Assembly: GCF_036711975.1 (NCBI RefSeq)
Contig: NC_091971.1
Coordinates: 15,073,501-15,137,500 of the forward strand
Reading direction: 5' to 3'
Source of the DNA: Onthophagus taurus
Taxonomy: Eukaryota > Arthropoda > Insecta > Coleoptera > Scarabaeidae
DNA length: 64,000 nt
The position numbers and the translations under genes were made by a program. Positions 1 through 64,000 of this stretch are shown here, in pieces. The number at the start of each line of letters is the position of its first letter. The stretch's first letter is position 1. The notes beneath the pieces are model-generated. The model made no database searches and had not been told where the DNA came from. It saw nothing but the letters and a program-made list of their open reading frames with translations.

Positions 1-720
1 CTCTTATTTTTGATTGTTAGAATAGCAATAAGTTTGCAATTCTGAATCAATCCACATTTCCGAAATAAGATGATTAAACTTAGGAAACAATGGCAAAAAG
101 AGTCAAATGTAACAAATGATTTGAAGACCAAATGAAGATCGTGCTAACAGCTCCTACAGTGATACTAGATTAAGTGGACATGTATTCAAATGATGTACGA
201 TCTTAATGCTAAGAAGTGAAAATGATCTTATACAGATTATATAATATTTCCAAAACAAATATTGCATATCATAAGTATCACTTTGACAAGTTAAAACGGC
301 TTTAGCAATTGAAGCACTAAGACTTTCCAAACACAACTGTTTAGGATAAAAACAATTTTGCTGGTACAAATATCTTCAAAGAATAATTCAGGATGGTATA
401 TAGTCCAGAAGAGAGCTTAGCACAAATAAAGATACACATAGTTCAAAGTGTAAACCCAGAAGTCTAAATTGGACCAATTTACGCAGAAGTGTAAGTTGGA
501 CTAACTTCTTGAATCAATCCACATTTCCGAGGTTATTTATTCTCCTAATAAGATGATTAATCTTAGGAAACATTTGTGAAAACAATGACTAAAAGAGTCA
601 AATCTATGGGGTCAAATGTGAAAAAAAATTTGAAGTCCAAATGAAGATTGTGCTAACAGCTCCTACAGTGATGTTGGATTAAGCAGACATGTATTCAAAT
701 GATGTATGGTCTTATGTAGA
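1..720. repeat. Satellite-like repeat, block 1
   Basis: Two consecutive copies of a roughly 470-500-bp unit. The landmark GAATCAATCCACATTTCCGA occurs near 43 and again near 513, each time followed by a variant of AAGATGATTAA and a shared stretch (GTGCTAACAGCTCCTACAGTGAT near 143 and 651). The first copy is almost complete; the second stops near 720. The same unit returns at 3,130-4,230. Short open frames on both strands here recur in each copy and resemble no known protein, so I treat the block as noncoding repeat. It could be an unrecognised transposable element rather than a true satellite. Confidence 0.7.
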
Positions 721-3129
721 TATATCTATTGTTATAAATATATTAAAAAAATTTCATCTTTACTCAATAATTTTTAAACGATTTAAAACAGAATGAAAGA
801 CAACCTATCCTAATGAATTATTTTATAAACCATGACAAGATTTTTTATAGCTTACATCACTAATACCAACTTTAAATAAAAAAAGAAAATTATTAATCCG
901 ATAAAATAAATCACAATAATTTTTTATCTCATTTCAAAATAAATTTGTTTGTTTTACGATTAAATATAATTTTCAAAATAAACACCGTGTGTTTAACGAA
1001 CACATCATCAGCATCATCATCAAAAACAAAACGGTATAAACCTGCTCATAACTTGTTTTGACAAATAGACGCGAGTCATTCCGGTTGAAGTGAGTTTATA
1101 AACTCCCATCTAACGCTAATAACAACTATCCGTAATATCTGTTCAAGTGTAGGAAGCGCATTAATCTCCTCCGCGGGCTGTAGTATAAACCGCCATAATA
1201 ATTTGATGCATTTTATTAAGAGTGGACTCCGACGACGCGCGTCGTCGTAAAACCGGAATAGTATATGTAGTTTGAAGTTTCGAAATAATACCGTGTTTTT
1301 ACAAATAAACTAAGCATTTACAATAAACAACTACACTGACTTGAGCTCGTAATTTAAGGTCGAAGTGGATAGAAATAAATGGTGACACGTTTTCTCTATT
1401 ATTATGAGCGATGGTTACAAGCCAAACTAACCTCACTTTTAAATAAACTCAACAATTTTTTTAAGAAATCAATACATCACATTTCTTAGATTTGATTGAT
1501 ACAAAGTGATACAAATCGAAATTTAAGGTGTGGAAAATTTATTCAAATCAACTTGATATATTCTACTTTAAATATAATAATGGTTTCGTATGTAACATAC
1601 GAAAGAGAATAAGACGATCTCGTGGCGCCCGTTATCTGCGATAACGACGAGGCCCTGAGAATATACGCCAAAATATAAAGAGACTACGACTTTCAACCTT
1701 TCTATAAATAGCCGGGACGATTTCGATATAAGTATAACGTATCTTTAGGCCTTTACCCGCGTAAATCTATAGATATACGCATATTGTATAAAGTAGTAGG
1801 AGTAATTACGACGCACATGCCACAATTTCTTCTTTTACAACATATTCAAAATAATATATCGACATCTCAATTTTGAAATTGTAATAGAATTTGAGCGTAC
1901 GTTATATAATTAATGTAAGAATAGTATTTATAACGATTTTAAACAAGAAATTCGAATTAAATTTTTACAAGAATTAGGACAAATTAGAATTTTTATGTTT
2001 TGCGTAATACTTACTCAGCTAGAAGGACAACTTATTTAATATGAAGCTCCTCGATAATAACATGTATAATTAATAAAAATGTTATTATTTAGAAAGAGTA
2101 TAACCTCACTTTTAATAAATTAACAAATTTGACAGATTCATTGTCAAATCAATTATGACAGATCATTGTGAATGTCAAGACTACCAATCGTAAATAATAA
2201 AATGTTACTAATCCAATAAAATAAATTATTAGAAATGATTAATTTATAAATAAATCTTGAATCTAGTACAGTAAGTATTTTTTGATTTGTCTCCTTAAAT
2301 AAATTTGATCCTAATATGACAATTTAAAATTAGTATTAAAGTTATCGATTAAATTTTTTAGGTTAGAATTGATTTGTCAAAAATTACTCTTTTTTATTTA
2401 ATCGTTTGATCGTGTTTATAGCTTCTCACATTTCTACACATTATTGCTAGATAGATTCAAATACATTTTTGGCAGAAAGAAGATTAAGATAAATAATTTG
2501 ACCTAACCTCAATAAATTTTGCATATCATTACTAAAAATAGTTACGAAATTAAATCTGTCTACTAGTAGTAAGAACAGAAGTAACCTCAGCTTGGTAGTA
2601 GTATACCCAGATTTATTGAAACGCAATAATGCACGGAATTCTGCAAATCCATGCAAGTTGAAACATGAACCTGCAAGTCACTCTTGTAAGTATTAACAGT
2701 ATCAAAAAAGACTGTGAAGAACATTAAAGGAAAGGTTTCTTCCTTCGAGAATTTGGTGTGTTAAAGCAAAAAATTATGTTGACAAAAAAGTTCTAAAAGT
2801 GCCAAGTTTAGGCTATAAGGATGTAAAGCTAAAATTATAAACTATTGTAAGTAAGGTTCATAATTCTAGTTTTAATCTCATGATCAATAACTTCCAAAAT
2901 TTCATTTTGTATTTGTCTTTAGGATAGAAAGATTGTTATTATCATAGATAGTGCTACGTTAAGATAAATGTGATAATCAACGTTTTGTTCACGAATTAAT
3001 GAGAATATGGCATTTGACTCATCTATGGCATCTTGTTGTTTCATGTATTTTCTTTGAAATGAATGATTGGCAAAATTTTTTAGTTACTGTTTTGTCGAAC
3101 AAGGCTTTTTCTTCTTTTTGAATGTTTTG
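721..3129. other. AT-rich intergenic DNA, no gene seen
   Basis: I find no convincing coding frame, RNA gene or transposon terminus in this stretch. It has a short GC-richer part near 1,020-1,260 and a TATA-like string TATAAATA at 1,703-1,710 followed by GC-richer DNA, but no open frame with an ATG follows either. A short minus-strand open frame at 2,447-2,656 lacks an ATG and resembles nothing I know. Confidence 0.5.
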
Positions 3130-4230
3130 ATAAGCAATAAGTTTGGAATTTTCAATCAATCCACATTACCGAGGTTATATCTTCCCCTAATATGACGATT
3201 AAACTTAAGAAACATTAGTCTAAACAACGGCATAAAGAGATTGTATGATGTACAGATAATATGATGTTGCCAAAACAAATATTGCATGTCATAAGCAAGT
3301 ACTAAGACTTTCGAAATACAATAGTGTAAGATAAAAACAATTTTGCTGGAACAAATATCTTCAAAGAATAATACAGGATGGTATATAGTCCAGAAGAGAC
3401 CTTGGCACAATTAAAGAGACACATGATTGAAGAAATTGTGAACCCAGAAGTCTAAATTCTAATAAATTACGCAGAAGTCTAAGTTGGGCTAACTTCTTGA
3501 ATCAATCCACATTACCGAGGTTATTTGTTCTCCTAATAAGATGATTAAACATAAGAAACATTTGTCTAAACAATGGTAAAAAGAGTTAAATGTGACAAAT
3601 GATTTAATGACTAAATGAAGATCGTGCTAAGAGCTATGCTAGATTTAGTGGACATGTATTCAAATGATGTACGGTTTTAGTGCTAAGAAGAAAACTGATA
3701 GGGCGTTGTCTTGAGTGAGCAAAAATGATCTTATACAAATTTTATGATGTTACCAAAACAAATATTGTATGTCATAAACAAATATCATTTCTTCAAGTTA
3801 CAACAGCTTTAGCAATTGAAGCAGTAAGACTTTTCAAACACAATTGTTTAGGATACAAACAATTTTGCTGTAACAAATATCTTAAAAGAATAATACAAGA
3901 TTATAAATAGCCCAAAAAGAGCCTTTGGTACAATTAAAGCTAGACATGGTTCAAATTATAAACCCAGAAGTCTAAATTGGACTAATTTACGCAGAAGTCT
4001 AGCTTGTCTAGCTCACTTCTACAAGTTAAAGCGGTTTTAGCAATTGAAACACAAAAGCTAGGAAGAAAACAATTTCGCTGGATAAACATCTTCAGGGCAG
4101 CATATAGTCCAGAAGATTATAGTATATTTGCTATAATAAAAGTTAGACATGGTTCAAATTGTAAACCATCAGGAGTCTAAATTGGACTAATTAATATAGA
4201 TGTCTAAATTGGACTAACTTCTTGGACTAA
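3130..4230. repeat. Satellite-like repeat, block 2
   Basis: Further copies of the unit found at 1-720. The landmark AATCAATCCACATTACCGAGG occurs at about 3,158 and 3,497, and the terminal part (AACCCAGAAGTCTAAATTGG) recurs near 3,960 and 4,165. One copy has lost about 130 bp internally, so spacing is irregular. Copies differ by roughly ten to twenty percent by eye, which suggests an old array or several independent insertions rather than a homogenised satellite. Confidence 0.65.
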
Positions 4231-7200
4231 CTGCTAATTTATTACAAATAATTAAAAACCAAAAAACCTTGTCTTTGAAATTGCAATCGTGATAATAGTG
4301 GCCAAAATCATTTTGTAATAAATTTTATCAAACACATGAAATTGTATATTTAGAATTTTTTGGAATTCCAATAGATAACATCCAAAATGTTTTTTCCAAA
4401 AATAAATGTTTAAAAATCGAAAAATTAAATAAACAATCAAATCAAATAAAACATATGAATTAATTATCCGCCCCATATTTGGAACATCTGCCATAAACAT
4501 TGAAATAATTACGATGATTAATGATTAATAACGAAGTGTTTGTATGTTTACTTTTCGGAAAGTATAACAAACAAATCAACTACTTTACAAAACGATAACA
4601 AATCTCGTAAAGGATGCCGCTTACTGAAGTGAGATGCAATAATCAATTACTTATTTCAATAATTACAACTGGAATGTTTAAATAACATACTTTTTTTATT
4701 AAAATCGATCTACTTACATGGGATATTTGAAGTGGTGCTAACTTCGCGGCAAAATTTAAATTCATTTTTATTCAAAGTTTCTCAATCACTGATGAATCGA
4801 AAAAATATAAATCACTTATTTAAAAAAAAGTAGTACAAATAATGCTTTAATATCTTGACACACTACTGTTTTGTAATAATAGAGTCAATGATGATATGTT
4901 ACCCACTACCGCTAACGTCCAAGCTTTACTGACTCCTACATTTCAGATCAAAAACCGGTTTGTAAAATTAGGATGTGTCTTCCCCACCACATCCAAAAAC
5001 CTACACGCGATTATAGATTGGTTGATTTCTCAATGGGGATAGACACTCCTACAAACCACAATAACTCAGCTTTGATGTTTAACATACATTTTCAAAAAAA
5101 TATTAAAACATTACACATATAATTAGTTTGTAATTTAAACCATTGTAATTAATTAATCCTTTCAATTTGCTATTGATTTTTAGATTTTAACGAAAACCCA
5201 ATCGGACGGATGATGAGAAAAGGGAAATGGCGGTACAGAGGTGTGGCTCCAATGTATTCACGCCTTCAATAAGTCTCTATATTTCCCCACTACCGGGAAT
5301 TACACGCCTTCGCACGTGCGCAATTCACATTAAAAAGAGGGGAAAAAATTGAGAAAAATTTTGTTTTATTCGTGATGTGCCGTGTTGCCAACTCTTTGAC
5401 TTCTCTGCCGATCGATTGTGAAATAGAAATATTTATATTTTGTTGACTCATATGAATAGTAAACATAAATCCGTTTTTTTTAGTTTTCTAAACCAGGTTA
5501 AGAACAATTATTACCAATAATGTATTGTCAATGTCATGTTAGGTTGATCAAGATTATTTAAATAGACTGTATTGTTAGATTTTTTTAAGTAAAATTAAAC
5601 ACACTGTATATTTTATAATTATTTTTTAATTATAAATAATTTAATTTAATTAATGAATAATAGACTTAAACATTATTATAATAATAACAAATCTTTTTAA
5701 ACATTATTTCATTTTCGACCAAATTTAAGTTGGTAATATTTGAGTATATTGTCATTATATGACAGATGGGATATAACCGCAAATTGATAAAAAGACGTTT
5801 AATAACAATTTAAAGTAACAAATTGAACGGAAATACATTAATCTTTATATGTATAAAGTACAAATTTATCAATTAATTTTCATGTAAGTCTCAAAATACC
5901 TATATTTGGAATATTTGCGAAAAATTTGAATTTCTTTGACAGTTAACATAACCTCAACTCCAATAAAATTTGGAAAATAACTTGAATATAAATGAAAATG
6001 GATTTCTTGTAAAGCTATTATGTTTTTGGTTTAACGTACCTCAAATGTGTTACTGAACAAGTCTAACGAACATTGGAACCCATGATTAAAATTCAGGGAG
6101 TAGTTATCTATTAATTGCGCATATGCTTATCCATCAATTAGCAATGAAAAGGGTAGTTCGACCAATTCTATTGCTTGTTGTCAACATTAGACAATTTGTA
6201 TTGTCAGAGAAAGTAAAGTTTGATCTTCTAAATTATATGTGGCATAAGCAAAGATGACTTTGAAGGTTGGAAGCCATCCCAAATATTATATCTGTACGTC
6301 CATGGAATGAAGAGAAAATAACATAAAAAAACGTACAATGTCGTTTTTTTACAACATCTATAGGACGTTAATCTCGAACCAAACGAACAAGTCATCAGTG
6401 GTATTGAGCTGAGAACGAAAAGCTTAGAACCGGGACAAAGTGATACATTTTAAACCATTGTAATGTTTTGTATTAGAGTTGGCCAGAAACCATGGTCACT
6501 TTGCCACCAGTTTTACCGAGGGGGATTCTGTGCCACTGTTTTTTCTGTTCTTTTCCAAAACATATTGTTTATGTTCATGGAAAATACGTCTAGAATGAAT
6601 AAATTCTTGGCTTGCAGTCCATGGACAACTCGGTTTATGTTACAGTAAAAACATACTACAAATCATAATGGAATGAGTTAAAAAAGAATATCAATATCAA
6701 ATACTTTATGCCACAAATAATTCTATAATTCTTGGGGATACGAAATTTAATGGTGACAATGAGTGAAGTGGATATCGTAGACGACAATGAGCAATTACGG
6801 CGCCGAGTTTATTACAGATATCCCAGAAGTTGAGATGCAGTCAGAAGTCTCGAGGTTTTTCTATTTTGATCTCAATTGGTCGTCTATGGACTGCCATACC
6901 AAGAAAAATCAAAACGTTCTGAGTTCGCCAGGCAGTCTATATACATTGATCGAAAAGCTAGAAAGGAAGTCTAAAAAACGTGCAGTAACAACCTCAACGA
7001 AAATCACCAAAACCACCAGTTGAAGCGTAATAATTATTTCAAACTTGCTATCATACGTATAAATAAAATTGCAAAATACTCCCTATACATTTTTATTAAA
7101 AGTATAGCATGAAGTAACGTTATGGTCAAGCTGTGGTCAGCACAAATACAATAGCAGTATTGAACTGAAAACTTTAGAAGGAGGTAATAACGATGTGGTC

Positions 7201-7559
7201 CAGGTAATAGGTGACCAAAAGTTTACCTTTAAATTTCCAGAAAAATTATAGCAGAGACATCGATTCTCGAGACTAATGGAAACAACATTTTCATGTGCAA
7301 ACTTGTACTGGTATATAAGTAGACTTATTTGATGCACTACAAAACATGTGAAATGACAGATTACAATGTTCATATACAGATTAAATTTCCTAATAATTCT
7401 AACAGAATTATTAATAATTAGCTTATTAGCTAATTTCATTTAGTCCTTTCAGTCACCGTTTTTACAATAAAATTGTATGGAGTAACTTTATGAGATAATA
7501 AAAAAGTGTAATATGGGAGTACAGAAATTGCTTGTCGGTTACAGAAATATGCTAACGGT
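4231..7559. other. Intergenic DNA with two weak coding candidates
   Basis: Mostly AT-rich with no recognised gene. Two weak candidates are kept here: a minus-strand ATG exon at 4,718-4,765 (own entry) and an ATG-led 78-codon plus-strand frame at 6,787-7,023, followed by AATAAA near 7,062, with a Lys/Thr-rich C-terminus. Neither resembles a family I know. The stretch 7,137-7,440 has the choppy, multiply interrupted coding character of a decayed transposon. Confidence 0.4.
4718..4765 (-). other. Possible short first coding exon, unidentified
   Basis: On the minus strand an ATG at 4,765 opens a 16-codon frame (MNLNFAAKLAPLQISH) that ends exactly at a consensus GTAAGT donor. The peptide has the look of a mitochondrial or secretory leader. 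I could not find the next exon with certainty; the minus-strand open frame at 4,252-4,500 is the nearest candidate. An ATG plus a perfect donor can arise by chance in 48 bases, so this is only a suggestion. Confidence 0.2.
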
Positions 7560-8330
7560 CGAAGTTCTAGAAGGAGCATTCGCGAAACATGGTTGTTATA
7601 GCTAGAGGCGAAAAAGAACTAAATGAAAGTTGAAATAAATGAAATGAGATTACATAGGATTTTGGAACGAAGATGAGTAATGAAAGGTTGAAAATACTGA
7701 TTCCTGGAACAAATATTGAAGAAGTAAGCATTTCAAGTACCTCAGGATTGAAATAGACAACCACGGAAACCAAAAAAAGGAGATAAATACAAGAATAAAG
7801 AAAGACGCAAAAGTGTACTCGATTTGATCATGATAAAACATATATCACCTATTTTAACTTTGGTTTGAAAAGTAGATTGCAGGATGTAGAGATGAAATAC
7901 TTGAGAAGAGTAAAGGGGGTGACTAAGAGAGACAAGATTAGGAATGATGACATAAGGAAAGAGTTAAACTTTAAGGTTCTGGACAATTTTATAGAAAAGA
8001 GGCACCTCAGTTGGTGGGGATATCTACAGAAAATGCAGCATACTAGACAGGTGAAACGAGAATGGTTGGCAAGAAAGCAGGAGAGTGGAAAGAGAGGAAG
8101 ACACTCAGAGGAAGATAATCACTAAAAGAGGAAAACTATACAGGAAGCCAAAAGTTTTGCAAGATATAAGAAAATATGGGCAAAATTCGTATACTGCCAA
8201 AGATCATCAGACAACATTTAATTGTGTAAACGAGATAAGAACATACGCCAAAGTCGTAACAAACTCAGTAGACCCCAATTATTATTGGGTTTGCAGCTTT
8301 GATTATTTGCATGCACATGTATTTATAGTA
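7560..8330 (+). mobile_element. Non-LTR retrotransposon, 3' part of reverse transcriptase ORF
   Basis: Broken plus-strand frames read like the C-terminal end of an insect LINE reverse transcriptase: near 7,726-7,815 a stretch like FKYLRIEIDNHG followed by a KKEINTRIKKDAKVYS segment, then at 7,865-8,125 an open frame with VEMKYLRRVKGVTKRD, IRNDDIRKELN and LSWWGYLQKM. These are the post-palm region and the tail found in RTE/CR1-like elements. The catalytic YxDD box and the endonuclease are absent, so it is a 5'-truncated, decayed copy. The remnant at 45,390-46,560 contains the same AEMKYLRKIR-type block and is probably related. Confidence 0.75.
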
Positions 8331-8399
8331 ATTAAGGTAAACATTGTGCCATTTGTTGAAAAATGTTTGATGCAGTGAATTCATAAAGTGTTATGGTGG

Positions 8400-10551
8400 A
8401 TAAGTTTCTCATGCTACAAGGTAAGTAATACAATATGTTCTATTTTAATGAAAATGAGTGATCCATGCAAATAAATATAAACCGTTCAACAAACAGGTAT
8501 TGCTTATTGTTATGTTACTCTATATATACTTTTCCTATATTTGGTTTTGTCATTGTAACTAAATAAATATTTTAGCGTTACTCTAATTTTAATTTTTTTT
8601 TTGTAAATCGTGATACAATAAGTGATAAAATAGATAGATGTGCTGGAGATGTGAAACTTGACCTTAGATGATGATTTTGACAATGGAAAAGACGATTAAT
8701 CTGAACAGTGGGAAGAAGAAGAAGTAACCTGACCATTCAACGCACGGTGCGTGATATGACCTCCAAATTTCTGACCAGAAAAAAATTCCTGGGCTACCAC
8801 CGAGTCTCGCAAATCTCGGTCGCCCAGCACGCTCCGATTGTAAGACCGACGCTCAGATCGCTGGGTCATCATGCCACATTCCTTTAACAATCGGATTTTG
8901 GTCATTGCACTAAATATTAGCACATTGTGATTAAATCAGTTTCTACTCAATCAATTTCAGTTTGAAAATTGGCTCATTATATGTAACTGTTATATACAGT
9001 TTCTGCACAATATCCTTTTCTCAAATATTGAATATCGAGACAAAATCAGTTTTCATTCAATCAATTTCAGCTTCCAAACTCAGCATAATATGCTCAGAAT
9101 CAGTAGGAGTTTTATAAGTTCAATAATTTCAAAAGATGAAGTAGTTCTAGTAAAATGGATAGATCATAAACCAATTGTGATGGGTTCAAACTTTCTTAAT
9201 AATGACATTTGCAAAAACCTACATTGAGGTCAAGATCTAAGATCTTAAAGGCATTTAACAGGATAGATAAATTCATGATTATAGTATAAGGAAGATGTTT
9301 GAGGCAAATAAAAAAATTAGATCTTCTGCAACTTAGAATGCATGTTGGAGAAGTTCTTATAAACATGGGTAATGACAAGGAAAAAAGTAGACCTTCAAGT
9401 ACAGAAATTGTGGAACCAATTTGGCGATGTATTGGAATTATTAGGCACAGCTAGACATACTAACTTATTTACCCAAACATTCAAAACAAATTCTTCCATG
9501 AAGTTACGCAATCATGGGGTGTACTGGTAAATCATAATGACTTTGATGTCCTTGTAGCAATAAAGTTTTTCTAATAAGTAGTTAAAATACATGACAATAA
9601 CAACTTTTACTAACATATTAACACTCTGTAAAAGGGGGTACAAATAAGTTTTTGATTTTGTTATTTTGGTGGCAGAAGAAATAACGAGGTAATTTCTCTT
9701 TTTGGTTTATTTTGAAATTAGGCTGTGTATGTGTCGCAAGCTGCCGGCGACGGGTTTGTTTTGGAATTAAATCGTAAAGCACAAGCCGTGTTTACGTGTA
9801 TGTAATTTAAATCGCGTGCCGTAGGTGGCCGAATCGTGAGCCATAACGAGTCGCGAGACACGTTTGCCAACCCGAACCCTAGTGGGGCCCGACAAGAAAA
9901 GAGAAGAGAGAGTGTGACTAAAAACCTGAATCAGCACACAATCGACCTACTATACTACAACCGACCGGCTTTTTTCTGCTGCGTTTGCTTTAACAGAAAA
10001 AATAAGAATAATAAATCGATCGAAATCGATTTTGTAACTCATTGTATAGGAGATTTTTAAAAAATTTAATAATTAAGTGGAAAAATTAATTATTGATGAT
10101 TAAAACTATACGCAACATTTACGGCGACAATTTGCCACTTCGACTCGTATTATATTACTAAAGACTTCTCAAACAAAGACCCATAAAGTGTGCGCCGTTG
10201 ACTCGGTTAATGTACCTCAGAAACCTTTTAAATTGGTTTTTTCCAAACATATCCTCAATATCAATTTATCTACTGTAGAAAATAAATGTAAAAAATAAAA
10301 TTAAAAATTTAATTTTTTTTGACAATTATTATTTGACATTTCTCAAAAATTATTTTAATACGGGCTCCATCTATGTGTAAATTACTACACTATTCACTCA
10401 AATGGTAGTTATTTTCGCGGAGTTTACGCCTTAAAAATAGATTTCTGTAATTATCGAAAATGTCAGTGTAATTGAGTTAACCTCAAAAACCGACTTTAAT
10501 AATTCGAGTAACTGTTTTTATGTTCGCGTTCGTTTAATATCGACGGTTATA
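8400..10551. other. Intergenic DNA upstream of cornichon
   Basis: No gene is recognised. A stretch at 8,925-9,100 holds an imperfect tandem duplication of about 110 bp (AAATCAGTTT...TCAATCAATTTCAG in both halves). A GC-richer island at 9,700-10,010 contains a 74-codon plus-strand frame without an ATG (from 9,836); it may be part of an upstream exon or regulatory DNA of cornichon, but no splice model is convincing. The last 300 bp would hold the cornichon promoter; no TATA box is obvious. Confidence 0.45.
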
Positions 10552-11119
10552 ATGGCGTTCAATTTCTCCGCGTTCGCTTACATTATAGCGTTGATCGTAG
10601 ACGCTTTCCTCATATTCTTCTCTCTATTTCACGTAATCGCTTTTGATGAACTCAAAACGGATTACAAAAACCCTATAGATCAGTGCAATAGTCTCAACCC
10701 AGTAAGTTTTTTTCTTATTTACATCTTTTGAAGTGCATTTTTATTTGTAATCTTATCATAAAAACTTAAGATGTTTCAAAATATTTAATTAAGGTTATGT
10801 ATAATTTTTTTCTTTTTAGCTAGTTCTTCCAGAATATATCCTTCACATGTTCTTCAACATATTATTTGCGGCATCAGGAGAATGGTTTTCACTCTTTCTT
10901 AATATACCTTTGGTAGCGTATCATATCAATAGATACAGAACACGACCTGTAATGTCTGGACCGGGTCTTTACGATCCAACGAACATCATGAATGCAGATG
11001 TTCTAACAAGATGTCAACGCGAAGGTTGGATAAAACTAGCGTTTTATTTGCTATCATTTTTCTATTATTTGTACGGGTACGTAATAGCTTTAGAACGGGC
11101 ACATGAGCATGTAACGTGA
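10552..11119 (+). CDS. cni: Cornichon, cargo receptor for ER export
   Basis: Two coding exons, 10,552-10,701 and 10,820-11,119, joined by a 118-bp GT-AG intron in phase 0, give 149 residues, close to the 144 of Drosophila cornichon. The protein starts [20 protein letters not shown] (first membrane segment), followed by the family motif [20 protein letters not shown] and [12 protein letters not shown]. Exon 2 carries the second and third hydrophobic segments and the conserved [12 protein letters not shown] and GLYDPT motifs. Cornichon recruits transmembrane cargo such as TGF-alpha-like ligands into COPII vesicles at the ER. The start is the only ATG before the first membrane segment. Identification is firm from the motifs and length; which cornichon paralogue it is (cni or a cornichon-related gene) rests on overall likeness. 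Confidence 0.95.
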
Positions 11120-11887
11120 TTGTTATTGACTTCCTGTTATAAAAGAGAAAAAAAACATTTTTTTAAGTATTATTAAAATGTTAAAATAATAATAAGTGTG
11201 TGTATAATTGCTTATTTGTAATTATTTTTTGTGTTAATAATTTGTATGAAAAAAATGTAGTGAAAAATGACTTGGATTAAGAACCGAAATCCCTAATTTT
11301 CGATTTTCTATCTGTCTGTTGCAGAATGATTTATAGTCTAATTTCGACGTGAGGAGGATGTCTAAATGCAGCAAATAAAAACCGCTTTTTGAACAAGACA
11401 GGATTTCGGTTCTTATTATGTGCGCTTCACATGGATGTAGCCTTTAATCATTTTTTTAATCGCTAGCGATAGCATAATAAGCAAACTGAAATCTCTAGGG
11501 GGTATAAATATAGATTTTTAAGTCGGTTTATGTGTAATTTATCATTTAGAAATGTTTCTGCTCATCAAATTATTAGTAAAAATCAGTAATTAAGAACACA
11601 AGTTATGTTAGAAACAAAGAAAATAATTATATATCTTATTTTTTATTTTTAATATAATATTTTGTTATTATTCTTTAACAAATAAAAACAGTTATGAAAA
11701 GGTTTTTTCTTTCATTAATTTTAAAGCATGTTTAACCCTCGAGTAGTGGCCCCATACTTTATAACACCCACACCTTTATGAGATCCATAATTGAAGTAAT
11801 CAATATCTAAAAGCATTTATTCTATACTTACCTGTATAATTAAGAATGTGAATTTGATATTTTGTGTTTTATAGTATAAGATACATC

Positions 11888-12473
11888 ACTACTATCCGTG
11901 CAAAAAGTCCCTCACTTTCCGCACGAGTCCAATCGGAACAGATGGTGTGTCCCAGACAGTACGTCGCGCCTTTATCTTACCTCCATAAAGAAATAAGGCG
12001 CGACGTCCTGTCTGGAACGCACCATCTGTTCTGATTGGACGGAACCCCCGTTACCCCACAGAGCTTATATCTGCTTCTCTTTAATTTTTAATTCCATTAA
12101 ATCGGTCTTAAATAATTAGGGAGCTCTAATTTTGAAAAACTGATAACAGAATCCGACAACCGACATTATTTGACATATGGAACACATCAGGCTACCACCT
12201 GTTCAAAATTCAAGTTTTTTCGTGTGATAGTTTTCGAGAATAAAATCGCAAAGTTGACAAAGTTCCCGGTACCATAAAAAATCGGGTACTTTTTTCATTT
12301 AACTCGCGATAAAAAGAAAACCGTGGATCCGAAAATTTTCAAATTGACATACATATGTTACGTAGAAATGTTCAATGATTACAACAAACTTTGTCTCAAT
12401 TTTTTTTATCGAACGATTGCGAAGATATCGATCTCTAAAGTGAGGGGAGTTGACTTTTTGCACGGATAGTAGT
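11888..12473. mobile_element. MITE with 30-bp inverted ends and an internal hairpin
   Basis: The left end ACTACTATCCGTGCAAAAAG and the right end, its reverse complement (CTTTTTGCACGGATAGTAGT), define a 586-bp element; the match goes on with CCCTCACTTT against AAAGTGAGGGG. Just inside the left end a second inverted repeat (about 11,929-11,980 against 11,997-12,046, with GTCCAATCGGAACAGATGG and its counterpart) forms a hairpin of about 50 bp per arm. There is no coding capacity. No target-site duplication is certain. The family is not assigned. Confidence 0.75.
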
Positions 12474-12479
12474 TAAAAA

Positions 12480-14512
12480 TTGAGAGAACCTGGGAATTCC
12501 TCAGATGTAATTACCTATGGCAATTACACCTGTCAAATAATGTCGCCACATTTGAATATCACTGCATCATATGACATGTGAGATTGCATCTGACGAGCTT
12601 TCAACCAGTTATAACGTTAGCTGAAACAAAGCTATAATGTCAATTATAATCTAATTATTTAATCATACCGTTATTACTTTATTATACTCTTACCGAAAAA
12701 TCACTTTAAAATGACGTTTTCATCTGTCATTCTGAACAAACTTCAAGTTTTTAAAAGTTGAACTAAATTTAAAAATATAACACGAATTGGAATCTATACT
12801 TTTTAAATTAAAAGAATGATACTGGTAATAATTGTTATTACTGTCTCTCATCATTCCCAATATTAATAATAAAATTGTTACTATAATATATTAATTGATT
12901 AAAGAGGATTGGTTATTCTTTAATGATTAAAATCCAAATACATGAAATTCCTCTTGATAAATAAATACAAAATCAAGAGGAATTTCATGTATTTGGATTT
13001 TAATCATTAAAAAATTGTTACTTTAATTAAATTATTTCAGTATAGACGCTAATGCCATCTTACGGTAGGATATCGACATACAATCAGTTCCAAGTTCTCC
13101 TATCAAAGATCTCTGGGGCTCTATTTAAAGAAAACCCGTCTCAAAATTCGATAATTCCAAAGTTTTTTTGTCCACAGTAACACAATCACTGACTTTATAA
13201 TTTTTCTTGCAGTTTATTACAAAAGATTCAAAAAAATTGTCTAAATAGAAGAACACATAAAAGAAACTAAAACCTTGTTTTGGAAAGTGTCAACCAAAAC
13301 TGTTCAATTCCCGTTCCGTTTCTGTCCCATAATTCACCTACATTCAATCGAGCACCAAATTAAAGCATATCAGTCGATTTGCAACTATGTTCACGTTTGT
13401 ATTTTATTGCTGATTGTTTTGCAATATGTTTCTTCAATGATAAGATCAAACATGCTATCTTCAAAATAGCTTCCAGCAATCTAGAATGGATATTGAGTTT
13501 TTGCTGTAATCCGTCACAACTGGAACTTCAGAACGTCGTCTTCGCTGGAATCCAAAATTTCTTTGTAAGCTTCAAATTCGTGTAGAAATGAAAGCAATCG
13601 CTTTTGAGTTAAAGTTTACTTGTTCACAAATAACCAATTCCGAACATAACAAAATTTGCGACAAAAACGGTAGCGCTGAGTCTGTGAGACCCAGAACACA
13701 AATAATTTCGAAACAGCACAATTAAACACAATGTTTTCGTGGCACATACAACTTTTAAACTTATGGACAGTCAACTACTTGCCCACAAAATGCCTGAAGT
13801 TATAGGTGCTATAGCTGGAGGGTTAAAGTAATATACTTGTTCCAACAAGTGGGCCGACTCGTCGTTGACTCTTCAAATGTAAGCGCACATGTCAAATAAT
13901 GTCGTCACATTTCAGCGGATTTCATTGCATTATTTAACATGGGCGATTGCATTTGAGGGGTACATGACGAGTCCGACCGCTTTGGGAATGGGAATTTAAG
14001 CTTCTTCATTGAAACAAAATTTTTGTGGCAAAAATCTTTATTTTTTTTGATTAACAACTAGATAAACTGAAACATGCATAAAATTCATCACAAAATTAAT
14101 AAAAATTGATTAAAACAAACTTGAGAAACACTAGAAATTGTTTAATTGGTATTAAAAATTAATATGAAATTGGCAAAATATGAATCAAAACTTTCTTTTA
14201 GGACTAAAATAATCATTAATAAATAACTAATAGTTTCGAGCCTTATTAATACAATACTTATTGCTTCTGAAATAGTCAGAAAATTCTTTCACCCACAAAC
14301 AATATCCCATCTTAGAATATTGATGTGTTTAAAAAGAATCGAATGTATCTAAATGTCTAATGCAAACATCAAATATATTATTTTAAAAAAATGTAAATAT
14401 AATATAAAATGTATATCAAATAGCTTATTATCTTTTTTGTCAATAATAATTATAAAAATGTAATGGCAAGTTATTTTGTATAAACGTTTTCATTAACCAA
14501 TCCAAAAAAAAA
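12480..14512. other. Intergenic DNA between cornichon and GMF
   Basis: No gene is seen. It contains the perfect inverted repeat at 12,919-13,011 (own entry) and two copies of a short dispersed repeat, near 12,530-12,600 and 13,880-13,975, sharing TGTCAAATAATGTCG and a later GATTGCAT block. A plus-strand frame at 13,275-13,469 is not protein-like. Confidence 0.45.
12919..13011. repeat. Perfect 40-bp inverted repeat with a 13-bp loop
   Basis: Bases 12,919-12,958 and 12,972-13,011 are exact reverse complements over 40 bp, separated by 13 AT-rich bases (12,959-12,971). Transcribed RNA would fold into an uninterrupted 40-bp hairpin. Perfect pairing without bulges is more typical of a recent inverted duplication or small foldback element than of an animal microRNA precursor. 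Confidence 0.85.
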
Positions 14513-15045
14513 TTAACTTCCTAATTTTTCAAGTAGCCATTCTTCAGTAAAATCTTCCAATTCACGTATCTCATAAGTTCTGCTCATTTCAGCACATCTT
14601 TGCAATCCCATTTTAGAACCAGCATACATCATTTGTAGTTCAGCATGACTATCTCGAGGGGTATAAAACACGAAACACAACGGATAAGAAATTCTACCAT
14701 CTTTATGTTCTCTTTTATAAGATAAAATAACATATCTTGGCTGGTGATCTGGTAAACTCTCTTTTACCTCATCTATTGTGGTATTTTCAAGTTTTTCATC
14801 AACGAATACTTCATGCTTTTCTCTGTCAACTTTAACTGTAAAGAAATATCATTAAAAATTTTTATAATTAAAAGAAATTGGGTGTAACTCACGAATTAAA
14901 GCGCAAGTATCTTGAATTTTACTAAATCTAAATTTTTTTAAAGTTGATTTAGCATCTTCGCTAATTTCGCATATATTCACGTTGTTGGACTTAAATGAAA
15001 AGTGTTTGTTTAATTAATCGTTAAACTATGTAAATATCTCACCAT
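14513..15045 (-). CDS. GMF: Glia maturation factor (ADF-homology protein)
   Basis: Three coding exons on the minus strand: 15,043-15,045 (only the ATG), 14,893-14,989 and 14,513-14,835, all with GT-AG borders and consistent phase, give 140 residues, the usual GMF length. The reading begins MSNNVNICEISEDAKSTLKK, then FRFSKIQDTCALILKVDREK, and later LPDHQPRYVILSYKREHKDG, RISYPLCFVFYTPRDSHAEL and YEIRELEDFTEEWLLEKLG. GMF binds the Arp2/3 complex and promotes debranching of actin networks. The initiator codon stands alone in its exon, which makes the gene easy to mis-annotate. Its start faces the aph-1 start 348 bp away, so the two probably share a bidirectional promoter. Confidence 0.93.
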
Positions 15046-15393
15046 AATTAATCTGGAGTGTCTGCATACACAAGGAAGTTAGTGTGATTTTTTTTTGTTG
15101 ATAAAAGAACACTCATTAGAAGAATTGCCAACATAAAATTATCAAAAATGTGATTCATTCAATGTTAAACGTTAATTTTAATTAATTATTTTAATTTATA
15201 TGCCTTTTAATTGTATTTAAATAACAAAATTAATTATAATTTACGAGTTGATAATAATTTTTGTTTCAAAAAACTAATTTTAACGTATAAAGATTTTAAA
15301 TTTTAACGTTGGTAGTTCCGCTTTCAACGTTATAGGTTAGTCATCTGTCAAAATAATTAATAAAAGTTCGAAAGAAAGAAAAAAACACCAAAA
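15046..15393. promoter_or_regulatory. Shared intergenic region between GMF and aph-1
   Basis: Only 348 bp separate the two divergent start codons, so promoters and 5' leaders of both genes must lie here. The sequence is AT-rich and shows no strong TATA box in either direction, fitting a housekeeping bidirectional promoter. The boundaries are the start codons; no transcription start can be placed by eye. Confidence 0.5.
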
Positions 15394-16116
15394 ATGACTG
15401 TAATGGAATTTTTTGGATGTACTTTTTTGGCTTTCGGTCCACCCCTAGCTATGTTTGTGTTCACAGTATTAAATTGCCCCGTTAGAATTATAATTTTAAT
15501 AGCTGCAGCGTTTTTCTGGTTATTATCACTGTTATTATCATCACTATGGTGGTTTATGGTGATTCCTTTGCGAAAGGAGTTAGCATTCGGCCTAGTATTT
15601 TCCGTGATGTTTCAAGAAGCGTTCAGATACTTAATTTACAAAATACTTCGACAAGCAGAAAGAGGCTTACAAAATATATCGGACGATGCGAAATTAGTTG
15701 AAAACAAACATATTTTGGCTTACGTTAGTGGATTAGGATTTGGAATGATCAGTGGGATCTTCGCTATGGTGAATATTGCAGCAGACGCAATTGGTCCTGG
15801 TACAATGGGTTTGAAATCAGGCAGTGAAATGTTTTTTTTGAGTAGTGCAGCGACCAGCCTGTGTTTTATATTATTACACACTTTCTGGGGTGTGATTTTC
15901 TTCAGTGCCCTGGATAACAGTAACAAATTCCAGGTGATCTATGTGGTGTTATCCCATATGTTTGTTTCTTGTATCACGTTACTCAACAGATTTGAAATTT
16001 ACTCTGCCACGTTGCTGCCGATTTATACGGTGTTGTTAATAACAATGTTTATAGCTTTCAGAGTTGCTGGTGGCTCATTATCCTCTATAAAAGCATGTAT
16101 ATTGTTCAACCAGTAG
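15394..16116 (+). CDS. aph-1: Gamma-secretase subunit APH-1
   Basis: A single-exon gene of 240 residues with seven hydrophobic segments, as in APH-1 proteins. The start MTVMEFFGCTFLAFGPPLAM matches the family N-terminus. Segment 4 has the GxxxGxxxG helix-packing motif at G113, G117 and G121, and the two conserved intramembrane histidines are present (H162 in LLHTFWG, H188 in LSHMF). APH-1 scaffolds presenilin, nicastrin and PEN-2 and is needed for Notch and other intramembrane cleavage. The ATG follows AAAAACACCAAA. A polyadenylation signal AATAAA lies at 16,137-16,142, only about 365 bp before the Nup214 start. Human APH-1A is somewhat longer at the C-terminus. Lack of introns is unusual next to multi-exon neighbours but the frame is clean. 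Confidence 0.96.
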   Translation: MTVMEFFGCTFLAFGPPLAMFVFTVLNCPVRIIILIAAAFFWLLSLLLSSLWWFMVIPLRKELAFGLVFSVMFQEAFRYLIYKILRQAERGLQNISDDAKLVENKHILAYVSGLGFGMISGIFAMVNIAADAIGPGTMGLKSGSEMFFLSSAATSLCFILLHTFWGVIFFSALDNSNKFQVIYVVLSHMFVSCITLLNRFEIYSATLLPIYTVLLITMFIAFRVAGGSLSSIKACILFNQ

Positions 16117-16506
16117 CTAAAACTTTGTGGTGATGCAATAAAAAAATTAATAATTTTTAATTTAAATACTTTTTTGTATTACTTATTGATTTAAGCTTAT
16201 GTTTATAGGAATTCATTAATGCGTTAATTTATTAATGTACATTTTTTAAAAAATAAATCTCATTTGCAATTAAATATTGGTGCTTTATTTTAATTTGTTT
16301 ATGTAATAGGAAATTGTTTATTTTAAGTACTTCACTTTTAATTTTTATTTGACAAGTTGCTGTAAAATTGGTTGCCTAATTTGACATGAATAAGCCAAAA
16401 CACCTAACCTATAAAAGCGCGCTTTTGGCTTTTGTATATACTTTTTATCACTCTCCTGACGTAGTCATAATTAACTTTAAAGTCATAGAGTTTGATTAAA
16501 TAAAGA

Positions 16507-19500
16507 ATGGCAAAAACTGCCCCTTCGCCGATAGATGTTGTGGTAATATTCTATTTCGTAAAATTAACATATCTTGTTAACATAATTCCCTCCCATAGGA
16601 TTTTCAATTCAAATTACAGTGCAAATTGAAAGCTTTTGAAAATGATAGCCATGAAACGTTCAAATTACCGTGTAGTTTAGTTTGTTCTGCGAGCAGATAT
16701 GGTTTATTATTCGTCGGGACTTCAACGCCAAAATTTCAAGGTACATAACCTCAAATTTTTGTACCAATAATTAATTATATTATTTTAGTCATTCAGATTC
16801 AAGATATACAAAATTACGCTGTTAAAGATGGTCATGTTAGTAATTATAAAAGAAGATACATTAATTTACCCAGTAATCCAAGATATCTTGGTGTCAATTG
16901 TGACTCAACAAAACTTTGTGTTATTGTTGAAAAAGATGGTTGTGTTAAAGCCGTAATATATGATGTAGTCTCATTTTTAAAACAAGTAAATAAACATCTA
17001 CAAAGAAAATGTAAAAAATTAATATAATTTTAAATTATAGAATGTTGTAATTTTGCAAGAAATTCGTCTCTCAACCACACCAGGAGTAAACATTCTTGAT
17101 ATATGTTGGAATCCAGGTGTGCCATCAATGTTAGCAGTTTGTAAAGATGATGGAAGTTTAGGTTTATATAATGTTAAAGAAAATGGTATTGAAATCAAAG
17201 AATTACCAAAAACAACAGGTTGCACATGTTCATGTTGGAGCCCCAAAGGGAAACAACTTGTAGTTGGAACTGCAAATGGCAAATTAACACAATACAAACT
17301 CGATTTGCAAGTAGCAAAAAGTATTAATCCACCCCCAATTAATGGAAATCCACAACCAATAAGCTTACAATGGATTTCAAATTATCAATTTATTGGTGTT
17401 TATAAAACTGTAGGAGAAGATGTACAAATGAGTTTAATTGTTGTTGATGCTCCTAAAGCTGGTGAAACAACATATACAAATTATGATGATGTTTGTTATA
17501 GTTATGGCAACTCTAGACCACATCAATTTTATATGTTACAACAACCTCTTTGGTAATTAAATATGTTTATTTAAGGTGTATGTGTGAATTAAATAATTTA
17601 TTTTATTAGGAATATTTTACTTGTGGCATCCTCAAATAGCATGGAAGTTGGTGTGATGCATTTAGATAAAGATTCATGGACACAATGGATATTAACAGAT
17701 TCAGCTAGAGCTGAACTTCCTCTAAATGCTATAAAACAAGACACTCTCCCTGTTGGATTAGGATTTGATATATCATCAGTTAAACCACTTCCGTGGGGCG
17801 AAGGAGAATTACCACCAATGCCATATTTGTTTTTGTTATCTCATCAAGGGGTTCTGTGCTGTTTCTCTATAATTAATTTGAAAGAAGGGGTGCCTAAATT
17901 GTGTACACCACCGGAACCTTTAACTGATCTTAGTGGATTAGTTCACTTTACAATTGGAGATAATGAAAGTGTTCGTATTCAAACAACATCAACAAACCTT
18001 GTAAAACCAACGCCTGTGGTGAGAACAAGCATTTTTATTCAGAATATATTTAGGATTAAAATTTTTTTAGGCTCAAATTGGATTACAACAACAGGCAAAA
18101 ATTCCCGCTTTTGGAGCTTCAACTCCACCTGCATGGGGCAATCTTACTTCTCCAGTATCAATTGCGACTCAAAAAACGGCCCAAACACCTACATTTTTTA
18201 ATAAGCCTGCTACTGGCGTTCAAAATATTTTAGGTGCACAACCTCAAACGATTATTACACCTGTTATTGAAATCAAAAAAGCGGAAAATGTTCAAGAAAA
18301 CATTCAAAAACCGATTATTCCACAAACAATGGTAAGTTTTTAATATACTAAATGGAAAATCTTGGTTATGTTTAAATAAAAATGATTATATTTTTCAGCC
18401 TCAAACAACCCCTGGTTTGCAACAACAAAATGCGCTATTTGGTATGACTACGAAAGCGCCATCTCAACCTTCATGGGCTTTTACTCCTCCTCAAACAACA
18501 TTAGTCCCCCAAAAACCGCCACAACCTCCCACAACAACATTTTTCAACAAACCCATTACACAAAATATTTTTGGTACTCAACCTCAACCAGTTGTTGAAT
18601 CACAAAAAGTTGATTCTACCCAAGAAAATCTTCAAAAAGCCTTTGGTCCTAAAACAGTTGTGAGTGCAGTGGAACCAAAAGAAACATCTGGTATCAAAAC
18701 TCCCCCAGCTGGAATACCCGCCATAAATGAGGAAACGGAAAAATTACTTGCCCAAATGATGAAAGAAGAATGTATTAATTTAGAAATGGAAATCAAAGTG
18801 TTAATGGCAGGAAGTAATATTAAGATTGATTTTGGGGCTGACTCTGAAACTGTGAGTTTCATTGAAGGGGCTACAGCCTTACAAGATTTTTTAAAAGAAA
18901 TGGATGAAACTAGTTCAACTCAAGCAGCTGAGATTCATGCTTTAAAACAAAATATGATTCAAACTTGGGTGTGGTATGAAGAAGCAAGATCCAGATACGC
19001 AACTTATAAAGATCCAGCTTTAAAATCATTGCTTGCACTTCAACCTTTAGACGCAGCGTCTGAAAGGAAATTAGACGAAATTCGCCGCATGATTTATTAT
19101 TTAGAGTCGCAATTAATGCAAGCTAATTCGGCTTTGGACGACCAATGGGACGCTTTTCAATCATCTTGCAAAAGAAAAATTAACACAAAATCTTTAAGCA
19201 TTGAATCTATTTATCAAGTGATGGTAAAGCAAAATGCTACGTTACAAAAACAGATTTATATTCTTAAAGACATCTCAATGAGGATTCGGGCGAAATTACG
19301 AAGTTTAAACGCACCGCGTTTATTGGTTAGTTTGGATAATACAGAACCGCTTGAGGAGCAACTAAAAAGTTTACACATGGAGCCAAAAGATTTGATGGAA
19401 TTACGTTACGAAAAAGTGTTTAAAAAACAGCGGAAATTGACGAAGGAACGGGAGGATAAATTGAAAGCTTGTTTTCAAAATGGAAATGTTTCACATGTTG

Positions 19501-22500
19501 TTGTGCGAAAACCGCAATTAAACAGTTTCATGCAAATGTCTGGATTAGGTGTGATTCCTTTTTCTCCAATAGCGCCAAAGAAAAATCAAGGTGAAGTAAA
19601 AAAACATATCGATTTCGTACAATCAACACCTTTAGTAAAAGTAACCCAAGAAAAAGAAAATGTGTCAAGTCCAGCTGTTGTTAATTTATTTAATAAACAA
19701 GAACAACAAAATGTTGGAGGTGATGTAAAGACTTCTGCATTTGTGCCAATGGTAAACACAAAGAATAATTTGTTTGGTAATTTAGATCAAAACATTTCTA
19801 CTAAGCAACAGAACTGGCAAAAACCTGTTGGGGAAACCGTTTCTAAACCACCAACGTTTAATTTGGTATCACAAAATACAAACTTCATGATCCCCAAATC
19901 TTCTAGTGGAAATGTAGATGCAAATACGAATCCTATATCGAAATCGAGTACTTTCCCGCAATTTGGAGCTTCACCCCAACCTTTCACTCTCCTAACAAAT
20001 AAAATACCTGAAAATAAAACACCATCAACTACAATTGAGTCTAAAACACCAGAAGCTACAACTTGGGATAATACCAAACCTTTTTCATTTTTTGGACAAG
20101 GATTGAAAACGACTTCTGAGAGTTCTCCCTTTAGTGGGAATTTATCTAAATCATTATTTGGTGATAAATCAACTCCTTCATCTCCGGATGTTAACAAACC
20201 ACCTAATTTTGGGAACACACCGCAAAGCGGCAACGATTTAAAAACAACTTTCACACAAAATGTTGCAAAAACCGCTCCAAGTTTATTTAATCAAGGTTTT
20301 ACAACAACCGTTTCAACAACACAATCAGAAACAAAAATGTTTACTTCACCAAGTACTTGGGTTGTTACAAGTACTAATCAAGAAAAAGCAAGTATAGTTT
20401 CAACAAAACCAACTTCAAGTAATGTTACGGTACAACCAAGTCTATTTCCTACTTCAAAATTAGAGCAAACAACACCTCAAACACCACCCACGCCTATAAT
20501 TAATATACCTACTTTTAGACAATCAACCACTACTGGCTTAACTTTTGGTAGTACTACAATTACTTCTTCAGTATCAGTACCTGTTTCAACAACAAAACCC
20601 CCTCCAATTGTCCAATCAATCCAATCAACATTCCCAACTACCTCTCCAGTTGTCCCAACAGATTCAGCAACTACAACACCAAGTACTACAACTTCAGTTA
20701 TGTCAGCAACCACTACAACGTCTACAGCAACTACAGTGTCAACCCCAATGTTTGGAGTGACTACAACAACTTCAATATTTGGTCAAAAACCTTCAATTTT
20801 CAGTCAACCAGTTGCAGAAGGACAATCAATATTTGCAAAAACTGCTTCAAATTTTGTCCAAAATACACAAGCTACCACTGCAAACAAGACCCCTTCGATA
20901 TTTTCAAATACAGCAATCACATCAAGTTTTAAATTCACTAATGTTGCTGGAGAAACACCTTTTGGACAAACTACTGGTACAACTCCGGCAGTTGCGGACC
21001 AAGCCCCAACTATATGTGAATCGGCCACATCACCATCTTTTGGACAAACCCCGACTACAGGTAGTCCTGCGCCATCAGTTTCAAGTACTACTTCTATTTT
21101 TGGGCAAGCCATTTCTGCACCAACTAGTTTCGAGCAGATTACTCCTCCACCTTCAACAACTATACCTGCTTTTGGACAAACTACTCCTAGTACTTCGATT
21201 GGTTTTGGATCAACGGCGTTAACTCAAACATCAACGTCAAGTGTTTTTGGTCAAACTCAAGTTAGTTCAACTCCAAGTGTGTTTGGACAAGCAACTACAG
21301 TACCACCTAGCGTTTTTGCCCAAACTATAACTTCAACTTCCCCGTCAAGCGTTTTTGGACAGACAGTATCTACGCCAAGCGCTTTTGGTCAAACAACTTC
21401 TGTGCAAAGCGTTTTTGGGCAATCCAATGTTTTCCAACAGAAAACTTCACCTTCTAGTATTTTCAGTTCTACACCTACATCTGATTTTGGAAAAGTAGCA
21501 AACCCCGCTTTTGGTGCAGCATCAACTACGTCTACAGTGTTTGGCCAATCTCAACAACAACCCACGTTCGGTCAACCTAATACTTTATTTGGTGGTACAA
21601 CTACTGCTTCGATATTTGGTCAACCGACATCATCTTCTTCTATTTTTGGTCAACCTACAACCTCTACTACTTCTATTTTTGAACAACCGACAACGTCAAC
21701 TTCTTCCGTTTTTGGGCAACCGACAACGTCAACATCTTCTGTTTTTGGGCAACCAACAACGTCAACTTCTTCTGTTTTTGGGCAACCAACAACATCAACT
21801 TCTTCTGTTTTTGGGCAACCAACAACGTCAACTACTTCTGTTTTTGGTCAACCTATAACGTCAACGTCTTCTGTTTTTGGTCAAGCAGTAACATCAACAC
21901 CATCAGTTTTTGGCCAAGCGGTAACATCAACACCATCAGTTTTTGGTCAAAGCTCATTTGGTAGTAATTCTATATTTAAGTCTTCGACAAATAGTGTTTT
22001 TGGTGGATCTTCTCCATTTGGATCAACTCCCACTACTTCATCTGCATTTGGATCATCGTCTCCGTTTGGAGCTTCTAACGTTTTTGGTAGAAACACAACA
22101 AATAATGTCTTTGGTAAATCAAATTTTGGTACGTCGGATAATTTAAATTTTGGAAATCTGAGTACGGGTGCGAACCCAACTCCGGCAACATCGTCATCTG
22201 TGTTTGGTGGCTCATCTTTTAATACGTTTCGAACAGCCGATAAGGAGCAATTTGGAGGAACATCTACCAACGTATTTGAACCTCCAACGACATCAACTAC
22301 ACCCGTTTTTGGAGGTTCTCTTTTTAATAAATCCACACCAGCATTTGGAGCGCCAGCCACATTCGGTGCCGCCCCCACTTTCTCTCAACCTTCAGCGTTT
22401 GGATCTTCGTTCAGCAATACTTTTGGTAATGCAAATCAATCGGCGGGGCCATTTTCTGGGGGGGCAAGCACTCAAACCGTTAGTCAAAGCGGGTTTGGGT

Positions 22501-22866
22501 CTCCCACAACTTTCCAAAAACCAGCTTTCGGTTCTCCATCCGCATTCGGAGCGCAACCTACAGGATTTGGATCTCCTGCATCTTTCGGAGGAGCCGCTTT
22601 TGGAAATGCACCTGCATTCGGAAGTCCTAATCGAGTTTTTGGTAGCAACGAAGGTTTCGGAGCTGCACCACAACAACAAAGTTCTACTTTTGCAAATTTA
22701 GCTAATCAACAAACTATAGGATTTGGAAGTGTTGCGCAACAAGCTGCTCCTGTAGAAAATATGCAACAGCCTTCATTTACTGGGTTAGTTGAATATTAAA
22801 TTTGTTTAAAATTTATTTCTAACATGGTTTATTTTTAGGGGATCATCATTTACAAGTTGGCGTTGA
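16507..22866 (+). CDS. Nup214: Nucleoporin Nup214
   Basis: Eight coding exons: 16,507-16,542; 16,599-16,740; 16,789-16,985; 17,041-17,552; 17,610-18,018; 18,071-18,331; 18,399-22,783; 22,839-22,866. All borders are GT-AG and phases agree, giving 1,989 residues (human 2,090). Residues 1 to about 430 read as the N-terminal beta-propeller (DFQFKLQCKLKAF, LLFVGTSTPKFQ, LDICWNPGVPSML), which docks the RNA helicase DDX19/Dbp5. A predicted coiled coil near residues 690-890 would bind Nup88/Nup62. From about residue 980 onward come many FG dipeptides set in Ser/Thr/Pro/Gln spacers. The last exon adds the tail GGSSFTSWR. The protein lies on the cytoplasmic face of the nuclear pore and serves mRNA and CRM1 export. 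AATAAA lies at 22,954-22,959. The very short last exon is inferred from splice sites and the family-like FxxWR end. Confidence 0.95.
21600..21955 (+). repeat. 33-bp tandem repeat encoding FG repeats in Nup214
   Basis: Inside the large Nup214 exon an array of about ten 33-bp units encodes the 11-residue unit SVFGQPTTSTS with small changes (IFGQP, VFGQAVTSTP). Several adjacent units differ by only one or two bases, so the array has expanded recently. Copy number may vary between individuals and assemblies may collapse it. The units stay in frame and supply FG dipeptides, so length change would be tolerated. Confidence 0.9.
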
Positions 22867-23313
22867 TGTTAAGATTTAAAATGCGATTTGTTGCAAATGG
22901 AAGAAATAGTTTAGTATAAATAATTGTTCTGCTCTTCTATTTGCTTTTAAAAGAATAAAAACAATTTTTGTATGTTAAAGTTTGATTATTGTAGAAATGT
23001 CAACCTAAATTAAATCAATAAGTTAAATAAATAAATGTATTAAGTATTATCATTTAAAATTAAAATAATTACATATATAGGAAAATTGTATGATTTAGTT
23101 ATGTTTTCTTATTAAACTATTTGATAATTACATTTATTTATTTAAATTTTGTTAATGTCTTTTATGGTGGTTTTTATTTTTTTATCAATTTATGTTGGTA
23201 TTATTTGATCTGCCATGTTTACGGGTTAGAAATTGTACCTTTCACAAGTGTCAAATATTTTCGGGTCATTTTGTTCGTGTATTTCATTGTATAAAGTTAA
23301 TAAAAAATCGGTA

Positions 23314-32031
<8,718 letters not shown>

Positions 32032-32070
32032 TTTTGTCATCAAGAAAAGGTCTGGCACAAGTTAAATAAA

Positions 32071-33300
32071 ACGAAAAAAAAAAACGGTTTTTCTTCTACT
32101 CCTATTAAGTAGCTAATTAATATGATTGAATAAATAATTTTGTTAAGAGAAAATTAAGAATTAAGAAAAAAAGAAGCTATTTTAAAGGTTTTCTTTTTAA
32201 AATAATTGAACATTTTAGTTAAATTACATTTTTTGAAGTTGTTTTATTTTTTTATTATTAGTTTAAGTCGTCTCTTTCTGTAAGTAAATGTAGTAATTGT
32301 AATTATAATAAAATTGTGAACTGTAATTCTAAATGTTTAAATAAAGGAGTCACCAATTTTATGTGGTATAAATGTTATTGTTTTATTTTAAAATAAAACC
32401 TTTAAAGCAGCTTTGAAGTTGAAATTGATTCAACGACACGTATTTGCTCAGTATTTAAAAAAAAACTATATTATTTGTGATATTATTTTCCTATATCACC
32501 ATACACAACTTTTTATTATAACAATAGACTGAATTTAATAATTACTTAATTCATTAATTAGTTAAAATAATCTTTTTTAAGTAAACATAACCTCAAAATA
32601 TGGAATCTAAGAAATTGTTTTTAAGTTTATTATAATTTTATTTGATTTTAACGAAATTTATACTTCTTGTGTGTATTTCCAACAATTTCTTAGAAAGTAT
32701 TGAATTGTATCTTAATTAGAATATAAGAATTAACTTAAAATTTATAACTTATTGAGATGTGATTATATTTTTATACATACTTTTTATTTATTGTATAAAT
32801 ATAAATGTTACATGTGTAAATACAGAGTGATTGTGATCTTTTCTTTTGTTTTATTTGTTATGTAATAGAATTAACAAGATTCTTTTAAATGATAATTCTG
32901 TTAATTAGATTCTGAGCTGATTCTACAATCAGTTATAATGTAGTTCTATTAACCATCAAGGTTATAAGTTTCTGATAACCAGGCTTTTCCGACGTACTGT
33001 TTATGGTATTATTCTTATGTCTATACTTTATGCGGGTTTAATTTGGATTTTTTTGGGATTTCGGAATCACAATAATTTGTTCTTTTGACTACTACTAGTG
33101 GAAGATGTCTAGGTCATTATTTTCTTGCCAATGTTAGATTAAATGTAATTTATTGCAATAAAGTTAGTTCCACGTTCTGCCAAGTATCTCAAATACACTC
33201 TAAAATTATTAATGTATGTTACTAAACTCAACTTAATGTATTTCTTGAAAGAATCCATCGCTGCTAACATATTACATTACATAAATTATACAGGATGTGT
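32071..33300. other. AT-rich intergenic DNA
   Basis: Between the FAM76 polyadenylation signal and the transposon block at 33,300 I see no coding frame, RNA gene or clear repeat. Confidence 0.5.
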
Positions 33301-33469
33301 CAAATGTCTGGAATATAGCCAATAACTTCGCCATTTGTGGTTTTAAAGAAAAATGGTTCAAATAAAAGATTCTTTATTAATTGTGTGGCATTTCTTTGTG
33401 TGTCATTCCAGGAGAACTGGTCCATAGTAGGCGACAGTCCAATCCTATGTTTGGCCATCGCAAATTATA

Positions 33470-34946
33470 CAGGGTGATTCGGGAGGAAATGGAAAGATTT
33501 TAAGGACATGTCTAGGAAGCTAAAATAAGCAAAATAAGCCCATATGTTCAAATCCGATTTTCATTTGTTTGAGATATTTTGAACAATAATAATTTCAAAA
33601 TTAAAGCAAAATTTATTACTAAACTAACAAACCAAAAAAACAAGTAGCATTAATTCACATTAAATTTTCGAAAACTCCACCACCCACTTCGATACACTTA
33701 TTTGCGCGTTTATAAATGGACCTGGTAGCCAGTTTCAGTGAACGATGATTCGCTCTAATGAACGCCGCAGCATTAAGAATACGATCTAGTAGCGCATCCC
33801 TTGTGTCCACTTTCCTAGCATAAACTAAGGACTTCATCCATCCCCAAAGACAAAAATCTAGGGGAGTGAGGTCCGGTGATCTCGGTGGCCAACGGTGCGG
33901 GCCTCCTCTGCTAATCCAGCGATCGCCGAAATGCGTATTTAGAAAATTCCTCACATTATTTGAATAATGAGGGGGTGCTCCATCATGTTGGAAGATCATA
34001 CGTTGTCGAATATTCAAAGGTACATCGTCCAATATTTCCTCTAAATGGTCTTCCAAAAAATGTAAATAACCTTCCCCAGTAAGACGGCCATCCAACACAA
34101 AAGGACCAAACAACTGATCATTTAGAATACCGCACCATACATTAATACTAAACCGATGTTGGAAATTGTGTTCTTGCGTGGCATGGGGATTTTCGTCCGA
34201 CCATCGATGATTATTATGGTAATTGTTAATTCCATCTCGAGTAAATTGAGCTTCATCAGAAAATAATATGCATTTAAGTAATCTTCTGTTTTCACGAATC
34301 CATTGACAAAATTGTAGTCTTAATGGATAATCGCCTTCTTGGAGATTTTGTACTTTCTGCAAATGAAAAGCGTTTAAGCCTTGCCGCTTTAATGTTTTCC
34401 AAACCATTGTTTGTGGAATTTCAAATTGTATTGCCATGCGCCTTGTACTTATCCCTGCATTATTTTCTACAACATCCAGAATATTTTCTTCATGTTCCAA
34501 ACTGAGCCCTTGCTGTTTTTCAGAAACAATGCTTGCACTTGGGAACATTCCACTTTCGCCAGCACGTGTAAAAACAGTTTGAAACACTTGCCTATTAGGA
34601 ATTCTTCGATTCGGAAAACGACGTCGATACTCTTCTACTGAAAGAACAGTATTACCATTACAAAAACCATAAACAAACACCATATCTGCATATTCTCTAT
34701 GACTGAAAATGTGAGGCATTTTTATTATTTCGTAACAATTACAACTATCACTTTAATTAACATTTTGTTTCAAATTATCATATAGGATAACGTTGTCAAA
34801 CATAACTTGATTAACTTTTTAAAAAGAAAAACCTAATTATCTCGGAAACAAATGAAAATCGGATTTGAACATATGGGCTTATTTTGCTTATTTTAGCTTC
34901 CTAGACATGTCCTTAAAATCTTTCCACTTCCTCCCGAATCACCCTG
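33470..34946 (-). mobile_element. Complete mariner-type DNA transposon
   Basis: A 1,477-bp element bounded by terminal inverted repeats of about 101 bp (33,470-33,570 and 34,846-34,946) that differ at about one position, starting CAGGGTGATTCGGGAGG, and flanked by TA on both sides (33,468-33,469 and 34,947-34,948), the target duplication of Tc1/mariner elements. It contains one uninterrupted transposase gene on the minus strand. Near-identical ends and an open gene mean a recent insertion, possibly still mobile. It sits in a LINE remnant. Confidence 0.95.
33655..34719 (-). CDS. Mariner-family transposase, DD41D type
   Basis: An uninterrupted 354-residue frame with its own ATG at 34,719 (MPHIFSHREYADMVFVYGFC). 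Residues 1 to about 120 form the helix-turn-helix DNA-binding part (YRRRFPNRRIPNRQVF, then GISTRRMAIQFEIPQTMVWK). The catalytic acids are D155 (ILFSDEAQF), D246 (FQHDGAPPH) and D288 (RSPDLTPLDF); 41 residues separate the last two, the spacing called DD41D within the mariner superfamily. The enzyme cuts and pastes the element by binding its inverted repeats in the nucleus. All three acids and the WVPHEL-equivalent region appear present, so the gene could be functional. Related broken copies lie at 49,166-50,742 and 51,410-52,560. Confidence 0.95.
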   Translation of the reverse strand: MPHIFSHREYADMVFVYGFCNGNTVLSVEEYRRRFPNRRIPNRQVFQTVFTRAGESGMFPSASIVSEKQQGLSLEHEENILDVVENNAGISTRRMAIQFEIPQTMVWKTLKRQGLNAFHLQKVQNLQEGDYPLRLQFCQWIRENRRLLKCILFSDEAQFTRDGINNYHNNHRWSDENPHATQEHNFQHRFSINVWCGILNDQLFGPFVLDGRLTGEGYLHFLEDHLEEILDDVPLNIRQRMIFQHDGAPPHYSNNVRNFLNTHFGDRWISRGGPHRWPPRSPDLTPLDFCLWGWMKSLVYARKVDTRDALLDRILNAAAFIRANHRSLKLATRSIYKRANKCIEVGGGVFENLM

Positions 34947-35433
34947 TATATCAACTGCTGGCTCTGGCCCTACAAACGCTTTAGCGCTGCTCTCTCGTGC
35001 TAGCTCATCTGACGGCATTGGTAGCACAATATCAGTGCTTATAGTGTTTTCCGCAGCCCATTGGTAGGACATGTCGGAGCAGTTTTGAGCATATTGCTTA
35101 AACCTGTAAGTGGTAGTTCTAGCCACTTTCTCTATAGGTATGCAATTCGTGAAAGTTTACTGATAACTGAAGTCTGTCGGGCTTTCCTACACTAGGCTGT
35201 CGCTCCGTATGTGATCATAGAGTTAACCACAGTCACAAAGAGTATAGATGAAAAGTATTGAGAAAAAAAGGAACATACCAAGAAAAAGCAGCCATAGATA
35301 ACTAAGTACCACTACATGATATCGATATCCGCAAATTTCAGTTTAACGGTTTACTTTAAACCTCATAGTTGGAAACGTTTTAAAAAACGAATAGGTTGGT
35401 GAGAAGAAAAACTACAAAATTTTATAATCATAA

Positions 35434-35667
35434 AATCAAATTGGAAATGTCCTCCAAGTAGAAGCACTATATCGAGAATTTATGACAGAAGGAAATCAAA
35501 AAGTCCAAATATATGACCTTGAAAATACCTATAATTCACATCACAGCGGTTTTAGCTTGAAATTCCACGTAGAAAGAGCTTTAAGCGAAATTACTGAAAA
35601 GAATACAAGGAAATATAAATATTACAAAGTTACAGGCGAGAAAACAAATAAGAAATTTATCATTTAA
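35434..35667 (+). other. Protein-like open frame of unknown origin
   Basis: A plus-strand frame that begins after a stop near 35,431 and ends at 35,667; an ATG is at 35,482. It reads NVLQVEALYREFMTEGNQKV, then YNSHHSGFSLKFHVERALSE and KYKYYKVTGEKTNKKFII. Composition is even and hydrophilic, unlike the random frames around it, and it looks like a fragment of a real protein. Just downstream, near 35,870-35,930, a helix-turn-helix-like piece (GPVKDVAARYSISEKAKSNL) suggests transposon origin. I do not recognise either. Confidence 0.4.
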
Positions 35668-36189
35668 CTTACATACGTCAAATTTGACATTTGTAGGTTG
35701 TCAAAAGTTTAAGAACGTCAGCTCAATTTTTGAGTAGTTATTTATAATACCAATACAAAATGAGTCATTGAGAAGTTTCCAAAGCGTAACGTGAAGCAGG
35801 AAACGCGTCAAATGCGTTCTATGGTTTGCTAGAAGCAGGGGTAATTGGTAAACTTAAACATGGACCAGTAAAAGATGTAGCCGCTCGGTATTCTATATCG
35901 GAGAAAGCTAAATCAAATTTGATATTGAGGACACAATAATACACTCATAAATGTGATACCTTCTAAAGGTGTGTAGTTCAGCACAGTTACACCATATGTT
36001 CGTACAGAACTCAAGAATATATCGCGAACAGTTGGATGTTAACGTCTACATACATAAAAACGTTTACGAAATGTTTGCTCGTCAAAATGTTCCAGTTCGT
36101 TTCTGTATTTCATGAAAGAATGTCAAGTTTTGACGAAACGGATTAAATTCTTGCCTGTGCTTCCTTTATTGTTATTAGTACTCTATCTA

Positions 36190-36425
36190 AACGGCAACAA
36201 CGTCGTCGCTATTGGCAAAGACGACTTTTTCAAAATACAACGCTTTGCAGTAGTACTAACTAAAAAGCAGATTTAAGAATAGAAGATGGAAGTGGATTTA
36301 GAAAACTTTTGTCGTATATCCAGAACAGATTTTGAATATTTACTTAATTTAATCGGATCCAAAAATTTCAATAGAAGATACTAACTACAAAAATACAATT
36401 CCGCCACATAAAGAGTTGCGGTGAG
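36190..36425 (+). mobile_element. PIF/Harbinger transposase remnant
   Basis: Plus-strand frames read RRRYWQRRLFQN, then from 36,286 LENFCRISRTDFEYLLNLIG and SKISIEDTNYKNTIPPHKEL. This is the N-terminal part of Harbinger/ALP1-like nucleases (consensus around CRMSPTDFEFLLNLIGPKI). The DDE catalytic part is missing, and no inverted ends were found, so it is a short dead fragment. Confidence 0.7.
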
Positions 36426-36429
36426 GTTG

Positions 36430-37475
36430 CATTAAAATTGGATTACAAAGGGCCTTAAAAGCACGTGTCTCTATAGATGTCCTCTGTTTCCATTCCAGAA
36501 TTTTTCATCTTTCTCTCGACTTTATCACGTGAACAGTGGAAATTTGATGCCAATGCATTCAATGTGACCAGGCTCCACACACGAAGCTACTAGGTTTCAT
36601 CAGCGATCAAAACCTGTAGTTTGTTTAGTTCAGTCATGGGTGCAGACGGGAAGGACTCGGGTTTAAGTGTTGGTCATTCATCTTGCTGGATCACTTGGAA
36701 CTGGAAACTAAAATCACTAGGCTACCCAACATGCGAGCTACAAATTAATTTCCATAAATCACAGACATAGGAAGTGATTCAAAGTAATTAGTTTGTAATT
36801 TGCGTCAACGATCAGTTCTCTTTTAGTAGCTCCGTGGGCAAATGACCTAAGTAAATCTCTTGTTTGGGAATAAATTCTTTGAAGTTAAAAAAAATTCTTG
36901 GAAATGGTGCACGAACTGGTCGCGATCTTCGTGAAAACATTACGAACATAGTGGACCTTAACACTCTCAACACCAATGTGCTAGATCCCTGTTTTTAAAG
37001 TCATTTGGGCTGTAGTACCAAACTGCTGCTTCAAATATCTGCTGAGGAAGTCATTCTGTTAATGACGCTTTTAATGAACTGAGTCTTGATACACTGCACA
37101 ATGTTTTCCTATAACATCGTCAGTGAATGATAGAAATTATGAAAATGAATTTTGGCTCAAGAATTCTGAACTACAGAACTATTCAACCAAACAGGCCTAA
37201 TGGCGGCAATAATTATAAGTTGCCCCATTTAAGTAATATAATTATTCCAAGAAAGGGGGTGTAGAAAACATTGAAATATATTCCAAATAAATGAATATAG
37301 GTCATATATATATAACATTTATTTATATACTTACTTAATTAACAAAAAACATTTTAAAAATAAAAAAAATACATTTTTAAGTATTTTGTTCTAAGCATAT
37401 TTTGTTAAGTGGAAGACATTCACGTTAGTTAAGTGTGATATAATATTATTGATACATTTGTTATTATTATCTGTA
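36430..37475. other. Decayed transposon DNA 3' of pyridoxal kinase
   Basis: No host gene is seen. Near 36,930-37,060 the plus strand reads VDLNTLNTNVLDPCF followed, after a stop, by a short hydrophobic piece; this resembles the LLDPRFK motif of hAT-type transposases but is too short to be sure. The rest is unassigned. Confidence 0.35.
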
Positions 37476-38656
37476 TTAAAGGCACTTAGCATTAATAATC
37501 ACCTGAGGATTTTCAATATCATTTTTACTTTGTATCAATTTTAATTCTAAATTCCTTGGGGTAGCACCGTTTACTAGAAATATATTTAATTCATTAAATG
37601 AATCACCTACATGTTTTTTTTTAAATATACCTTCAACATATCCTGCAGTTCTTTTTAAAACTGCTTGCAAAGTCGCAATAGTTTTTTCCAAACTCGTTTT
37701 GATGTCATAATTCGTTTTATAACTCCATCCAAGAAATACAGATGCGAATAAATCGCCTGATCCCGTGAACGTACATGGCAGTTTTGGAATTTCAATTGTG
37801 TATCTTTTAGTACCTAAAATAATGATTATTAAATATTAATTATTGTTTTATTTTTCTTGTTTTAGATATTTACCTTTTTCGGTGCTGGCTAAACCAAGTA
37901 AAACACCTTCTTCAGCTCCTAATTCTGTAGAAGACAAAACAACAGTTCCACAACCTTTGTCATGAAGCAAATTGATGGCGTCCCAAGCATCAGTTATTGT
38001 TTTTATCTTCCGATCGGTTAATAGTTCAACTTCGAATTGATTTGGAACAAGGATATCAGCAAGTGGGATGATTGTGTTCTTGTAAATTGGTAAAAGTTCT
38101 TTGGGGACATACATTTGACCATTATCGCCCATCACAGGATCACATACTTAAAGAAATAAATTGTGTAACAAATAAATTTATGAATTAAATTATATTTACC
38201 ATATTTAAGGTTTTTATTTTTAGCTTTTAAGTACTTCAAAATATTAGCTATTTCTTCTAAAAAAGTGGTAGCTCCAACATATCCTGTTAAAAGATGAGTA
38301 TACTCATCAATATTATTTGTATTCAAACCTTCCATTAACTCCCTTAAATCTTTATCGGTTAATATTTGACCTTTAACAAGTTTGTAACCAGTATGATTAG
38401 AAAATTGAACCGAATTAATCGCGTCCACATCGAAACCAAGTAACTAAAAGAATAATCCGAATTCAAATATCCCGCCATTTTCTACTTTCGCAGAGACACT
38501 TCATTGATTTTTTTTTCTTGTTACGTTTTAATGTTTTTTTACGCTAAAAATAGCAATATGTTTACCTACTTGCAATGGAAATGTAGCACTTTTATTTCCC
38601 ACATAACCAGAAACTACGTGACTTTGGATTGAAAGCACTCTCGGTGGATTTTCCAT
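37476..38656 (-). CDS. Pdxk: Pyridoxal kinase (vitamin B6 salvage)
   Basis: Four coding exons on the minus strand: 38,570-38,656; 38,200-38,443; 37,874-38,146; 37,476-37,813, all GT-AG with agreeing phases, giving 313 residues (human PDXK 312). It starts [20 protein letters not shown] with the substrate-site motif, then [38 protein letters not shown] and [15 protein letters not shown]. The catalytic loop is [10 protein letters not shown] with the base D222 (human GTGDLF). The enzyme phosphorylates pyridoxal, pyridoxine and pyridoxamine with ATP in the cytosol, supplying pyridoxal phosphate. The chosen ATG (38,656) is the first in frame after an upstream stop. The gene diverges from BubR1, with 854 bp between start codons. 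Confidence 0.96.
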
Positions 38657-39510
38657 GATTATTTTTGGCCCAAAATATTGTTTGTCCTTAACGTGCACTT
38701 GCGGTTTCAATAAATCGATAAGCGGTTTTAGATATATCTACGCAAAAAATCTCAACTCAAAATTCCTTCTTTAACCACGTAAATGTTACTAAATTTTTCG
38801 TCAAGGTTAAAAGTGTGAAAACGTTTTTATTTATTACGAAATAAAGAGATTTTTATCATTTTCGCATTGTTTTTTTTTTATTAACTCTTTTTAATTTTAA
38901 AAATAAATTAATATATAAATTAGTAATAAAAGTTGTTTTATGATTACAAATTTTGAATTTGAATTTTATCAGGGCTTACAACAAAATGAAAATAAAATAA
39001 TTTATTTTTATTGACTTAATTTAATTTATATGGATATTTCTATTGAATATTTAATTAATGTTGATATGATGTAATTACTAGTTTAATAATTAATTAAATA
39101 AATAAAATAATTGAAGTTATTGTATTGGTAACCCTTCAACATATTTTTTTTTATGGTTAAATATTTATAAAATTTACCAATATTAAAATCATTAAAAAAC
39201 TCATCACTGTTAAAGCAGATTTCTGTTTAATTTATTTTTATATTATTTTTTTATAAAAAAAACTTTCACACAGTTATGTTAACCCCATTTGACAGTTAGA
39301 AAATGTTGGTGGCCATGTTGTGCTATGTGCGGGTTTAAAAAACAGTATTCGTTATATGTTTGTGTACGTATATTAAATAAAGTGAAACCGTTAAAAAACG
39401 GAAGTCTCAAAGCAAATCGAACGAAATTAAACGTTTCTCCCGTTTATTACCTGTTCGCGCGATATCCTCAAACATAAACACTTTGACAGTTCGAAACGTC
39501 AAAACTGGTC
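38657..39510. promoter_or_regulatory. Divergent region between Pdxk and BubR1
   Basis: This very AT-rich 854-bp stretch separates two divergent start codons and must hold both promoters. No TATA box is distinctive against the AT background. An open frame at 39,289-39,477 ends 33 bp before the BubR1 ATG and shows no likeness to known proteins; I take it as 5' leader sequence. Confidence 0.4.
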
Positions 39511-42500
39511 ATGGATTTCGATAACAGTAAAGAAAATATTCAACCCTTGCGTGGTGGACGCAACCCCACGCAACTCGGTGTTGCTATTCAAGCACAAAAC
39601 AGCGCGGATTTACAGCGAGAATTGATGCAGCAAAAACAGTATGTTGTTTTTAAGATGTTGAGTTTTCTAGGTTATGTTTGGGTTTTAACGCATTTCTTAT
39701 TATATTAGGGAATTCGAAAATGCTATTCGCACATATACAGGAGACGATCCCCTTGAAAATTATTATAGTTATATATCTTGGATCGAACAAAGCTTTCCAA
39801 AACATGGACATGAGGGAAATTTGCTACCGTTCCTAGAAGACTGCTTAAAAAAATTTGAGGATGATAAAAGATATTTAAACGATAGAAGATTCTGTAAATT
39901 ATGGATTAAATTTGTAAGCAAGTTTTATTTTTTAGAATATCAACATCCAGGTTAATTTCATTTTTAGATTGATTATCAACAAAACCCCATAGAATTGTAT
40001 CATATGTTGTTTTCAAAAGGACTGTGTAAAGGTTGCGCTGATTTTTATAGAGCTTGGTCTTTCTATCATGAAGTGATGGGAGATTTCAAAAACGCAGATT
40101 TGGTGTTAAACTGTGGAATACGCGAACATGCTCAGCCTTACGAAGAGCTTTTAGCTGCTCAACAAAGCTTAATTTTTGCCGCTGGGCAACAAGTTATTAG
40201 TGGCGTTAACGAAGAGCGGCTACAACATCAACGTAATGCACTTACATCACTTCACATCTACAAGTCAGGTCGTGTAGGTAACACAAGACATTCAGAGCAT
40301 GTTATAACACATCATGCCCATTCTGGAATGCATCCTGGACATTCAACACACCCTCAAAACGCTGGGAGAGTATTTAATGTGTATCAAGACTATAATGATG
40401 ATTATTTGGCTGCTGGTGCAGCTCCAAATAGTGTGTTGGATATTGCTAAACGCGAAATTTGTGTAAAAGAGAATTTAATGAAACCGGGCGTTTGGACTAA
40501 TGCAACAGTTGGGCACACAAATTCAGCTCATAGAACTTCCGCGTTTTTAATACATGAGGATCGTTATGATGTACACCAAAGAAATTTACAAATACCCCAA
40601 AATTTTGCAAGATCAACAAACGAATGTTACAGTTCTTATGTAATACCATTGAATTATATGGAACCTTATGACCCAATGAAAATAACTAAATATCCAAAAA
40701 ACAAAGTTTATCCTGGTGATGGTACAGAATATTCTTTAGAGGAGATAAAATCAGCTGGTTATGTAATCCATCTAAGTGTAAATATTCCAGAGAATGAATC
40801 GATTTCATCCAATTTAGAAATGACCCAAATGCAATCAAACAGCAGAACATCAGCTAATAAATCCAATCTCAATCTATCTAAAATTCCTTGCATTATTGAG
40901 CCAAACACCACAACAAAAGAGATGAATTTACCTCGAGATGAGTCACTCATTTCTAAAAATCCTCCACCATTCGAGGTATTTAATGATTCAATACCAAACA
41001 ATTCAATCTCACAGCAACCGAATCTCGCAACCACAAAAAATTTTTACGTAGATCCTAAAATGCCAATATTATACCCAGAAGTAACTACACCCAATTTACA
41101 CCCAGAAATAAACACCCAGCAAAGTAGCCCATTAATTATTGATGATCTATGGGCATCAAAAGGTGATTTGGATGCAGAAACGACTAATAAAGTCACTCCA
41201 AAGAAAAATATGAACAATTTCGTCATTTTTAATGATTCGAACTTGCGCGAACCCAACACTCAGCCTAAAGGCAGCGCGATGAAAACACCTTTGAAAACGT
41301 TATCAACCGATGATTTGGTTGAAACCGGATCGCGTGGGGGCCTAGATATTGCGATGGCTGCACAGCCTGTAGATAGCGCTAGGAACGTAACGAATTTGGA
41401 CGATCGAAACCCGATCTATCAAGGAACTGGATCTAGAGAAGTTGAATGTCCTGATACGCAAATGTTTAATTTTAATTTGAATGCCATGAAAGTCAGTACT
41501 CCTCAAAGCAAAGAACAACAACAGCAAAACGTTGAACGAAACGTTAATAACGGTAGCACGAAAAAAGTGTTATTTGAGAGATTGTCAACTATTTTAGAGG
41601 AAAGTAAAACTTACAGGTATGTAAACAAAGAGGGTGTGTCGCATAATCAGCCTATAATGAGAAATATAATATAGAAAGTTATTAAATTCTATAATTTTTA
41701 ATAAATATCAAAAGTTATTTTTGTTATCTTTTGATATTTTCAAATTTAGTACATTTTAAACGTATTATTATGTTCCTTAGGTTATTAATTCTTATCTCTC
41801 CTATCCTTTACTTGTTCAATTTCATATAAATAGCATCAAGCAATGTTTAAAGACAAATTTTTTAAGAGTTAATCAGAAAAAGTCAATTAACTTAAAAAAT
41901 GTGATTAGAAAAAACAACAGTTCTTGAGAGATAAATATATTACAAGATGATGATTTCACTTATATTTATGGAATTTTGATTTGACCATTCTACAAATGCA
42001 ACATTAAATGCTTTTTTTTCAGTGCATTCATTTTAATCTTCATCTAAAGAACATCTGCCTCATCCTTGTCCAAATATTCCACATCTGCAGCTGTATAGTT
42101 ATCCTAAAATGCGCTGTTTAAGATTTTGCTATCGAGTTCTAAAACCACTTATGCATTAACTTACTGGAGCTACTTCCTGTAGTAAATTTATTGTATCCCT
42201 AATAGCATCAACTTTTTTCATATCTTAATTTTTCCCTTAATATACTTAGCGGAATGTTATCTTCGTCTGCATCCTCATTATGTTGATTAAAATCTGAGAG
42301 GATCTTTCTCCAAGTCTCTTTGATTATTGTTTGATTTTCTTTGCTGACCATTGTGTTGTAATTTGGAATAAAAATATACTAATGTGCACTTAAACAATGG
42401 ACTTTATTTAATACTAATTGTGCCTTGGCTTCGTCAAATTATCGAATATTTGAAAATTTGTTGCGTTGTTTCGTAGAGAACATATTACAATGAATAATTA

Positions 42501-45500
42501 CACTAAATAACAAGAAATTATCACCCAATTATGACAGAATTATGCAGTATTTTCGAATGATGTGTGATGGTCAGTGGTGGTGAAAACACGTTGTGTATTT
42601 GTTAATATTTAAGAGGTTATGCAGGTGAAAAACTTTGAGAAAAAATATATATATAGATATTTTTTCTCAAAGTTTTGGTGAAAAGCATGGTGATAATTTC
42701 TTGTTATTTAGTGTAATTATTCATTGTAATATGTTCTCTACGAAACAACGCAACAAGTTTTCAAATATTCGATAATTTGACGAAGCCTTCTGAAGATGCC
42801 TTAAATAGGCGAAACCGGTCAAGGCACAATTAGTATTAAATAAAGTCCATTGTTTAAGTGCACATTAGTATATCTTTATTCCAAATTTTTTATTATTGTT
42901 GAGCTAAGTTTCTCCCACACCGCAGACAAATGTATTGCATCTTTACTGAGTGCTACAGCTATTCCTTCTTCCATTGATACAACAGAACTGAGCAAACTGT
43001 TTCTATAGTACAGTTTGGTGAGCGTTTGAACTTTACAAAGATCATCCCATCTTTAGTCCTCAGTTCTGTTGCTGGTGGATGGGACTTCGCGTTATCCACA
43101 AGGACAATTGCTTTCTGAGCTAACTCGCAGAAAACATCTCACCTACGAATTGTGTAATATAATTTTGAAATATAATCACCTTGGATTTTTTGATATCATT
43201 AGGGGTTTCAGCTTATGTAAGCCTGAAGCATTTACACAACCCATAAACGTCGGTCGTTGCTTCGAAATTTCTAATCCAGGAGCAGTTTTTTGTGCTAATG
43301 AGACATAAGTTTTGTCAGGCAATAAGCCAATACAATCCTGTCTCATCAGCATTATAAATTTGATGCTGCTTTAGGTCATGCTCTTGAATCATACATTTTA
43401 GATCCTCTTTAAAAGGGTCTACTGCATCTGGGTTTAATTTCTCCCCTGCGATTTTCAAAAATCTTAAGCCACGACGGTGTTTAAATCTTTGCAGCCAACC
43501 ATCACTGGCCGTGAAATTATAAATATTCACAAGTTTTTTGCGTTTCCTGCAAAATCAAGTAATTGTTATTTATGCCGTTTTAGCTTGGCAGCGTCGATAT
43601 ATCAAAGCACAGCACGACTTTTAGGCGTCCTGCTTATATAACATAATAACATGTATCTGGATCGGAATAAGTAAAGGGTTTTTCAATAACAGCAGTTATT
43701 TTAAAGTAGCTTTTATTCTTGTTGCAATTGATATGTTTGTGGAATTGTTTCAGCCATTCGAAAAATAAATTTGTGTTTATGTACCCCACGTTTTAAATTG
43801 CAACAATATTGGCAGGAGGTGCAGTTCTCCTACTTTGAGATTAATGCAAAATTTTTGTCTCTTAAATAAATTAGCAGTAATAACCGTACATTCCACTGTT
43901 GTATTGATACTACGTTCACCAATTGTTATAATTCCTACCTGATGTTTTCCTTTATGTTCAAATACTTTTTGAGTTCTTTTCTGTACAGTGGTAAACCGTG
44001 ACTCATCCACGTTACATATATGTCAGCTGTAAATTTATGCTCATCGAAAATGTTTTCTAACAAATCACAAAAATTATTGACATTCTTTCTGTTGAAGCCT
44101 CTTGTGCTTTGCCATTGAGGTATCTTCCAGTTTTCTTTCACTTTTACCAGCAAGTTCTTACCTTTACTGAAGTTATGTGGTAGACCATATTTTTCCGCAA
44201 CATGAAAAGCAAATTTTTTGACTTTAGTGGTTGTTAATCAGAAAAAACATTCTTCAAGGTGAAGAATGTGTTCAGAAATAGTTTTTTTCCATATCTGAGG
44301 AATATATTGTTGGTACACCTAGTGCCTTCACTTTATTGCGAACGGAGTTTTTTTCATCAACTTTATAATACAAAGTTATGCGCTGAAGAATACTACCATT
44401 GTTTAATTTGGACCGGTTCAAGCTAAGGTGACCATTAGCGGTCCAAATTAGGAATCCTCCTAATACCACAATTATCTGATATTAATCATTTCTTGCATTA
44501 AAGGCAGCGGCTAGTTCTGGATATAATAAAATACGGTAGACATCTCATCATCTCAATAGTTTTTGGTCCATCTCTTGTGCATTAGTAGTTTCACCACTGC
44601 TACACTTGCTGTTGCATTGAGACTAGTGGATTCGACTTTTGCGTTTAACGCTTCACATGTAGAGCACACGTCCAACTGTGGCCTTCCAAACTTGTAGCTA
44701 AAGTTTTTTCTGAAATGTTTCAAGTAAAAGTCATAATTTAGCATATTTCTCAAGTCAGAGTATTTTTCAATAAAAAGTTGATTCATTTTGATAACCGACA
44801 AGTTTGAGTCCAAATATGTGCCTGAACTTATCAAATAATAAATAATTTATCAAATCTCCGAAGTTTGGATATCTATCTCTTTGATTCAAAGGCGAGTATG
44901 TTGTTTTCCACAACACTGGTAAGATGCAGAAACATTTCGATAGATTTGGTGATGTTAACTGCTTAAAAATTTCTGGTCAATAAGCTCAAATAAGTAGGTA
45001 TCTATTTCATTTTTGGACAGTCATTAGAAAGATTTGCTATGACGTATTCCTTTTCTTCAATTTTCCTGGTTGTTTGCTTTGGTTTATTGTCCTCGTGCGA
45101 ATATGGTTTAGATCTTGTACCGGATACTCTAAGGACAACTGTTTGAAAATACATGATATTTACTCAATGCGTGTATACAGTTTCGTTAACCCATTCAGCA
45201 CATCGTCTCACCAGTGGAGGAGTAATAGTATTTAACGAATATTATTTTTCTTGCACTCAAGAATATTTTAAATATTATTTTCTTGAGCTATATTAACCAA
45301 TGGAATATTATAAACGATAATATGCGCTCAAAGAAATGTTCGTGTCGCAATAAATAAGATGGCTATCTAACTTTAAAATGACCTATCTTGGAATCTTATT
45401 TTACCTCACAGTGTTGGAACTCAAATACAATTTCTGTAGGTCTTCCTATCTCTAGGCATTCTTCTACCCTGTCTTCTTTTTCTTTATGGTTTCATATTGA

Positions 45501-48019
45501 ATATTTTCTTTGGTATTCTTTCCTCATCCATTCGAACCATTTTCTCTATTTCTCTTCTAACTCCTACTAGAGCTCGCAAGCTTAGTTCTTTTCTGACGAT
45601 CTTGTTTCGTACTCTGTCTCTTCTGATTTTTCTCCTTATTTTTCGCAGATATTTCATCTCTGCTGCTCTTATATTTCATTTCTGTCTGCCAAACATTATT
45701 TAAATTTCCGACCCGTAGGCGAGTATGGGTGTACAGATGGATTTGTATAGATGTAATTTTGCTTTAATACTTAGTTCCATCTTACCTACCAAGCTATTAT
45801 TTATCTGGTAATAGACTCCACTTCCTTTCGCTATTCTGATGCGTATCTCTTAATCTATCTTGTCACCTTTATTAATTATGGATATTCGTAATCTTCTACT
45901 CTTCTTCTCTTTTCCTTCTGCCTTTATCCTTATTCCTGTCTAGTATTTTCTCTATTATGGCTCTAAGGGTGTATATGTGATTTTATATTGTTCTGTTAAG
46001 TCGGAACGCCGTTTGCTCTTCTTCAAGTCTGTTTGGGGCGTCTTAATAGTTTTTCTAAGATTTTTGAGTAAAGTTCTCCGGCGCCAATCAGACTGTTTTT
46101 GTGGATTGACACGATTATGTTCTTCTTCCAATCTTGGAGCATTGTTTCAGTATTCCAAGGCTGCTAGAATATTTTTGTCCTTATCTTCGTTCTACTGCCT
46201 GCTTCTTAATAGTTCTGATGGTTTTTTCATTTTAGAGCTTTACGCCGTTCTTCCACGTTCACCCCGTTCTTCAGTATCCTCTTCTTTTGCTGGTCGTTCA
46301 TAACTCTCCATTTTAGTTTTTTATATTTCATATTTGTTTTTGTATTGGCCCCCTTCTTAACTGTTTCAAATTGTTTCTGGTTTTTCTTATAATTTTCGCT
46401 CAACTTCAAGTTTCTGTTTTCATGGCTTATCTTGCTTCCTGCCTCCTTCATTGGTATAGTTGAATCTATTCCAAGCTTCTTTTTTCTGTTTTATTTTAAC
46501 TTATACCATTCCATTCCACCATTTGCTTCTTCTTTGGTTTTGGCCCATCTTAATTCCTTTTGTTCTAAATACTTTGACATATTCTATTAGAAACTACAAG
46601 AAAACTATATTTAAGCCAATAAATCTCAATACAACATAGCTTTAGCATCAATTTTTAGATGATTGAAGAAAAATTAAAATTTGTATTAAGTAAATATTAA
46701 TCATTATAGGTTGATTATCAGCGACGCTAGTAGCTATAATACTTATTTATTTGTATATTTATAATTAATCTGTTTATAATAGTTCATCCGGAAGTAGCGG
46801 TTCATCTGCTTTAAAATCAACATTGCTTAACTCAAAAAAGCTGTGTTTACAAGAACAAAGTACTTTTCACATAAATTTGGAACAAAATTTGAAAGCTAAT
46901 GCTGCTTTAAGATCGAGGTCGCTAGGTGAATTTATTGATTGCGCCCCTGAGCATCACACCTCAACAATAGAATCACCATCGATGATACACCCCGTTGTGC
47001 AACCGACAACGATAGCTCCGCTAATGTCAGCACCTGATGATCCGTTCAAAACGTCTCTGATTGAAACTCTTTTGGAAAGAATCAATTTTCCAGGACAACA
47101 TATATATGGTTACACAAGAGTCTATGAGATACCTCGAATAGTGATTAAAAAAGAATATCTTGATGTTGGCAGGGAAAAGTATTACATAGAAAAATTAATT
47201 GGGAAGGGGGCGTTTGGTTCTGTATACAAAGCGGAAGATTGTCAAACAAGACAAACGGTTGCCGTCAAATACCAGAGGCCCCCTAATAAATGGGAGTATT
47301 ATATTTGCAGGGAATTACAGGCAAGATTAGCCGGTAATCATATGAAAGATAGATTTATGGATATACATAGAGGCTATTATAGTGATCAAGTATCAATTTT
47401 GATATCGGATTTTAATCCAAATGGTTCTTTGTTGGACATTACGAACAAATTGAAACAGAAGAATGGTCGCGCAATGAAAGAATCACTTTGCGCATACTTT
47501 TGCATCGAGATGTTGCAAATAATCAGTGCAATGCATTCCACGAAAATTATTCACGCAGACATAAAACCTGACAATTTTTTGGTTCAACTTGTAGACAATA
47601 ACGTTAAGTTGCATCTTATCGATTTTGGGTGTAGCATTGATATGGCTATGTTTCCACACGGCACAACGTTCTTAAGAAAAGTCACTACGGAAGATTTCAC
47701 CTGTTGCGAAATGTTGGATGGCCGACCATGGAGCTATCACACCGATTTATTTTGCGTAGCCGCTTCCGCTCACGTTTTGCTCTTTGACAAATATATTCAG
47801 ATGCAGAAAAAAGATGATCATTGGTCGATTAAACACCGTTTCTCAAGATATTATCGCGTCGATTGTTGGAACATGTTCTTCAGTACTCTATTAAATCAAC
47901 AAAACGGGCCGGCAAAAATCGATCCACTCATTCAAATGCTCTCTGGTATCGTCGACATGGGCACCACCGAATTCCAAACGGAAATGAGAACACTCGTAAA
48001 CATGTTACGAGGACGATAA
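39511..48019 (+). CDS. BubR1: Spindle checkpoint protein BubR1 (MadBub type) with intact kinase
   Basis: Four coding exons: 39,511-39,638; 39,709-39,913; 39,968-41,616; 46,783-48,019; phases agree, giving 1,072 residues. The N-terminus has a KEN box at residues 7-9 (NSKENIQPLRGGR), the APC/C-Cdc20 inhibitory signature of BubR1/Mad3. The TPR-like Mad3/BUB1 domain follows (about 44-200: IRTYTGDDPLENYYSYISW, FYRAWSFYHEVMGDF). A GLEBS-like Bub3-binding motif lies near 350-376 (YPGDGTEYSLEEIK). The last exon holds a protein kinase domain with G-loop GKGAFGSVYKAE (about 797), VAVK K823, catalytic loop HADIKPDN (D920, N925) and DFG at 941-943. All canonical catalytic residues are present. The protein halts anaphase until kinetochores attach. 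The 5,166-bp last intron is full of transposons. Bub1 itself is less likely because of the KEN box. AATAAA is at 48,114-48,119. Confidence 0.92.
42361..42887. mobile_element. Palindromic element inserted in the Tigger remnant
   Basis: The left arm (42,361-42,524) and right arm (42,690-42,887) are almost exact inverted copies, starting ATTTGGAATAAA at the left tip and ending TTTATTCCAAAT at the right. The right arm has 33 bp (42,788-42,820) that the left arm lacks; the gap falls at the junction 42,426/42,427. The 165-bp centre contains a further hairpin (AAAACTTTGAGAAAA and its complement, about 42,632-42,677). It splits the coding region of a pogo/Tigger transposase, so it is younger. No protein is encoded. 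The class is unknown; it may derive from a retroelement that carries ribozymes. Confidence 0.85.
42785..42825 (+). ncRNA. Hammerhead-ribozyme-like motif
   Basis: The 41 bases fit the hammerhead core in order: stem I strand GCCTT (42,785-42,789), CTGAAGA (fits CUGANGA), stem II GCC/GGC with a 7-base loop, GAAA, then CCGGTC ending in the classic GUC cleavage triplet (42,818-42,820), and the stem I return strand AAGGC (42,821-42,825), a perfect complement. Stem III is only ACC/GGU with no loop, so a single molecule could not close it; the self-complementary ACCGGU would allow a dimer, as known for minimal hammerheads in some retroelements. An unpaired U (42,797) before stem II departs from the consensus. 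Activity is unproven. Confidence 0.5.
43780..44470 (-). mobile_element. Second pogo-type transposase remnant
   Basis: Minus-strand frames, read downward, give VRNKVKALGVPTIYSSDMEK, then WQSTRGFNRKNVNNFCDLLE and NIFDEHKF, then MDESRFTTVQKRTQKVFEHK and GKHQVGIITIGERSINTTVE. This is the order seen in pogo/jerky-like transposases of insects (GFNRxNVxxFF...IYNVDETG..TVQKP..V...KGKxQVG..TSAERG). It has its own first catalytic D box, so it is a different copy from the one at 42,060-43,560. The second half of the catalytic domain is lost. It lies in the BubR1 intron. Confidence 0.75.
44553..44834 (-). mobile_element. Transposon-derived protein fragment
   Basis: A 93-codon minus-strand frame reads YDFYLKHFRKNFSYKFGRPQ, LDVCSTCEALNAKVES and VVKLLMHKRWTKNY. 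I recall near-identical blocks (YLKYFKENFSYRFGRPQVDVC) in many multi-copy hypothetical proteins of insect genomes, which implies a mobile element, but I cannot name the superfamily. It is short and ends in stops on both sides. It lies in the BubR1 intron. Confidence 0.55.
45390..46560 (-). mobile_element. Non-LTR retrotransposon remnant in the BubR1 intron
   Basis: Minus-strand pieces read in the order of a LINE reverse transcriptase: IGAGELYSKILEKLLRR and, in another frame, LEEEQTAFRLNRTIQNHIY with TLRAIIEK near 46,090-45,930; IAKGSGVYYQINNSLVGK near 45,830; LHLYKSICTPILAYGSE near 45,740; AEMKYLRKIRRKIRRDRVRN and KIVRKELSLRALVGVRREIE near 45,660-45,560; and a Lys/Arg-rich end near 45,470. 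The catalytic YADD box lies in a deleted part. The AEMKYLR block links it to the copy at 7,560-8,330. Confidence 0.75.
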
Positions 48020-48689
48020 CGATTCGCCACGCTAGTTTATCTTTAATAATGTCAACGTTATGTTTAGTTCTAGTTCTTACTTAAGGATTTTCTTGATTTT
48101 ATTAAATATTAATAATAAATTGAAACGGATTAATTATAATAAAACTGCTTTATACTGCGGGAAACGATATAGAATTCGGTTTATTTATTAAAGAAGTTTC
48201 TCAACCAATACTTTTTTTTTCTAACTCCTTGATTACTCCTTGATGCGGGTCTATCCTGTGAACCTCGTAGGGGTTGAGTCCTAAGTTATGTTGTGGGGTC
48301 TACAAGGGAGTGAGTTTGTGACTTTAGTGTTCAAATAGACTTCAGTGTCGGAGCACCAGGATAGGTGATGGTCTTTCTTCAAGTTCCTAGCGGAGGTTAG
48401 ATCCATCGGCAGCGTCGACGTGGATTTAGTCAGGGGAGGAAGTCCTGCGTGCCAACGAGCTACAGTTGATGTGTGGGATATACCAATTGAAGTACTTACA
48501 GGGTATATCGGCCAGTTGAGCTACAGTTATAGTCTCCTTTTTATCGCTCAGGGGTGGGTCTCTTACACCCCAGAGACGATTGGTTTTCATCACAGTGTAT
48601 TGCGTTGTTATTTGGAGGGACGCGTTGCTCGGAAGGCGTGCATCGAGTGGGGAATTTCGATCCCACAGGTGCTTCGCATAATACAGTAT

Positions 48690-51390
48690 TTTGAATTGTG
48701 CATGAACAGCTCCTCCTCCTCCTATAGTGCTGCGCAGTCGTCCACTGTGGAATCCTGGCTACCTTCATTTTCAGTCTCTGCATTCTTATATCCACATCGA
48801 CTGTATATTCCCATCTTCTCCGTAGTTATCCCTTCGGTCTTAATCCTTGCATTTTCCTATTTATTAACACTTTCGCGGACAGAAGTGCATATGCAGTCAA
48901 TTGGTGCGTTTATGGGTGAACTATCGATATCATAGTGGCCGCGAAAATGTTAACGTTCTAAGTAGCTTTCCTTCTTCCATATTGGTAATATGCCCAACCC
49001 ATTGCAGCCTCAGAATTCTTATGCAACTGGATACCTTTCCTTCATTGAGCTGGAGATATAATTCATGATCTTCCTCTCGAATATATTTACATATTCTGGT
49101 AGTTTTTGTGTTAATGGCCACATTTCGCAGCAATACGTAAGGATGGGTCTTATTATGGTCTTATACAGGTGATCCATTTAACATAAAAATTATCCTAATA
49201 AGAGTTGTTCTGTTCTATTTTTGACGAGCATTTTTTCACGACCAATCTTTTAAATGGTATATATTTTTGATTGCAAAATCTGAATGTATAGATAAAAGTA
49301 TACTAATTTAAAAAAAAATTTAATTCAAACTTCAAAGATTTTTTTGTTCAATATTTCTGCACGCATTTCTTATGTATCTCTTTCATGTTTTCTGGTGTAG
49401 TCGGTATCCCGATCTAAAGCTTTATTGGTAATTTGTGAAAAATGTGCAAGACACCCATCATTTTGCAGCCATATAGTTTGTCTTTGTTCCAAACTCAAAT
49501 CTTCTAGTAACGGTGGTAAGGCGTCATCTATAAAATTTCGGTACTTTTTCCCATTCAGCACACCATAAAGTAAGGACAGATCAATCAAACATTAACCGAT
49601 CAAGGGCGTTAATGTTCTACCTCACGTAACTATCTCGTATTTTCAACACTCCATTAGTGCATGTTATGTCTATTAACTAGTCCGTGATTTGTAAAAGTAG
49701 ACTCATCCGAGAATAGCAGAAGTTGAGGTTCAGCCGCATTCATTCTTGTGCCCATTGACAAAATATTAACCGATTTTGAAGTCACCTCCATGAAGGTTTT
49801 GATGCAATGACATATGGTATGGGTGATACTTCTTGCGCTTTAATATTCTTAAAATGCTGGTGTTCGATATTACGGCATCAATTGCAAGTCGTCTAGAGCT
49901 AACTTGAGGGTTTATCTCAATGCTAGCTAATACCGCAATTTCCTTTTCTTCCATAGTTACAGTTGCTCCCCGAGTTCCTTTTCCTGCTTTCACATTTTCA
50001 GTGATAGTGAAATCATTTACAACTCTGTAAAAGGCACTTGAAGGCATATTTCGATCAGGAAAACGCGTTCGATACAAAACTATGCTATCAGCAACTTTTT
50101 TGTCACTTCCTCCGTACATAAAAATCATGTGGACTTTTCTGCCACGCTTAGAGTATCCATGATGTAATACATATAATACATACATTATAATACATACATA
50201 TAATCTAATGACTTAATTTAAACACTTTGCCTTGATGTAAAACGATGGAATGAATTCAGAATTTGTAGCGGAGCAGTTTTTATGCTAATTTAGTTTTACC
50301 TGCTACATTTTAAAACAATCGGAAATTTCGACATAAGCAGTTCCACGAATTCTTGTATTTTATGTCTTATTCTATTATCACTTATAAAATGGACAAAGGT
50401 CGGAACTTTTTAAAGCTTTTTCCAAAGGTATATCCAACAACCCAGGTCACCCGATGTACCTTTTTGGATTTTTTTGTTGAGCGTTCTGAAATAGATTTTT
50501 TTAGACGCCCAACCCAACCCAACTTTTGTCCATAGATTCAGATTTTGCACTCAAAAATATAGAGTGCCATTTAAAAAAATTGGTCGTGACCTTCATATTA
50601 CTTTCAAAATAAGGTCAATGTCTAAAATGTTATCATCATATGGGTTCCCCCTTCGTAAGAACAATTTTTATTTCGATAATTTTTATGTTAAATAAACCGT
50701 TTTCCAGATAATCGCTTGTCTTAAGTTAAATGGATCATCCTGGATATTCTGAGTTTTATGCTTTTGCTTTTAAATATGTTTGCGAGAACAAAGTAAGCTT
50801 TGTTGACAAGCGCGATTCTCCATCCTCTTCACCAAGAGCTTGTCAGATCCACCCTAAGATATTTAAACTCTTAGAGGTTCGATTTGGTCTTCTGTAATCT
50901 TGTTGGTCGCGGAACATGAAACATGACTTTTTTTTCCTTATTAGTGTTTTCGCTGCTTCCTTCAACGTTTCATATGTCTCCTCTGCTTCTTTTCTTGTTT
51001 TGCTCATGATATTAATATCGTCTGCGTATGCAGCCAGTTGGACGGTTTTATTAATAAGCAGGTTGACTTTTCCTATTTTCATCTTCTTGATAAAGTATTC
51101 AAGTGTTAAGTTTTATAATGTTGGGCCAGCCCATCTTCCTACTTTAGTCCTTGGGCGATGTTAATTGTTCCTGTTAACTAGTTTTGTAAGCAGACCTCTG
51201 TGTTTGTTAGTGTGGCTTTAACAACTCTTATTAGTTTTGAGGGTATATTAAATTTTCTAAGTATTTTAAATAACTGTTCTCTGTCAACAGAGTCGTATGT
51301 TTGTTCTCACTCAAGATCTGGCCCCGCGGTATACCACGTACAGCAAGTGTAGGGTCTTAGAGAAGTTGATTTTCGATCATGAATGTATTT
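48690..51390 (-). mobile_element. Non-LTR retrotransposon remnant with a mariner inside
   Basis: Read downward on the minus strand: YDSVDREQLFKILRKFNIPS and LIRVVKATLTNTEVCLQN (51,290-51,180), a preserved catalytic box QLAAYADDINIMS with KTRKEAEETYETLKEA (51,060-50,940), then a mariner insertion (49,166-50,742), then YKTIIRPILTYCCEMWPLTQ (49,165-49,100), LRLQWVGHITNMEEGKLL (49,010-48,960) and a last piece RRRWEYTVDVDIRM near 48,800. This is the order of an RTE/CR1-like reverse transcriptase. Stops and frameshifts are frequent. The plus-strand open frame at 48,420-48,935 is partly antisense to it; 48,210-48,690 upstream is unassigned. Confidence 0.75.
49166..50742 (-). mobile_element. Decayed mariner inserted in the LINE
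   Basis: The ends are inverted: CAGGTGATCCATTTAACATA on the left and, on the right, the complement of CAGGATGATCCATTTAAC. The left end lacks about 35 bp that the right end keeps, as if lost between short direct ATTTAAC repeats. Transposase pieces on the minus strand are VLYRTRFPDRNMPSSAFYRV and VSSRRLAIDAVISNTSILRI (50,185-49,766) and YGVLNGKKYRNFIDDALPPL with LQNDGCLAHFSQ (49,588-49,370). They align with the intact transposase at 33,655-34,719 (RRRFPNRRIPNRQVF; FQHDGAPPHYS) but belong to a different, older copy. Confidence 0.8.
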
Positions 51391-51409
51391 TGTAACTGGT
51401 TTCTACAGC

Positions 51410-52560
51410 AGTGTATCTTTCCGAACTTCCAATCCATTGTGCTTTTTACTGATGAAGCACTTTTTCATAATGACCACCAATGAGCTGCAGAAAATCCTCA
51501 CGCGATTAGACAATCAAGACATAAACAACATTTTTTAAGCAATATCTGGACTGACATTCTTGACGATTATTTAATAGGACCAATGTTTTTACTTAAACAG
51601 ATTAAATAGACAAGATTACATAATTTTTTTTGAACAAGAGTGTGTTAATAGAGGGAGATTCGGGGAGGAATGTTAAATTAGTAAGGGAGAAGATAACGAT
51701 GCGGGAACCAGCCATGCTGTGGCCTAAGGCGATACTCTATGACGTGGACAGAGAGATGAGCGAGGGGGTGATGTTACAACAGTTGTGGGGTAAAAACATA
51801 GAACAAGGGGTTGGGATGACTTCAGAAAGCAAGTCAAAATATTATTCAAGACTAGCAGAAGAAAACTGGGGGTAGTAAATTAATATGTCATGGAAGTATC
51901 AGGGAGGGTGAGAAGGGAGGTTACAAGGTTTGGAAGGGTATACATTGGGTTATTGCCATTGAAAATAGACGATTTTAGGTGTCAGGGCTTTGGGCATCTC
52001 CAGCGTTTCTGCAAACTGGAGGTGGAGAACTATGTGGCAATTGCAAAGCTAGGAGGAAGGATGGCAGACATGAAACGAGGGATAGAAACTGTGGGGAATA
52101 CCACATAGCGACGGAGTTGGCGGAGAGAAGTATTAATTGTGGGGACATGGAGAGAAGGTTCAAAGGAAGGAAGCGGATTACTGTGTTGATCAAAAAACTA
52201 AAGGAGAGGGAGGGACAAAATTGGTTTTCTGGAACGGGGCGGGAATATTAAACAAAGAAGGGCAATTCTGGGAATATTTGAAGAGATTTGAGGTGATAGG
52301 TATGGTGGAGACATGGGTGGATGGAAGAGAGTAGGAGAAAATACATAATTTTTTTGAAAAATGATCTACCTCAAGGAGTACTCAAATAATACTTTTCCGA
52401 ATCGAAGAAGTGGCCACCATGTTCTTCAGATTGCACTTCCCATAGATGTTTTTTAAGGTGCCACCTAAAACAACTTGTGTATTCTACATCGATTCAACTT
52501 TACAAGAACTAGCAATCAAAGAACCGTTTTGAAGAATAGTTTGGTGTAGTCCGGTGTAAT
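51410..52560 (+). mobile_element. Mariner transposase remnant split by a LINE piece
   Basis: Plus-strand coding before the break reads FQSIVLFTDEALFHNDHQ, then, after a stop, AAENPHAIRQSRHKQHFLSN and IWTDILDDYLIGPMFLL (51,420-51,600). After the insertion (52,359 on) the same frame type resumes with KKWPPCSSDCTSHRCFLRCH and LKQLVYSTSI, a damaged form of WPPRSPDLTPLDFCLWG. These match residues 150-210 and 275-300 of the intact DD41D transposase in this window. The part with the second catalytic D is deleted. Ends were not found, although TACAGGGTGTTATT near 52,704 could be a terminus. Confidence 0.65.
51635..52342 (+). mobile_element. LINE fragment spanning the ORF1/ORF2 junction, with target duplication
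   Basis: The 708-bp insert is flanked by ACATAATTTTTTTGAA-like direct repeats (51,618-51,634 and 52,343-52,358). Inside, plus-strand frames read like the end of a LINE ORF1 (zinc-knuckle-like FRCQGFGHLQRFCKLEVEN near 51,975) and the start of ORF2 (TKLVFWNGAGILNKEGQFWE, then VIGMVETWVDGRE, near 52,220-52,334), the latter the first motif of an apurinic-type endonuclease. The reverse transcriptase and any 3' tail are absent, so this copy is cut at both ends. It interrupts a mariner remnant. Confidence 0.65.
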
Positions 52561-53290
52561 TCTTGAGCGAGTATTACTCCGGAAAAGGAAATTTTGGGCA
52601 CTTACTCTAACTGTTGCGAAATTCGTTCATATTATTTTAATAAAAATTGTTAGTGATTTACAATTTTGGAATTCACACGTAACTTTTTAAGGAAGGAAAA
52701 ATACAGGGTGTTATTTCTTTATTCATTATTAAAATCGTCGTGTTATTTTTGATTTGACCAACATGATACAAAAATAACTTTATTAAAATCAATGCGTCGT
52801 AAGAAGATTAATAAGCCATTACATCATTTTAGATCCTGCTAGTTATTAAAAAACATTAAGATTAGGTGTCATAAAGGAGAAGTATTACTATTTTATATTA
52901 CACGTGACTATAAAATTACATATAATTAATTATTTCTTGTTAAGCTTCCAACCTAACTCCCCATTCATACACGTGAAATAATGGTTATTAAAATTGATTG
53001 CGTAACGTGTTGATTGGATCTTTCGATTTATTAAAATTAGTGAACCGGAAAGAAGACGAAACAATATAAATTTTAAACCGAACATAAGAGCGTGCCCATG
53101 AAATTCCCGATCATTGCCACACAACCGGATCATGTGAACTTCTTGAAATGACGCCTTAGAGATGAGCCAAGGTCGTTTTACATACCTGCTGCATTAGAAT
53201 TAAATACTTTTGACAACGCTTTTCTCGATAGATGGGGCAAAAGTGCATCATCTTCAATGCAATTAATTCTGCGAAGGTGGGATTTTATGG
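52560..53290. other. Upstream region of the cuticle gene
   Basis: No recognised gene. A 67-codon minus-strand frame with ATG at 53,133 (MIRLCGNDREFHGHALMFGL) resembles nothing I know and is probably chance. The 300 bp before 53,291 presumably hold the stage- and tissue-specific control sites of the cuticle gene. Confidence 0.4.
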
Positions 53291-53298
53291 TATAAATA
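53291..53298 (+). promoter_or_regulatory. TATA box of the cuticle gene
   Basis: TATAAATA lies 77 bp upstream of the cuticle-protein ATG (53,368). With the usual spacing of 25-30 bp, transcription would start near 53,322, leaving a leader of about 45 nt. A strong TATA box is typical of insect cuticle genes and fits sharp, hormone-timed expression. Confidence 0.7.
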
Positions 53299-53367
53299 GA
53301 AAGATGAGCACTTCGAGGCGTGTACTTTATTAATTGTTGTGTTTTTGCGTGCTCATCTTCAGCCGAG

Positions 53368-54436
53368 ATGATTTCCTCTTTCTCGTTCCTGGTAATACAA
53401 AAAAATCATACTTAAAAATTTTTTCCATCTTTATTTATCATTTAGATTTTTTATTTGCTCATTTTATCGTCGAAATCCGAAGATGTTCGTTTGGATATAT
53501 TACCACCAGAAGAAGCCAAGCAAATAATCGATTCCAAAGATCAAACTTTGAAATACGCACCAAAAATTGATTCGAACGTCCCAGCTGTTAGAGTGTTAGG
53601 AAAAACTCCAACGAACGTTTTAGAAGACATTTACTTGGCCAATCAATATCACGGTCAAGATGGACTTGGAAGTTATTTATATGGTTATTCAGTACCTGAT
53701 ATCGCTAAAACTGAGAAAAAACAAGCTGGAGGTGATCTAAAAGGTTCCTATCAATACATCGTCGATGATGGAAAAGAAATTAAAGTCGAGTATTGGGACG
53801 ATGGTACAGGATTTCATCAAGTTGATAATACTGCGGAGATAGCACCCAAACAAGTTGATGATTCACCAGATGTTAAAGCAGCTAAAGAAGAATTTTTTAA
53901 AAGATGGCACGAAGAGGCACAAAGAAATAGTCAAGGATCTAACCCGTAACTTTATTATTTTTTTATTTAATTATTTTTATTAATTCTATAACACACTTTT
54001 TAGACCTCCAAATATACCAGGATCAGCACACCCAGGTCAAAATTATCCCCATGGCGCTCAGGGTTCAGGATTTAGCTCGAATTTAGCTGGGCAACAACAA
54101 CCGGGACAAGGAGGGGGTCAATATCAACAACCTAATTTGCAATCTGCCACTGGACCTGCTCAAGTTTTAAATCAACGTCCAAATTATGGCCAACAATCGC
54201 CGAATGATAATACTGGTGATGGAGGTAATTGGAAGTATGAACCAACACCGGAAGAACAAGGACCTCCACATGGTTTCTTTTATAACGTTGATTACCCTGT
54301 TGGAATTATTGTTAATAAACAAGGACAACAAAAAAGGGAAACACTTCAGGATATTTATGTAAAAAATAAAGAAAATTTTGAAAGGTCCGTTTTTGAAGGA
54401 ATGGGAAATGCTAGCGGATATCAAGCTCATGGATAA
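53368..54436 (+). CDS. Secreted cuticle protein, RR-like
   Basis: Three coding exons, 53,368-53,391, 53,446-53,945 and 54,004-54,436, encode 318 residues. The first eight codons sit alone and start the signal peptide MISSFSFLIFYLLILSSKSE, the usual first-intron position of insect cuticle genes. Near residues 104-140 the segment GDLKGSYQYIVDDGKEIKVE followed by YWDDGTGFHQ resembles the chitin-binding R&R core (GxYxY...DG...VxYxAD..GF), though diverged and without the usual Pro end. A second, Gly/Gln-rich part (GQQQPGQGGGQYQQPNLQS) and a last block (GFFYNVDYPVGIIVNKQGQQ) follow. Expected role: structural protein binding chitin in the exoskeleton. AATAAA lies at 54,501-54,506. Assignment to RR-1 or RR-2 is not possible by eye. 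Confidence 0.82.
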
Positions 54437-54521
54437 TTTAATTTTATTTTTTATTAAACAAATATTCTTAATTTATAAATTAACCGAATTAAACATACTA
54501 AATAAACACATTTTTGTTTTT

Positions 54522-56752
54522 TTATGGATAAATCATGTTTTGATTAAAATAATCATTCATTTTTTTTTGATCCAATTGTTGTTTCGGCAATAAAACAACA
54601 TAAGACATAGGTCTGGGTTGATTCGGGTTTATAAATGTATTAATAATCGGAACTCTTTGGAAAAAATCCCCAATGTTTGATGGAATCCCTGATACAATGT
54701 TATTTACGACATCCGGCACGTTTACTTCTATTGGTAACCAATCGATTTGACTAATAATTTGTTGCCAAAAAAATTTTTGATTTATGTTATTCATATTCAT
54801 TGTATTAGGACCATATCTATAAATAAAGTAAAGTGATTTAGTTATAGTAAAATCTTAATATAACGGATTAATACAGGGAAGAGACTGTTCGTAACACTTA
54901 AAAGTCTGTTTTGTCTGAAGATGCACTGCTAAACCCAAAACTTTTTAGGGTTAGTTTTAGTTCAATGAAAAATATACAACAATTTAGCACTGAATAACAA
55001 TTAAAACTATAGCTAACACTAGCACTAGAACTAACATTAGACCTAGAACTAAAAATATTCGGGTTTAACCGTGCGTCTCTTAAAATGGCCAAGTTGTTAC
55101 TCAGTGCTATGTGCTTGTATATTTTTATTGAACTCAAAGTAGAACTAATACTAGAGAGCTAAACACAAGAAACAGATTCACTCAAACAATTTTTTCGAAT
55201 TTTTCAATTTTCGCCGATTAAGTTTTAAAAATTCGTATAAAATCCATTTCTTGGAATATGAGTACAAAAATTTCCCAAAATATTAATAAAAGTGTCCTCT
55301 TTCCAATGAACCAACACGTTTTGAAAAATAACTTTTACTTTTTAAGAAAACAATGTTTGTTGTTTTGATAAAATTTTCGATGTTGCAATTTTCATCGATA
55401 ACTTTCAAAATTCGCTATAAAATTAATTTCTTGAAGGCTCCTTGTGGAAATATCACCAATTATTAATTAAAGTATCCTCTTTTTAATGCAAAAAGCCATT
55501 TTGAAAAATCGCTTTTATTTTTTGAGAAATAAATTTTTGAAATGATTGACAATCTTTTCGAATTTTTCAATTTTTGCCGATTAAATTTTAAAAATTCGTA
55601 TAAAATCCACTTCTTGGAATATGAGTACAAAAATTTCCCAAAATGTTAATAAAAGTGTCCTCTTTCCAATGAACCAACACGTTTTGAAAAATCACTTTTA
55701 GTTTTTGAGAAAACAATATTTGAAGTTTTGATAAAATTTTCGATGTTGCAATTTTCATCGATAACTTGCAAAATTCGCTATAAAATTAATTTCTTGAAGG
55801 CTCCTTGTGGAAATATCACCAATTATTAATTAAAGTATCCTCTTTTTAATGCAAAAAGCCGTTTTGAAAAATTGCTTTTAGTTTTTGAGAAAAAAATTTT
55901 TGAAATGATCGACAATTTTTTCGAATATTTCAATTTTCGCCGATTAAGTTTTAAAAATTCGTATAAAATCCATTTCTTGGAATATGAGTACAAAAATTTC
56001 CCAAAATGTTAATAAAAGTGTCCTCTTGCCAATGAACCAACACGTTTTGAAAAATTATTTTTAGATTTTGACAAAACAATATTTGAAGTTTTGATAAAAT
56101 TTTCGATGTTGCAATTTTCATCGATAACTTTCAAAATTGGCTATAAAATTAATTTCTTGATGGCTCCTTGTGGAAATATCACCAATTATTAATTAAAGTA
56201 TCCTCTTTTTAATGCAAAAAGCCGTTTTGAAAAAGCGCTTTTAGTTTTTGAAAAATAAATTTTTGAAATGATTGACAATTTTTTCGAATTTTTCAATTTT
56301 CGCCGATTAAGTTTTAAAAATTCGTATAAAATCCATTTCCTGGAATATGAGTACAAAAATTTCCCAAAATGTTAATAAAAGTATCCTCATTCCAATGAAC
56401 CAACACGTTTTGAAAAATCACTTTTAGATTTTGAGAAAACAATATTTGAAGTTTTGATAAAATTTTCGATGTTGCAATTTTTTTGATGCTGATTTAACTA
56501 ACCATAATCAATTAAAACTAGACCTACCGTCCTAGATTTATAAGTCGTATAAACAACTCGGGGAATACCCCGAGTTTATACTAACATTTATATTTAAATA
56601 TACTGATGATAGTAATATTATAGATGTTAGTTATATTGAGGTTTTACTGCAATTAATTTTTCTTACCCCATATACTGAATAGGTCTGAAAGTAACTAATG
56701 GAGCACTATAAACTAAGTTAAAAGTGATTAAAAAAATACTGCATATCTTCAT
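54522..56752 (-). CDS. Small secreted protein, unknown family
   Basis: Two coding exons on the minus strand, 56,667-56,752 and 54,522-54,816, joined in phase 2, give 126 residues. The first exon is almost only a signal peptide (MKICSIFLITFNLVYSAPLV), and the mature part is rich in Asn, Ile and Pro (FFWQQIISQIDWLPIEVNVP, PIINTFINPNQPRPMSYVVL). No cysteines are present in the mature part. I do not recognise it. The 1,850-bp intron is mostly a tandem satellite (55,183-56,490). The gene converges on the cuticle gene with 85 bp between stop codons, so the 3' untranslated regions probably overlap. It shares an early FWQ.I motif and layout with the next minus-strand gene. Confidence 0.65.
55183..56490. 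repeat. Dimeric satellite array inside an intron
   Basis: About 3.6 copies of a 360-bp unit start near 55,191, 55,552, 55,917 and 56,277, each with TTCAATTTTCGCCGATTAAG and GAATATGAGTACAAAAATTT. Every unit is itself two diverged halves of about 180 bp: half A has CGCCGATTAAGTTTTAAAAA and AACACGTTTTGAAAAAT; half B has CATCGATAACTTTCAAAATT and AAAGCCGTTTTGAAAAAT. Adjacent 360-bp units are far more alike than A is to B, the pattern of a higher-order satellite. It ends abruptly near 56,490 within a B half. Confidence 0.88.
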
Positions 56753-57115
56753 TTTGAAAGTAAAGAAGAACTGGTTGTTGTTGTTCGAATAACAGCGACT
56801 TACTATCTTTTTGGTACGTTGCCATCAGCTTTTAAATTACTGTCACGAACTTACCATTTCAAAAAATTTTTACAGTTACGTTTTAGCAGGTGCTCATTAC
56901 ACATTCGTTTTCGAGAAGAAATCTCACAAAAGGTAAGGATTTAAAGAAGATATCATCATTATTTAAAACTGTTTTTCTTGAGAAAAAAAATTAATTAGTA
57001 TCATTTATTTAATCAACATCATTTATTATTCGAACTTGTAACTTATAAAGAATACAAAAACCAATAATACATAAAATCCGTTAGATTAAGTATTTTAATT
57101 TATAGTTTATATCGT

Positions 57116-57637
57116 TTACCGTTTTTTATTCTTCCTGCCAAGAATTATTGAAGTTTGAATATGGCTCGTTCCATACACATTTTCATTATTAAATTGTACA
57201 GTTTGATTCGTTACATGAATAACTTGGTGCTGATTCGAAATTGACTCGTTATGTTTTTGTTCGTTTTCTTTTTCATCGTCTTTGATTATTTCAAACAACA
57301 ATTCTTCGGTGGTTGTTTCAAAACTTGCCAAAAATGCTTCATCTTCCGGTGATAAAGTATAAACTGGTTTATCCCACGTCGGTGGTCGGCTTAAATCTTC
57401 ATGAATAAAAACAGAATTATGCGATTGAATTCTTTGTAAGAAATATTCCAAAATTGGTCCAAATTTGCTCACCGTTCCATTACTTGGCGTAAATAATTTA
57501 ATAGGAAAGAAATTCGTTGCGTTATTATTTTTTATGGTGTTAAATATTTTTTGCCAAAACGATTCGGGTTTTACCACATTAATTGTATTGAAGACGTTCA
57601 TAAGAAGGAAACAAAGATACAACTTTGTGGTGTTCAT
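57116..57637 (-). CDS. Small secreted protein, unknown family
   Basis: A single-exon minus-strand gene of 173 residues with its own ATG at 57,637. It starts with a signal peptide (MNTTKLYLCFLLMNVFNTIN) followed by PESFWQKIFNTIKNNNATNF, an acidic middle (TLSPEDEAFLASFETTTEEL, then DDEKENEQKHNES), several Asn-X-Ser/Thr glycosylation sites, and a basic C-terminus (LGRKNKKR) that looks like a furin-type site at the end. No cysteines are seen. I do not recognise it. Shared FWQ.I after the signal and a later FLQR/FFQR suggest distant kinship with the gene at 54,522-56,752. Confidence 0.65.
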   Translation of the reverse strand: MNTTKLYLCFLLMNVFNTINVVKPESFWQKIFNTIKNNNATNFFPIKLFTPSNGTVSKFGPILEYFLQRIQSHNSVFIHEDLSRPPTWDKPVYTLSPEDEAFLASFETTTEELLFEIIKDDEKENEQKHNESISNQHQVIHVTNQTVQFNNENVYGTSHIQTSIILGRKNKKR

Positions 57638-58055
57638 TATCTGGATTTCTTAAACAAACTGGTTTGTGAAGAAACCGATGAGACTTAAGCGGATGCATCA
57701 AAGTGGAAGTGGAGCGACTTTCACCAGATAAATCAATTTCGATTTAAAAAATAAATCCTTGATCACATTTGTATTTTAATAAAATTAACAAGTGTGTTGG
57801 CTTCTATCATATATTTTGTTTGACAAGCGAAATAGGCGTAGTGTGTCAGGCGAGCGTATTCCAAAGTGCCGCCGGGCAAAAGAACCATCTAGCTGGAGAC
57901 GTGAAAGTCAAATCGAACACAAAAATCCCTCAGGAAGACCGCTAGCGATATTTCAAGGCACCGGGATGATTGCGACCAATTGAGGTCACCAAAATTTTAA
58001 GTAAAAACAATTTCAATATATATTAGTGTAAAAGTAGCAAACCTCATCTACCAAG

Positions 58056-61000
58056 ATGACTACATACTTGCAAAAGAAGTCCCGAATGTTTCGGGACATA
58101 AACGATCCTATTCTACCGCTTCCCATTCGATCGGAAGCTCGGATGAAAAGGTATCCTTCCGCGACAGATGCGAGAGCATGGACCTTGGAAAGGGAAGACC
58201 GCCGACAACATATTCTTGAATTGATGCTGAGAAATAAAGCAGTTCAACTTGGTCGTTATATTCCTATGGAAGTCTTAATTGATACGTTAATGTTAAACAA
58301 AAACATGGAAATAGATGAACTAAGGAGACAAATTGAAGAGTTAAAGAAACTTTTGGAAGACTGCGAAAAGTTTTTATCCCCAGAACAAAGAGCAGAAATT
58401 GATCGATTGGTAAGAATATTTTAACACTTATACGCCAAATATAATTTGTTATACAAATTTTTTGAATCGATTATTCCAGAAAACATACTAATTCAGGTTA
58501 TGTTTATAGCTTTTGATTTGACAGTTAACCTCAATTATTTGTTAGTGGAATACGTCATACAGCATATTTTTAATAAAAATATGATCTATATGATAAATCA
58601 TTAATCAAATCACTAAAAATTTATGTTGGTTTAGAAAGATAAACTTGAAGAAGTGAGCGATGACTTTGAAGATTATGGTGAAAGCACAACCACTCCTGGG
58701 ACATCGGGCAAGCATGGTGCAACATCGGGAAGCGAGTCTGAAGGCCCAGGAGGTTGGAAAGATGGGAAACCCGGACCTTGGAAAACGGAAGACGGGAAAA
58801 AAGTCAAAGCGGGCGATAAACCGGGAGAGTGGCGTATGCAAACAGAAAAAGGATTAAAACCTGGAAGTAAACCGGGAGAACTAGTCGATGAAGACGGCAA
58901 TCCGGTATCAGCGGCGGAGTATACGGCTGCGGATGGCTCGAAAATAAGACCAGGTGGTTCTCCGGATGAATGGGTCAAAAGCAGTGAAGTTCCTCTTAAA
59001 CCTGGTGGAGCTCCAGGAGAATTTGTTAAACCGGATGGAACTGTGGTGACATCAAAGGAATATCTTTTAGATCATCCAGGAGGAGCAGGTGGACCGGGTG
59101 CTGGTGGACCAGGTGGTGGTGGACCAGGTGGTGGTGGACCAGGTGGTGGTGGACCCGGTGGTGGTGGACCCGGTGGTGGTGGACCGGGTGCTGGTGGACC
59201 CGGTGGTGGTGGACCGGGTGCTGGTGGACCGGGTGCTGGTGGACCGGGTGCTGGTGGACCGGGTGCTGGTGGATCGGTTGCTGGTGGAACGGGTGCTGGT
59301 GGACCGGGTGCTGGTGGACCGGGTACTGGCGGACCGGATGATGGTGGATCATATGCTGGTGGACCGGGTGCTGGTGGACCGGGTGCTGGTGGACCGGGTG
59401 CTGGTGGACCGGGTGCTGGTGGACCGGGTGCTGGTGGACCAGGTGCTGGTGGACCTGGTGCGGGCGGACCGGGTGGAGGAAAAGAATATCTCACCGATGA
59501 TGGTAAAAAAATGCGCCCTGGAGGGAAACCTGGAGAGATGACGTTAACAGAAAGTGAAGAAAAAGTAAGACAAGGTGCTAAACCCGGCGATTTCATTGGG
59601 TCAGATGGAAGATCTATTAAGAGCATGGATATGACTACTGCTGATGGAAAACATGCTAAACCTGGTGGTAAACCAGGTGAGTGGTTAGTAGAAGATGAAC
59701 AATCATTACATCCTGGTGCCAAACCAGGAGAGTATATAACTCCAGATGGAAAAGTCGTCAAAGCAGGTGGACGACCTGGAGAATTTACTAGTGCTGATGG
59801 GGAACATGTAAAGGCTGGCGGTAAGCCAGGAGAATGGCGCTTGGATGATGGAACAACAGTTCTGTCTGCAGAAAGACCAGAAGAATTCGTCGCGGATGAT
59901 GGAACGTCAATACGTGCCGCTTCGCTCCGTACAAAAGATGGAAAAGAATTAAAACAGGGTGGGAAACCAGGTGAATGGTTAACTGAAGATGGAAAACCAG
60001 TAAGGGGAGGGACAGTTCCTGGTCAATTCGTCACAGACGATGGTGGTTCTATGTTTGCAGATAGACCATCAGAATTTATGACAGCTGATGGAAAGAAGGT
60101 AAGAGCAGGACCGAATCCAGGAGAATGGATTCTGGAAGATGGAACAATAGTTCGACCAGGAGAAAGACCCGGTGATTTTGTTACTGCTGATGGTAGACCA
60201 ATTCATTTAGGAGATTTTGAAGATAAAGCGGGAGGTCGAGCTGGTGATGATCGAAGTGGCGATTGGGAAACTGATACGGGAGAAGTGGTTCATGCTGGAG
60301 ATACACATGGAAAATGGGTAACGGACTCTAAAATGAAATTACGCCCAGGGGATGACTACGGTGCATTTATAACTCCAGACGATAAGATAGTCCACACTAA
60401 AGAAAGACCAAAGGAATTTGTCAGTACCGCAGGTGATCATGTAAAAGCAATAAGCGATAAACCGGGCGAATGGGTGATGGATGATGGTACCATTGTTAAA
60501 CCGGAGGATCATTTGGACGAATACGTGGATACGGCTGGTAAGATTCTTCATGCGCCTGAGATCGTAACCGACGATGGACGCCATTTAAGACGAGGATCTA
60601 AGCCTGGGGAGTGGATAGATGACAGTGGCAATATTCTTCGAGTTGGATCGTCCACCGGTGAATTTGTTATGGCTGACGGAACGGTATTAAAAGCTAGTCA
60701 TCGACCGGATGAATTTGTTGCTGTAGAGGGCACTAAAATGGTTCACGGGGAAAAGGCTGGTGAATGGATTGAAGAAGATGGCACGGTTGCCATTCCAGCA
60801 GAACGTCCTGGTGATTATGTCACCGAAGAAGGTCAAGAAATTCACTTATCCATAGCAGGAAGCGCTGGTGGTATTCCAGGATTTCGCGACTCAGATATGG
60901 TGGATACTTGTACAGCGAAGAAAATTCCAGCTCCACCTTGTGCACCACCTCCAGTATGTGCTGCTAATAAAGCTATGGAAGGTGGATTACCACCACCATG

Positions 61001-64000
61001 CGCAGCAAAACCAAAACCAAGCGCAGCAACGCCACCACCAGGCGCAGCAACGCCACCAAAACCAGAACAAGTATGCACTGCTATTTGCGCTACCAAAGGA
61101 GCCGAAGCAGCTACAGCTGGACCATCTACAAGCGAAGGAGCACCAGAAGCTGTATCTGAAGTAACACCAGATGCTGTATCTGAAGTTCCAGCTGAAGCTG
61201 CGCCAGAAAGCATACCCGAGGCTGTGTCAGAAGCTGCAGTCGAAACTGAGCTAGAAGCTACACCCGATGCTGCGCCTGTAGCTACACCCGATGCTGCGTC
61301 AGCAGTTTCACCTGAACCCGCACCAGAAGCTCCACCTGAAGCTGCACCAGAAGCCGCGCCAGAAGCTGCACCAGAAGCACCACCAGAAGCTGCACCAGAA
61401 GCTACTCCTGATCAACCTATGTCGAAGTCAGAATTAGATGGAATGAGTAAAGAAGATTTAGTACAGCAAATAATCAGTAAAGATGCTGAAATAATTTCCC
61501 TAAAAACTTCCCTTGCCGTACGCTACTGTTACACCTTTTAAATCAAAAAAAAAATATTAATTCTTTTTTAGGCAAGCGAAGAAGATCGTTTACAACAAAA
61601 AGAAGTATCTGCAAGCGCAATACAAGGTTTAGAGCAATTAAAAGATGCTGTTGATGGTCAATCTTTAGATAGTACTGACGTGGAGGTAAAATACTTCCCA
61701 TTTCTTGTCAAATCTCTACTTTAATTCTTTTTAGATACCCGAAGACGCTAGTGTCGATTTCCTTCGTGATGTAATCACCAAAGGTAAAATAAAAATCAAG
61801 ACTCTTAAGCAGGAACGTGATGGGCTTAAAAGGAAAGTGACTAAACTTGAAGATCAATTGCGCGCATGTGGACAAATTCCAGATGATGTCGATAGTTTCC
61901 AAGACAAGTGTTCGTTATTATCAGAACGCGACAAATTGAAACGTCAAGTATCAACATTAAGCCAAAGAGATCAAAGATCATCTCTTAAAATAAGTGAACT
62001 TGAAAAGGAAATGGGAGATAAAGAGAGAAAAATGGAATGCACTTGCCAAGAACTGGAACAAGTAAAAGCTGAAAGAGATTTATTACGCAGGAGGTCAATG
62101 GAAGTAGGCGATAAAGACCAAGAAATGGAACGGCTTAAGTATCGCGTTAAAGAAGCTGACGTTTTAAGAATAGAAAGGGATCGAATGAAAGCGAGAGTTG
62201 ACGAATTATCAAACATCGAAAATGAATATATGGAACTTTTGAATAAAACAAAAGGTTTTGAGTGTATTAAAGCCGAAAGAGATAAATACAAACAGAAATT
62301 TGAAGTTTTAACTACGTTAGAAAAGGAATGTGAGCAATTAAAATGTCAAGTGGAACGTGCTAAGTCTTTGGATGATGAAAGAAATGCTTTACAACGACAA
62401 GTGAGGGATTGCGAGTGTTGTATAGCTGACCAAGAAGATGAAATCAATAGATTAGTCGCGCATATTGAATGCCTGGCAAAAGGAAGGGATGAGCAACAGG
62501 TAAATTATGTTTTAAACATTCTTTTTTTTGAGAATGTTGAACAAGTGTGGCAATGATTTTTTTAAGTATCTCTTTAAGCTGAGATAAGGTAAGTAAATTT
62601 TTCACATCATTTCCATGAAGTATAAATAAGATATTAAGCCGAATTTCGTTTTTATTGCAAGGAACGTATGTGTGCCGCCCTCGCTGACGCACGAGCAGAA
62701 ATAGAAAAGAAAGATACAATAATAGCTAATTCGGCACAAGAATTAGCAAAAGTTCAAGATTACCTTAAAAACACTATTTCGGATGTCTCCTTTGAACAAA
62801 ATCAACTAAAAAACAAAGTCGATGAGCTTGAAGAAGATTGCGGATGTCTTAGCGCAAAATTAGAAGCAAAGAAGAAAGAATGCGACGATTTGAATACTGC
62901 AATCCAAGATAAAGATCATTTAATAGCCTGTCTTTCTAAGAGTGTGAAAGTGGAAGATATTGAATGTCCGGTTTTAAAATCCTTATTAAGCAAAGATCTT
63001 GAAAAAGATAAAAGCGTTGGAGGAAAAGATAAGAAAGATGGTGAGTGTATATGTGAAGTTGAAAATAAAGATCGATCCGTTGGGGATGGTTCTCGTATTG
63101 CTGCAGAAGAAGTCGCAATTGAAATGACATGCGAATGTGAATGGACAGAGCCACCACAACAACCGACAAAAGATACCGGAACAATTTGCGGACCAAATTA
63201 CTCTAGAAGTAGGGAACCGCAGAGACAATCGAGAATATTACAAGCAGAAAGACCATGGGAAAGTGAAGGACCTGGACAGAGAAAAAATGTAGGCACCGAT
63301 AAGGGATGGGAAAGTGAAGGTGGACAAATTTGTCAATCTCGACCGACTGATGCAACTAAACCCTCCCCGGGTACTGGGAGCCATATCTCTGAGTATTCAT
63401 CTCAGGGATCTCCATGCACATGCGGAGGAACGACTGGGGGAATGGGTTTACCAAGACAAGAAGATCATGGAAATTATGTTTTATGCCCATATTCCAGAGG
63501 AAGAGGTGACACTCAACCGAATGCCGTGATGGCAGGTGAGCAAGAAAGAGATATGAGAAGAGGAATGAATATTGAAAGAGCGATGGTTGGAGCACAAAAT
63601 GTTGTTCCTTGTCCATTTAGGCAACCACAAGTTGGACCACCGCAAGTTGGACAGGGTGCAGGAGGTTACGACCGAAGTTATGAAAAACAGATTTATATGG
63701 AGACTAAAAAGTTAGTGGACATAAATAAAATGGTGCAAGAAAGTAAATCGAAAAAACTGCCTTGTCAACCTTGCACATGCTCGAAGAAATCAAAAACACC
63801 CGAGAGAAGAAAATCAAAATCATCTGAACGAAGACAATCAAAAACTCCTGAGAGGAAGCAAAGTACTCCGCAAAGAGAAAATATATGTTGTGCATGTACT
63901 ACTCAGAATGAAGCCGTAGAAACTACAACTAAAAAAGTCTGTGATAAATGTACATGTACTGATGATAAAACCAAATCAAAGGAAAAACCGAAAAAGAAAC
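58056..64000 (+). CDS. Large repeat and coiled-coil protein, partial at window end
   Basis: Five exons are seen: 58,056-58,409; 58,635-61,517; 61,572-61,685; 61,735-62,499; 62,662 to beyond 64,000; all GT-AG and phase 0, over 1,818 residues so far. Residues 1-118 are basic then helical (IDELRRQIEELKKLLEDCEK). About 167-857 hold some 25-30 units of a 17-residue repeat, DG.x.V.xG.KPGEW, interrupted at 267-400 by a GGPGA minisatellite. Then come a Cys/Pro segment (870-945), a PEAAPEA acidic-alanine segment (945-1045), long coiled coils with scattered Cys (1053-1480) and a Ser/Lys/Arg tail with TPERRKSK motifs and CxC pairs. No signal peptide, membrane segment or enzyme domain. I do not recognise it; such layouts occur in insect sperm-tail or other structural proteins, which is a guess. 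No good upstream coding exon was found; 57,790-57,980 may be leader. Confidence 0.85.
59083..59475 (+). repeat. 15-bp glycine minisatellite
   Basis: About 26 copies of a 15-bp unit (GGTGCTGGTGGACCG and variants) encode GGPGA/GGPGG repeats within the large gene at 58,056-64,000. Neighbouring units are often identical, so the array expands and contracts easily. The unit has no stop in any of several frames, which creates long spurious open frames on both strands here. Confidence 0.92.

Follow-up and report, generated by a model that had tools for sequence, protein, structure and literature searches.

The locus raises the question of what protein is encoded by a long array of degenerate repeats of about 17 residues, and which fold and cellular role such an array could have. 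The window, the whole 64,000-nucleotide stretch of DNA that was analysed, lies on a 33.2-Mb contig (C6) of a 290.8-Mb genome in 33 contigs. On its forward strand, a gene opens with an ATG at 58056, and its first seven exons, joined in frame through GT/AG borders, give a stop-free reading of at least 3,397 codons and a consistent gene model. The seven exons are as follows, in window numbering.

58056..58409, forward strand: exon 1, 118 codons; start codon, basic N-terminus, then coiled-coil-like; GT donor, phase 0
58635..61517, forward strand: exon 2, which carries the repeat array, 961 codons; AG/GT borders, phase 0, no stop
61572..61685, forward strand: exon 3, 38 codons; AG/GT borders, phase 0
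61735..62499, forward strand: exon 4, 255 codons, coiled-coil-like; Pfam matches (coiled-coil-type and other) all below cut-off
62662..67828 (window part 62662..64000), forward strand: exon 5, coiled-coil-like, then a Cys/Lys/Ser-rich region
70712-71319 (beyond the window), forward strand: exon 6, joined in frame by GT/AG
71378-71677 (beyond the window), forward strand: exon 7, joined in frame by GT/AG

The part of exon 5 beyond the window adds 1,276 codons, largely coiled-coil-like. Further coding exons probably lie downstream of exon 7, where open stretches follow, the last of which is CPPC-rich, ends in SREYD and a stop codon, and has an AATAAA downstream (by eye); these stretches, including the CPPC-rich last exon, are presumed to belong to the same gene. 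A reverse-transcriptase-like open frame was also seen by eye within an intron of this giant gene (L008, 7603-8058, reverse strand).

The repeat consists of 34 units in one exon, at 58782-60854, and the 691 residues spanned divide into 549 residues of units and 142 residues of a Gly-rich tract. A preliminary description had proposed about 690 residues of a 17-residue repeat; the repeat proved to be a real protein-coding feature on which selection acts, although its extent is that given here and the Gly-rich residues have to be subtracted. The unit period is 17, with unit lengths of 12-18, and the units are grouped in 11 triplets, in which, by eye, the first unit closes with W everywhere except in T3 (M; 10 of 11 triplets), the second closes with F or Y everywhere except in T1 (L; 10 of 11), and the third has 12-17 residues, being short (12-13) in seven triplets and long (16-17) in four, with long and short alternating from T4 to T11. 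The array is laid out as follows.

58782..59063, forward strand: triplets T1-T2, 17+17+13 residues each; mutual identity 45%
59064..59489, forward strand: Gly-rich tract of 142 residues between T2 and T3; GAGGP/GGGGP pentapeptides
59490..60854, forward strand: triplets T3-T11, 455 residues
59634..60218, forward strand: four-triplet block T4-T7, 195 residues; no gap longer than one residue in its alignment to T8-T11
60219-60266, forward strand: odd 16-residue unit outside the triplets (from the unit list)
60267..60854, forward strand: four-triplet block T8-T11, 196 residues; p 0.005 without correction for a lag of 12 units

Thus the earlier proposal of a two-unit period of about 34 residues, with W and F/Y units simply alternating, gives way to triplets. 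When the order of the 24 units in T4-T11 was permuted, lags 3, 6 and 12 were favoured (p 0.028, 0.028 and 0.005, uncorrected for 12 lags, with T1-T3 and the odd unit excluded), and lags 1 and 2 were not. Identity between triplets ranges from 21 to 57%, and the two four-triplet blocks are 44% identical over 194 aligned residue pairs. A simple history would lead from a unit to a triplet, after which a block of four triplets was duplicated; T6 and T7, the most similar pair (57%), are one long and one short triplet and break the clean long/short phase, which could mean later exchange. Among the 194 codon pairs between the blocks, 38 are identical, 47 synonymous and 109 differ in amino acid; codon positions 1, 2 and 3 are identical at 62, 64 and 37%, and same-residue fourfold sites are identical at 12 of 45, where codon use alone predicts a fraction of 0.26-0.37. 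Since synonymous sites are saturated and the motif is nevertheless kept, the repeat is of old date and is maintained by selection at the protein level. In contrast, the Gly-rich tract is a 15-bp tandem repeat (59088-59475, 25.9 copies) with 91% matches; it sits at a unit border and has KEYL on both flanks (by eye), as if its expansion had begun in a short duplication.

On the array, every Pfam and NCBIfam match stays below the cut-off of its model, and no solved structure in the PDB matches it by sequence, the triplet profile likewise matching none. Within the searches made of Pfam, NCBIfam and PDB sequences, the initial view that the motif has no family name is thus upheld. The papers listed for the motif letters were judged irrelevant. 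Searches of the beetle's own genome with the array, with exon 1 and with that portion of exon 5 which lies in the window returned this gene and one chance match (E 3.2, exon 1 query), with only the best candidates scored, so that distant paralogues could escape; a DNA-pattern search of the same genome gave one forward match, the repeat gene, against two for the reversed control, and so carried no information. Scans of viral contigs with the array and of genome contigs with T6-T7 gave 2 and 166 pattern matches, respectively, none of them a relative. In PHROG, 10 families matched at E 10 or below, most strongly phrog_8324, a phage family of unknown function; within the stretch 59484-60854 (forward strand) it covers 35 array residues at E 1.2e-4 and perhaps reflects the same DG-turn pattern; tblastn of the array against phage records gave two records of one phage at E 6.

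Several other matches were rejected. The Pfam matches of BRCA2, CBM39, Apyrase and Tcp10_C on the array are all below cut-off and were taken as chance. With the whole of exon 2 as query, 25 PDB chains matched (best E 2.5e-4, circumsporozoite protein); their alignments cover the Ala/Pro/Glu region or the Gly tract, and a few extend into the last unit of T2. Plasmid matches (11 records up to E 10 by tblastn, best E 3e-3, Mesomycoplasma) were treated as compositional; one of an Alteromonas plasmid runs over the whole array at about 24% and E 0.1.

The fold was modelled with AlphaFold2 from alignments built from this protein alone, in which certain rows are fragments of others. For T6-T7 (97 residues; 10 rows, 6 distinct stretches), the model has a pLDDT of 70.2 and a pTM of 0.51 and contains 11 strands of 3-4 residues that start 7-10 residues apart, with DG in a short turn and PG/PS in a wider turn (mapped by eye). 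With medium confidence, the array is thus predicted to form beta strands; as for the beta-rich solenoid suggested at the outset, this one model supports the strands, predicted as a string of hairpins, and does not show a solenoid. At E 10 or below, Foldseek matched 272 PDB and 364 viral entries, none of which came down to E 0.001. The top three in the PDB are two designed proteins, one of them at E 0.044 and the other Cake5, with virginiamycin B lyase ranked between them. Among 50 of the 272 PDB rows, the titles name Morn1 (6), the CPAP/SAS-4 TCP domain (6), radial spoke (4), central pair (5), Rhs (4) and teneurin (8), and 18 of 50 of the 364 viral rows are named MORN. Query-normalised TM-scores are about 0.1-0.3, and values near 0.2 indicate that the local hairpin pattern alone is common and the overall shape different. 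The many hairpin-ribbon proteins among these non-significant matches are consistent with a ribbon.

Alternatively, the array could lack a fixed sheet and be intrinsically disordered, serving as an elastic or charged spacer much as elastin-like or PEVK segments do. Its composition (G 14.9%, P 6.6%, D/E/K/R 33% together) would suit such a spacer, as would the low-complexity Gly tract that directly breaks the array and the pLDDT of 50.4 for the 195-residue model of T4-T7 (9 rows, 4 distinct stretches). The disordered spacer is nevertheless unlikely, while retaining a real share of probability, because the aromatic and Gly positions and the unit lengths are kept despite saturated synonymous sites and because the 97-residue model shows regular strands.

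A second alternative is that the array is a far-diverged member of the MORN or CPAP/SAS-4 TCP families by common origin. In PMC3776556, the TCP domain of CPAP is described as a single-layer antiparallel meander of about 20 strands with PDG turns, which binds a proline-rich motif whose prolines pack on aromatics; in that of PMC7725318, MORN1 is described as an elongated hairpin ribbon, with the CPAP G-box as the closest reported fold. The TCP domain (G-box, PF07202) has repeated hairpins with DG-type turns, as in the array's model, and a coiled-coil-like stretch precedes the domain in the TCP gene of the same genome (by eye), as in the repeat protein. These TCP matches lie on contig C16 and presumably represent SAS-4. 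The array unit differs in its second turn, GGKPGE, followed by an aromatic residue, and the array is about three times longer. With regard to the proline-rich ligand of TCP, the linker and the presumed tail of the repeat protein are themselves Pro-rich. It also looks MORN-like by eye, with GEW/GDF followed by DG, but its period is 17 against 23 in MORN. Besides the MORN and TCP entries among the Foldseek matches, a common origin could draw on one hhalign comparison, with the MORN repeats of one protein of the same genome, which scored 15.2 against a maximum of 12.9 in 30 column shuffles; this match has a P of 0.02 and a probability of 2.4%, and the other three targets, MORN pairs (11.0) and TCP pieces (10.5 and 7.4), fall within their own shuffles, the reversed profile scoring higher (8.9) than the forward one for the last. 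Furthermore, MORN (PF02493, cut-off 22.5 bits) is absent among the Pfam matches of the array up to E 10 with HMMER filters on, none of the 34 matches listed in a MORN search of the genome lies at the repeat locus, and Tcp10_C (PF07202) reaches 12.7 bits over 11 residues (E 0.1) against a cut-off of 36 bits. These sequence comparisons did not establish homology with either MORN or TCP, and the array is not filed as a member; common origin appears quite improbable, while by analogy the array may work like the MORN and TCP ribbons.

The rest of the chain bears on the location of the protein. By hydropathy only, the N-terminus is not hydrophobic (KD19 maximum -0.29 in windows starting in the first 45 residues), and the protein is therefore probably intracellular. 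Two linkers follow the array in exon 2.

60904..61095, forward strand: Cys/Pro-rich linker with PPC and PPPC motifs (from the translation, by eye)
61140..61403, forward strand: (APEA)n-type linker, a 12-bp repeat of 22 copies with 61% matches

Coiled-coil families of Pfam match exon 5 (best E 4e-7, each below its cut-off), and the middle of the protein is Cys-rich, with up to 9 Cys per 100 residues. The coiled coils and the Cys/Lys/Ser tail of the preliminary description were thus recovered as coiled-coil-like and Cys/Lys/Ser/Pro-rich stretches, by eye and from these sub-cut-off matches. A secreted cuticle, silk or glue protein, which the Gly-rich tract and a Chitin_bind_4 cuticle gene about 4 kb upstream (53446-53949) might suggest, is very improbable given the N-terminus, the long charged coiled-coil-like stretches and the absence of a chitin-binding match from the four scanned stretches of the repeat gene.

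The sperm tail protein ODF1 and the Mst-CGP proteins of Drosophila are small Cys/Pro-rich proteins with short Cys-Pro motifs. The CPPC motifs in the presumed last exon of the repeat gene resemble them; the likeness is one of composition, and the repeat protein is a giant. On this Cys-Pro composition and the comparison with ODF1 and the Mst proteins, sperm would be the likeliest site of the protein, a tentative assignment.

The best explanation, held at somewhat less than an even chance, is a giant intracellular structural protein with a hairpin-ribbon spacer near its N-terminus, a coiled-coil filament and Cys cross-linking, most plausibly in the sperm flagellum; how its sheet is layered, that it acts as a spacer, its cross-linking and its place in sperm are what we infer, the last of these being less likely than not. 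In this proposal, the array would form an extended antiparallel beta-meander, in which each 17-residue unit may contribute two short strands, around W-V-x and x-V-K-x, with a tight turn at D-G and a wider turn at G-G-K-P-G-E that would be shortened in the short third unit. Near the N-terminus, this ribbon could serve as a stiff spacer or a self-association surface, with its aromatics arranged as a regular ladder. The coiled-coil-like parts could then dimerise the chain into a filament, with cross-links supplied by the parts rich in Cys/Pro and Cys/Lys; the sperm flagellum would be its most plausible site. A more specific version is a long shot: an independently evolved hairpin ribbon, convergent with MORN and TCP, whose Trp/Phe ladder would recognise polyproline, possibly that of its own Pro/Cys-rich linker and tail, to give a head-to-tail, disulphide-locked sperm filament. 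If the hairpin fold is right, the array would add another design of long beta ribbon to those of MORN and TCP, in 34 units with a readable history of unit, triplet and four-triplet block; it would also indicate a large insect structural component, perhaps of sperm, that goes unnamed in the domain libraries searched.

Among the open frames near the gene are matches to Aph-1, Mad3/BUB1, a protein kinase and the insect cuticle family Chitin_bind_4, from which the host was read as an insect. As to its order, Chorion_1 gave no match, which carries no weight since the control genomes gave none either, and (TCAGG)4 was absent from the search result. Elsewhere in the window, transposase-like open frames were seen by eye at 33655-34752 (365 residues) and 49766-50212, both on the reverse strand, and a forward-strand frame of 1,487 residues at 18336-22799, nucleoporin-like by eye, carries SVFGQ/FG repeats with near-identical TSTSSVFGQPT units in tandem. 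In the same genome, the sole COX1 match at E 0.001 is a stretch within a 44-Mb chromosome contig (C1:21446788-21448128), the only internal stops of which are 11 TGA codons (tryptophan in the mitochondrial code); it is either a nuclear copy of recent origin or an insertion introduced by the assembly.
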